This document shows positions 1 to 47,800 of a DNA stretch of 47,800 bases, piece by piece; the stretch's first letter is position 1, and the number at the start of each line of letters is the position of its first letter. The position numbers and the translations under genes were made by a program. The notes beneath the pieces are model-generated. The model searched no databases and had not been told where the DNA came from. It saw only the letters and a list, made by a program, of their open reading frames with translations. Source of the stretch: an uncultured Eggerthellaceae bacterium (GTDB taxonomy: Bacteria; Actinomycetota; Coriobacteriia; Coriobacteriales; Eggerthellaceae); contig CAIFEG010000016.1 in NCBI GenBank assembly GCA_903789415.1, positions 1 to 47,800 on the forward strand, given 5' to 3'.

Positions 1-1
1 C

Positions 2-77
2 GCGGACATGGCTCAGCTGGTAGAGCATCACCTTGCCAAGGTGGGGGTCGCGGGTTCGAACCCCGTTGTCCGCTCCA
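2..77 (+). tRNA. tRNA-Gly (GCC)
   Basis: A full cloverleaf can be folded. The acceptor arm GCGGACA pairs with TGTCCGC, the anticodon loop TTGCCAA carries GCC, the T loop is TTCGAAC, and CCA is encoded. It is the first of three tRNA genes in a row on this strand. Confidence 0.97.
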
Positions 78-87
78 TGATTATGAC

Positions 88-120
88 GAGCCGGTCGAAC
101 ATGATTTGGCCGGCTCTTTT
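88..120 (+). terminator. Rho-independent terminator after tRNA-Gly
   Basis: Stem GAGCCGG (88-94) pairs with CCGGCTC (110-116) and is followed by TTTT. It lies 10 bases after the tRNA-Gly CCA end, so tRNA-Gly and tRNA-Cys may be separate transcripts. Confidence 0.8.
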
Positions 121-130
121 AATGGCACAT

Positions 131-204
<74 letters not shown>

Positions 205-237
205 TTTTCATATCGTGCATGCGCTGTTGAGGCTGTG

Positions 238-265
238 TTTACATATCAGAAATTTCTGATATGAT
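238..265 (+). promoter_or_regulatory. Probable tRNA-Val promoter overlaid by a 22-bp perfect palindrome
   Basis: A -35-like TTTACA (238-243) and a -10-like TATGAT (260-265) are separated by 16 bases, placing a start about 10 bases before tRNA-Val. Positions 242-263 form a perfect 22-bp palindrome whose right half starts TTTCTGATATG. It fills the spacer and enters both hexamers. It could be an operator or simply a hairpin; no binding protein can be named from sequence. Confidence 0.5.
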
Positions 266-282
266 TTTCACGCATAACTAAT

Positions 283-357
283 GGGCCGTTAGCTCAGGGG
301 GAGAGCGCTTCCCTGACACGGAAGAGGTCATAAGTTCAAATCTTATACGGCCCACCA
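283..357 (+). tRNA. tRNA-Val (GAC)
   Basis: Acceptor GGGCCGT pairs with ACGGCCC. The anticodon stem-loop TTCCCTGACACGGAA carries GAC, the T loop is TTCAAAT, and CCA is encoded at 355-357. The palindromic promoter lies directly upstream. Confidence 0.97.
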
Positions 358-365
358 TGAAATTC

Positions 366-395
366 AAAAGCCAGGTCAAAGACCTGGCTTTTTCA
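366..395. terminator. Bidirectional terminator between tRNA-Val and the TetR gene
   Basis: Stem AGCCAGGTC (369-377) and GACCTGGCT (381-389) have a three-base AAA loop. An A run precedes and a T run follows, so the hairpin can end tRNA-Val transcription rightward and the converging TetR gene leftward. Confidence 0.85.
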
Positions 396-421
396 ATTTG
401 TTCTCTGTAGTTTCCGTTTCT

Positions 422-1033
422 TCATTCGTTTTGCAGCTCTGTGGTCAATGCTTCGTTAAATGCATCCGAACCAGTTGGGTATAGGGAATAGGCGAGCACC
501 GTAAAAAGTGGCTCCGCATTTTGATGATGCGAGATTGAATCGACAAGCGAATTATACGTGCACAGGCTGAAATCCTCATCGCTTACGCGCGAAAGGGCCA
601 TGGTTCGGTCGATGGAAGGATCATCCTCGAGAACTTTTTGCATATCTTTCGCCATTTGACCCTGGTATTGACCTTCGCGTTTTTTACCTGCTGCGACCGT
701 AGATGCAGACATGGATGCTATTTCATCCATCCAATCTCTTTTAAACTCTTGAAGTGTCGTTTTCATGCGAGCGTAAAGCCTACGACAATAAACAACAAAA
801 TTTTCTTTCGGAATAGGTTTGCATGACTCATCCGAAAACATGATACGAAAGAACCGTTCGACAACATCGGTATACAATTCATCCATGGAAGGGTAATAGT
901 TATAAATTGACCCTACAGACACACCACAACGCTTCGCTATTGAACGGGCGCTTACTGACCGCAGTCCATTTTCCACCGCCATCTGATAGGTGGTTTCGAG
1001 GATATATTCCTTGGCAATCTTTTGCTTCGGCAT
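422..1033 (-). CDS. TetR/AcrR-family transcriptional regulator
   Basis: This 203-residue protein has an N-terminal TetR-type helix-turn-helix at about residues 25-50, with the recognition helix around GVSVGSIYNYYPSM. The helical ligand-binding domain that follows is not specific enough to predict an effector. I start at the ATG whose complement ends at 1033, because GAGGGGG lies 11 bases before it and TetR proteins normally begin only a few residues before helix 1. The upstream ATG at 1078 would add 15 residues but has no ribosome-binding site. The nearest upstream gene on the same strand is an unrelated membrane protein, so the target operon is not evident. A weak inverted repeat CAATG-N14-CATTG at 1094-1117 could be its own operator. 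Confidence 0.85.
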   Translation of the reverse strand: MPKQKIAKEYILETTYQMAVENGLRSVSARSIAKRCGVSVGSIYNYYPSMDELYTDVVERFFRIMFSDESCKPIPKENFVVYCRRLYARMKTTLQEFKRDWMDEIASMSASTVAAGKKREGQYQGQMAKDMQKVLEDDPSIDRTMALSRVSDEDFSLCTYNSLVDSISHHQNAEPLFTVLAYSLYPTGSDAFNEALTTELQNE

Positions 1034-1304
1034 AAGAGTAGTTACCCCCTCAAATGAATTACGAAAGTTCTCCCACATCTGGATTTACCAATGCAATGAA
1101 TATTAAAATGAACATTGAACACCATTAAACCAGACTTCATCTATGCCATTAAGTATATATTTATTTGAGGTGCAGGTCACCTAATGTTTTTGTAGATATC
1201 AACTTGTTACGTTAAGGACTCTTTTTTGCATAGTTTCAAGTACACTCCAAAGCATCAAAGGAAATAATGTTCGAAGCTCAAAATTATTCGTAAATTCAAA
1301 TCGC

Positions 1305-2084
1305 TTATTGATAAATGCGCACACCGACATAGCAAGAATTTGCGGGAAGACCATCATTTGAATAGACGTTGGTCAGCGGACATGATGAAACCGTCCAATT
1401 GTAGGTTTGACCATCACTGGTGGTAATTGAACCATTTTGGTAGTTGTTTCCCGATGCATCAGTACCCGAATCTCCCAGCGAAGAATTCGCAAAGCCCTGC
1501 TGGTTTACCGTACTCTGAACCGCTTGTTGAGGATTTTGGTCTGCAAAATCTGCAAAATGAAGGTGAAGATCAACGGAATCGCCACTGTCCAAGGTAAGCT
1601 GCCATGAATTCACGAGATAACGGGCGGCATCTTCACCAGAGAGGGAATCGATCCCGTTTTGATATATGCTTACCGCATCAGTTGCAGATATATCTGAAGG
1701 AATTTTTATGACATCAAGCGCTTCTTCAGAATCTCCGGAAATACTTGAAAGGTCAATCGTGGAGATTCTTGAACTGCTCAGGTACTGGCGAATTTGGTCT
1801 GCGTTCATGCCTAAAAATGTTGAAAGTTGAGGAACATCTTGTGCTTGCGTGCCATTGATCACACGCTGCACACTTTCAGACTGTCGCGCATCATGCATAG
1901 CATAATTAACGACATAGCTTGTAACACAGATGACAGCAATAACAATAGCAACAAGAACTACCCAGAAAACTTTGCGGCGGAGTGACCGCGGCATAGTAAA
2001 CGGTCGTTGAAGCAATGCCGGATCAGGCTGTCGAACCCCATTGATTTCGACAGCTCTAATTTTGTTGTCATCCTTAAAATGCAT
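1305..2084 (-). CDS. Unknown membrane-anchored extracytoplasmic protein
   Basis: I do not recognise a family. The 259-residue protein has a basic cytoplasmic N terminus (residues 31-38 rich in Arg and Lys), one hydrophobic segment at about residues 39-60, and a roughly 200-residue Ser/Asp/Gln-rich domain predicted to lie outside the cell. Two cysteines near the C terminus (SSCPLTN and NSCYVGV) could form a disulfide. The last third alternates short polar and hydrophobic stretches, which suggests beta structure. The ATG has AGAAGGG six to seven bases upstream. It stands between a TetR gene on the same strand and terC transcribed away from it. No catalytic motif is seen. Confidence 0.7.
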   Translation of the reverse strand: MHFKDDNKIRAVEINGVRQPDPALLQRPFTMPRSLRRKVFWVVLVAIVIAVICVTSYVVNYAMHDARQSESVQRVINGTQAQDVPQLSTFLGMNADQIRQYLSSSRISTIDLSSISGDSEEALDVIKIPSDISATDAVSIYQNGIDSLSGEDAARYLVNSWQLTLDSGDSVDLHLHFADFADQNPQQAVQSTVNQQGFANSSLGDSGTDASGNNYQNGSITTSDGQTYNWTVSSCPLTNVYSNDGLPANSCYVGVRIYQ

Positions 2085-2296
2085 GAATCACCCTTCTGAT
2101 AGTTGGGAAAAGTATATCATCTGCAGTTTATGTTCTGCATATTACATGGCGTTGAAAAAATGTAAGCGGAAGGGCAGTTAAAGTTTTGTTATGGTAGAAA
2201 ACGTTTTATTTATGCAAGGACTTTGAAACGAACGAAAATTAATATCGTTTGTGTGGATACTATTTGTACGAGATCAACCATTAAGGAGCCGCAGCG

Positions 2297-3277
2297 TTGC
2301 TCGATTTTTCTATTTTCGCAACACCTGAAGCATGGGTTAGTCTTGTGACCCTTACCTTCCTTGAAATAGTATTGGGCGTTGACAATATTGTTTTCATTGT
2401 CATTACCACTGATAGACTTCCGAAAAATGAACAGCACATTGGACGTAAACTCGGTTTGCTCGGTGCGATGGTCTCACGCATTATTTTCCTGTGTTTTGCT
2501 TCCTATCTCGTACATCTCACTACACCACTCTTTACGATTTCTCTTCCCTTTTACCAGCACGGCTTTGCCGTACGCGAACTCGTATTATTCTTTGGCGGCG
2601 TATATTTGATTTACAAGGGGATCGATGAACTTCATTCGATGATGAATCTCGATGATCTTCGCGAAATCCAACAGCAAATTGAGCATCCTGAGGGCAAGCC
2701 AAAACGCAAAAAGCTTAATCTACCAGAAGCGGTGGGTACCATCATGGTGATGGATGTCGTCTTCTCCATCGATTCGGTAATTACCGCCGTTGGTATGGCT
2801 GATCATCTTTTGGTGATGATCATTGCCGTTATGTCGGCCATCTTCTTGATGATGATATTCATCGATCCTATTTCTAATTTCATCAATAAACATTCCGAGA
2901 TGAAGATCTTGGCGCTTACGTTTATTGTGGTTATCGGCGTATTGCTGGTTACCGAGAGCCTCGGCTTCGGATCGAGCACAGAAATCATCGGAATTGCACT
3001 TGAGAAGTTCGTCGTATACGTTGCTATGGCCCTAAGCTTCATCCTGGCACTCTTACAAATCCATTACAAACAAAGAGTTGAACGGTGGGGCATTGAGCAT
3101 GGCGATGCGGCTCGCATAGCCATACAAAAAGCTCATAGGGCTCCAACTTCAGAGGCAGTTACGAATACCAATCGTGGTGACAATGGTTCTCAACAAGCAA
3201 AAGCGAAAGAAGCTTCTTCTATTGGCACAACCTCAGACGCAGCCGTAAAAGAAAAAGAATCGAAATCTAAAAAATAA
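2297..3277 (+). CDS. TerC family integral membrane protein
   Basis: The 326-residue protein has about seven hydrophobic segments and the TerC/Alx signature acidic motifs: LGVDNIVF near residues 26-33 and MDVVFSIDSV at 152-161. Family members are linked to tellurite resistance and, in several bacteria, to metal-ion (manganese) export or loading of exoenzymes; the substrate here cannot be read from sequence. The start is TTG, chosen because AAGGAG (2283-2288) lies eight bases before it. After the last membrane segment, a hydrophilic tail of about 50 residues rich in Ala, Ser, Lys and Glu has no recognisable domain. It converges on the lipid kinase gene without a visible terminator. Confidence 0.9.
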   Translation: MLDFSIFATPEAWVSLVTLTFLEIVLGVDNIVFIVITTDRLPKNEQHIGRKLGLLGAMVSRIIFLCFASYLVHLTTPLFTISLPFYQHGFAVRELVLFFGGVYLIYKGIDELHSMMNLDDLREIQQQIEHPEGKPKRKKLNLPEAVGTIMVMDVVFSIDSVITAVGMADHLLVMIIAVMSAIFLMMIFIDPISNFINKHSEMKILALTFIVVIGVLLVTESLGFGSSTEIIGIALEKFVVYVAMALSFILALLQIHYKQRVERWGIEHGDAARIAIQKAHRAPTSEAVTNTNRGDNGSQQAKAKEASSIGTTSDAAVKEKESKSKK

Positions 3278-3410
3278 GCTGCACCGCCATCTCTTGTCGA
3301 CAAAAAAATGTGATGCAGTTCAAAGAAGAATCTCAAACCTTTTGTCAGTTTTCTACAAGCCGTTTGCGCATGCATAGGTGCTTGATCTATAGATACGTAA
3401 ATTCGTTGAA

Positions 3411-4334
3411 CTAGTTTTCTTCAGCGAACTCTGCTTTTCCCGCGTCAGAAATGAAAAGCTTCGTCGCATTATGAAACACCCGTGCCGTGAAAGGCGTTTT
3501 TATCTTTGGCGCCTCGCCATCATATTGAATTCCTAGATTTGGAGTCGCTTCGAAGCTAAATTCCGTTCCTTCAAAATATTGAATAGCATCACTTTGCTCA
3601 AGGGATTTTCCCGAATGATCAACTGCAGCACCCAAAACAGGAGGAAGCAGATTCCATGCGCTTTTCGTCGTAAGCATGATGAGGTCGAGCTTCCCATCAC
3701 GAGGACGATTCTTTTTTACAATCGAAATGTCAAACTGAATTTTGCTGAAGTTTACAAGAAGTGCACCTACCGCATCTAGCTCATGATGCTCACCATCAAC
3801 GGTGAAAGAGAAATGCGAAACCTGTGGATTAGGGTTTGCAAATGCGGCACGAAAATATGCCGCAGGACCTAGCTTATCTTTTTTAGAGGCAGCGTCATAC
3901 ATAATTTTCGCGTCGTATCCACAGCCTGCCATCATCATGAATCCGTGTTTTTCACCATTGCATTCAATCTCTCCCACATCGAAATCCATGGTGTTGCCAC
4001 TCCGAAGAAGCTTTGCGAGTGCATGAGGCTCTTCGGGGGACATCAAGTTATTCACAAGCAAATTTGCGGTTCCGGCGGGAAAGATAAGAATAGGGACTCC
4101 CGAATTGCGCAACTGGTAGCATACTTCAGCGACGGTTCCATCTCCGCCTGCAGCAACTACCGCATCATATTCCTTTGCATTTACAAGTGCAGGGCGAAAA
4201 TCATCACCCGAACCCACGCAACGTATATCAATAGCATCATCTGGGCGGGCAAACGAGCGAATAAAATCGTATATTGCACCATCGCCTACGCCAGAATCCA
4301 AATTATTAAGTATTAATACGCGCATGCCCTCCAC
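3411..4334 (-). CDS. Diacylglycerol/lipid kinase family protein (YegS/DagK-like)
   Basis: This 307-residue protein belongs to the DAGK catalytic family, which phosphorylates diacylglycerol, sphingoid bases or related lipids with ATP. The nucleotide-binding glycine motif AAGGDGTVAEV is at residues 61-71 and the second loop FPAGTANLL at 85-93. The C-terminal half has the expected beta-sandwich character, ending before a short acidic tail. The start is uncertain: GTG at 4334 precedes an in-frame ATG at 4325, but the GGAGG between them is only two bases from the ATG, so the upstream GTG may be used with the weaker AAAG-rich site. A role in phospholipid turnover is likely, with the substrate unknown. 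Confidence 0.88.
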   Translation of the reverse strand: MEGMRVLILNNLDSGVGDGAIYDFIRSFARPDDAIDIRCVGSGDDFRPALVNAKEYDAVVAAGGDGTVAEVCYQLRNSGVPILIFPAGTANLLVNNLMSPEEPHALAKLLRSGNTMDFDVGEIECNGEKHGFMMMAGCGYDAKIMYDAASKKDKLGPAAYFRAAFANPNPQVSHFSFTVDGEHHELDAVGALLVNFSKIQFDISIVKKNRPRDGKLDLIMLTTKSAWNLLPPVLGAAVDHSGKSLEQSDAIQYFEGTEFSFEATPNLGIQYDGEAPKIKTPFTARVFHNATKLFISDAGKAEFAEEN

Positions 4335-4473
4335 CTAAACTTTCTTTGCAGTGCGTATACCAACCCGTATGGATTTACCACCTGCAAGAAACTATTTTCT
4401 ACCTCTGTGTTTTATGATAGTAAAAATAAACGTAACTATCACCTATATCGCGAAGTTGAAAAGGATTGCGAAT

Positions 4474-5610
4474 TTGTTTATAGAAAGCCAATCAACTTTT
4501 GAAAAATTTTTAGCGCAAGCTCAGAAATCAGAATATCTCGCTATAGATACTGAATTCTTACGCGAAAAAACGTACTGGCCAAAACTCTGTCTTTTACAAA
4601 TGGCAATAGAAGGAGCTCAAGCCATCGTTGACCCATTTAAACTATCCGATATGACGCCCTTGGCTTCTGTTCTGAATAATCGCCGTGTGGTGAAGATCTT
4701 TCATGCAGGAACCCAAGATATCGAAATTCTTTTGCATGAGACAGGCACGACGCCAAAAAATATTTTCGATACTCAAGTAGCCGCCACCCTCATCGGCTCT
4801 TCTCAACAAATTGGCTATGGAGGACTGGTCCAAAGCGTATGTGGAGTGCATTTGAAAAAAGAGGATTCATTTACCGACTGGTCACGCAGACCACTGACAC
4901 AAAGCCAAATCGATTATGCAGGCGATGATGTAGCATACCTCCCTCAGCTCTACCATAAAATAAAACAAGAACTTCAATCCTTAGGTCGTCTCGATTGGCT
5001 TACCGATGATTTTCGACAAATGGAAGATCCAAAGGTATATGAGCCAGACCCCAGAAACCGTTGGCGTCATTTGAAACGCGTTTCACGTTTGAACCGCAAA
5101 CAGATGGCAATTGCAAGGGAAGTGGCGGCCTGGCGCGAAAACCGCGCGCAAGCAGCCAATGTTCCAAGAAAATGGGTCATGACCGATGAACAGGTGATAG
5201 AGGTGTGCAAACGTGCTCCCCAAACGATCGATCAACTGTTTATGGTGCGTGGCTTATCGGACAAAATGTCCACTAAAGAAGCCCGTGAACTGGTTTCGGT
5301 GGTTGAGGACGGATTAAACGTTCCTGAACAAGATTGGCCCAAACCTATAACCCAGCATAAAAATGGAACGAATGTTGATGAAATTGTTGACCTCATGACA
5401 GCAATGGTTCGCAAAGTCGCAAAGGAAAACAATATTGCTGCGCAGACGCTTGCCAGCCATAGCGATTTAGTGGAACTTGCCCGTGGACATGATGCCGAAT
5501 TGCTCCACGGATGGAGGAAATCTATGATTGGAAACGATCTTGTTGACCTTCGTGATGGCAAACTTGGATTATCTGTTCATAAAGGTCATCTGATGGTAGA
5601 ACCACTATAG
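4474..5610 (+). CDS. rnd: Ribonuclease D
   Basis: This DEDDy 3'-5' exoribonuclease takes part in tRNA 3' maturation and RNA turnover. Exo I is AIDTEFLRE at residues 23-31, Exo II lies in IFHAGTQDIEIL, and Exo III is DYAGDDVAYL with the catalytic Tyr and Asp. An HRDC domain follows in the middle, and the C-terminal third resembles the second HRDC-like region of RNase D. An open frame extends upstream to 4351, but I start at TTG 4474. AAGGA sits eight bases before it, and the resulting 378 residues match the family length, whereas the 41 extra residues look untranslated. It stands alone, transcribed away from the lipid kinase gene. Confidence 0.9.
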   Translation: MFIESQSTFEKFLAQAQKSEYLAIDTEFLREKTYWPKLCLLQMAIEGAQAIVDPFKLSDMTPLASVLNNRRVVKIFHAGTQDIEILLHETGTTPKNIFDTQVAATLIGSSQQIGYGGLVQSVCGVHLKKEDSFTDWSRRPLTQSQIDYAGDDVAYLPQLYHKIKQELQSLGRLDWLTDDFRQMEDPKVYEPDPRNRWRHLKRVSRLNRKQMAIAREVAAWRENRAQAANVPRKWVMTDEQVIEVCKRAPQTIDQLFMVRGLSDKMSTKEARELVSVVEDGLNVPEQDWPKPITQHKNGTNVDEIVDLMTAMVRKVAKENNIAAQTLASHSDLVELARGHDAELLHGWRKSMIGNDLVDLRDGKLGLSVHKGHLMVEPL

Positions 5611-5749
5611 GTTTTCTTTAGGCAGTTTACGGAACTTCTGTAAACAAGTAACATCCACATCACATTCTTTTGATATTTTTCTGCTCTACCTACTTGAGAA
5701 AAATGCAGATCGTATACTTCTTTTTACAAACCTATCAAGGAGCATGCAT

Positions 5750-6427
5750 ATGTTTTTTAGCTACTCATATTTGTTACTGATAATTGTGACCACCATCATA
5801 GGTATTGCTGCACAAACCTATGTGAATCGACAAATTAATAGATACTCGCGCGTTCCAAACCAGCAAGGATTGTCTGGTGTTGAAGCCGGTTCAAATATGC
5901 TTGCCGCAAATGGCGTGCAAGGAGTGACCTTTCATCAAGGAGGCCCGAACGAAGATTTCTTTGACCCGCGGAACAACTCTATAACCCTGGATCCCGAGGC
6001 ATTTAGTGGACGTTCGATTACTGCGTATGCCACCGCATGCCACGAAGTCGGACATGCATGCCAGCATGCGCAGGGCTATGTCCCGATGAAAATTCGTGCC
6101 GCATTGGTACCCGTTGTGAGTTTTGCATCCAATTCTTGGATGATTTTCCTCATCGTCGGCATCGCCCTCTACACGATTCCATTGGGAAGAACACTCTTTT
6201 CCATCGCAATTTTGCTTTATGCCTTCGCAGTATTGTTTGAGCTCGTAACGCTCCCGGTGGAATTTAACGCAAGTCATCGTGGTCTTGCGTATATGGAATC
6301 GGTGGGACTTGCCGAAGGTGAAAGAACCGGAGCATTTCGGGTACTTCGCGCGTGTGCGTTAACCTATGTTGCTGCAGCACTGGTATCGGTTCTTCAGCTG
6401 TTTTGGCTGCTCGCACAAAGGAATTAA
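5750..6427 (+). CDS. YugP-type zinc metallopeptidase, membrane bound
   Basis: The 225-residue protein belongs to the YugP/DUF neutral zinc metallopeptidase family. An N-terminal membrane segment (residues 5-22) is followed by a soluble stretch containing the zincin motif HEVGHACQH at 98-106, and by two or three hydrophobic segments at the C-terminal side. FNASHRGLAYM lies in the last quarter and may supply a further metal ligand. No substrate is known for the family. ATG 5750 is preferred over ATG 5744, because AAGGAG (5737-5742) is seven bases from the former and only one from the latter. xseA starts five bases after its stop, so the two are probably cotranscribed. Confidence 0.88.
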   Translation: MFFSYSYLLLIIVTTIIGIAAQTYVNRQINRYSRVPNQQGLSGVEAGSNMLAANGVQGVTFHQGGPNEDFFDPRNNSITLDPEAFSGRSITAYATACHEVGHACQHAQGYVPMKIRAALVPVVSFASNSWMIFLIVGIALYTIPLGRTLFSIAILLYAFAVLFELVTLPVEFNASHRGLAYMESVGLAEGERTGAFRVLRACALTYVAAALVSVLQLFWLLAQRN

Positions 6428-6432
6428 TATTT

Positions 6433-7950
6433 ATGTCATATACTTCCGACAGTGCATATAGAAGGCAATATTCTGCAGGATATTCCAAAGATTCTTCAGC
6501 AGACATGCCTTCTTATGAATCTTTAGGACAATCTGCGGCAGCTCGTCCACAAGCCTTAAGCGTATCCCAGGCAATGGATATGGCCAAAACCGCCCTAGAG
6601 AGAATCAACATTACCCTTATCGGCGAGGTTTCCGAAGTTTCTGATAAGCCTGGTTACAAGGCATGTTATTTCACCGTAAAAGATTCACGCTCTTCGATGC
6701 CATGTCTGATGTGGAAAAACCGCTACAGCCAAAGTGGCGTTGTTCTCCAAGTTGGCATGAAGGTACTCCTCACCGGTCGTTTTACGGCATATACGGCAAA
6801 AGGGCGCATGAATTTTGACGTTTTTCACCTCGAGCTTGCGGGTCGAGGCAGATTATATGCACAGATTAAAGCAACTGAAGACAAACTTCGTCGCGAAGGG
6901 TTAATGTCCCAGGCACGGAAACGTACCATCCCCATGTTTCCCGAAACTATAGGTGTCGTTACGTCTCCTCGTGGAGCGGCAGTTCACGATGTCCTACGTA
7001 CGCTTCGGCGTCGTTTTCCACTGGCGCATGTTCTGTTTGCTGGTGTTCCGGTGGAAGGACCCCAGGCTCCGCAAAATATGATTTTGGCTTTAAAAACACT
7101 TGCAAACGCAAAGGTGAAACCCGAAGTCATCCTGCTCGTACGTGGTGGCGGCTCTTTTGAAGACCTCATGCCATTTAATGATGAACAGCTTGCCCGTACC
7201 ATAGCCGCATGCCCAGTCCCAATAATTACTGGTATTGGTCATGAGCCCGACAATTCGATTGCAGATGAGGTAGCTGACCTGCGCCAATCTACTCCAACCG
7301 GGGCAGCAGAAGCTGCAGTGCCTGACGTGTCTGATTTATATCAGAGCCTTGATAGTGATCTTGCGAATATGACGCAATCAGTTGAAGGTGTCATACGGGA
7401 TCGTACAAATGCCGTTGACCGGGTGCAAAAGCATCCGCTTTTCGCGAATCCTCATAATTTGTTCTTGGCTCATGAACAGAAGCTTGATTTAGCTGAAAAA
7501 GCATTGAAGCGTGATTTTCCTCGAAATATTGCCGCGATGCGTGATAAGACTAGAAATCTTGGTTTGCGCCTCGCTTCCGCATTACCTGCATCCACCGCAC
7601 ATGCGCAAAGTCGAACAAATGAACTTCAGGTGCGACTCGATAATACCATGCGCCACTATTTGTCATCAAAGCGCATGAAACTAGATTCGACTTCTCATGT
7701 TCTTGGCGTTGCAGGGAAAAACATCATAGACAAAGGGCACCAACAAATTGCAATGAAAGCCGCACGCTTGCAGGACTTATCACCCTTAAATATTCTCAGT
7801 CGAGGATATGCAATTACGCGGGATGAAAACAGCCATATTATCCACAGCGTGACAAACGTTTCCGTGGGGGACAAAGTGGATGTTTGTCTTAACGATGGTG
7901 TTATGAACTGTGATGTCAAATCAATTACGCACTCAGAAAAGGAACAATAA
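6433..7950 (+). CDS. xseA: Exodeoxyribonuclease VII large subunit
   Basis: Exonuclease VII degrades single-stranded DNA from both ends to oligonucleotides, acting with XseB in the cytoplasm. This 505-residue protein has a Ser/Tyr-rich leader of about 35 residues, the OB-fold (NITLIGEVSEVS to VFHLELAGRG), the catalytic domain with VTSPRGAAVHD, LLVRGGGSFEDL and GIGHEPDNSIADEVAD, and a long coiled-coil C-terminal region ending in ILSRGYAIT, all typical of the family. The start ATG 6433 has AAAGGA ten bases upstream; the open frame continues upstream inside the peptidase gene but is not needed. Its stop codon overlaps the xseB start by one base, so the two subunits are translationally coupled. 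Confidence 0.96.
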   Translation: MSYTSDSAYRRQYSAGYSKDSSADMPSYESLGQSAAARPQALSVSQAMDMAKTALERINITLIGEVSEVSDKPGYKACYFTVKDSRSSMPCLMWKNRYSQSGVVLQVGMKVLLTGRFTAYTAKGRMNFDVFHLELAGRGRLYAQIKATEDKLRREGLMSQARKRTIPMFPETIGVVTSPRGAAVHDVLRTLRRRFPLAHVLFAGVPVEGPQAPQNMILALKTLANAKVKPEVILLVRGGGSFEDLMPFNDEQLARTIAACPVPIITGIGHEPDNSIADEVADLRQSTPTGAAEAAVPDVSDLYQSLDSDLANMTQSVEGVIRDRTNAVDRVQKHPLFANPHNLFLAHEQKLDLAEKALKRDFPRNIAAMRDKTRNLGLRLASALPASTAHAQSRTNELQVRLDNTMRHYLSSKRMKLDSTSHVLGVAGKNIIDKGHQQIAMKAARLQDLSPLNILSRGYAITRDENSHIIHSVTNVSVGDKVDVCLNDGVMNCDVKSITHSEKEQ

Positions 7951-8267
7951 TGGAAAATCTGAATCCACAACCACAAAATCAGACAGCAAATACGGCTGGA
8001 GACCCACAGCAGCAGACAAATCAAGTTCCTGCTGATAAGCTCACCTTCCAGCAGGGTATTACCGAGCTCGATTCAATTGTGAGTAAGCTTGAAAGCAATA
8101 CCATGGAACTTGAAGATTCCTTAAAAGCATACGAGCGCGGGGTTGAACTTCTGCGGAGCCTTCGAAGCCGTTTAGATAAAGCACAGCAAAAAGTTGATGT
8201 GCTCATGGGAAACTTAGAAGAAAACCCAACCGGCGATGAGGCTGATACAGGATTACATAAAGCCTAA
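7950..8267 (+). CDS. xseB: Exodeoxyribonuclease VII small subunit
   Basis: The 105-residue protein carries the XseB core from LTFQQGITELDSIVSKLE to LDKAQQKVDVL, a pair of helices that binds the XseA coiled coil. It has a Gln/Asn-rich N-terminal extension of about 30 residues and an acidic tail, so it is somewhat longer than the usual 70-80 residues. It starts within the xseA stop (TAATG). A short hairpin, GCATC (8271-8275) with GATGC (8281-8285), follows the stop but has no T run. Confidence 0.95.
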   Translation: MENLNPQPQNQTANTAGDPQQQTNQVPADKLTFQQGITELDSIVSKLESNTMELEDSLKAYERGVELLRSLRSRLDKAQQKVDVLMGNLEENPTGDEADTGLHKA

Positions 8268-8367
8268 TGCGCATCGTTAAGATGCATAGTTGTGTTTCAG
8301 TAAAGATATAACAAGTACTACTTCACACATGATCAAGTAATTCAGACAAGAAAGGTAAGGATTTCCT

Positions 8368-8781
8368 ATGCAAAAGGACGATTGTATTTTTTGTAAGCTT
8401 GCTTCTCATGAAATTCCAACAAATGTGGTTTATGAAGACGATACCGTCATGGCATTCAAGGATACCGAACCGCTCATGCCTGTTCACGTACTTATTATTC
8501 CGAAACAACATTACGACAGCATTGCCGATGATGTCCCCGGAGATGTACTTGCTCATGTTTTCGGAATCATTCCCAAGGTCGCGAAAATCTGCGGAATTCG
8601 CGAAAGTGGGTTTCGCCTCTTAATCAATACGGGCGAAGACGCAAGTCAATCGGTCAAGCATTTTCATGTGCATATGCTCGGAGGTGGGCTCATGCCTCGT
8701 CCAAACGATCAAGATTGGGGTCGTGCTTCAGAAGCCGCAAAAAAGGCTCGTGCTGAGCGTGAAGCAAACAAAGAGAAATAA
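8368..8781 (+). CDS. HIT family nucleotide-binding protein (HinT-like)
   Basis: This 137-residue protein is a histidine-triad hydrolase, with the triad HFHVHM at residues 98-103 and the N-terminal zinc-like pair CIFCK at 6-10. HinT-type proteins cleave AMP from phosphoramidates such as acyl- or aminoacyl-adenylates. The C terminus is an Ala/Lys/Glu-rich helix, slightly longer than in HinT. The ATG follows GAAAGGTAAGG. A strong terminator lies 37 bases after the stop, so it is probably a single-gene unit or the last gene of the xse transcript. Confidence 0.93.
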   Translation: MQKDDCIFCKLASHEIPTNVVYEDDTVMAFKDTEPLMPVHVLIIPKQHYDSIADDVPGDVLAHVFGIIPKVAKICGIRESGFRLLINTGEDASQSVKHFHVHMLGGGLMPRPNDQDWGRASEAAKKARAEREANKEK

Positions 8782-8818
8782 TTAAATAATTGAAATTCCA
8801 TATCATTGCTACTTTCAG

Positions 8819-8850
8819 TGCCTCTCAGTTCGTTCTGAGGGGCATTTTTT
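8819..8850 (+). terminator. Rho-independent terminator after the HIT gene
   Basis: Stem TGCCTCTCAG (8819-8828) pairs with CTGAGGGGCA (8835-8844), with one G-T pair and a six-base loop, followed by a run of six T. Confidence 0.9.
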
Positions 8851-9048
8851 AAACAATGTTCATTCTTGAATCAACGATCATTCGTGAAGAGAATCTTCTT
8901 TCGTTATCTTGTTTCTGTGGTATTACACGCATCTCTTCTGCAGATTCATACAATTGTAAAAATAAAATTTATGGGTCCTTGTGGCAGGTCTCTTGTTGAT
9001 TACGCGTTCCTTAAAGGCCAACGATCTTTTGGAAGGATTACGAAAGGC

Positions 9049-10068
9049 ATGAATACGCTTTCCTTTTGCGTACCTTGTTATAATTCTGAGGCTTACATGG
9101 ATAAGTCCATCCAGTCATGCCTTGATGTTGGGGACAACATCGAAGTGATCATTGTCAATGACGGTTCAGTAGACGGTACCAGCAAAAAAGCTCATGAGTG
9201 GGAGAGTCGTTTTCCTGAAAAAGTTCATGTGGTAGATCAGGAAAATGCGGGTCATGGTGGAGCTGTCATGGCGGGTTTGCATGCAGCACACGGGCTCTAT
9301 TTCAAAGTTGTCGACTCCGATGATTGGCTTGACAGTAATGTCATGGCGAAAATCATGGATTACCTTGAAAGCCAAATGGAAATTCGCAATCCAACCGATT
9401 TGGTAATTGCAAACTATGTGTATGACAAAGTGCTCGAAGGCACCCATCAAACAATTCGCTACAAGAATGTGTTTCCTCAGGGGCGCCAATTTGGTTGGGA
9501 TGATATTGGCCACTTTAAACAAAGCCAATACTTGCTGATGCATTCGGTTATTTATCGTACCGAGCTGCTTCGCGAGTGCCACTTAGAACTTCCAAAACAT
9601 TGCTTTTATGTGGACAATATTTTTGTCTATGTGCCTTTGCCTCACGTCAAATCAATGTATTACTTTGATCTTGATATGTACCATTATTTCATTGGCAGGG
9701 AAGGGCAGTCAGTCGACGAAAAGACCATGCTTTCGCGCATCGACCAGCAGTTGCGCATCACGCGCATCATGATTGATGCCGTACAACTCCCCGATGGCGT
9801 ACCCAATCCTAAACTCGCTCGCTACATGCAAAACTATCTTTCAATGATGATGTGCATCTGCTCGGTGTTTTTGCGTATGCGCAAAAGCCCAGAGGACGAA
9901 GAGAAGCGTAGAGCGATTTGGGAGTACCTAAAAACACATAATCCCGGGTGCTACAAGGCAATAAGCCACAGTATTATCAACTACTTTACCAACTTGCCTC
10001 ATAGCTTTGGACGTGCCGTGGGGCTTGGCGGCTATCATATCGCTCAAAAGATTTTTAAATTCAATTAG
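9049..10068 (+). CDS. Family 2 glycosyltransferase
   Basis: The 339-residue protein has the GT-A fold signature of GT2: the N-terminal strand TLSFCVPCYNSEAYMDKS, then VIIVNDGSVDGT, then the metal/nucleotide site VVDSDDWLD. No membrane segment is obvious, so it is probably cytosolic or peripheral and transfers a sugar from a nucleotide donor to a wall or glycolipid acceptor; the sugar is unknown. The frame is open back to 8866, but those 61 residues lack GT2 similarity. I start at ATG 9049, with GGAAGGA 11 bases before it and AAAGG closer. The stop overlaps the end of the convergent dinB gene by four bases. Confidence 0.88.
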   Translation: MNTLSFCVPCYNSEAYMDKSIQSCLDVGDNIEVIIVNDGSVDGTSKKAHEWESRFPEKVHVVDQENAGHGGAVMAGLHAAHGLYFKVVDSDDWLDSNVMAKIMDYLESQMEIRNPTDLVIANYVYDKVLEGTHQTIRYKNVFPQGRQFGWDDIGHFKQSQYLLMHSVIYRTELLRECHLELPKHCFYVDNIFVYVPLPHVKSMYYFDLDMYHYFIGREGQSVDEKTMLSRIDQQLRITRIMIDAVQLPDGVPNPKLARYMQNYLSMMMCICSVFLRMRKSPEDEEKRRAIWEYLKTHNPGCYKAISHSIINYFTNLPHSFGRAVGLGGYHIAQKIFKFN

Positions 10069-11399
10069 CACGACTTCTTATAGTCGCTAGGGTTCTTTGG
10101 TGCGGTTCCGGTAAGGTTTTTGTTTGTCCTTATTTGATGCCCAAATTGAACGGCGTTTTCACCAAAACGATCACGAACAAGATCTGTTGCCTTTGAAAGT
10201 TCCTGCTTCTTTCTTTGGGACTCATTTATCTGGGAAGAGTCAGAGTCATCATCAAAATCAAAAAGAGATGTCTGAATTGGTTCGCCGGACTCCACAAAAT
10301 GAGAGGTAGCAATTCCAAGCAGTCGAATTTCTGTACCTACACTCCAAAGCTCAGGGAGAAGTTGCATGGCATATTTATGCAGCTCAAACTCATTGTTGGT
10401 TGGTGTGTGAAGCATTTGACGTGCTGTTCGAAAGTGCAGATCGTTATAGCGAATTTTGAGTGTCAGTGTTTGCGCATACAACTTGTTTTTTCGAAGGCGT
10501 CGCGCCACCTTATCACAGATTGTGCCGAGCGCCGCTTCCACATCCTTTTCCTCTGTCAGGTTTCGCGCAAAGCTCATCTCATTGCTTATTGATTTTGCTG
10601 GATCGCCTTTGGATATAAGATCGGTATCGCGTCCCGCGCATCGTGCACGCATGACCTCGGCGTTGATTCCAAACACACGCCTAAGTATATCTTCATCAGC
10701 ATGTACCACATCTCCAAGCGTGGCAATGCCATATTTTTTGAGTTCGGCTTGGGCAGCGGGGCCAATCCCACTCATTCTTGCGATGGGTAGCGGTGAAAGA
10801 AACGCCTGCTCGGTTCCTGGATACACGACGGTAAGACCTTGCGGTTTGTTCTGCTCAGATGCCGTTTTTGCAACCGCCTTGCTGATACCAAGGCCAATGG
10901 AACACGTAACGCCAAGTTGTTTTACTTCATCTTGTAAACGTTCAGCAATGCGAATAGGACTTTCTCGATTAATTCGCGTAGGTGAAACATCCAGAAATGC
11001 TTCGTCAATACTTACTTGTTGCAAAAAGGGGCTTTCATTGCGCATCAAATCCATAACAAGATTCGACATTTCTCGGTACCGTGAAAAATGCCCATGCGTC
11101 CATATCGCATGTGGGCATAATCTACGCGCTTGTGCAGACGGCATGGCACTGTGCACACCGAATGTACGTGCTTCGTAACTTGCCGTAGCGACAACTCCAC
11201 GTTTATCAGCATCACCTCCCACAATGACCGGTTTCCCACGCCATTCGGGGTGGTCTAATTGTTCTACAGAAGCAAAGAAGGCATCGAGATCAAGCAGAAG
11301 AATTGCCCGGCCATTCCACTCGCTTCCGGCGTCCACCGAATTGGTAAGATCGCTTACACAAGACTTTTTGATGTCGTTTTTATCGTGCATGGGGGACAT
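10065..11399 (-). CDS. dinB: DNA polymerase IV (Y-family)
   Basis: This is a translesion polymerase of 444 residues. The catalytic motifs are clear: LLLDLDAFFASVEQ near residues 34-47, the steric-gate and fingers region with SYEARTFGVHSAMP, and QVSIDEAFLDVSP with the paired acidic residues. A helix-hairpin-helix (MSGIGPAAQAELKKYGI) and the little-finger domain follow. QTSLFDF at about residue 378 fits a beta-clamp binding motif, but it is followed by some 60 further residues rather than ending the protein. AAGGA lies seven bases before the ATG. I see no CGAAC-N4-GTTCG box upstream, so LexA control is not supported here. It is divergent from the aminotransferase-like gene. Confidence 0.96.
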   Translation of the reverse strand: MSPMHDKNDIKKSCVSDLTNSVDAGSEWNGRAILLLDLDAFFASVEQLDHPEWRGKPVIVGGDADKRGVVATASYEARTFGVHSAMPSAQARRLCPHAIWTHGHFSRYREMSNLVMDLMRNESPFLQQVSIDEAFLDVSPTRINRESPIRIAERLQDEVKQLGVTCSIGLGISKAVAKTASEQNKPQGLTVVYPGTEQAFLSPLPIARMSGIGPAAQAELKKYGIATLGDVVHADEDILRRVFGINAEVMRARCAGRDTDLISKGDPAKSISNEMSFARNLTEEKDVEAALGTICDKVARRLRKNKLYAQTLTLKIRYNDLHFRTARQMLHTPTNNEFELHKYAMQLLPELWSVGTEIRLLGIATSHFVESGEPIQTSLFDFDDDSDSSQINESQRKKQELSKATDLVRDRFGENAVQFGHQIRTNKNLTGTAPKNPSDYKKSC

Positions 11400-11518
11400 T
11401 TTCTCATCCTTGTTTCTATTTACCGATATTTATCCATACATGAATGATGGTTGTCTGTGATAGGATAAAGCTCGCTGACTATATTTTGTATCACGAATCT
11501 CTAAAGGATGTTTCACAA

Positions 11519-12661
11519 ATGGGGCTTCGGCTAACACATGGACATGTTCCACCTTTTCGCAAGGCTGAACGTATTGTGCCTAAAGCTCCCATTACGCTTC
11601 CTTATGACATGCGCCATGAAATGACATGGTACGATTTCACAAACAAATCCAATCCTTTAGGGGCACCTAAAGAAATTGTTCGTTCTATGCAAGATTCATT
11701 GGTATCAAGAGAACTGAGTTATTCTCCTGATCCCCAGGGGCATCAGCTTCGTCACATGCTTTCGATGAAGTTGAATATTCCTGAGAAGTATATTCTGGTT
11801 GGAAATTCTCCCACACAACTCATGCGACTTGCAGCAGAGGCATTCCCCCCAAGTAAGGTTGCCATTCCTGTTCCGTGTCCTGCGTCGTACTTTAATTCGA
11901 TGAAGCTTGCGGGGCATTCCGTTGTTTCTTTGCAAATGCAATCAACATTTGCGACACCTCAAGTCTATGCGGCAAATGAAACGATTGGTGACTTCAATGC
12001 GGCAATCATAGGGAATCCTTCAATTCCCGCTTCTCGTTTTAGTACCAGGAAAACAGTCATGCATTACGCCGATGTGTGTGATTGGGTTATGGTTGATGAA
12101 TCGTACTTTGATCTTTCTTATTCGGGCGAAAGCATGATTTCGCTCATTAATAAATACAAAAATGTAATGGTACTGCGGAGTATTTCCGCGACATACGGAA
12201 TGCCTGGTGTTCCTATTGCATACATGGTTGCTTCCGAAGAGATTATTTCGCATATCAAAGAATTTTTCGATGGCTCATCAAATACGATGTTCTCTGAAGT
12301 TATTTCAGACTTTTTGAGAAACGATCACATATATATGGAACATACCCACGACTTGATGGACTCAGAAATACCGTGGCTTCATTCGATGCTCTCTAAAGTT
12401 CCTCAAATGGAAACATTTGCTCCTGATGGGAACTTTATTTTATGCAAGTATGACCCCGATCCATCCCTGTACCTTGGCGCAAAATCTTGCAATGATCTTT
12501 TGCATAAGCTTCAACTCAAAGGATTCTTACTTCAGAATCTTCAAGGATGGCCTGGACTTCCAGGAAAAGGATACTTCAGCGTTGCGGTTCGTACCCGAGA
12601 AGAAAATGAAGCATTGATTCAAGCGATGCGCTCGACCGTCGTTGTCGAAATGCATCTTTAA
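11519..12661 (+). CDS. Aminotransferase-fold (HisC/CobD-like) protein lacking the PLP lysine
   Basis: This 380-residue protein follows the fold-type I class I/II aminotransferase pattern, closest in layout to histidinol-phosphate aminotransferase or CobD. FTNKSNPLG, the Asn position in GNPSIP and the Asp-Tyr motif VMVDESYFDLSY are retained. At the Schiff-base site, where relatives read S-K-x-[YF]-x-x-x-G-x-R-x-G, this protein reads RSISATYGMPGVPIAY. The lysine is thus Ala and the next conserved Arg is Pro. The C-terminal substrate Arg is also changed (GYFSVAVRTREEN, Ser in its place). The frame is otherwise intact, which suggests a maintained non-catalytic protein. I start at ATG 11519, with AAAGGA ten bases before it; an upstream ATG at 11444 has no site. 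Confidence 0.8.
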   Translation: MGLRLTHGHVPPFRKAERIVPKAPITLPYDMRHEMTWYDFTNKSNPLGAPKEIVRSMQDSLVSRELSYSPDPQGHQLRHMLSMKLNIPEKYILVGNSPTQLMRLAAEAFPPSKVAIPVPCPASYFNSMKLAGHSVVSLQMQSTFATPQVYAANETIGDFNAAIIGNPSIPASRFSTRKTVMHYADVCDWVMVDESYFDLSYSGESMISLINKYKNVMVLRSISATYGMPGVPIAYMVASEEIISHIKEFFDGSSNTMFSEVISDFLRNDHIYMEHTHDLMDSEIPWLHSMLSKVPQMETFAPDGNFILCKYDPDPSLYLGAKSCNDLLHKLQLKGFLLQNLQGWPGLPGKGYFSVAVRTREENEALIQAMRSTVVVEMHL

Positions 12662-12950
12662 GATTTCACCTGCCTCGTTCGATCCATTGCGCATACAGTT
12701 CACAAAACATCTCAATTTTTTCTCATGATCTTGGATTTCCAATTTTAAAAAGCTTTCGATCCGTATAAAACCGATGAGACAAAGTATGCGTTCCTATTTG
12801 TAATTTCTCGGGTATTTTTGCTGGTCGGGTGAATTATAGACAAGCGTTCTATAATAAACATACATTTTTTGGCATAATCTACGCGACATGGGATAACCAT
12901 TAAATGCAAGAGAGAAAAAGATCTATTTGTACATACGAAAGGAGTAGGGT

Positions 12951-15773
12951 ATGGCCAACAGCTATAAGTCATCAATGAACTTGCCGAAGACCGATTTCCC
13001 AATGAGGGCTCATTTACCTGAAAAAGAGCCTAAAACATTACAATGGTGGTTCGACAACGACATTTATGGAAAGCTGGTCAAACAGAATGAAGGGCATCCA
13101 TCTTTCATTCTGCATGATGGTCCTCCGTACGCAAACGGTCCTATTCACATTGGTCATGCGTTCAACAAGATCCTCAAGGATTTTGTAGTAAAAAGCCATG
13201 CAATGCGTGGATATTATGCACCCTATGTTCCCGGCTGGGATTGCCATGGTCAACCGATCGAGCACATGGTTGAAGAAAAGCTTGGCCCGGAAAAGATGAA
13301 GAAGACAAGCAAGACGGAAATCCGTCGTCTTTGTCATGAGTGGGCTGAAAAATATATCAACATTCAGCGTGATGGTTTCAAGCGTTTAGGTGTCAATGGG
13401 GACTGGGATCATCCATATCTCACGTTCCAACATGATAACGAGGCCGCCTGCATCGAAATTTTCAAGAAAATGTACGAAAAGGGCATGATTTATCATGGTC
13501 GTAAACCCGTACATTGGTGCACCCATTGCCACACCGCATTAGCTGAAGCGGAAATTGAATATGCTGATATCGAAAGCCCTTCTCTGTATGTCGCTTTTAA
13601 GATGTGCTCTACACCAGAACCTTTCGAAAAAGCAGGAGTAACCGATCCTTGGGTGGCGATTTGGACAACGACACCGTGGACGCTACCTGCTAATAGTGGC
13701 GTGTGCTTGTCGCCTAACGAGGACTACGTCATGGTCAAGGCTGCAGGTAAAACCCTGGTTATGGCTCAAAAATTAGTTGAATCCGTCACTGAGACGGTCG
13801 GCTGGGATACCTATGAAGTCGTGAAGGACTCCTCCGGAGAACCAGTGACCATGAAGGGCCGCGATTTTGAAGGCATCCAATACATTTGCCCGGTTCGTCA
13901 AGATCGCTTGGGAAAATTCATTTATGCCGATTACGTCAGCATGGATACCGGTACCGGATGCGTTCATACCGCTCCTGGTCATGGTCAAGACGACTATGTT
14001 GCGGGTGAAAAATTTGGTCTAGAAATGTATATGCCCGTTGACGATGACGGCGTTTTAACCGAAGAAGCTGGTCGTTTTGCAGGACTTTCAACCGACGAAG
14101 CGAATCCTGCCATCACAAAATGGCTCGACGAGGAGGGAGTACTTCTCGCCGCAAAGACGATCACGCACAGTTATCCTCATTGTTGGCGTTGCAAGAACCC
14201 CGTCATTTTCCGTGCGACACCACAATGGTTTGTTTCTATGGACAAAACGAATCTTCGCGGAGAAGCACTCGATCAGATTCACAACCATGTACACTTCATT
14301 CCTGACTGGGCGCAAAATCGCATCGGTTCGATGGTTGCCGATCGCCCGGATTGGTGCATTAGTCGTCAGCGCAATTGGGGTGTACCAATTCCTGTTTTCC
14401 ATTGCGAAAAATGTGGAAAGATCATTTGCACGCCTGAAACCCTTGATGCAGTTATCAAGTTGTTCCAGGAAAAGGGTTCAGATGCATGGTTTACCGAAGA
14501 TCCAAAAGAATACCTCCCCGAAGGTACCGTTTGCCCCGATTGTGGAAGTGACGAACTCAGCCCAGAATCTGACATTTTGGATGTTTGGTGGGAATCTGGC
14601 GTTACCCATACGGGTGTATTGAAGAAACGTCCCGAGCTCCATTTCCCTGCGGATATGTACCTGGAGGGCTCTGATCAACATCGCGGATGGTTCCAGTCAA
14701 GCTTGCTTACCAGTGTTGGTGCATACGATCGTGCTCCATACAAATCGGTTATGCATTGCGGGTTTATTATGGACGGTCAAGGCCGCAAGATGTCAAAGAG
14801 CTTAGGCAATGGCGTCGACCCTGCCGATGTTGAGAAGAAATATGGCGCAGATGTCCTGCGTTTGTGGGTTGCATCCGTTGATTTCTCGCACGACGTGAAT
14901 ATTTCAGATGAGATCTTAAAACGCACGAGTGATGCATATCGTAAGTTCCGTGGTACGTTCCGCTTCTTGCTGGGAAACCTTGAAGATTTTGATCAAGAAA
15001 CCGATGCCGTCGCTTGGAATGACTTAGAGCCACTGGATAAGTGGATGATGGTTCGCCTCCAACAGGTCTTCAACGATGTTGATCAGGCTTACGAAGAGTA
15101 TCACTATCATGAAGTCTACCGTGCCTTGTATGACTTTGTGGTCAATGACCTTTCGGCGCTTTACATGGATGTTTGCAAAGATCGTCTGTATTGTGAAAAT
15201 ATCACCTCTCCACGTCGTCGTGCGGCGCAAACCGTATTGATGAATGTGCTTGATGTGCTTGTACGTTTACTCACACCAATTTTGAGTTTCACCACTGAAG
15301 AGGTTTGGCAGCACTATCCACATGCAGCACGTGAAAAGGAAAATCATCCAATTTCCGTACAGCTTGCTGGCTGGCCAACTCCAGATACTTTTGTTCCGGT
15401 CGTGCCAGACGGTGCTGATGCAGATGCAAAGGTATTCGATAAAGTTCTTGACGCTCGTCGTGTCGTAAACAAAGCACTTGAAGATGCAAGGACTGAAGGC
15501 GTCATCAACAAGAGCCAAGAGGCTGCCGTAGCACTCAATGCACCTGATGATGAACTTGCAGCTCTTAAGAGTATCGGAGAAAAAGATCTATCTGAGCTTT
15601 TCATCAGTGGTCCGGTCACCCTTGGCAAAGCTGACGAAATTTCTTGTCAGATTACTCATACCGATCTCGAAAAGTGCCCACGTTGTTGGAATTATCGTAA
15701 GCTGGGTGGCAATCCGAATCATCCAGATGTATGCGAGCGCTGCGGCAATGTGCTCGATCTTGAGGAACAATAG
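12951..15773 (+). CDS. ileS: Isoleucyl-tRNA synthetase
   Basis: This class I synthetase charges tRNA-Ile. The 940-residue protein shows the HIGH motif in GPIHIGHAFNKIL at residues 63-75, the KMSKS loop in GRKMSKSLGNGVDP near 613, the CP1 editing domain with TTPWTLPANSGV, and the C-terminal zinc finger with cysteines at 909, 912, 928 and 931 (CPRCW, CERCG). The retained bacterial-type zinc finger and the length indicate the bacterial (IleS1) form. AAAGGAG lies nine bases before the ATG. The 289-base leader holds a perfect 8-bp hairpin (12833-12840 with 12848-12855, overlapping a TATAAT) but no T-box sequence. lspA follows after 14 bases. Confidence 0.98.
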   Translation: MANSYKSSMNLPKTDFPMRAHLPEKEPKTLQWWFDNDIYGKLVKQNEGHPSFILHDGPPYANGPIHIGHAFNKILKDFVVKSHAMRGYYAPYVPGWDCHGQPIEHMVEEKLGPEKMKKTSKTEIRRLCHEWAEKYINIQRDGFKRLGVNGDWDHPYLTFQHDNEAACIEIFKKMYEKGMIYHGRKPVHWCTHCHTALAEAEIEYADIESPSLYVAFKMCSTPEPFEKAGVTDPWVAIWTTTPWTLPANSGVCLSPNEDYVMVKAAGKTLVMAQKLVESVTETVGWDTYEVVKDSSGEPVTMKGRDFEGIQYICPVRQDRLGKFIYADYVSMDTGTGCVHTAPGHGQDDYVAGEKFGLEMYMPVDDDGVLTEEAGRFAGLSTDEANPAITKWLDEEGVLLAAKTITHSYPHCWRCKNPVIFRATPQWFVSMDKTNLRGEALDQIHNHVHFIPDWAQNRIGSMVADRPDWCISRQRNWGVPIPVFHCEKCGKIICTPETLDAVIKLFQEKGSDAWFTEDPKEYLPEGTVCPDCGSDELSPESDILDVWWESGVTHTGVLKKRPELHFPADMYLEGSDQHRGWFQSSLLTSVGAYDRAPYKSVMHCGFIMDGQGRKMSKSLGNGVDPADVEKKYGADVLRLWVASVDFSHDVNISDEILKRTSDAYRKFRGTFRFLLGNLEDFDQETDAVAWNDLEPLDKWMMVRLQQVFNDVDQAYEEYHYHEVYRALYDFVVNDLSALYMDVCKDRLYCENITSPRRRAAQTVLMNVLDVLVRLLTPILSFTTEEVWQHYPHAAREKENHPISVQLAGWPTPDTFVPVVPDGADADAKVFDKVLDARRVVNKALEDARTEGVINKSQEAAVALNAPDDELAALKSIGEKDLSELFISGPVTLGKADEISCQITHTDLEKCPRCWNYRKLGGNPNHPDVCERCGNVLDLEEQ

Positions 15774-15787
15774 TTCACCTGAGCAAC

Positions 15788-16312
15788 GTGGCCGAACCTC
15801 ACGACATACCAAAGAGTACGAAATCAAGGAACAGCACAAAGCACAGAACAGGAAAAACTATCCTGTTCTGTGTTCTTGCGTGTGTGTGGTGGATCTTCGA
15901 TCGTATGACGAAATTGGCAATGGATGTCCATTCGGTAGGCTCCATCATTTCGTTTAATGTTCTAGGACTTTTTAATTTCCAACTCGTGCACAACACGGGA
16001 GCTGCATGGGGCATCCTGTCCAATTCAACGGCAGTACTTGGATGGTTTAGCATCGTTGTCAGTGTTGCAATTGTCATTTGGTTGTTCGCCTATCGAAAAC
16101 AGAAGGCTTCCTGGCTCGAAGTTATCTCCCTTGCACTCGTGTGTGCAGGGGGACTCGGAAATGCTTTTGACAGGCTCGTCAACGGATATGTGGTCGATTT
16201 TATCGCCTGCAACTTTATTGATTTTCCTGTATTCAACATAGCCGACGTTGGCGTCACCGTCGGAGTAGTGCTGCTCTGTATTGCACTTTTTTGCGAAAGT
16301 TCTCATTCATAG
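15788..16312 (+). CDS. lspA: Lipoprotein signal peptidase (signal peptidase II)
   Basis: This membrane aspartic protease removes prolipoprotein signal peptides. The 174 residues carry four hydrophobic segments and all family motifs: FQLVHNTGAAWG (65-75), GGLGNAFDRL with catalytic Asp128, VVDFI, and FPVFNIADVG with catalytic Asp153. The N-terminal 23 residues are hydrophilic and basic, longer than usual. The GTG start has only a weak upstream site (GAGGAAC is about 20 bases away), so the true start could lie a little downstream; no in-frame ATG precedes the first membrane helix. The ileS-lspA-rluD order with short gaps suggests one operon. Confidence 0.93.
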   Translation: MAEPHDIPKSTKSRNSTKHRTGKTILFCVLACVWWIFDRMTKLAMDVHSVGSIISFNVLGLFNFQLVHNTGAAWGILSNSTAVLGWFSIVVSVAIVIWLFAYRKQKASWLEVISLALVCAGGLGNAFDRLVNGYVVDFIACNFIDFPVFNIADVGVTVGVVLLCIALFCESSHS

Positions 16313-16335
16313 ACAAAAGCGAAAGGAGAGTTTCA

Positions 16336-17379
16336 TTGGGGAGAACACTTTCATGTGAAGTACGTCCTGAAGATGTCGGTTCGCGTCTCGATGTATTTCT
16401 TGCTAACAGAAATTGTTATGCAAGTCGCTCCGAAGCAGTCAGATATATCGAAGACGGAAAAGTGTTCGTCAACGGAAAAGTTGTCGATAAAAAGACCCCA
16501 ATCAAACTTTTCGATACGATCGTCTACGAAGAGGCGCCCAAGGTAAAACATATACCCATGGTGGGGCAAAACATTCCCCTCGATATACGCTATGATGACC
16601 CATACATGCTGGTGATAAGCAAACAAGCTGGTCTTTGTGTGCATCCTTCGGGTCAGCATGAAGATCATACCTTGGTAAACGCGCTTATTTATAGATACGG
16701 GCGCGACCATCTGGCACATGTACAAGGCGATGATCGCCCCGGTATTGTCCATCGTCTTGATATGTATACAAGCGGACTTATGATGTGTGCAAAGCAAGAT
16801 ACATGCGGAGATGCACTCCAAGAGGCCATCAGATTAAAGCAAATCGATCGGCGCTATCTCACCTTAGTGCACGGCAACATTGCTCATGATACGGGGTTAA
16901 TAGATGAGCCCATTACTCGTGATGAATCAAATCGTTTCAAAATGAGAGTAGGGGATGGTCCAAAATCACGCGGGGCCATAACGACGTTTAACGTGCTTGA
17001 GCGGTTTGCTGCAGGGCCCAAAGATGATGGGTATACGCTTCTCGAATGCAAATTATTTACGGGACGTACGCATCAAATTCGTGTCCATATGCATTTCATT
17101 GGGCATTGCTGCGTGGGCGATCCCATGTATGGTTCGGGAGATGCAAAACAACAACTTGGAGTGACCAGGCAATTTTTGCACTCATATAGTTTGAATTTTG
17201 AGCACCCCATAACCCATGAACACCTTTCATTTTTGGATTCGTGGCCACCAGATCTCGCAAAGGCAATGAAGGACATCTCAGATAGAAGCTTAGGTCGTAC
17301 ACAGGCGGGCGAAGAAATTCTTACGAAACTTGCCCATGCACCTCACCAAAGCAAGGATATTCAGCTCGATTCGGTCTAA
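16336..17379 (+). CDS. RluA/RluD-family pseudouridine synthase
   Basis: The 347-residue enzyme converts specific uridines in RNA, probably large-subunit rRNA, to pseudouridine. An S4-like RNA-binding domain (residues 10-65, GSRLDVFLA to KVFVNGKVVDKKTP) precedes the catalytic domain with PGIVHRLDMYTSGLM. Asp142 is the expected catalytic residue, and the usual Lys-Asp after it is Met-Tyr here. TGRTHQIRVHM is the second signature. TTG 16336 is chosen because AAAGGAGAG ends five bases before it; the upstream in-frame ATG 16291 lies inside lspA. The lspA-rluD neighbourhood is common in bacteria. Confidence 0.93.
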   Translation: MGRTLSCEVRPEDVGSRLDVFLANRNCYASRSEAVRYIEDGKVFVNGKVVDKKTPIKLFDTIVYEEAPKVKHIPMVGQNIPLDIRYDDPYMLVISKQAGLCVHPSGQHEDHTLVNALIYRYGRDHLAHVQGDDRPGIVHRLDMYTSGLMMCAKQDTCGDALQEAIRLKQIDRRYLTLVHGNIAHDTGLIDEPITRDESNRFKMRVGDGPKSRGAITTFNVLERFAAGPKDDGYTLLECKLFTGRTHQIRVHMHFIGHCCVGDPMYGSGDAKQQLGVTRQFLHSYSLNFEHPITHEHLSFLDSWPPDLAKAMKDISDRSLGRTQAGEEILTKLAHAPHQSKDIQLDSV

Positions 17380-17450
17380 TTTCAAGCATTTCGCTTAAAT
17401 AACGGATAGAATAGGTCCTGATTTTTACCACAAGGAAGGAATTATTCAAC

Positions 17451-18455
17451 ATGCAAGACAACAAGCTTGGAATAATTCTAGGCAATACAGGAACTCCCGC
17501 GTCTCCGAAACCCGATGACGTAGAGGCATATTTACGAAAATTTCTGATGGATCCGTATATCCGGCCCTTACCGAAATTCTTTTGGAAATACTTACTGAAC
17601 AACAAAATTTTACCGAAACGCAAATATGCATCGGGCGCAAAATATGAAGAAATCTGGACACCGCAAGGCTCTCCACTAGTCATATATCAGGGAAATCTCG
17701 CAACCAAATTAGAAAAAGCGATTCATACATTAGCAGAAAACGGAAAAGCACCCTCTGGAGTATTAGTTCGCAGTGCCATGTCGTATTCAGAACCGAGTTT
17801 TGACACAGTTCTCAAGGAATTTAAAGAGAAGGGCATTTCCGAAATTATCCTGATCCCTCTCTATCCACAAAGTAATTTCAGTTCAACCATGGCAGTCGTG
17901 GATATGTTCCATCAAACGCTTGAGCCTATGCAATGGAACCCAAATGTCCAGATTATCGACCATTATTACCAACATCATGAATACATTGATGCAATCGTAA
18001 GCTCAATACGCCACGCGGGTTTTGATCCATCCAGCAATGATCGCCTCATGATGACATTTCACTCTATTCCCCTAAAAGACATAAAGCATGGGGATACCTA
18101 CCCAGAGCAGACTGATCAAACTCACATTGCCGTTGCAGAAAAACTCGGGATGAAGCCTGAAGAAATTGGCTATGGATACCAATCTGTGTTTGGAGGCCAT
18201 CCCGAGCAGTGGCTTGGTCCTCTTACTCGTGATATTTTGGCTTCTTGGGCAGACCAACAATTTGGCCGTGTTTTTTTCATCCTTCCGGGGTTCTCAATTG
18301 ATTGCCTTGAAACAATCTATGATGTAAATCACGATTTCACGTCGGTACTTCAACAGGGCGAAAGCAAACATGAAGTTACGCGTATTCCATGTTTAAACGA
18401 CAGTGATGATCACGTTAAAATCATGCTTGCCGCACTTAAGTCTTATTTTGATTAA
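17451..18455 (+). CDS. hemH: Ferrochelatase family protein
   Basis: The 334-residue protein has the ferrochelatase layout. GIILGNTGTP lies at the N terminus, EIILIPLYPQ-SNFSSTMAVVD in the middle, the metal-site histidine in MTFHSIP (His204), and a conserved glutamate in DCLETIYDV (Glu287). In Actinomycetota this family usually inserts iron into coproporphyrin III rather than protoporphyrin IX; the substrate here is not proven. No other haem gene is in the window, which is notable for an anaerobe. AAGGAAGG lies nine or ten bases upstream of the ATG. It is a separate unit between rluD and coaBC. Confidence 0.9.
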   Translation: MQDNKLGIILGNTGTPASPKPDDVEAYLRKFLMDPYIRPLPKFFWKYLLNNKILPKRKYASGAKYEEIWTPQGSPLVIYQGNLATKLEKAIHTLAENGKAPSGVLVRSAMSYSEPSFDTVLKEFKEKGISEIILIPLYPQSNFSSTMAVVDMFHQTLEPMQWNPNVQIIDHYYQHHEYIDAIVSSIRHAGFDPSSNDRLMMTFHSIPLKDIKHGDTYPEQTDQTHIAVAEKLGMKPEEIGYGYQSVFGGHPEQWLGPLTRDILASWADQQFGRVFFILPGFSIDCLETIYDVNHDFTSVLQQGESKHEVTRIPCLNDSDDHVKIMLAALKSYFD

Positions 18456-18529
18456 AGAGTTGTATCTAAATTCTTGATTTAATCTAAGCTTTTAACAGAG
18501 TTTTAGACTTACACAGAGGGGTTCCTTCT

Positions 18530-19801
18530 ATGGGCAATTCACATGATTCACGAGATACCATTCATTTGCAGAATGTTGAGGGCGCATCAAATAGTTCAGG
18601 CACACAAGAAAACGCAGCTATAAAGAAAACAGTTTTAGTAGGGGTCACAGGAGGAATTGCGGCATATAAATCATGCGTGCTTGTTCGAGATCTCCAAAAA
18701 CAAGGGTTTCGTGTCAAGGTAGCAATGACCGAACATGCAACAAATTTTGTGGACCCATTAACATTTCGCTCACTTACCCATGAACAAGTCGCGGTAGGCT
18801 TATTCGATGATCCCGAAGATCCAATTCATCATATAAGCTTAGCTGATGAAGCTGATCTTTTTTGCGTCGCTCCCTGTACGGCAAACTTTCTTGCCAAACT
18901 TGCTTACGGTATTGCTGATGATCTGCTTTCCACAACGGCACTTGCGATGACGTGCCCTATCGTGATCGCCCCTGCCATGAACATTCATATGTATGAGAAT
19001 CCTGCCACGCAGCATAATATGCAGGTTGTTTCCTCACGTGGCATACACATCGTTGAAGCGGGAAGCGGGTATTTAGCGTGTGGGTACACAGGTAAAGGAC
19101 GAATGGCCGAACCTGAAGAAATCACCTCTGCAATTGTATCGATCTTAAACACACCGCAGGATTATCAAGGTAAGCGTGTGCTTATTACTGCAGGTCCAAC
19201 ACACGAACCTATTGACCCTGTACGGTTTATCTCGAATAGATCTTCAGGCAAGATGGGCTTTGCGCTTGCTCGATGCGCACATGCTCGTGGAGCAGAGGTT
19301 ACCCTTGTGACTGGACCGTCACAGCTCAGCGACCCTGCTGGCGTACATGTCATTCGTGTGGAGACTGCCGAGCAGATGTTTGATGCCTGTGATCAAAACT
19401 TTGAAGCCTGTGACTTTGCGATCTTTGCCGCTGCAGTTTCAGATATGCGCCCTGCACGTATTCATGATCATAAAATGAAAAAGAACAATCCAGAGGATGA
19501 TCTCTCAGAAATTCATCTGGTGGAAAATCCGGACATTTTAAAAACACTTGCACTTAAATGTACCCATCAAAAAACTATTGGTTTTGCTGCCGAGACCAAT
19601 AATGTTCTTGAAAATGCTCGCAGAAAACTTGATTCAAAACACGCCGATATGATTGTTGCCAACCAAGTTTCCGAAACAAAAACATTTGGAGCCAACAATG
19701 ACGAGGCATGGCTTATAACTCACAACGGAGAAACACACATTCCCGAAACCTCGAAAGACAATCTTGCCAACAAAATTTTGGATGCAGCGCTTAAGCTATA
19801 A
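18530..19801 (+). CDS. coaBC: Bifunctional phosphopantothenoylcysteine decarboxylase / synthetase
   Basis: CoaBC joins 4'-phosphopantothenate to cysteine and decarboxylates the product in coenzyme A synthesis. The 423 residues comprise a polar leader of about 32 residues, the flavin-binding CoaC domain (VGVTGGIAAYKS, catalytic His in PIHHISLADEAD near 101, PAMNIHMYENPATQ near 148-161, and the active-site Cys in YLACGYTGKGRM near 184), then the CoaB domain from about residue 212 with TAGPTHEPIDPVRFISNRSS and the late GFAAET motif. GAGGGG lies nine bases before the ATG. Confidence 0.96.
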   Translation: MGNSHDSRDTIHLQNVEGASNSSGTQENAAIKKTVLVGVTGGIAAYKSCVLVRDLQKQGFRVKVAMTEHATNFVDPLTFRSLTHEQVAVGLFDDPEDPIHHISLADEADLFCVAPCTANFLAKLAYGIADDLLSTTALAMTCPIVIAPAMNIHMYENPATQHNMQVVSSRGIHIVEAGSGYLACGYTGKGRMAEPEEITSAIVSILNTPQDYQGKRVLITAGPTHEPIDPVRFISNRSSGKMGFALARCAHARGAEVTLVTGPSQLSDPAGVHVIRVETAEQMFDACDQNFEACDFAIFAAAVSDMRPARIHDHKMKKNNPEDDLSEIHLVENPDILKTLALKCTHQKTIGFAAETNNVLENARRKLDSKHADMIVANQVSETKTFGANNDEAWLITHNGETHIPETSKDNLANKILDAALKL

Positions 19802-19908
19802 ACGCTAGTATAAGTAGTAATTGATAATACATATCTTTTGGAATCTGTGCATTATCCTTTCAGATCTTGCGCATGGACAGGTATCCGAATAAAATAATTC
19901 AGGACAAA

Positions 19909-19985
<77 letters not shown>

Positions 19986-19994
19986 TCTGATTAT

Positions 19995-20029
19995 AAAAAG
20001 GCTAGAAGTTATACACTTCTAGCCTTTTG
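19995..20029. terminator. Terminator after tRNA-Pro
   Basis: Stem AAAAGGCTAGAAG (19996-20008) pairs perfectly with CTTCTAGCCTTTT (20016-20028) around a seven-base loop. Flanking A and T runs make it usable in both directions. Confidence 0.9.
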
Positions 20030-20100
20030 TTTGTCTATTCACGGAATACTCCATAGTATCCGGATATTTATTTATTAAAGTAACGGTATTAAGTCTACGG

Positions 20101-20114
20101 AATTGATATCAATT
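20101..20114. promoter_or_regulatory. 14-bp palindrome upstream of the Ech operon
   Basis: AATTGATATCAATT is a perfect palindrome ending 23 bases before the first Ech gene's GTG. The half-sites TTGAT and ATCAA match those of FNR/CRP-type boxes, but the usual four-base spacer is missing, so the factor cannot be named. It could be an operator for the hydrogenase operon. Confidence 0.35.
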
Positions 20115-20137
20115 TTCTGGGGGAAAGGTAGTGACGC

Positions 20138-22057
20138 GTGTTAGCTATTGGTGTTCTTATACTTTCACCTCTGATTGCGGGATGTATTCTTCTTTGTTGT
20201 CGAGGTGATATTTCACGAAACGTCATTGTTGCGCTTTCATCGGTAGTTATCGCGTTAGCCTCAATTTACGTTTTCGTATCTGGTATTACTTCTGGACCTC
20301 AATTCTTCACCTTTGAGAGCCAGATCGTTGATGTCGTGTGCACGATCGTTGGTGCACTTCTCTCCATCATTGTTTTAGCGTTTTCCATTAAGTACAAAAA
20401 TATCTGGGCATTTTTACTTGCCTGCATACAGCTCGTTGGATCGCTCTTCTTTGATCTTACGATGGCCTCTGGCATATCGGTACCGCAGAGCCTGTATTTC
20501 GATAACCTTACCTTGGTTATGGTTTTAATCATCGGTATTGTTGGCTGTAGCATCTGCGTATATGCCTGCGGTTATATGGAGGATTTTCAAGCAATTCATG
20601 CTAACGAAAAGGATCGCAGACCGATTTTTTTCGCCATCATGTACGTGTTCTTGTCCGGCATGTACTTACTGGTGTTTTCCAACAATATGTCTTGGATGTT
20701 TACCGGATGGGAAATCACGACGGTTTGTTCTTTCTTGCTGATCTCTTACACCAGAACGCAAGAGGCAATTCATAATGCATTCCGTCAAATCATCATGAAC
20801 ATGGCAGGCGGAATCGCATTTTTGGCAGCCATGATGTATGTCGTTGTCAATATTCACACCTTAAATTTCGATGCGTTTTTACATACCGGAGTCTTAGACC
20901 CCGCGTTGGTATTGTTCCCCGTGGTTTGCTTCTCGTTTGCTGGCATCACCAAAGCCGCTCAGATGCCATTCCATACATGGCTTTTGGGTGCCATGGTGGC
21001 GCCAACACCAACAAGCGCACTGCTACACTCATCAACCATGGTAAAAGCAGGCGTATTTATGCTGATCAAGATGGCGCCTCTGTATGCCGTAAGTCCGGTA
21101 CCATCGCTCATGCTTATTCTGATTGGCGGCATCACCTTTTGTTTGGCGAGCTTTATCGCTATCAGCCAAAGCAACGCAAAGCGCGTCTTAGCATACTCAA
21201 CCGTCGCCAACCTTGGTTTGATCGTTGCCCTTGCGGGTGTCGGAACGGCGGAAGCGATCTGGGCGGCAATCTTCTTGATTGTGTTCCATGCCGTTGCAAA
21301 AAGCCTCATGTTCTTATGTGTAGGCACCGCAGAGCATCATATTGGTTCACGAAATATCGAAGAAATGGACCAGCTCTTCCAGCGCATGCCGAAACTTTCC
21401 CGCGCCATGATGATCGGTGCAATGATCATGTTTATCGCACCATTTGGCATGTTGGTCGCAAAGTGGGCAACACTTGTTACCTTAATTGACTCGCAGCAAT
21501 ACGCACTTATTTTCTTAATGCTTTTTGGGTCCGTCGCAACGTTTGCGTTCTGGGCAAAATGGCTTGGCAAGCTCGCGGGCGTTTCGGGAGATCCAGAAAA
21601 TATCGAAGGTACGGTGCATAAAAGCGAGCGCTTCGCTATCGGCCTTATGCTCGTGATTGCCCTTGTCTTAAGTGCGACAATTCCGCTTTCAAGTGCATTT
21701 GTGGTCGAGCCGTATCTGGTTTACGTATTTGGCGCATCGCATGTCGCTCTTGGTCCTGACATGCTTGTGTGTGCATCAATTCTCACCGTCGCCGTAGCAA
21801 TCGTAATGCTTACCGGTATGCACGGAAACAAGCAAACACGACATATTGATGCATATTTTTCTGGTGTCGCCAAAAATGCCGATTTACGCACCTATGTCGG
21901 AGCCAAAGGTCAGGTATATGCGGCAACGCAACGAAACTTCTACCTTGATAATTGGTTTGGTGAAGCACGTATCACGCCAATAGCGGATATTTCTACGATA
22001 TGCGTTATTGTCATATGTTTTGCAATTGCCATTGGGCATATTTTCGGATTGGTCTAG
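20138..22057 (+). CDS. echA: Ech-type hydrogenase membrane subunit A (NuoL-like antiporter subunit)
   Basis: This 639-residue integral membrane protein has about 15-16 hydrophobic segments and belongs to the NuoL/NuoM/MrpA antiporter family. Family hallmarks are WEITTVCSFLLI with the helix-5 glutamate, the Lys and His in KAAQMPFHTWLLGAM, APTPTSALLHSSTMVKAG, and the Lys in NAKRVLAYSTVANLG. It is predicted to translocate protons or sodium in the membrane arm of a group-4 [NiFe] hydrogenase. The start is GTG with GGGGGAAAGG about ten bases upstream. It is the first gene of a six-gene operon and is followed by echB after three bases. Confidence 0.9.
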   Translation: MLAIGVLILSPLIAGCILLCCRGDISRNVIVALSSVVIALASIYVFVSGITSGPQFFTFESQIVDVVCTIVGALLSIIVLAFSIKYKNIWAFLLACIQLVGSLFFDLTMASGISVPQSLYFDNLTLVMVLIIGIVGCSICVYACGYMEDFQAIHANEKDRRPIFFAIMYVFLSGMYLLVFSNNMSWMFTGWEITTVCSFLLISYTRTQEAIHNAFRQIIMNMAGGIAFLAAMMYVVVNIHTLNFDAFLHTGVLDPALVLFPVVCFSFAGITKAAQMPFHTWLLGAMVAPTPTSALLHSSTMVKAGVFMLIKMAPLYAVSPVPSLMLILIGGITFCLASFIAISQSNAKRVLAYSTVANLGLIVALAGVGTAEAIWAAIFLIVFHAVAKSLMFLCVGTAEHHIGSRNIEEMDQLFQRMPKLSRAMMIGAMIMFIAPFGMLVAKWATLVTLIDSQQYALIFLMLFGSVATFAFWAKWLGKLAGVSGDPENIEGTVHKSERFAIGLMLVIALVLSATIPLSSAFVVEPYLVYVFGASHVALGPDMLVCASILTVAVAIVMLTGMHGNKQTRHIDAYFSGVAKNADLRTYVGAKGQVYAATQRNFYLDNWFGEARITPIADISTICVIVICFAIAIGHIFGLV

Positions 22058-22060
22058 GGG

Positions 22061-22945
22061 GTGTCAGAATTGTTCTTCACGATTATCGGAATTTGTATAG
22101 GTTCAGTTCTCTTCGCCCTTTTGGGCTATCTGATCGGCGGCTTTGTCGAAGGATGCGACCGACGAATTTCCGCCCGTATGCAGGGGCGCGTGGGTCCGAA
22201 AATCAGGCAGCCGTTCTGGGATATTTCAAAGCTTTTCAAAAAAGAGAAAGCCAGTACGAACCCGTCAGAAAACACATACATCACGTGTGCCTTGGTGCTT
22301 TTAGTTATTTCCGGTGGAGTATTTTTTGCAGGATCCAATTTGCTTTTAAGCATTATTCTGTCAACGCTCTCGACACTCTTTTTTATCATGGCCGCATATT
22401 CATCGCGTTCACCTTTCTCTACCGCCGGGGGAGCGCGTGAGATTCTGCAGGTGCTTTCCTATGAGCCCATGGAATACTTTATGGCGATTATTTTCTATAT
22501 CGTTATCGGCTCATTTAATGTGATCACGGTGTCGCTTCAGCCCCAACCACTCATTGTTTACGGTTGGCCGGTGTTTATCGGCATGCTGTTTATCCAGCTC
22601 GTAAAGTTGCGGAAGAGCCCTTTTGATCTCTCTACTTCGCATGCGGCCCATCAGGAACTTCTGCAGGGAACACTAACCGAAATGAGCGGTCCTGCGCTTG
22701 CGAAAGCGAAACTGATGCATTGGTATGAAACCGTATTGATGCTTGGCTGGACGGCAATGTTTTTCCTTGATGCACGTCCTGAAAGCTGGATCGTTGCTGT
22801 TGTTGCCGCTATTGTGGCGTGGTTTTTAGACATTTGGATTGATAACAATTTTGCCCGTGTGAAATGGCAATCCATGATTTCATGGTGCTGGGGAATCACG
22901 CTTTGTACATCAATCGTAAATTTCATATTCGTAAGTTTGCTGTAA
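22061..22945 (+). CDS. echB: Ech-type hydrogenase membrane subunit B (NuoH-like)
   Basis: This 294-residue subunit is homologous to NuoH/HyfC/EchB and anchors the hydrogenase module to the membrane arm. The NuoH-family loops are present: GCDRRISARMQGRVGPKI, the Pro-Phe region RSPFSTAGGAREILQ, EPMEYFMAII and the acidic RKSPFDLSTSHAAHQEL. About eight membrane segments are visible. The GTG start is preceded by TAGGGGG, which includes the echA stop. It lies three bases after echA and nine before echC, which fits tight translational coupling. Confidence 0.9.
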   Translation: MSELFFTIIGICIGSVLFALLGYLIGGFVEGCDRRISARMQGRVGPKIRQPFWDISKLFKKEKASTNPSENTYITCALVLLVISGGVFFAGSNLLLSIILSTLSTLFFIMAAYSSRSPFSTAGGAREILQVLSYEPMEYFMAIIFYIVIGSFNVITVSLQPQPLIVYGWPVFIGMLFIQLVKLRKSPFDLSTSHAAHQELLQGTLTEMSGPALAKAKLMHWYETVLMLGWTAMFFLDARPESWIVAVVAAIVAWFLDIWIDNNFARVKWQSMISWCWGITLCTSIVNFIFVSLL

Positions 22946-22954
22946 GGAGGATAC

Positions 22955-23515
22955 ATGTCAAAACCAAGCAAATCACCTTGGGTCATCCATTACGATGCCT
23001 CAAGCTGCAATGGATGCGATATTGAAGTTCTTTCAGCGCTTACTCCCGGTTTCGACCTCGAGCGCTTTGGCGTCATTAACACCGGAGATCCGAAACACGC
23101 CGATGTGTTTTTGGTTACCGGTGGCGTGAATACGCAAAACATCTCGGTAATTCAACAAATCTATGATCAGATGCTTGAACCGAAAGTCGTCATTGCTTGT
23201 GGTGCATGTGCATGCAGCGGGGGAGTCTTTCACAGCTGCTATAACTTGATTGGTGGCGTTGACAAGGCAATCCCGGTGGATGTGTATGTTCCTGGATGTG
23301 CCGTACATCCCACCCAGTTAATTGATGGGTTTATAAAGGGGCTCGAAATCCTCGATAAAAAGGCAGCTTTGATGTCTTCAAAAAAGAAGAATAAACAGAT
23401 AAGCCAATCTTCAGGTGTCCAAGCTATACCATCACCTGAAGCAGCTGAACATAAAGAAAACTCTTTGAATCAAGAGACACCCGTTCAAAAAGAAGAAACG
23501 AAAAGGGGTGCCTAA
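22955..23515 (+). CDS. echC: Ech-type hydrogenase small subunit C (NuoB-like)
   Basis: The small subunit of 186 residues carries the proximal [4Fe-4S] cluster that passes electrons to the NiFe site. The ligand regions are DASSCNGCDIEV (Cys18, Cys21), ACGACACSGG (around Cys85) and VPGCAVHPTQL (Cys114). The NuoB-like core ends near residue 140. It is followed by a lysine/serine/glutamate-rich tail of about 45 residues with no domain, which EchC proteins do not need. AAGGAGG lies five to six bases before the ATG. Confidence 0.92.
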   Translation: MSKPSKSPWVIHYDASSCNGCDIEVLSALTPGFDLERFGVINTGDPKHADVFLVTGGVNTQNISVIQQIYDQMLEPKVVIACGACACSGGVFHSCYNLIGGVDKAIPVDVYVPGCAVHPTQLIDGFIKGLEILDKKAALMSSKKKNKQISQSSGVQAIPSPEAAEHKENSLNQETPVQKEETKRGA

Positions 23516-23518
23516 CAC

Positions 23519-24049
23519 ATGACCGTAAAACAAAACTACCATTCAATTGATGTTTCACAGATACTCACAACGGCCCAAAAAGAAAAAGATGAGGGCAGAC
23601 GCTGCATTCAGATTTGTTGCACAACAACTGATGATGGCATTGATGTGATGTATAGCTACCGAGACTTCAATGGCTTTTCGGGTGTGGAAAATTTCGTTGT
23701 TCATGGGTTATCGAAGGGTGACGAAATTCCTTCGATTCAGGAATTTTTCCCGTCACAGTTTCCCTTTGAAAATGAGGCCCACGATCTTTTCGGCATCAAC
23801 GTGACGAATATGAAACTCGATTTTGAAGGCAACTTCTATAAATTGGGTGAGGATGCCCCTATGACTGTTATAAGTACGGAACAGCTCAAACGCAAAGAAC
23901 GAGCGAAGAAGATTGCGGCGGCAATGAAAGCAAAGCAGCAAAAGCAAAACGCGCAACAGTCGCCGGTCGCAAAGAAAGAGACATCTTCTCCAACACAACA
24001 GTCGCCAGGTACAAACAACAAATCATCTTCAGAAAAGAAAGGGGAGTAG
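23519..24049 (+). CDS. echD: Ech-type hydrogenase subunit D (NuoC-like)
   Basis: The 176-residue protein matches the NuoC/HycE N-terminal/EchD type of linker subunit. The diagnostic segment is IQEFFPSQFPFENEAHDLFGINVTN, the family's W/F-P-x-x-x-x-E-R/A-E-x-x-D-L-F-G pattern. It packs against the large subunit and stabilises it, without cofactors of its own. The last 50 or so residues are a lysine-, glutamine- and serine-rich tail with a helical start (KRKERAKKIAAAMKAKQ) and no domain. It sits three bases after echC and three before echE. Confidence 0.88.
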   Translation: MTVKQNYHSIDVSQILTTAQKEKDEGRRCIQICCTTTDDGIDVMYSYRDFNGFSGVENFVVHGLSKGDEIPSIQEFFPSQFPFENEAHDLFGINVTNMKLDFEGNFYKLGEDAPMTVISTEQLKRKERAKKIAAAMKAKQQKQNAQQSPVAKKETSSPTQQSPGTNNKSSSEKKGE

Positions 24050-24052
24050 CAT

Positions 24053-25141
24053 ATGGGAAAGAGAAGCGTCATTCCATTTGGTCCACAGCATCCGGTACTT
24101 CCTGAACCCGTTCATCTTGATTTAGCAGTTGAAGATGAAAAAGTGGTAAAGGCTATTCCTCAGATTGGCTTTATTCACCGCGGTTTAGAAAAGCTTACCG
24201 AAACGCATGACTATCAAAACTATGTGTATGTTGCCGAGCGCATCTGCGGTATTTGTTCATTTGGTCATTCGCTTGGATACTGCGAGACCATCGAACAAAT
24301 GATGGATGTCGACGTGCCAATGCGTGCGCAAAAAATACGTGTCATGCTTCACGAAATTTCTCGCATCCAGTCTCACTTACTTTGGCTCGGTCTTACCGCT
24401 GATGCATTTGGCTTCGAAAGTCTGTTCATGCATGTATGGCGTCTACGCGAAAATGTGCTCGATATTTTTGAGATGACCACTGGTGGACGCGTCATTTTAT
24501 CGATCAATAAAGTCGGAGGACTCGTCCGCGATATCTCTGATGATGTGCTCAGCCAGGTTGAGAGCAAATTAGTCTCTTTAAAAGACGAATACCAACAAAT
24601 CGAGAAAACATTTCTTAGCAATTCTTCGGTGAAAAGTCGCACCGTGGGAGTGGGCGTAATCAGCCATGATCAGGCTGAAAACCTTGGTATGGTAGGCCCT
24701 TTTGCCCGTGCTTCCCATGTCAATAACGATGTACGCTGCCTCGGCATTGGCGGGTATCGTTTGCTCTCAGATTTTGTGCCAATCTTAGACACCACGGGAG
24801 ATTGCTATGGACGCATCCGGGTGCGGTGCAAAGAGGTAGTTCAAAGTATCGACATCGCATTAGAGATGATTCGATCTCTTTCTTCTGGCTCTGTGTCCGT
24901 TGATGTCAAAGGTCCTATTCCTGATGGAGCACAAGCGGTAAACCTTCTAGAACAGCCGCGCGGGGAATGCTTCTATTATTCACTGGGAAATGGAACGCAA
25001 TATTTGGAACGCATGCGTATGCGCACCCCATCAAGCGAAAACCTCGCGGGAATGGTGGCAGCGCTTCAGGGCTGCGATTTGGCAGATGTAAACATGATCA
25101 TTTTAACTATTGATCCTTGCATAAGCTGCACAGAGAGGTAG
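24053..25141 (+). CDS. echE: Ech-type [NiFe] hydrogenase large subunit E (NuoD-like)
   Basis: The catalytic subunit of 362 residues retains both NiFe ligand motifs: RICGICSFGHS (Cys65, Cys68) and DPCISCTER (Cys356, Cys359). This distinguishes an active hydrogenase from NuoD of complex I. It would reduce protons with electrons from ferredoxin, or the reverse. The protein ends exactly at the Arg of the second motif, so no C-terminal peptide is left for an endopeptidase. The GFIHRGLEKLTE motif and SINKVGG region are as in NuoD-like proteins. No hyp maturation genes lie nearby. AAAGGGGAG precedes the ATG. Confidence 0.94.
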   Translation: MGKRSVIPFGPQHPVLPEPVHLDLAVEDEKVVKAIPQIGFIHRGLEKLTETHDYQNYVYVAERICGICSFGHSLGYCETIEQMMDVDVPMRAQKIRVMLHEISRIQSHLLWLGLTADAFGFESLFMHVWRLRENVLDIFEMTTGGRVILSINKVGGLVRDISDDVLSQVESKLVSLKDEYQQIEKTFLSNSSVKSRTVGVGVISHDQAENLGMVGPFARASHVNNDVRCLGIGGYRLLSDFVPILDTTGDCYGRIRVRCKEVVQSIDIALEMIRSLSSGSVSVDVKGPIPDGAQAVNLLEQPRGECFYYSLGNGTQYLERMRMRTPSSENLAGMVAALQGCDLADVNMIILTIDPCISCTER

Positions 25142-25145
25142 AAAA

Positions 25146-25535
25146 ATGGGAATGTTTGAATTAGGCGGAATGACCTTGAAATGGTTATTCCATAAGCCAG
25201 CAACAAAGCAATATCCTCAAGTGCAGGTTCCTCCGTATCCCGGCAGACGAGGTCACATCGAAAACGATATCCAAACATGCATTCTTTGTAGTCGGTGTGT
25301 CAAAGGATGCCCTGCCGATGCGCTTGAAGTGGACCGCAAGAATCGTACATGGTCGATTAATCTCTACCGTTGTATTCAGTGTGAAAATTGCGTTCGTGTA
25401 TGCCCTACGCACTCTCTTACGATGTCAGAGGAGTTAGCAGGACCCACAACCCATATCTCTGCAATTGTTCACACAAAACCGGAGGATACCTCAAAGAAAA
25501 AAGTGTCGAAAAACGACAGCTCGAAGCAATCATAA
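25146..25535 (+). CDS. echF: Ech-type hydrogenase ferredoxin-like subunit F (NuoI-like)
   Basis: This 129-residue polyferredoxin subunit carries two [4Fe-4S] clusters, with ligands CILCSRCVKGCP (Cys45, 48, 51, 55) and CIQCENCVRVCP (Cys76, 79, 82, 86). It accepts electrons from reduced ferredoxin and relays them to EchC. The N terminus has the membrane-facing NuoI-like segment (GGMTLKWLFHKPATKQYP). A lysine/serine-rich tail of about 20 residues ends the protein. It begins four bases after echE and closes the operon; I see no clear terminator after it. Confidence 0.92.
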   Translation: MGMFELGGMTLKWLFHKPATKQYPQVQVPPYPGRRGHIENDIQTCILCSRCVKGCPADALEVDRKNRTWSINLYRCIQCENCVRVCPTHSLTMSEELAGPTTHISAIVHTKPEDTSKKKVSKNDSSKQS

Positions 25536-25650
25536 AATGAAAAGAGTTTTATGGACTTGATAGAGTTGGGCATTGAGGTGGCACATGCATTGTTTCTTTC
25601 GCTAAACTACTAACCACGTGTAATTTCAAATTATATATGTGAAAGAGAGA

Positions 25651-26388
25651 ATGACAGCATTTATGCCGGATCAGCAGACAAACCAGCACAAAAAAGCGCC
25701 AAAGAAAGAATCTCAAGAGCGTTCTGCTGATACACAAACGACGAAAGACAGCCATATTGTCGGCACCGATATTTATGGCGAGCCCGTAACCGATCGAATT
25801 TTGACCGTTCCCAATGTCATTAGCTTTATTCGCCTATGCATGATTCCGCTCTTTTTTGTTTTGCTTTTGCAAGGTGAAAATAATTGGGCAACTTTTTTCT
25901 TTGGCCTTGCTGCAGCTACTGACTTTTTAGATGGAGCGATCGCACGAGGCACGCATACTGTTTCAAAACTTGGACAAGTGCTTGACCCTGCGGTTGATCG
26001 TCTTTTGATGGTAATGGGCGTGATCGGTGTTTTTATTGTCGGGCGTCTTCCACTTTGGATTATCGTTTTGATTCTTGCCCGCGATATCATGATGCTTATT
26101 GGCGGATCATACGCGCTACGGAAATACAACGTTCGCGTTGATGTTATCTTTCCCGGCAAGGTAGCAACCGCATTGCTGTTCTTTGGGCTTTTCGGCCTTT
26201 TATGGAACTGGCCTATGGTCCCGGGACTTGCGCTTTGCAATATTTCATGGTTGCCCGGTTTCACCGCAGAATCGGTTTCTTGGGGAATTTGGTGCGTCTA
26301 CCTGGGTATCTTTATCGGTATTTTTACCACCATTTATTATGTGACCACCACCATTCGCCGTTGCCTTAAAGTGCGCGCGGGAAAATAG
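25651..26388 (+). CDS. pgsA: CDP-diacylglycerol-glycerol-3-phosphate phosphatidyltransferase family protein
   Basis: This is a CDP-alcohol phosphatidyltransferase. Its signature D-G-x2-A-R-x8-G-x3-D-x3-D is visible in FLDGAIARGTHTVSKLGQVL followed by DPAVDR. Five or so membrane segments follow the charged N terminus. By context and sequence it makes phosphatidylglycerol phosphate, although other alcohol acceptors are possible within the family. The N-terminal 40-45 residues are a hydrophilic Gln/Lys-rich extension. The start is uncertain among GTG 25639, ATG 25651 and ATG 25663, because the only site, GAAAGAGAG, is close to the middle one and far from the last. Confidence 0.88.
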   Translation: MTAFMPDQQTNQHKKAPKKESQERSADTQTTKDSHIVGTDIYGEPVTDRILTVPNVISFIRLCMIPLFFVLLLQGENNWATFFFGLAAATDFLDGAIARGTHTVSKLGQVLDPAVDRLLMVMGVIGVFIVGRLPLWIIVLILARDIMMLIGGSYALRKYNVRVDVIFPGKVATALLFFGLFGLLWNWPMVPGLALCNISWLPGFTAESVSWGIWCVYLGIFIGIFTTIYYVTTTIRRCLKVRAGK

Positions 26389-26610
26389 TCCTGTCTTCCC
26401 GGCGTGTTCATCCATGTATATATAAAGCAAAATCTGTAACGGCCTTAAAACTTTGCTTTTGACTATCATGTGCAAGCGATTCGATAAATGTACAATTTAA
26501 ACGTCTTTACGACATTGCCTTTTCCTATGAAAAATATGTTTCCAGTATGAGTGCGCAACTGGTGAATCTATACTTAAACCAAGCATACGTAAGAGGAGAG
26601 TCTAGAAATA

Positions 26611-27918
26611 ATGTTCTTTCAAAAGGCCATTGAAACGATGCCCCGTGAGCAAATTGCTCAATTACAATCTCATCGTTTAGTCCACCAGGCTCGTCGGTGT
26701 TTTGAAAATATCCCTTTCTACCGTGATGCATTTAATGAAAAAGGTATTACCCCCGAAGATATTCATTCTATAGAGGATATTCAGAAACTTCCTTTCACGA
26801 CAAAGCAAGATTTACGTCGTGCATACCCATTTAAGATGTTTGGTATCGACCGCGATAAAGTGGTACGTATCCACTGCTCAAGCGGAACTACCGGAATTGC
26901 AACGACAGTTGGATATACGCAGCGAGACCTTGATGATTGGGCTGATTGTTTCGCACGAGTAATTTATGCCATTGGTGGGGGACGTCATGACATTCTGCAG
27001 AATTGTTTTGGATACGGGCTCTTCACCGGTGGTCTTGGCGCACATTATGGTGGAACACGAGCAGGCTGTGTCGTTTTGCCCGTGTCGGTAGGAAATACAG
27101 ACCGTCAAGTTCGGCTTATGCATGATTTTGGAACCAATATTTTATGTTGTACCCCAAGTTACGCGCTTGTCATTGCCGATCGTGCCCGCGCAATGGGATA
27201 TGACCCTGTCGAAGATTTTGATATTAGTATGGGCATTATGGGTTCTGAACCATGGTCTGAAAATCTTCGCCAACAAATACAAACGAGTCTCGGCATTAAA
27301 GCTGCAGATATCTATGGTCTTTCTGAAATTATGGGACCAGGGGTTGCAGGTGAGTGTATAGCCCAAGATGGCTTACACATTGCAGAAGACCACTTTTACG
27401 CAGAGATTGTTGACCCTAAGACCCTCGCACCTGTGCCCGATGGTCACTATGGCGAGCTTGTTATTACAACGCTTACCAAGGAATGCAGTCCACTGCTACG
27501 ATATCGCACGCGCGATATTACCCGAATTATTCCGGGTCAATGTTTATGCGGAAGAACATTCCGTAGGATAGATCGCATAAAGGGCCGCTCTGACGATATG
27601 CTCATCATTCGTGGGGTAAATGTATTTCCGAGTCAAATTGAACAAGTTATCACCGAAATGCCCGATGTTTCTCCGTTCTATCAGATTGTACTTACCAACG
27701 ATGGAGAGCTTGATCGCATTGAGCTTCAGGTGGAGCCTAATGAAGATTTTGCCTTTGATGAAGTAAGCGAAATTGAGGGACTTCGCGACAAGCTAGGCGC
27801 GGAGCTCAAAAAGAACCTTGGTATTAAAGTGCAAATCCGAATCGTTGAACCTCGAACGATTCAACGAACAACCGGAAAATCACATCGTATTATTGACAAA
27901 AGAGGCGAGAACCTATGA
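26611..27918 (+). CDS. paaK: Phenylacetate-CoA ligase family enzyme
   Basis: The 435-residue adenylate-forming enzyme activates an aryl acid with ATP and CoA, or possibly runs in reverse. The AMP-binding loop SSGTTGIATTVGYT starts at residue 90, followed by YGLSEIMGPG and the hinge region DRIKGRSDDMLIIRGVNVFPSQIE. The C-terminal lid is complete. Its stop overlaps the start of the ACT-domain gene (ATGA), and iorAB lies 2.6 kb downstream. This is the usual company of ligases handling phenylacetate or indoleacetate made from aromatic amino acids. A candidate promoter is TTGACT (26459-26464) with GATAAA (26483-26488). GAGGAGAG lies about ten bases before the ATG. Confidence 0.93.
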   Translation: MFFQKAIETMPREQIAQLQSHRLVHQARRCFENIPFYRDAFNEKGITPEDIHSIEDIQKLPFTTKQDLRRAYPFKMFGIDRDKVVRIHCSSGTTGIATTVGYTQRDLDDWADCFARVIYAIGGGRHDILQNCFGYGLFTGGLGAHYGGTRAGCVVLPVSVGNTDRQVRLMHDFGTNILCCTPSYALVIADRARAMGYDPVEDFDISMGIMGSEPWSENLRQQIQTSLGIKAADIYGLSEIMGPGVAGECIAQDGLHIAEDHFYAEIVDPKTLAPVPDGHYGELVITTLTKECSPLLRYRTRDITRIIPGQCLCGRTFRRIDRIKGRSDDMLIIRGVNVFPSQIEQVITEMPDVSPFYQIVLTNDGELDRIELQVEPNEDFAFDEVSEIEGLRDKLGAELKKNLGIKVQIRIVEPRTIQRTTGKSHRIIDKRGENL

Positions 27919-28352
27919 TTCAGCAGCTTTCAGTTTTTATCGAAAACACTCCTGGTCGTGTTAATGCCTTATTCCAAGGGCTCTCAGAACAAGGCATTAA
28001 TGTGCATGCTTTTACCATTGCCGATACAAAAGATTTCGGGATTGCTCGCCTCATCTGCGATACACCTAAAAAAGCATGCACAAAGCTTCGTGATGCGGGA
28101 TTTCGTGTAAGCCTCACCGATGTTGCCGCAATTTATGTTCCCGACAGACCGGGCGGACTTGGAAAATTATTGAAGTTAACTGACCAAGGCGCGTTTGATA
28201 TCCAATATGCATATTGTTTTTCTATGCCACAGAACAACGAACCATATGCCATTGATGTCATGCGCACAGACAACATCAAAGGCCTCGAAGATCTTTGTGT
28301 TAATGCTGGGTTCTCAATCGTGCCTGCAAAGGAGATTTACAAGCTTGATTAA
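27915..28352 (+). CDS. Tandem ACT domain protein
   Basis: The 145-residue protein consists of two ACT-like modules. The first starts LSVFIENTPGRVNALFQGLS and the second IYVPDRPGGLGKLLKLTDQG. ACT domains bind amino acids and typically regulate neighbouring enzymes allosterically. It overlaps the end of paaK by four bases, an arrangement found widely beside paaK and iorA, so it probably senses an aromatic amino acid or couples to the ligase. No catalytic domain is attached. Confidence 0.9.
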   Translation: MIQQLSVFIENTPGRVNALFQGLSEQGINVHAFTIADTKDFGIARLICDTPKKACTKLRDAGFRVSLTDVAAIYVPDRPGGLGKLLKLTDQGAFDIQYAYCFSMPQNNEPYAIDVMRTDNIKGLEDLCVNAGFSIVPAKEIYKLD

Positions 28353-29772
28353 CACCGCTAAATTGTATAAATCCCACCCAAACTCAACGCTTCGGGCTTC
28401 AATTAAATCCATTTTTGCTTTTCTGGTCGTGTTTGTGCTCCTATGTGGAACTACCTTTGTTCCGCAAGCGCAAGCACAAGTACAAAAAAGTGATCTTATT
28501 GCGGGTCAGAGCGTAGAAGATCGCGGCCTCGCGGTCAGCCAATGTCCTGATATTGAAGCGACTCATGCCTATGTAATGGACGAAAACGGAAGTGTCTATT
28601 TTTCACGCGATGCAACTTCTGATGCAAAGATTGCGTCTATTACTAAAATTATGACCGCCGTGGTTGCGCTCGAAAATGCTTCTCTTGATTCACCGGTCAC
28701 TGTCTCTGCCAATGCAGCTGAGATTGGGGAGGCCAGCGCCGGCCTTCAAGAAGGCGATTCCATGCCACTTTCTACGGCACTTCGTGCAATGCTTATCCCC
28801 TCAGGAAATGATGCTGCAGAAGCAATCGCTGAATCAGTTGGTGCACAGATGCTGCAAAATGAAGGTCAGAATTCTTCCGACCCCAATACCTGTATGCAAC
28901 GCTTTGTTCAGGCAATGAATGATGAAGCTTCTCAATTGGGACTCGTGAACACGGTCTATCGCAATCCCCATGGACTCGATGACGAGCAATTTGCGGGCGA
29001 CCAACACAGTTGTGCTCAAGACGTCGCTAATTTATCGCGCTACGCAATGACAAAAGATCAAATTAGAGATTCCGTCGATAAGCAGACTGAGACGATTCAA
29101 ATTACCCGTAACGGGCAAACCGTCGATGTCGACCTCACTTCTACCGATGAACTGATTGGCAATTACGATGGAGCATGCGGCTTGAAAACTGGTTTTACCC
29201 AAGATGCGGGAGCCTGCTTTGCTGGTGTATGCCAGCGCGATGGTCATTATCTATACACCGTTGTTCTGAATTCTCCCACAGAAGCCCAGCGCTTCACCGA
29301 CACCGTAACGCTGTGGGACTGGACCTATCAACACAACATTTCATATAAGTTGGCACAAAGTCCCCAGACCACGGTCGATGCACAGGGCAACACGGTTCCA
29401 TTAGTTGCAACGGTTTCCGATGGTGCCTGGATGGATAAGACCGTAAACGCCACGCTTCGTGATCCAGATCAAGCAGTTACCTTGTTTGACCTTGCCGGAA
29501 ACGTTTCTCAAGAAGCAAGCTACGATGATATTTCTGGAACCGTTCATGCCGGCGATCAAGTGGGAACTATCACCTTTAAGCAGCATAACGATGTGATTGC
29601 TACGGCAGATCTCGTTGCAACCGAAGATGTGCCTGCACCGGGTTTTCTCGAACAAATCGGGATTTGGGGACAAAAACTTATCGCGCAACTTACCTATAAT
29701 CCAACCCAAGCGGATTCAACATTAATAAACGAGACTCCGATGATTAACGACAGATCGCGGGCAGCTGCATAG
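28345..29772 (+). CDS. D-alanyl-D-alanine carboxypeptidase (PBP5/DacA type)
   Basis: The 475-residue secreted penicillin-binding protein trims the terminal D-Ala of peptidoglycan stem peptides. A signal peptide spans residues 1-45 (hydrophobic core FAFLVVFVLLCG, cleavage likely near AQA-Q). The active-site motifs are SITK (98-101), SGN (153-155) and KTG (281-283). A beta-rich PBP5 C-terminal domain and an amphipathic helix (FLEQIGIWGQKLIAQL) near the end may attach it to the membrane. TTG 28345 is the start: AAAGGAG (28328-28334) lies ten bases before it and it overlaps the ACT gene's stop. The upstream ATG lies inside the ACT gene. Confidence 0.92.
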   Translation: MINTAKLYKSHPNSTLRASIKSIFAFLVVFVLLCGTTFVPQAQAQVQKSDLIAGQSVEDRGLAVSQCPDIEATHAYVMDENGSVYFSRDATSDAKIASITKIMTAVVALENASLDSPVTVSANAAEIGEASAGLQEGDSMPLSTALRAMLIPSGNDAAEAIAESVGAQMLQNEGQNSSDPNTCMQRFVQAMNDEASQLGLVNTVYRNPHGLDDEQFAGDQHSCAQDVANLSRYAMTKDQIRDSVDKQTETIQITRNGQTVDVDLTSTDELIGNYDGACGLKTGFTQDAGACFAGVCQRDGHYLYTVVLNSPTEAQRFTDTVTLWDWTYQHNISYKLAQSPQTTVDAQGNTVPLVATVSDGAWMDKTVNATLRDPDQAVTLFDLAGNVSQEASYDDISGTVHAGDQVGTITFKQHNDVIATADLVATEDVPAPGFLEQIGIWGQKLIAQLTYNPTQADSTLINETPMINDRSRAAA

Positions 29773-29840
29773 CGAGTAAAACAAAATTACAATAGACATA
29801 TACAAGGAAAACGCACTTTTAAATACAGAGGAGACAAAAG

Positions 29841-30299
29841 ATGAATACATGCCCGGTATGCAACGGTCCTATTTCGCCCGATGATACGGTATGTCCTTCA
29901 TGCGGATTTAAATTAACGGGTACCACACAAGAATTCAAACCCATCCATTCAGATGAGAATCCAAGCGCAACCGCTGCGATGAAACGTGTTCCGCCCGAGG
30001 CGCATCCTGCTGCCGCCGCACAATTCATCATTGTACAGGGACCGCAAACGGGAACATCAATTCAACTTGAAGATCGCCCAATGACTGTGGGCCGCAATCC
30101 TCAGTGCGATATTTTCTTAAACGATATGACCGTGTCTCGAAAGCATGCCAAGCTTGTTCCTTCGGGAAAAGATTTTCAAATCACCGATACGGGATCATTC
30201 AATGGTATCTGGGTGAACAACCAAAATATTGAAACCGCCCAGCTCCATCCTGGCGACATCATCCAGATCGGCGCGTTTGTCTTAAAGTACCAGCGTTAA
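29841..30299 (+). CDS. Zinc-ribbon and FHA domain protein
   Basis: The 152-residue protein begins with a four-cysteine zinc ribbon (Cys4, 7, 18, 21). After a linker, an FHA domain occupies residues 62-152 with the phosphothreonine-binding residues VGRNPQCD (83-90), SRKHAK (99-104) and GSFNGIWVNN (118-127). FHA domains bind pThr peptides made by Ser/Thr kinases, so it is probably a signalling adaptor. No kinase is in the window. GAGGAGA lies six bases before the ATG. It stands between the carboxypeptidase and iorA with about 70 and 200 bases either side. Confidence 0.92.
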   Translation: MNTCPVCNGPISPDDTVCPSCGFKLTGTTQEFKPIHSDENPSATAAMKRVPPEAHPAAAAQFIIVQGPQTGTSIQLEDRPMTVGRNPQCDIFLNDMTVSRKHAKLVPSGKDFQITDTGSFNGIWVNNQNIETAQLHPGDIIQIGAFVLKYQR

Positions 30300-30320
30300 A
30301 ATTAGTCTTGTCGATTTCCC

Positions 30321-30465
30321 TGTATTCAGAAGCATTTCTTGCGCGCAGAAACGCGTGATAAAGAGATATTGAATACAAAGATATTTGATGCATGCGAATA
30401 GATACCTTCTCAAACTAAATATCATTTGTATGCAAAGGTATTCGCTGACGTGCACCGCTGTACGT
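30321..30465 (+). promoter_or_regulatory. Structured leader upstream of iorA, possible cis-regulatory RNA
   Basis: Three helices can be drawn in sequence. TGTATTCA (30321-30328) pairs with TGAATACA (30370-30377). GCGAATA (30394-30400) pairs with TATTCGC (30439-30445), with TACCTT/AAGGTA as a mutually exclusive alternative. ACGTGCA (30448-30454) pairs with TGTACGT (30459-30465) around CCGC. They end about 33 bases before the iorA ATG. No known riboswitch class is recognised. Confidence 0.35.
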
Positions 30466-30498
30466 TCACCAGAGCAACATCATTTTGAAAGAGGACAT

Positions 30499-32250
30499 AT
30501 GGAACTTCTAAGTGGAAATCAAGCAATCGCTCAAGGCGCTTGGGAAGCGGGATGTCAAATAGGTGTTGCATATCCAGGTACCCCAAGCACAGAGACTATG
30601 GAAACATTTGCTAAACTTCCGGACGTTTATGCTGAGTGGGCTCCGAATGAGAAGGTTGCCGTTGAAGTTGGGGCAGGTGCAAGTGCAGCAGGAACACGTG
30701 TTTTGGCCACCATGAAACATGTAGGCGTAAATGTTGCTGCCGATCCACTCTTCACCCTTGCATATACCGGTGTTGGCGGGGGAATGCTCATCCTAACCGC
30801 CGACGATCCCGGTATGCATTCGAGTCAAAATGAGCAAGACAATCATTTCTATGCTCGTGCGGCACATATCCCTATGCTTGAGCCCTCAGATTCTCAGGAA
30901 GCACATGATATGGCAAAGGTTGCGTTTGAACTTTCTGAACGCTTTGACTTACCATTTTTTATTCGCTCAACTGTTCGCATTTCGCATGCAAAAAGTCCCG
31001 TTGAGGTGGGAGAGCGCGAAAATTTTACGCCAAAGCAGTACAAGAAGAATCCCGCAAAATGGGTGATGATGCCTGCATTTGCGATAGGCCGTCGTGCCTC
31101 TCTTGACCAGCGCGTTGATGCGGTTACTGCCTGGGCAGATGAAACTCCGCTGAATCGTATTGTCCCCGGAGATGGTTCCGATGATGGTGATATAGGCGTC
31201 ATTTGTACAGGCGCGATATATCAATACGTCCGTGATGCGCTTCCCGAAGCACGTATTTTAAAATTGGGTGTAACGTGGCCTCTCCCAAAACTGAAGATTC
31301 AAAACTTTGCCTTCGGTGTCAAACATCTCTACGTGGTTGAAGAGGCGAGTACCTATCTATCTGAGCAGGTGCGTGCGCTCGGTATCAAACTTGATCAGCC
31401 TGAAAATCCGCTTCCACGTGATGGAGAGCTCGATCCTTGGGCAATTCAAATTGCATTTGGTAAGCGTGTACCAACACATACGGATACACCGGAAGACCTG
31501 CCAGCGCGTCCACCTGCACTTTGTGCAGGATGCCCTCATCGTCCCGTCTTCCGCGAACTCGGACGTCTTCATGCAATTGTGGTAGGCGATATCGGATGCT
31601 ATACACTTGGTGCCCTGCCTCCGTTGTCCGCGATGGATACTACCTTATGTATGGGCGCGTCCGTTTCGATGGGTCACGGTTTCGAACTCGCTCTTCATCA
31701 TACCGAGCACCGTCCTATTGTGAGCGTGATTGGTGATTCTACCTTCGGACATTCAGGTCTCGAAAGTCTTTTAGGAACGGTATATAACTCAGGAATCGGA
31801 ACAATTTGCATACTCGACAATCGCACGACAGCGATGACGGGTCAGCAGGGCGATATGTTCAACGGTATCACGCTTCAACATAGACCGACGCGTGAACTTA
31901 ACATGGCCCAGGTCGTACGGGCACTTGGCGTTGATGATGTAGAAGAGATCAATCCAAACAACATCAAAGCGGTGCGCGAGGCCTTGCAACGGGCAACAAA
32001 AGCTGATGATCGCCTTTCGGTCCTCATATTTAGATCGCCGTGTGTCCAGCTTAAAGATAGTTTCGTCCGTCAGAAACCACTTCACGTAGATGAAGAAAAG
32101 TGCACGACGTGCGGCGTATGCGTCTCCATTGGATGTCCTGCGTTATCTTCTGATCTTGATTCCGGAATTGCCCATATTGATGAAGTGCAATGTGTGGGGT
32201 GCAAACAATGCCAGCAGTATTGTGCATTCCATGCTATTAAGGAGGACTAA
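30499..32250 (+). CDS. iorA: Indolepyruvate ferredoxin oxidoreductase, alpha subunit
   Basis: IorA, with IorB, oxidatively decarboxylates aryl-pyruvates from transaminated aromatic amino acids to aryl-acetyl-CoA and reduces ferredoxin. The 583-residue protein has the pyrimidine-binding domain at the N terminus (GVAYPGTPSTETM, KHVGVNVAADPL), a TPP-binding region (GDIGCYTLGALPPLS, IGDSTFGHSG, LDNRTTAMTGQQG) and a C-terminal ferredoxin domain with CTTCGVCVSIGCP and CVGCKQCQQYC. ATG 30499, with AAAGAGGA just upstream, is preferred; the open frame upstream to 30385 lies in the structured leader. iorB begins at the base after its stop. Confidence 0.95.
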   Translation: MELLSGNQAIAQGAWEAGCQIGVAYPGTPSTETMETFAKLPDVYAEWAPNEKVAVEVGAGASAAGTRVLATMKHVGVNVAADPLFTLAYTGVGGGMLILTADDPGMHSSQNEQDNHFYARAAHIPMLEPSDSQEAHDMAKVAFELSERFDLPFFIRSTVRISHAKSPVEVGERENFTPKQYKKNPAKWVMMPAFAIGRRASLDQRVDAVTAWADETPLNRIVPGDGSDDGDIGVICTGAIYQYVRDALPEARILKLGVTWPLPKLKIQNFAFGVKHLYVVEEASTYLSEQVRALGIKLDQPENPLPRDGELDPWAIQIAFGKRVPTHTDTPEDLPARPPALCAGCPHRPVFRELGRLHAIVVGDIGCYTLGALPPLSAMDTTLCMGASVSMGHGFELALHHTEHRPIVSVIGDSTFGHSGLESLLGTVYNSGIGTICILDNRTTAMTGQQGDMFNGITLQHRPTRELNMAQVVRALGVDDVEEINPNNIKAVREALQRATKADDRLSVLIFRSPCVQLKDSFVRQKPLHVDEEKCTTCGVCVSIGCPALSSDLDSGIAHIDEVQCVGCKQCQQYCAFHAIKED

Positions 32251-32856
32251 ATGACGAGCTCAGTGTACAGCGACGGGGCAACAAGTGTCCTTTTATGTGG
32301 CGTTGGTGGACAAGGGACGATTTTAGCTGCAGATATTCTTGCGAAAACCGTATGCGCAAGTGGCGACGTCGTAAAGCTTTCCGAAATTCATGGAATGGCA
32401 CAACGTGGTGGATCCGTTACAACTGATGTGCGTTTTGGTAAGTACGTCAATTCTATGGTGTGCTGCCAGGGTTCTTGTGATGCAATCTTAGCCTTTGAGA
32501 CAACCGAAGCACTGCGCAATATTTCATACTTACGCGACGGCGGCATGCTGATTGTCAATGATCAGTCAATCAAACCGCTTCCCGTCCTGACAGGTGATAG
32601 CGTCATGCCAGAAGAGCCCGAATCTCAGCTTCGTGCGTATGGCGGCAAGCTTATCCCAGCTCAAGACATTGCACAGAAGACGGGTTCGATAAAAACAGCA
32701 AATGTTGTACTATTGGGGGCGCTTTCGACATCTCTTCTATACGAACAACGGGTTTGGGAAGAGCAAATCTCTGCATCGGTTCCGAAAGGGACAGAAGCGA
32801 TGAATATTGCCGCGTTCCGTGCAGGTCGTGCATTCGTACAGAATATTCATGACTAA
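32251..32856 (+). CDS. iorB: Indolepyruvate ferredoxin oxidoreductase, beta subunit
   Basis: The 201-residue gamma-type subunit of 2-oxoacid:ferredoxin oxidoreductases starts with the expected LLCGVGGQGTILAADILAK and retains EIHGMAQRGGSVTTDVRFG. It completes the IorAB heterodimer. Translation is coupled: AAGGAGGAC, inside the end of iorA, lies three bases before the ATG and the two genes abut. The pair, together with PaaK, would supply reduced ferredoxin that the Ech hydrogenase can re-oxidise. Confidence 0.95.
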   Translation: MTSSVYSDGATSVLLCGVGGQGTILAADILAKTVCASGDVVKLSEIHGMAQRGGSVTTDVRFGKYVNSMVCCQGSCDAILAFETTEALRNISYLRDGGMLIVNDQSIKPLPVLTGDSVMPEEPESQLRAYGGKLIPAQDIAQKTGSIKTANVVLLGALSTSLLYEQRVWEEQISASVPKGTEAMNIAAFRAGRAFVQNIHD

Positions 32857-33012
32857 CCGCGCACAACTGATCGTGCTGCGGTACGGAATACTCAGAACTG
32901 ACAGCGTCCTAGCCAGAACACGGATATTCCGCATATTTTGCTCAGTTCAAAAAATTTTCGAAATTCCAAAAATTACCGATTGCCAAAATCTATACAAAGG
33001 ACCGAGTTTTCG

Positions 33013-33945
33013 TTGACCCAACCATTGACGTGCCGTTTCGCGCCTTCTCCTACCGGAAGGATGCACGCAGGAAATATATTTGCTTCACTTATTTCTTGGA
33101 TTGTCGCCAAGCGAAGTGGGGGAGACGTGGTCCTTCGCATCGAAGACCTGGATCCCGACCACTCAAAACAAGAATTTACTGATCAAATTCAAAAAGATTA
33201 TGAATGGCTTGGTCTTGGATGGGATAGGGGACCATATTACCAAAGCCAAAGGCAGCAAGCCTATCAGGCTGCGTTTGAAGAACTTGTTCGAACCGGTAAT
33301 ACCTATCCGTGTTTTTGCTCACGTGCCGACATCAAGCACGCAACACAGGCGCCTCATCCAGGAGAAAAGCGAGTCTATCCGGGAACCTGTTTTAGGCTCA
33401 CCGAACAAGAGCGAAACCAAAAGGTGGCGGAATTTAGGGCACGTGGTCGCAAGCCTTCAATTCGTTTACATGTTCCTCAGCTCACCATTCAAGTTCACGA
33501 CATGTTTCAGGGAACGTATAGTCAGCGACTTGATACTGAATGCGGCGATTTCCTCGTGCAGCGCAGCGATGGGGCGTTCGCGTATCAGCTTGCGGTGGTT
33601 GTTGATGATGCCGCGATGGGAGTCAATTTCGTCGTCAGAGGAGTCGACTTACTCCCGTCTACGCCGCAGCAAATGTATCTTCAAGATCTATTCGGATTTC
33701 CTCATCCAGGATATGGCCATGTTCCGCTTCTTGTTGCTGAGAAAAACAGAAGGCTTTCAAAACGTGATCACGATGCAGGGCTAGACAAACTGAAAGAGTC
33801 TTACCAAACACCTGAGGGCATTCTTGGACATATCGCTTATGTCGCAGGGATTATACCCACCGAGGAGCCACAAAGCGCAGATCAACTTCTCCGCTGTGCA
33901 GATCTCACGCATCTCGAGCATACAATTCAGATTCTTTGGCATTAG
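33013..33945 (+). CDS. gluQ: Glutamyl-Q tRNA(Asp) synthetase
   Basis: This is a 310-residue paralogue of the GluRS catalytic domain that attaches glutamate to queuosine in tRNA-Asp. FAPSPTGRMHAGN carries the HIGH-like motif, VLRIEDLDPD follows, CFCSR with YPGTC supplies zinc ligands, and RRLSKRDHDAGL is the KMSKS-like loop. The anticodon-binding domains of GluRS are absent, which fits GluQ rather than GltX. I start at TTG 33013, with AAAGGA 11 bases before it; the open frame upstream to 32938 adds residues without similarity. It converges on menA. Confidence 0.9.
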   Translation: MTQPLTCRFAPSPTGRMHAGNIFASLISWIVAKRSGGDVVLRIEDLDPDHSKQEFTDQIQKDYEWLGLGWDRGPYYQSQRQQAYQAAFEELVRTGNTYPCFCSRADIKHATQAPHPGEKRVYPGTCFRLTEQERNQKVAEFRARGRKPSIRLHVPQLTIQVHDMFQGTYSQRLDTECGDFLVQRSDGAFAYQLAVVVDDAAMGVNFVVRGVDLLPSTPQQMYLQDLFGFPHPGYGHVPLLVAEKNRRLSKRDHDAGLDKLKESYQTPEGILGHIAYVAGIIPTEEPQSADQLLRCADLTHLEHTIQILWH

Positions 33946-33985
33946 CCATTTTATGCTCTCATTGTTTTTGTCTGACGCTCATTGC

Positions 33986-34987
33986 TTATAAGATAACGGT
34001 GCTTGCAACGCTTGAGATAATCGCAAGTGCGTAAAAAGCTCCAAGGATAATGTTTAAGCTGGTACATAGCCCAAATTTTGCGCCCCGTGTTTTCGGACCA
34101 AGCGGAAGTTTCATCAAATTACGCGCAACCGGATGCACTGCCAGCAGCATAAACGGAAGTACATACCAGCCGGGTGTGAAGAACAAAAGTATGATAACCA
34201 CAATCGATATCGTCCATGCATACACAACCCCATTGTAGGCACGGTTTGAACGCTCATGACCTAGCAAGACAGGCATCGTTTTGCGGTGTGCTTCAATATC
34301 TTTATCGATGTCACTTCCGTTGTTAGTAAACATGATCAAGGCAATTCCAAGCATTTGAGGAATGGAATAGAGCAGCACCATCCAAGAAAAATAAAGGGTA
34401 AGTGCCTGGTAGCAAGCGAGTGTGATCAAACCGCCCATAACAAATCCGCTTACCAATTCTCCGATAGGCAAATAGCTAATGGGCGTGCGACCTCCCGAAT
34501 AAAGGAAAATAACGATAACGCCAACGATGGCTATGATAAGGGGAATAAGACCTGCAACCCAGATAACGTAACAACCGAGCACAAAGGCAAAAATGATCAG
34601 GGTAATGGCAAAAGCGAGGGCAGAGCGAGGATTCACATTGTTGTATACCAGAACGGCATCGGTTGGATCAGCTTGGTTTTCCTTTGTATCGGCACCCTTG
34701 ATGTAATCGTAATAGTCATTGACCGTGTTTACCGCGCTCTGGAACAGCACACAGATAGCAAGCAACACACAGCACATAACGACGCTGATAGCCCCCGATC
34801 CCAATAGCCCTCCATCGGCGATAGCCAGAGAAATAGCAATGAGAACCGGGAAAATCGATGCAGCCCACGTATGGGGAGCTGCTAACTCCCACATTAATTT
34901 TGGCGTAAGAGGAGCATACGTGTTTTCTTTTCCAGATGGTGGGTTACTTTGTGTTTGTTCAGATTGAGTTTCAGGTGTCTCAGACAA
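33986..34987 (-). CDS. menA: UbiA-family prenyltransferase, probable MenA
   Basis: The 333-residue membrane protein has the first Asp-rich prenyl-diphosphate motif of UbiA enzymes (NTVNDYYDYIKGAD, residues 87-100), a second Asp-rich loop (NNGSDIDKDIEAHRKT) and eight or nine hydrophobic segments. The sequence around the first motif resembles 1,4-dihydroxy-2-naphthoate polyprenyltransferase, the membrane step of menaquinone synthesis. The N-terminal 25 residues are hydrophilic. TTG 34987 is the likely start, because AGGAG lies ten bases upstream; that AGGAG would be coding if translation began at the earlier TTG (35005). No other men gene is in the window. Confidence 0.85.
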   Translation of the reverse strand: MSETPETQSEQTQSNPPSGKENTYAPLTPKLMWELAAPHTWAASIFPVLIAISLAIADGGLLGSGAISVVMCCVLLAICVLFQSAVNTVNDYYDYIKGADTKENQADPTDAVLVYNNVNPRSALAFAITLIIFAFVLGCYVIWVAGLIPLIIAIVGVIVIFLYSGGRTPISYLPIGELVSGFVMGGLITLACYQALTLYFSWMVLLYSIPQMLGIALIMFTNNGSDIDKDIEAHRKTMPVLLGHERSNRAYNGVVYAWTISIVVIILLFFTPGWYVLPFMLLAVHPVARNLMKLPLGPKTRGAKFGLCTSLNIILGAFYALAIISSVASTVIL

Positions 34988-35301
34988 AATTACGTATCTC
35001 CTCAATGTGTTTCAAAATAAAACGTACGAATGGATGAAATCTCCTTGTAAAAAGGCATTTTCCTCTAGATGTCGTGTCCTTTATTTCCCCTAAACGACAT
35101 GCCCTCTAAAGCCCATATCCTCATACGCTCAATTTTTTCGCTTGTATGATTCATATTGTAGTGGCACAACACATCGTAGAGACGCCTCATCGCATAAGTT
35201 ACGGAATTACCCTCACGCGCGTGCCTCATAGAGAGGCTTCATGCATGGACGAATTACCTTGCACGAACAAATTGCCATGCACATACATCGTGTGAGCCGT
35301 A
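34988..35301. other. 314-base gap between menA and the DUF2974-like gene
   Basis: No coding frame is convincing. TGCATGG (35242-35248) pairs with CCATGCA (35275-35281) across a 26-base loop without a T run. GAATTACC occurs twice (near 35204 and 35251), and GCCTCAT occurs twice (35184, 35223), as if a segment of about 45 bases were imperfectly repeated. The menA promoter must lie here, but I cannot place its hexamers. Confidence 0.4.
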
Positions 35302-36489
35302 TTAGGAATCCAATTGGTGTTTATTCGTCTCAGGTTTCGGGAATTCAACCTTAGGGAATGTTGCCGCCGCACGAGAAAGCGTGTTTTTGATCTGCTGAAC
35401 AGATTTATCACCCGTGATCTTGAACGCTTCTCCTAATGTGTTGAGCAGCATGGATCGTGTATCTTTATCCAACTTGTTTGTCGTTTCTGCCGCAATCCGC
35501 AAATTCTTTATGTGATCAGCATCAAATTCTGTCCAGGTTCGAACACCTGCAGACTCAAACACACCAAAAAACGTATCAATAAATTTTTTTCGTTCTGCAG
35601 GAGTATGAGCTTGCTCCCATTCATTCATTGCCGAATCGAACGCTATCGCATCGACAGTAAATTCATCAGCTTTGACAAAATCATCGCCCTCGACAAACCA
35701 GTTGAGCGGCGCATGCATTCTGAAAAGAATATCTGTACCATCAACAATGTGATAGTTTTTTCTCTTTTCCATGAGCATGCCGAACACACTGCTTTTCGGA
35801 ACCGTTTTATGAAGTTTCGAGTTATAGCTTTTTTCATAGAACCGTGGGGAGGGGATATTTTCAAATCCTGGGCCATCGTGGTTATAGATTGCCTCAATAC
35901 ATGAATATTCGTCATCTGAGCAGGTCAGCGCGGCATATTCGGCAATGTTTCCACCCTTGCTATGTCCGCCAATACGCAAAAGTCTCCCTGGTAGAGCACT
36001 ATGGACCTGAGAAACATACTCCTGCGCGCGCTTTTGCGATTGCGTGCACTTTTCAAAACTGATATCGAAATTTTCTTTCCAGCCTGCCATGCTGTCATCA
36101 GTTCCACGAAACGCGATATACAGACAGCCATCGTCAAGCATAAAGGTCATTGCGCAGAATTGTTTATCGATCGCATCATCGTTTTCTTCGACAAAATTTC
36201 CCACCTTGCATGACATATAGCGCCGATTCTGGAGAAGCGCATACATAAACCGTTCTCCATGGAAATCACGAAGCCAGCTTGTTCCAAACATTTTTGAATA
36301 GGGAACCCCACAAAGCGCATCAGGTAGGGGAATGAACGTATTTTTGTTATGAAATGTCTCAAAATTCTTTCCGAACTCTAAATGCAAATAAGAAATCGTA
36401 CAAAGAACGAGGCTATCCACTTCATTAAATGGCTCTTCTTCAAAAGAAGCCTGTTTGTATGTTAAATAATCGTTGAGATTCTTTGGCAT
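35302..36489 (-). CDS. DUF2974/Mbeg1-like alpha/beta hydrolase
   Basis: The 395-residue protein has an alpha/beta-hydrolase core with the nucleophile elbow GGHSKGGNIAEY (Ser177), preceded by the strand YIAFRGTDDSMAGWKENF that resembles lipase oxyanion regions. The remaining catalytic residues cannot be placed with certainty. No signal peptide is visible, so it is predicted to be cytoplasmic. The C-terminal 100 residues are charged and helical. Members of this family are called lipase-like, but substrates are unknown. It is divergent from the phosphohexomutase gene across 80 bases. Confidence 0.8.
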   Translation of the reverse strand: MPKNLNDYLTYKQASFEEEPFNEVDSLVLCTISYLHLEFGKNFETFHNKNTFIPLPDALCGVPYSKMFGTSWLRDFHGERFMYALLQNRRYMSCKVGNFVEENDDAIDKQFCAMTFMLDDGCLYIAFRGTDDSMAGWKENFDISFEKCTQSQKRAQEYVSQVHSALPGRLLRIGGHSKGGNIAEYAALTCSDDEYSCIEAIYNHDGPGFENIPSPRFYEKSYNSKLHKTVPKSSVFGMLMEKRKNYHIVDGTDILFRMHAPLNWFVEGDDFVKADEFTVDAIAFDSAMNEWEQAHTPAERKKFIDTFFGVFESAGVRTWTEFDADHIKNLRIAAETTNKLDKDTRSMLLNTLGEAFKITGDKSVQQIKNTLSRAAATFPKVEFPKPETNKHQLDS

Positions 36490-36569
36490 CTATCTAAAAC
36501 CCTTTATTAGCGTATTTATCTCCTGTATTTTACAATAGCTTCGATATAAGTTACTAAAAGGAGTATGTA

Positions 36570-38261
36570 ATGAGCATCAAAGGTGAAGTGGCACGCTGGA
36601 GTTCTGAGGTTCAGGATCCAACCGTTAAAAAGCAACTTCAAGAACTCGTCCAAAGCAACGATGCCGAAAAGATTGAAGATGCTTTTTATCGTCGACTTTC
36701 ATTTGGCACCGCAGGTCTCAGGGGGATTTTGGGACCGGGTACCAATCGCATGAATATTTATACCGTCTCTCAAGCAACGCAAGGTCTTGCCGATTATTTA
36801 AATGCGCATTTTGAACATCCATGCGTTGCCATTAGCAGAGATTCTCGCCATCAAAGTCTTGAATTTGCGCGCGTATCGTCAGGCGTTCTTGCCGCAAACA
36901 ATATTCATGTGTACGTGTATCCGCGAATTGAACCAACCCCCACGCTTAGTTTTGCTGTACGTCAACTCCACTGCAGTGCTGGTATCAACATTACCGCCAG
37001 TCACAATCCTGCAGATTATAACGGGTATAAGGTCTACGGACCTGATGGGTGCCAGATTACCGAAGCAGCAGCAGCCGAAATCGAAGACGACATTGACAAA
37101 GTAGATGTTTTGACCGGCACACGTCATATGGATTTTGATGAAGCGATGGCAGCAGGAAAGGTTGAGCACATTAAAGATGAAGTGCTTGATCAATTTGTTT
37201 CTGCAGTTCTCAAACAAAGTCTTGCGGATCCCGATGCAACAAATACGCAGCTTAAACTCGTGTATACGCCGCTTAATGGCACAGGTCTCGAATGTATGCA
37301 GAAGATGCTCCCTCAAATAGGAATTACCGATGTTCATGTTGTGCCAGAACAAGCGAAACCCGATGGCGATTTTCCGACCTGCCCCTATCCAAATCCGGAG
37401 ATCAGGCAGGCGCTCGAAAAGGGAATTGAGCTTTCCGAGCAGGTGCATCCTGACTTGTTATTAGCGTCCGACCCTGATGCCGATCGCGTGGGAATCGCGG
37501 TGAAAAACGGCGATGATTACCAACTTCTCACAGGCAATGAAGTGGGAATTCTTCTATTTGACTACGTGTGCCGCATGCGTACAAAACTCCACCGTATGCC
37601 GAACAATCCCATCGCCGTTTCAACCATTGTTTCCACTGCAATGATCGATGCAATTGCGAAAGATTATGGCGTCCAGATTATTCGCACATTGACCGGATTC
37701 AAATACATCGGTGATGTCATCACACGCCTAGCTAAAAAGGGCGAGCAACAACGCTTTATTTTGGGCTTTGAAGAAAGCTACGGCTACCTCAGCGGAGATC
37801 ATGTGCGCGACAAAGATGCCATCAATGCGAGCATGCTCATCTGCGAGATGGCACAGTCATATAAAAACCAAGGCTTAAATCTCGCTCAAGCGATCGATCA
37901 ACTCTACCAGAAGTACGGCTATTACCAAAACCAGACGGTAAGCTATCAATTCCCCGGTGAAAATGGCTCGAAACAGATGGATAAAATCATGTCTGATCTG
38001 CGGAAAAACGGCCCCACAAAAATTGCAGATCTGCAGGTAGAAAACGTTGTTGACTACGCTTCGGGAATAGGGGACTTGCCGAAAGCAAATGTCGTCGAGT
38101 TCGATTTGCCTGATGCAAACAAAGTACTCATTCGTCCAAGCGGTACGGAGCCCAAAATAAAAGCGTATCTTTTCGCAAAATCAACAACGAAGTCATTATC
38201 CGACGAACGTATTAAGACGCTTCATGCTGCAGTGGACGGAATACTTGCTCGCGATAACTAA
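36570..38261 (+). CDS. Phosphoglucomutase / phosphomannomutase (alpha-D-phosphohexomutase)
   Basis: The 563-residue enzyme interconverts hexose 1- and 6-phosphates. All four domain signatures are present: FGTAGLRGILGPGTNRMN, the phosphoserine loop ITASHNPADYNGYK (Ser144), the metal site LASDPDADRVG near 300-310, the sugar-binding GFEESYGYLSGD, and the phosphate-binding RPSGTEPKIKAY. The length fits the PgcA type rather than GlmM. AAAAGGAG lies seven bases before the ATG. A strong terminator follows about 100 bases after the stop. Confidence 0.95.
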   Translation: MSIKGEVARWSSEVQDPTVKKQLQELVQSNDAEKIEDAFYRRLSFGTAGLRGILGPGTNRMNIYTVSQATQGLADYLNAHFEHPCVAISRDSRHQSLEFARVSSGVLAANNIHVYVYPRIEPTPTLSFAVRQLHCSAGINITASHNPADYNGYKVYGPDGCQITEAAAAEIEDDIDKVDVLTGTRHMDFDEAMAAGKVEHIKDEVLDQFVSAVLKQSLADPDATNTQLKLVYTPLNGTGLECMQKMLPQIGITDVHVVPEQAKPDGDFPTCPYPNPEIRQALEKGIELSEQVHPDLLLASDPDADRVGIAVKNGDDYQLLTGNEVGILLFDYVCRMRTKLHRMPNNPIAVSTIVSTAMIDAIAKDYGVQIIRTLTGFKYIGDVITRLAKKGEQQRFILGFEESYGYLSGDHVRDKDAINASMLICEMAQSYKNQGLNLAQAIDQLYQKYGYYQNQTVSYQFPGENGSKQMDKIMSDLRKNGPTKIADLQVENVVDYASGIGDLPKANVVEFDLPDANKVLIRPSGTEPKIKAYLFAKSTTKSLSDERIKTLHAAVDGILARDN

Positions 38262-38358
38262 TGTGAGGTGCGAAACTTTCCACACCTGAAGATTTGCTGA
38301 CGTGAAGATTCGCAGCGGCTATAGGGATGCCAGAGCGAACGGTAAAATTACGTACATG

Positions 38359-38404
38359 AAAAGGGTTGTAAGGTAGAGGGAACTTACCTGCAGCCCTTTT
38401 TGAA
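38359..38404 (+). terminator. Rho-independent terminator after the phosphohexomutase gene
   Basis: AAAAGGGTTGTAAGGTA (from 38359) pairs with TTACCTGCAGCCCTTTTT (38384-38401), with G-T pairs and one bulge, ending in a T run. The 97 bases between the stop codon and this stem have small hairpins but no recognisable gene. Confidence 0.75.
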
Positions 38405-38523
38405 ATACGAGAAGCAAATGAAATGGCCAAAAACAACCTACACAGAATAAAAGCTCAAGAATAAGAACACCAGAATGAAAAACACCTGATCAGGATTTAC
38501 CCGTTTACTTTGAAGGCCCCGAA

Positions 38524-39516
38524 ATGACGTTAGATACACTGTCTAATAATGAAATACAATCCCATCTGCAAGATGATCTGTCTCGGCGCACATTTATCTG
38601 CATAGAACCTTCGACAACATCGACAAATGATGATGCTAAAGAGCTTATCCGTTCATACTATGCCAGACCAAGTGAAAACAGTGAAGAACTCAGCGCAGAT
38701 GGACAGAAGCTTCTGTTTTTCGATTCGCACAACGACACACGTAAAAACATTATTCCCATTTTGGAGGAACCTGGCAGAAGAGCATACGCGGCAATAGTTG
38801 CCGAGAAGCAAACCAAAGGGCACGGAAGACGGGGCAGGTCTTTTATTTCTCCTGATACCGGTCTGTATATGAGCTTGGTCATAAATACGAGATCGCTATC
38901 GATATCATCAAGTGAGCAGTGTTCACTAACCGAAATTACCTGTAGAGCTGCGGTTGCGGCAGCAAAGGCAATTGAGAAATCTCTAAAAGCAGTTGCTCAT
39001 TCAAACCACGAAGCAAACGTCAAAGCCAAAAACGTATCAATTAAATGGGTAAATGATGTATGCATAAACGGGAAAAAAGTCTGTGGGATTCTTACTGAAA
39101 GGCCAGAGCAACAAGGCAATTTAGCCGTAGTTGGAATAGGGATCAACGTCTATAAACCCCAAAATGGTTTTTCTGAAACATTAAAAAACAAGGCGACGTA
39201 TATATTAGAAAACAGGCAAAAGGACTTTAAAAATTATCTCGTCGGAGGCTTCCTCAATAATTTTGATTCAATAGTGTCAATGTCCCATACAGATGCATTG
39301 AACCAATATACCGCGAAGCTTGAACTGCTGAATAAACCAATTTTGGTAATTGAACCAAATGGAAATCATTACGAAGCAACAGCGAAATCAATACAAGATG
39401 ATTATTCGCTCGTTGTCGAAACTGGCACCAACAGGAAAATCGTTCTTTATGATGGCGAAGTAAGTATTCGACCAAATAAAGCCAAAAGTGGCTCAGCTCA
39501 AAGAGGAGAGTTATAA
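38524..39516 (+). CDS. birA: Biotin-protein ligase (BirA, without DNA-binding domain)
   Basis: The 330-residue protein attaches biotin to carrier proteins. The biotinoyl-AMP site is KGHGRRGRSFISPDTGLYMSL-like (about residues 98-118), with KWVNDVCINGKKVCGILTE following and the C-terminal SH3-like domain at the end. It lacks the N-terminal helix-turn-helix of repressor-type BirA, so it is probably only an enzyme. Between the Ser/Thr-rich first strand and the Gly-Arg loop it carries a hydrophilic insert of some 35-45 residues (about 38-82) not needed by the family, and a smaller insert near 150-158. GAAGG lies eight bases before the ATG. Confidence 0.88.
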   Translation: MTLDTLSNNEIQSHLQDDLSRRTFICIEPSTTSTNDDAKELIRSYYARPSENSEELSADGQKLLFFDSHNDTRKNIIPILEEPGRRAYAAIVAEKQTKGHGRRGRSFISPDTGLYMSLVINTRSLSISSSEQCSLTEITCRAAVAAAKAIEKSLKAVAHSNHEANVKAKNVSIKWVNDVCINGKKVCGILTERPEQQGNLAVVGIGINVYKPQNGFSETLKNKATYILENRQKDFKNYLVGGFLNNFDSIVSMSHTDALNQYTAKLELLNKPILVIEPNGNHYEATAKSIQDDYSLVVETGTNRKIVLYDGEVSIRPNKAKSGSAQRGEL

Positions 39517-39933
39517 AGATACCATGAGCAAACAAAGGGAGAGCATTCTCGCAAATTTTCAGATTTGTCGTTCCTTTACAACTTTACATAACATATATTA
39601 TCAATATTTTGTTTTGAAATATAGCTTAAAGACAATATCTTGATCCATAATTAAAAACCAACATTGCTATCGTATGAGAATTATACAAAACCCTCTCGCT
39701 CAAGGCTGCTCGAGCAGCAAATATCCTCTAAAATTAAGCCGATGAACTGCGCAAACGCAATGAGAGCCTTTCTGAGACGCGATAATTATAAATACGAATA
39801 ATTAATCGTGCAAAAAAACGGATCTTGGGGTTTATCCCCGACAAGATCCGCTTTTTCATGATAGATACACTCTTTCAGAGCCTACAGTTCAATTATCGTT
39901 TTCGATATCGTTTGTTCCAAGCTCCGTAATGCT
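39517..39933. other. 417-base AT-rich gap between birA and the GH30-fusion gene
   Basis: No coding frame is convincing. It contains an isolated 14-bp perfect palindrome GCTGCTCGAGCAGC (39705-39718) and, near the right end, the strong terminator of the leftward gene. The rest is AT-rich with no repeat or promoter that I can place. Confidence 0.5.
39811..39856. terminator. Bidirectional terminator after the GH30-fusion gene
   Basis: Stem CGGATCTTG (39819-39827) pairs with CAAGATCCG (39842-39850), with an inner GGG-CCC pairing and loop TTTAT. An A run precedes (T run for leftward transcripts) and CTTTTT follows. It ends the long leftward gene and could also stop read-through from birA. Confidence 0.92.
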
Positions 39934-42900
39934 CTAGTGCTTTTTATTGTTTTGATTATACGTTGTCGCAATGGTCTCTTTTGATGCAATACGTACTTTT
40001 GGTTTTTTCCGAGGGTTCTTATTTTTCTTATAGCTGTCCTTCGTTTTCTGAGAGAACGACTTCCAACCCTCAGACACTTTATGAAGCGATTTCGAAACGG
40101 CTTCAGAACTTTTATGGGCGATCTCTGAAGCTTGTTTCATCGCATCTTGAGCAACTTCATTTTCAGACAGCGACTTTGTGGTGTTTTCCGAATCCTCATC
40201 AGATGATGGAGATTTTCCCGATAGCTGTTCGTCAGAGTCATCATCTAAACTGTTTGATTCAGAATCCGTTTCGTCAGATTTTTTCGATGACCCATCTGAT
40301 GTATCCGATGCATTTACATCGTCCTGATTTTCAGATGCTTCATCTTGGTTGTCTGAAGGCTCTGCAGATGCCCCATCATGTTTCGAAGAACTATCACTTT
40401 TTGTAGATTTTTCTCCTTTATCCTTTCGAGAAGATTGAGCTTCTTTATTTGAGTGATCTGCAGTTGTCCCCTCTTCATTTTTGTTTAAATTTGAACTATG
40501 TTCATTATTATTCTTTGTTTCTTCTTTTTTACTTATTTCAGGGGACGTGTTCTTCTCATTTACTTTGGGTTTATTCTCACTATTGTTAGAGACGCTGACG
40601 TCACGCTTTGTACGCTTACCCTGACCTGTGTCTTTTGAAGAAATGTTTTCTTTCTTTTCTGAAACCGAATTCTTTTTATCTTTTTCACCCGTTGAGTTGT
40701 GAGAATGCGAGCTCGAATTATGCGATTGTTTCGCACCCGCAGACTTTGTTGATACTGTTTTTTGACTCGAACTCTCGTCCTTTGCATTTGAAGTCTCGCG
40801 CGCAGAAGATGAAGATTTTCTTACAGTCTTTCTCGCTGCACTGCCCTTCTGATCCTTCTTTTGACCTTTGTCACCTTCTTTGGACACCCGTCCTTTATCT
40901 GGTTCAGAAGAAGATAAACCACTTTTGTTTTCAGATGAACCTTTACTGCTTTCCTTTGATGTATCTTTTTGCTTTGTTTTCCCTGTCTCTGCCTTCGCAG
41001 AAGAGGCATCCTTCGAGACTGTTGAGGTATTTTTTGAGATACTCTTATTCTTGGACTTACGGTTGCCCTTATTTGAAGAAGGACTGCTCTTGACCTGTTC
41101 TTCCTTCTCATCCGAAGATGACGCATTCGACACAGATTTCTCCTCTGAGTCTTCCTTTTGGTCTTCGTCTAAGACAGATTTTTGAGCTTTTCTTTCTTCA
41201 GTCTCGTCCGTTTTCTCCTGCTCAGAAGGTTCTTTTTCGTTATTTCCCTCGACCTTCGCTGCTTTGTGCCTCTCCAGAATAGCCTTGATCTCATCTGCTC
41301 CAACAGGTGAAGGGATTTCACTTGATTGTTTACCAGCATTAATAACACGCTGTACATCGGCCGGACTCATAACCGTTGTTTTTTCCGCACTAAGGTCTTC
41401 TTCATCTTCTTTGTTGTTGACCGCTAATTCAGGTTCATCGGGCAAATCTTCCCCGTCAAATAATTCAGAAATCAAATCTGACAACGATTTATTGTTCTTT
41501 GTATTGTTCTTTGCGGATAAATCTTCCTTAGAATCCTTAGTATCGGCCTTTTTATCAGAAGTTTTCTGATTCTTAGAAGGCTTTGATTTAGACGTCTTCT
41601 TAGACTGCAACGCTTGATTATTCTTTGTACGCCAGCTTACTGCGGACAGTTGTTCTACTTCTCGCATTACGGACGACATTGATTCAAGGTCTGAATCTCC
41701 CGTAGACGCATTTGTCGTACGAATAGGTCTCATCACGCGCGTAGCGTCAGGATTGAGGTCCATTGATTTAAGGTCATACTTAGGCGCATTGGGAATCGGC
41801 GTAAGCTTAACCGGGTTAATAACCTGCGTATCTTCCCTAACGGGGATCTGTTCTCCCTCAGGCTCATCAATCAGTGGGTCGGGCGGAACAATTTTGCGTT
41901 CAATTGGCTTCATGACATGCGTGAGGCTTGCATCAAGCGACGGACTGTTATCCGGAGCCTTAATGACACGTGGCTCTGGCGCTTTACCTGCGAGTTTTTC
42001 AATAAGATTTCGGGTATCTAATTCCTTTTCACGCTGTTTATTCTTCTTTTCCTCTTCTTTTCGTTGGCGCTTGGTATTACGCTGCGCTTCCTTTTTTTCA
42101 CGCTTCTTCAAACGATCGTTTTCCCTTGAAGACAAAGCAGCTGCAGAACGAGAAGTAGGCCGAGCTAGAGGTTGTGCATCATCGAGAGCATCACGTTTTT
42201 GGGTCGTCCAGCAAAGAGTACCAATTGAATGTTCCGGGAGAACAAAAGAACACGTCGATTGACCCTCATGAATCCGAAGTTTTTGAGCGGAATCACTGGT
42301 ATTTAAAAGGACTAAAACCTGTTCGCCATCGGGATTCATAGCACCGAGTGCTTCAACCTTATCGTTTGATCGACTCGTAAGCATAATACGGGCACCGGGT
42401 TTAATAAAATGACTGAAATGCCCAATATAGGAAAACGCGGGTTTGACCTCGAGATGATGATCTGCACGATTGTACATAAGCGGAGCATAACAGTAATTTG
42501 AGGCATGGTTCGGTCCGCCCGTTTCGTCGAGCAATATGTTCCAGTCTATATACCCATGTGCTCCATTAGCAAAATCACCAATAATATCATGAGCGTAGTG
42601 TTCGGCATATTCTAAATCCGAATTGGCATTGCGTGGAAGCGCTTCGCAACCTTCAGTCATATAGAAAAGTTTATTCGGAAACTCAGAAGTTGCCTCCCGA
42701 AGTGCTTCGAAATGATCTCCCGAATACCAATGGAATGCCACACCATCAATCGCAGTGGAGGCACCATCGGTAGAGAGCTCTGTTTCAACGCGTTCCAAAA
42801 GTTGCTCTTTATTATGGTCCCAAACGAAAATCTTAACGTCAGTAAGGCCCGTGGTTACCAGGGCGGGCTTTAAATAATTGATGGCAAAATTCGACTCTTC

Positions 42901-43608
42901 CTCAGGGCTCATTTCACAAGATTCCCAAGGCTGACGTGCATTCGGCTCATTTTGGACCGTTAACGCCGAAATATGAATACCACGCTTTCTGTAAGCAAGA
43001 ATGTAGCGCACAATGACATCAGCCCAACGCGTGTAATATTCCTTTTTAAGATGACCGCCCAGACGAACCATATGATTTGTTTTCATAAAACTTGGTGGGC
43101 TCCAAGGAGACGAAATGATTTTAATATCGTCTGATTGGCCAAGAGCATCTTTTATAAGCGGGATAAGATACTGGGTATCTTTGCCAAGAGAAAATGTTTC
43201 GAGCGCCTCATCATCTTCATCAGTAACGTATGACCAGATAGAACGCGAAAAATCGTTGCTTTGGATAGGTGCACGGCACAGACGATAATTGTGATCTTTT
43301 TCACTAAAGCACATCTTAAGAAAGCGTTCTTGAGAGGCAGGGTTCATCTGAGAATACACATATCCCGCTGCATCAGTGAATGCCGCACCAAATCCATCGA
43401 CATGTTGCTTCAAGTGATCAGGGTAAACCTTGATAAGCCCCATTTCCGCATTTCGATCCACGCGAAAATGAAGATTATGGTGTGATCGATTCATTTTTTT
43501 ATCAGTAACGGTTAATTTTGCACGAAAGGCAATCCCGTTTTTTGTATTCGGTATGTTAGAAGATCCTGAATTTGTCGTTTGCTTCTTAGAAGAACGTTTC
43601 TTCGCCAT
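39934..43608 (-). CDS. GH30-like glycoside hydrolase fused to a long disordered region
   Basis: This 1224-residue protein begins with a GH30-type (beta/alpha)8 hydrolase at about residues 45-470. FGAAFTDAAGYV, SSPWSPPSFMKTN, the acid/base glutamate in TVQNEPNARQPWE (Glu221) and the nucleophile in YMTEGCEAL (Glu319) are all kept. The small beta domain ends near 465 (EHSIGTLCW). The rest is low complexity: a highly charged helix (495-535, Lys/Arg/Glu), a linker (540-760) with four T-x-V-[MI]-x-P motifs, a Ser/Lys/Glu/Asp-rich stretch of about 370 residues, and a basic amphipathic C terminus (1145-1224). No signal peptide or membrane helix is visible, so how the enzyme reaches a glycan is unclear. 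It is the last gene after nrdR and dut. Confidence 0.85.
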   Translation of the reverse strand: MAKKRSSKKQTTNSGSSNIPNTKNGIAFRAKLTVTDKKMNRSHHNLHFRVDRNAEMGLIKVYPDHLKQHVDGFGAAFTDAAGYVYSQMNPASQERFLKMCFSEKDHNYRLCRAPIQSNDFSRSIWSYVTDEDDEALETFSLGKDTQYLIPLIKDALGQSDDIKIISSPWSPPSFMKTNHMVRLGGHLKKEYYTRWADVIVRYILAYRKRGIHISALTVQNEPNARQPWESCEMSPEEESNFAINYLKPALVTTGLTDVKIFVWDHNKEQLLERVETELSTDGASTAIDGVAFHWYSGDHFEALREATSEFPNKLFYMTEGCEALPRNANSDLEYAEHYAHDIIGDFANGAHGYIDWNILLDETGGPNHASNYCYAPLMYNRADHHLEVKPAFSYIGHFSHFIKPGARIMLTSRSNDKVEALGAMNPDGEQVLVLLNTSDSAQKLRIHEGQSTCSFVLPEHSIGTLCWTTQKRDALDDAQPLARPTSRSAAALSSRENDRLKKREKKEAQRNTKRQRKEEEKKNKQREKELDTRNLIEKLAGKAPEPRVIKAPDNSPSLDASLTHVMKPIERKIVPPDPLIDEPEGEQIPVREDTQVINPVKLTPIPNAPKYDLKSMDLNPDATRVMRPIRTTNASTGDSDLESMSSVMREVEQLSAVSWRTKNNQALQSKKTSKSKPSKNQKTSDKKADTKDSKEDLSAKNNTKNNKSLSDLISELFDGEDLPDEPELAVNNKEDEEDLSAEKTTVMSPADVQRVINAGKQSSEIPSPVGADEIKAILERHKAAKVEGNNEKEPSEQEKTDETEERKAQKSVLDEDQKEDSEEKSVSNASSSDEKEEQVKSSPSSNKGNRKSKNKSISKNTSTVSKDASSAKAETGKTKQKDTSKESSKGSSENKSGLSSSEPDKGRVSKEGDKGQKKDQKGSAARKTVRKSSSSARETSNAKDESSSQKTVSTKSAGAKQSHNSSSHSHNSTGEKDKKNSVSEKKENISSKDTGQGKRTKRDVSVSNNSENKPKVNEKNTSPEISKKEETKNNNEHSSNLNKNEEGTTADHSNKEAQSSRKDKGEKSTKSDSSSKHDGASAEPSDNQDEASENQDDVNASDTSDGSSKKSDETDSESNSLDDDSDEQLSGKSPSSDEDSENTTKSLSENEVAQDAMKQASEIAHKSSEAVSKSLHKVSEGWKSFSQKTKDSYKKNKNPRKKPKVRIASKETIATTYNQNNKKH

Positions 43609-43685
43609 TATGTAGCCCCGTTAAATACAAATTATTACGTTTAAGATTCAATGACTTCTTTATTTTGTATGAGCTAATTGAGGTG

Positions 43686-44120
43686 CTATTTAACGCCGCT
43701 GCTTCCGAAGCCGCCGCTTCCACGATCCGAATCGCTCAATTCGCTCACTTCAACGGGGAAAATCTGTTCAACGCGCATAATAACAAGTTGTGCAATTCGA
43801 TCTCCAACATGAATTTCTACAGAATTCGAAGGATCGAGATTAATTGCAGCTACCTTAAGTTCACCCCGATAATTGCTATCGACGAGCCCCGGAGTATTGG
43901 CAAGTGATAATCCTTTATTGAGTGCATTTCCGCTTCGTGGCAATACAAATCCCGCATATCCGTCAGGAAGTTCCATAGAAAGTCCTGTTGAAACAAGCTT
44001 CCTTTCAAAAGGCTTAAGGGTAGTTTCTTCAATCGAACGCAAATCTACTCCTGCATCGCCTTCATACGCATTTTGAGGTACCTGTGCATTTTCGTTAAGT
44101 TTCTTAAAATGTATATTCAA
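43686..44120 (-). CDS. dut: Deoxyuridine 5'-triphosphate nucleotidohydrolase
   Basis: dUTPase hydrolyses dUTP to dUMP, keeping uracil out of DNA. The 144-residue trimer-type protein has all five motifs: GDAGVDLRS (21-29), LPRSGNALNKG, GLVDSNYRGEL, RIAQLVI, and the Gly-rich C-terminal arm RGSGGFGSSG. The start is TTG 44120; AAGGAG, overlapping the nrdR stop codon, lies eight bases before it. It is coupled to nrdR and lies downstream of the SOS gene, a sensible grouping for DNA-damage conditions, though no SOS box lies directly in front of it. Confidence 0.96.
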   Translation of the reverse strand: MNIHFKKLNENAQVPQNAYEGDAGVDLRSIEETTLKPFERKLVSTGLSMELPDGYAGFVLPRSGNALNKGLSLANTPGLVDSNYRGELKVAAINLDPSNSVEIHVGDRIAQLVIMRVEQIFPVEVSELSDSDRGSGGFGSSGVK

Positions 44121-44132
44121 GGAACAAGCTCC

Positions 44133-44576
44133 TTACATGCCCTTAATAGCTTTAGTAAATTCATCAACACTTTTAAAATCTTTATACACACTTGCAAAAC
44201 GTATATACGCAACTTCATCTACCTTGCGCAAACGTTTGAGAACCATATCGCCAAGCACATGAGATTCTACTTCATAAACATTGTTGCTCCGTAGCTCCCC
44301 TTCAATGTTCTTTACGATACCAATAATAATATCGGGAGAGATATTTCGTTTCACGCAAGCAGTAAAAATACCATGACTGAGTTTTTCTTCGCTGAAAACT
44401 TCCTTCGCTCCACTCGACTTTTTAACAATAATTTGAGTATCCCCTCGTCTTTCATACGTAGTAAAACGCGCATGACAACGCAGGCATTCGCGACGTCTGC
44501 GAATTGCTTTTCCATTTTCAGCTGGACGAGAATCTATTACTTTTGATTCATTAAAACCGCAACTTGGACAGTCCAT
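44133..44576 (-). CDS. nrdR: Transcriptional repressor NrdR
   Basis: NrdR senses ATP/dATP and represses ribonucleotide reductase genes. The 147-residue protein has the zinc ribbon with Cys3, Cys6, Cys31 and Cys34 and an ATP-cone domain from about residue 49 (IIVKKSSGAKEVFSEEKL). AAGGAAGAAG precedes the ATG. Its place next to a small gene divergent from lexA matches the order in Mycobacterium (Rv2718c-Rv2719c-lexA) and Corynebacterium (nrdR-divS-lexA). No nrd operon is in this window. Confidence 0.97.
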   Translation of the reverse strand: MDCPSCGFNESKVIDSRPAENGKAIRRRRECLRCHARFTTYERRGDTQIIVKKSSGAKEVFSEEKLSHGIFTACVKRNISPDIIIGIVKNIEGELRSNNVYEVESHVLGDMVLKRLRKVDEVAYIRFASVYKDFKSVDEFTKAIKGM

Positions 44577-44780
44577 AATCTTCTTCCTTATTCTCTATTT
44601 ATGAGCGTATCACACGGAAACATGAAAGAGTTTTTAGGAGAAAAAAATTGCGTGAAACTGCATCGAAGAGTTTCTAAGCTGATGATTTTACATACTATTT
44701 GATCAGTAGGAATAAAAAGAATGTCCTGAATGAAAAAGGGAAATTACGAGATCCTACAATCTTTAAAAAGGCGTGTCAGC

Positions 44781-45130
44781 TTAAAGAATTAAACCTATGC
44801 AGAATAATACGGTGATGCCACTTAAGAAAATAATTGCACTTTTAGAATGCATTTCAGGAACCGTTTTCTTAATGAACGTGTCATCATGATTCGAAACAAT
44901 ATCGCGAATTGTCTGGAAATTCAAAGCTCGGCTTTTTGTAAAAGCCATAAGGCGCGTGAAAACAGAATTTTCTTTTGAAGACGCGATACCCCTAAAATGA
45001 TCGTCTAAACGCTCAAGATCTGTTCTTGTATCAATATGGGGAAAAGGAATGATCGTGGCAGAATGGTCAGCAGAATTCTGAGGTTTAAGGGCTGAAGTGC
45101 CCGCAATGGAGTATCCATTTTAGTATTCAT
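44781..45130 (-). pseudogene. Frameshifted SOS-controlled small gene with C-terminal membrane segment (ChiZ/DivS position)
   Basis: ATG 45130 has GGAGG five bases upstream but runs only 41 codons. The next reading frame is open from about 45119 to a TAA at 44781-44783. Adding one A to the A4 run at 45118-45121 joins them into a 116-residue protein: MNTKNGYSIAGTSALKPQNS at the start, a polar helical middle, and SAIIFLSGITVLFCIGLIL as a membrane segment ending at the stop. It is driven from the lexA intergenic region and sits where Mycobacterium chiZ (Rv2719c) and Corynebacterium divS lie, before nrdR. I see no LysM or hydrolase motif. A role in SOS division arrest is inference. The frameshift may be an assembly error, a mutation or a slippage site. 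Confidence 0.7.
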
Positions 45131-45156
45131 AAAAACCTCCGAATAGTGTTGAATAT

Positions 45157-45170
45157 CGAACCTTTGTTCG
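45157..45170. promoter_or_regulatory. SOS (LexA) box 1
   Basis: CGAACCTTTGTTCG is a perfect CGAAC-N4-GTTCG box of the Gram-positive/actinobacterial type, in the spacer of the lexA promoter. Confidence 0.92.
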
Positions 45171-45184
45171 TATATAATGTAATT

Positions 45185-45198
45185 CGAACAAACGTTCT
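45185..45198. promoter_or_regulatory. SOS (LexA) box 2
   Basis: CGAACAAACGTTCT matches the consensus except for the last base. It begins exactly 28 bp after box 1 and occupies the spacer of the leftward promoter. Confidence 0.85.
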
Positions 45199-45212
45199 TG
45201 TCAATAAAAAAT

Positions 45213-45226
45213 CAAACATTTGTTCG
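45213..45226. promoter_or_regulatory. SOS (LexA) box 3
   Basis: CAAACATTTGTTCG matches except for one base in the left half. It begins 28 bp after box 2 and abuts the lexA ribosome-binding site (AAGGA at 45227-45231), so it lies inside the transcribed lexA leader. Confidence 0.75.
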
Positions 45227-45238
45227 AAGGAAATCACA

Positions 45239-45880
45239 ATGAATGAGCTTACTGAAAAACAATTAAAGACATTAAGATGCATTGAAAAATACATCTCTCT
45301 TCATAGCTATCCACCCACTGTCCGTGAAATTTCACGGATGATGCACTTAAGCTCCCCTTCTACCGCTTTTTCTCATCTTAAAGTTCTCGAAAAGAAGGGA
45401 TATATTTCAATAGCAGGATCACAATCTCGTTCGATGGTTGTACATGATCCTAATAATCCCTATGAGCAGCACGAAGACACGCTTGCATCTCAAGGCGATT
45501 CAGGCACCGTGAAATTACCATTAGTTGGTAATGTCGCGGCGGGCACTCCTATATTAGCCGAGCAAAATATCCAGGAATATATGTCACTGCCAACCGAGAT
45601 CGTTGGTGATAGCGCTTCTTATATGTTGGAAGTACATGGTCAATCTATGATTGAAGCAGGGATCAATGACGGCGATTATGTTGTCGTTCGTGAACAGCAG
45701 AATGCTGACAACGGAGATATCGTAGTTGCCTTAATCGATGATGGGGCTACGGTAAAGCGCTTTTACAAAGAAAGTGATCATATTCGCTTGCAGCCCGAAA
45801 ATCATACCATGGAACCCATTATTGTCCCGGATTGCATAATTGCAGGTAAAGTTGTCGCTCTCTTTAGAAGAGTGTATTAG
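45239..45880 (+). CDS. lexA: LexA repressor
   Basis: The master SOS repressor has 213 residues: a winged helix-turn-helix (residues 1-65, PTVREISRMMHLSSPSTAFS), a polar linker, the self-cleavage site Ala101-Gly102 (NVAAGTPIL), and the peptidase domain with Ser136 (HGQSMIEAGI) and Lys173 (GATVKRFY). ATG 45239 has AAGGA seven bases upstream; the frame is open back to 45146 but that stretch holds the operators. It is autoregulated by the three boxes upstream and is divergent from the small SOS gene. hflX converges on it. Confidence 0.97.
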   Translation: MNELTEKQLKTLRCIEKYISLHSYPPTVREISRMMHLSSPSTAFSHLKVLEKKGYISIAGSQSRSMVVHDPNNPYEQHEDTLASQGDSGTVKLPLVGNVAAGTPILAEQNIQEYMSLPTEIVGDSASYMLEVHGQSMIEAGINDGDYVVVREQQNADNGDIVVALIDDGATVKRFYKESDHIRLQPENHTMEPIIVPDCIIAGKVVALFRRVY

Positions 45881-45904
45881 TCACGTATTTTCCACTTTTT
45901 CGCA

Positions 45905-47228
45905 TTATTTACGTTTGGACTTTGCCTCTTTATACGGCGTAAAGTTTACGACAAAATCATTGGGGATGCGCAGCTCTAAAATCGTCCCTTCTGAATCATA
46001 CGTTTCATAAAGCACTTGGCAGCGATCATGCGCAAGTGAAACGAGATCGCCGCGATTGAAAGGGATACAAACACGCATGTATGTATCTTTCGAAGCTGCA
46101 ACCGCTTCAATGCGTTGAAGAAGGCGGTCAATGCCTTCACCTGTTTTTGCCGAAGCAAGAATCGATCCAGGCATTTGACGCTCAATAGCACGCTTCTGAT
46201 TTTCAGTTAAAAGATCGCATTTGTTAAAGACTTCAATTCGATCAATCTTTTCAGCACCGATTTGTTGAATGGTCGAATTAACTGTAGCAATTTGCTCTGC
46301 CCGGGATGGAGACGAGGCATCAATAACATGAAGGATAATATCTGCCTTATTGATCTCTTCAAGCGTACTCTTAAACGCATCAATAAGCTTCGTGGGAAGT
46401 TTTTGTATAAACCCTACCGTATCGGTTAGGGTTACCTCTCTTCCCCCCCGGCAGGCGCAATTTCCTCGTGGTCGCATCTACGGTCGCAAAAAGCTTGTCA
46501 TACTGCAAAACATGGGAATCCGTGAGCCGGTTCATCAAACTTGATTTTCCCGCGTTGGTATATCCTGCAAGAGCAATGCGGATCATTCCGCTTCTCATTC
46601 TGCTTGAACGCTGAAGGTTTCTATTTTGTTGTAGGTGTTTAAGATCCTTTTTGATCGACGTAATGCGCTTTCTTACCAGCCTACGGTCAACCTCAAGCTG
46701 ACTCTCACCTTCACCAAAACGCGATCCTACTCCTCCACCCATTCGGTTACCTGCAGAGGCAAGGTGTGCCCACATGCCACGAAGCCGAGGATACAGATAC
46801 TCATTTTGGGCGAGCCGAACCTGCATGCGCCCCTCTTTGCTGGTTGCATGCATGGCGAAAATATCTAAAATGAGCGCGGTTCTATCTATGACTTTGATGT
46901 CTCTACCAAAAATATGCTCAAGATTAGACTGCTGGGTAGGGGAAAGCTCATCATCAAAAATGACCACATCGACATTAAGCTCTTTACACATGCGCTCAAT
47001 CTCATGTGCTTTGCCACTCCCAATGTACGTTGCAGCTACGGGAGCAGAAAGTCGTTGCGTAGTCTGCCCCACCACTACGGCGCCATCGGTATCTACCAAA
47101 CGATGAAGCTCTGCCATCGTTTCCGACAGTTTCCAATGATCTGCATCGAGTTCAACACCTACCAAAAAAGCTCGTTCGGGCTCTTCGGCAGTAGACTGTG
47201 GAATAAAACGGTTCTTATTAGTCGACAA
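45905..47228 (-). pseudogene. hflX: GTPase HflX, interrupted by a frameshift in a G7 run
   Basis: HflX is a ribosome-associated GTPase that rescues or splits stalled 70S ribosomes. The first frame (from TTG 47228) gives the N-terminal domain, the Gly-rich AGNRMGGGVGSRFGEGESQLE, G1 AGYTNAGKSSL and switch I ATVDATTRKLRLPGG, then runs off into an unrelated tail. The other frame resumes at GGREVTLTDTVGFIQKLP (G3) and continues through FNKCDLL (G4) and ASAKTGEG (G5) to the stop at 45905. Removing one G from the G7 run (plus-strand C7 at 46443-46449) restores the reading L-P-G-G-R-E-V. Both halves are otherwise well conserved. AAGGA lies three bases before the TTG. The order lexA-hflX-dapF is typical of Actinomycetota. 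Confidence 0.9.
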
Positions 47229-47262
47229 ACGTCCTTCTTAATGATGTATGCGATCGATGTAT

Positions 47263-47800
47263 TTATTCGATATCAATCGTACCTTGATATACCTGTGTAG
47301 CCGGGCCTTCCATGAGCACATGCATATCATCAGCCCAGGTAATATGCAGGGTTCCACCTAACAAAATCAGATCATTTTCACGGTTTGCACGTCCCGTTAA
47401 ATACGCTGCAACATCGGTCGCACAAGATCCTGTTCCGCATGCAAGTGTTTCTCCATCACCACGCTCAAATACGCGCATATGGATTCCGTCATCGCGAACC
47501 TGAGCAAATTCAATATTCGCTTTTTCAGGAAATACCGCATGCGATTCAAAGAAAGAACCAACGGTGGGAATATCGAATGTTTCGAGACTCTTCTCAGCGG
47601 AAGTAAAAACTGAACTCGGCAATTTTTCAAAATCATCAATGAAACAAACTGCATGAGGATTTCCCATTGAAACGCACGTAAAGAGGAATGGGTACCATGG
47701 GTTATCAACAGACGCTTCTTTTACGTATGGAATACCATCTGGCGTTTGCGCATTTGAAGAAAGCGTTGTAGGAACATCAGCAGGATCAAAAATAGGCGTT
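47263..47800 (-). CDS. dapF: Diaminopimelate epimerase, 5' end beyond the window
   Basis: DapF interconverts LL- and meso-diaminopimelate for lysine and peptidoglycan synthesis. Only the C-terminal part (about 178 codons) lies in the window. It includes VSMGNPHAVCF, FERGDGETLACGTGSCA with the second catalytic cysteine, and the final strands ending near GPATQVYQGTIDIE. The frame is open to the last base of the window, so the start and the first catalytic cysteine are upstream of it. It ends 34 bases before the hflX start and is probably cotranscribed with it. Confidence 0.95.
   Translation of the reverse strand, partial: TPIFDPADVPTTLSSNAQTPDGIPYVKEASVDNPWYPFLFTCVSMGNPHAVCFIDDFEKLPSSVFTSAEKSLETFDIPTVGSFFESHAVFPEKANIEFAQVRDDGIHMRVFERGDGETLACGTGSCATDVAAYLTGRANRENDLILLGGTLHITWADDMHVLMEGPATQVYQGTIDIE

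Follow-up and report, generated by a model that had tools for sequence, protein, structure and literature searches.

We analysed a window of 47,800 nucleotides from an uncultured Eggerthellaceae bacterium and found in it a gene encoding a GH30 glycoside hydrolase that continues, beyond its catalytic domain, into a tail of 754 residues. The gene (39934..43608, minus strand; 1,224 codons in the open reading frame list, ATG start) is real, and its tail is unique to the host genome among the genomes searched. Our explanation, which as a whole we hold only tentatively and at somewhat short of an even chance, is that of a cytosolic beta-glucosidase carrying a tail that serves as a multi-site substrate of the kinase PknB and as a docking scaffold for FHA proteins. 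The enzyme part of this explanation is well supported, though catalysis itself is inferred, and from a repeated threonine motif and from parallels with known systems we infer the mechanism of the tail, namely phosphorylation, FHA binding and membrane contact.

Fold and active site of the GH30 domain

Residues 26-470 (42199..43533, minus strand) form the barrel and beta-sandwich of a SrfJ/GBA-like GH30 enzyme, as seen by Pfam, a PDB sequence search, AlphaFold and Foldseek. Pfam places the GH30 TIM barrel at residues 70-402 (E 3.1e-62) and the GH30C beta-sandwich at residues 407-465 (E 4.4e-12), both over the cut-off. An AlphaFold model built on an alignment of 42 sequences has a mean pLDDT of 89.8, with values above 90 across most of residues 30-470 and a drop below 50 from residue 473. 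The best solved structure in the PDB sequence search is SrfJ, the Salmonella GH30 glucosylceramidase (2wnw, E 5.8e-119), which also tops the Foldseek fold comparison with TM 0.97 on the target and rmsd 1.4; next come human acid beta-glucosidase (GBA, 1ogs; TM 0.84) and the 1,6-glucanase BT3312 (5ngk; TM 0.79). The protein thus has both the domain pair and the two catalytic glutamates expected of the family. The general acid/base is E221 in QNEP (TVQNEP; 42946..42948, minus strand) and the nucleophile is E319 in TEGC (MTEGC; 42652..42654, minus strand). Both are invariant in the 42-sequence alignment, and both equivalents in SrfJ, which acts on 4-methylumbelliferyl-beta-glucoside, are essential (PMC10179164). 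The catalytic pair that the preliminary description had reported as intact is therefore indeed so.

Since SrfJ is the closest structure and acts on that substrate, a beta-glucosidase or glucosylceramidase-type activity is expected, and the assignment to the SrfJ/GBA-like part of GH30 as a retaining, probably cytosolic, beta-glucosidase is well supported by sequence and predicted structure. SrfJ shares the catalytic pair and the lack of an N-terminal signal peptide; unlike the present protein it has no long tail and is a type III effector, a role that nothing indicates here. GBA shares the fold and the active-site layout, but it follows a lysosomal or secreted route, is only 28-29% identical and carries no tail. 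An endo-1,6-beta-glucanase of the BT3312 type has the same fold, but the protein reaches 240 bits against the 700 bits of the NCBIfam equivalog cut-off, which makes that name unsuitable. A glycogen-associated function, one of the options raised earlier, found no support. In a tree, the GH30 domain sits on a long branch within the Coriobacteriia clade (support 99).

Absence of a signal peptide

The protein begins with a polar, basic extension of 25 residues (43534..43608, minus strand), with low pLDDT at residues 1-4 and 9-18; the GH30 proteins of its relatives begin downstream of it. No signal peptide or membrane helix was found anywhere in the 1224 residues, in agreement with the preliminary description, the most hydrophobic 19-residue segment (hydropathy 0.82) lying inside the barrel. 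An upstream start cannot supply a signal peptide either, since the frame is closed only 4 codons before the ATG. To place this absence in context we considered 90 complete relatives; some belong to the same family and order, the others to Bacillota, for the most part Lachnospiraceae. Not one of the 90 has a hydrophobic 12-residue stretch in frame before the GH30 domain, so that relatives with a signal peptide from an upstream start, which were to count against the earlier reading, did not turn up; SrfJ (2wnw) lacks a signal peptide as well. The protein thus resembles its subgroup in this respect and differs from it in length, with a 754-residue tail on what is otherwise a protein of about 450 residues.

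The missing signal peptide is, judged from these sequences, ordinary: its absence is the rule in a SrfJ-like GH30 subgroup that is predicted to be cytosolic. The unusual export route suggested earlier is therefore not needed, and the premise of GH30 enzymes being, as a rule, secreted or lysosomal requires correction: Coriobacteriia and Lachnospiraceae possess a broad cytosolic SrfJ-like subgroup, with phosphorylases and a sugar importer adjacent in at least one locus. In that Lachnospiraceae locus (L048), Pfam identifies beside the GH30 gene a GH94 protein, a GH149-like protein, and the binding protein and permeases of an ABC importer, neighbours that fit a cytosolic processing of imported oligosaccharides. 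The gene sizes at two further loci (L045 and L093) match, which suggests that they share the arrangement, and the recurrent cluster is a possible locus for the utilisation of beta-glucan oligosaccharides.

Composition of the tail and evidence of coding

The tail (residues 471-1224) makes up 62% of the protein and is rich in Ser (16%), Lys (15%), Glu (10.5%), Asp (8%) and Asn (7%). AlphaFold assigns a pLDDT below 50 to 550 of its 754 residues, a prediction from a single sequence and hence weak. The long, charged and disordered tail with a basic amphipathic end that had been described earlier is borne out by composition and model, except that the disorder is not uniform. The same single-sequence model predicts a long charged helix at residues 489-540 (41989..42144, minus strand; pLDDT about 83-93) and an amphipathic helix at residues 1149-1195 (40024..40164, minus strand; hydrophobic moment 0.5). 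Between them, composition and model mark residues 790-1148 (40165..41241, minus strand) as a disordered stretch rich in Lys, Ser, Glu, Asp and Asn, and the protein closes with a basic end, residues 1196-1224 (39937..40023, minus strand).

The tail is proper coding sequence and not a run-on. Its synonymous codon usage lies as close to that of the host genes as does that of the GH30 part (JSD 0.019 and 0.020, respectively), whereas the five other readings of the same DNA are worse (JSD 0.056-0.112) and contain 16-95 stops each. An origin by tandem-repeat expansion at the DNA level was considered and rejected, the only arrays being trivial ones of at most 28 bp. The earlier concern that the tail might be an unconserved run-on thus splits in two: unconserved it is, in the genomes searched, but it is coding and carries repeated motifs.

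Distribution of the tail

None of the 90 complete relatives has more than 12 residues after the GH30 domain (median 1), and no homologue of the tail, whether fused to GH30 or separate, was found in 138 genomes of the family or 398 of the class. The layout, as first supposed, is unusual: no other genome searched has it. Two long GH30 frames elsewhere carry no such tail: the GH30 domain ends normally in both, with extra frame upstream in one (1342, genome G117) and a C-terminal extension of 11 residues in the other (1559, genome G201). The literature was searched as well, for glycosidases with disordered tails and FHA domains, with no result.

Within the host, we examined a sample of 458 kb, about a quarter of the genome (366 genes, 134,041 positions). 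Many other proteins in this sample carry charged or polar tails of 50-175 residues, the longest being 175 residues against more than 500 in the GH30 protein, and charged tails may accordingly be a trait of the host genome. In the window itself, two hydrogenase/complex I-like subunits of the 20 kDa and 30 kDa type (22955-24049, plus strand) have Lys/Ser/Gln-rich C-terminal tails of about 55-65 residues past the Pfam domain.

A threonine motif shared with PknB

Four copies of T-x-V-[MI]-x-P lie between residues 563 and 749 of the tail, all on the minus strand: T563 (THVMKP, 41905..41922), T594 (TQVINP, 41812..41829), T623 (TRVMRP, 41725..41742), which is the best match to the kinase juxtamembrane sites, and T744 (TTVMSP, 41362..41379). 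Shuffled tails hold 0.0034 copies on average and never more than one in 20,000 shuffles. In all 30 genomes checked, the PASTA kinase PknB carries a related pattern, T-x-[VI]-[MI], in its juxtamembrane segment, with two or more copies in 18 of them; examples from genome G001 are DDATHVMGG and VEGTSVMPP. A motif finder that was blind to the tail, run on the PknB juxtamembrane segments, recovered D-x-T-x-V-M-P. Within the 458 kb sample, T-x-V-M-x-P is confined to the GH30 tail, with three copies, and to PknB. The genome-wide DNA pattern of the motif is uninformative, with 13 matches against 12 in the control, and only in-frame matches were interpreted.

To quantify the resemblance, we scanned the 134,041 positions of the sample with two position-specific scoring matrices. 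With the first, built from 47 juxtamembrane sites in the kinases of other genomes, T623 ranks 1, above the host's own PknB site, and the remaining tail sites rank 4, 17 and 23. Since those 47 sites had been picked with the motif in mind, a matrix from the blind motif is the fairer test. Here T744 ranks 12 and T623 ranks 17, so that half of the four tail sites are among the first 20 (p 0.005), while the other two fall to ranks 392 and 967, which weakens the case for these two and lowered our confidence in the kinase reading. The tail sites thus resemble conserved PASTA-kinase sites, less closely under the blind matrix, and we regard the evidence from this resemblance as moderate, not overwhelming.

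FHA domains bind phosphothreonine with a preference at the +3 position, and the +3 residue is Met or Ile at all four tail sites. In the host, the genes for PknB, a PstP-type phosphatase, FhaA and FhaB form one cluster, to which the GH30 gene is not adjacent. The window adds a zinc-ribbon and FHA protein (29841..30299, plus strand), not operon-linked to the GH30 gene, that could be a reader of phosphorylated motifs; it has 152 residues, TTQEF in its linker and a GarA-like layout. In mycobacteria, the juxtamembrane segment of PknB is itself phosphorylated, and a recruitment of partners has been suggested (PMC6428115). PknB also phosphorylates CwlM, a cytosolic amidase homologue, near its C-terminus, upon which FhaA is bound (PMC6180346).

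Outside the 458 kb sample, T-x-V-M-x-P was seen again in two further proteins. A TPR protein, predicted to have a single membrane helix, bears a conserved QGT-x-V-M-x-P-[IV] in its cytosolic linker, with orthologues in three genera (loci L114 in G000, L242 in G001 and L245 in G017), and is likely, by its sequence, to be a further client of the PknB pathway. In an L,D-transpeptidase-like protein (L231 in G017), the cytosolic N-terminus is disordered and contains DATRRMAP and GETRVMSP, which resemble the kinase juxtamembrane motif. In both proteins, annotated by reading their sequences, the motif segments are predicted to be cytosolic parts of membrane or cell-wall proteins.

A possible link to the kinase pathway and its rivals

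If our reading of a PknB substrate and FHA scaffold holds, the GH30 enzyme would act, probably on imported or lipid-linked beta-glucosides, while the 754-residue tail, gained in the host species, would connect it to the circuit of the PASTA Ser/Thr kinase. PknB would phosphorylate some or all of T563, T594, T623 and T744; FhaA, FhaB or the zinc-ribbon FHA protein could then bind the resulting phosphothreonines, and the amphipathic, basic C-terminus might direct the protein towards the membrane or towards partners. Cell-wall signals would in this way localise or regulate the enzyme, much as PknB and FhaA handle CwlM in Mycobacterium tuberculosis, likewise a cytosolic, wall-hydrolase-like protein with a C-terminal phosphothreonine. 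CwlM differs in its amidase fold, in having two adjacent sites as opposed to four spread over a long disordered tail, and in that its role has been experimentally demonstrated. Of the suggestions made earlier, that of a scaffold survives, with the motif evidence sharpening it towards the PASTA-kinase and FHA system. One could also speculate, with still less confidence than for the mechanism itself, that the glycosidase is a multivalent FHA-binding platform through which the turnover of beta-glucosides or glycolipids is coupled to the cell-wall pathway of the PASTA kinase, and that T-x-V-M-x-P is a general, hitherto undescribed motif of the PknB pathway in Eggerthellaceae. Were the tail such a kinase and FHA platform, Ser/Thr phosphorylation that senses the cell wall would connect directly to a glucosidase in a gut-type actinobacterial family, and clients of the PknB pathway could be predicted throughout Eggerthellaceae from the motif they share.

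Several points speak against the kinase reading: the tail has no orthologue in the genomes searched, the motif was first noticed in the tail itself, making its choice post hoc, two of its four sites score poorly with the blind matrix, the background sample covered about a quarter of the genome, and the gene lies apart from the kinase cluster. The main rival is that a functional cytosolic GH30 enzyme has acquired a neutral, lineage-specific low-complexity tail in a host that tolerates charged tails, the motifs being coincidental. That no relative carries the tail, in a genus represented by a single genome, agrees with this, and the moderate charged or polar tails on many other host proteins keep such neutral growth a serious contender. 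Four motif copies against 0.0034 expected, a length far beyond the next longest tail in the sample and a predicted helix at the very end of the protein are harder to reconcile with it, and we consider it unlikely on balance. A kinase-independent role in a condensate or multi-enzyme complex, with the layout of the RNase E degradosome scaffold, strikes us as improbable. The tail does have mixed-charge blocks, helical elements and an amphipathic, potentially membrane-binding C-terminus, and RNase E, too, joins an enzyme domain to a long disordered region that holds short linear motifs and an amphipathic helix. The likeness is one of layout only, however: the enzymes are unrelated, no degradosome or RNA-binding elements were recognised in the GH30 tail, the kinase-like motif is the only partner-binding motif recognised, and no relative shares the arrangement.

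Less probable again is a non-classical export to the cell surface, with the charged tail binding wall polymers. Beyond that charge, all that favours it is the type III export of the SrfJ homologue in another phylum (PMC5723671), and it is opposed by the uniform lack of signal peptides among the 90 relatives and by the Lachnospiraceae cluster, which pairs GH30 with an importer and phosphorylases. The slightest chance of all we give to an assembly or frameshift artefact that fused the GH30 gene to an unrelated frame. The assembly does consist of 49 contigs, and another gene of the window, hflX, seems to be frameshifted, but the GH30 frame is single and unbroken, both its parts match host codon usage, and searches of the 138 family and 398 class genomes for the tail as a separate gene found no homologue.

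Genomic setting

The gene is flanked by dut, its upstream neighbour at a distance of 77 bp on the same strand (43686..44120, minus strand), and by birA. In three genomes of the same family (G001, G018 and G023), nrdR-dut adjoins birA-pgm without GH30 in between, and the position of the GH30 gene is therefore lineage-specific among the genomes compared; no tail-like gene was seen downstream of dut in the relatives. Promoter and terminator scans of the locus gave results near shuffle levels. Elsewhere in the window, hflX (45905-47228, minus strand) seems to be divided between two frames that overlap (46380-47228 and 45905-46477), which suggests a frameshift or a sequence error, and an ordinary Mbeg1-like alpha/beta hydrolase is encoded at 35302-36489 (minus strand).
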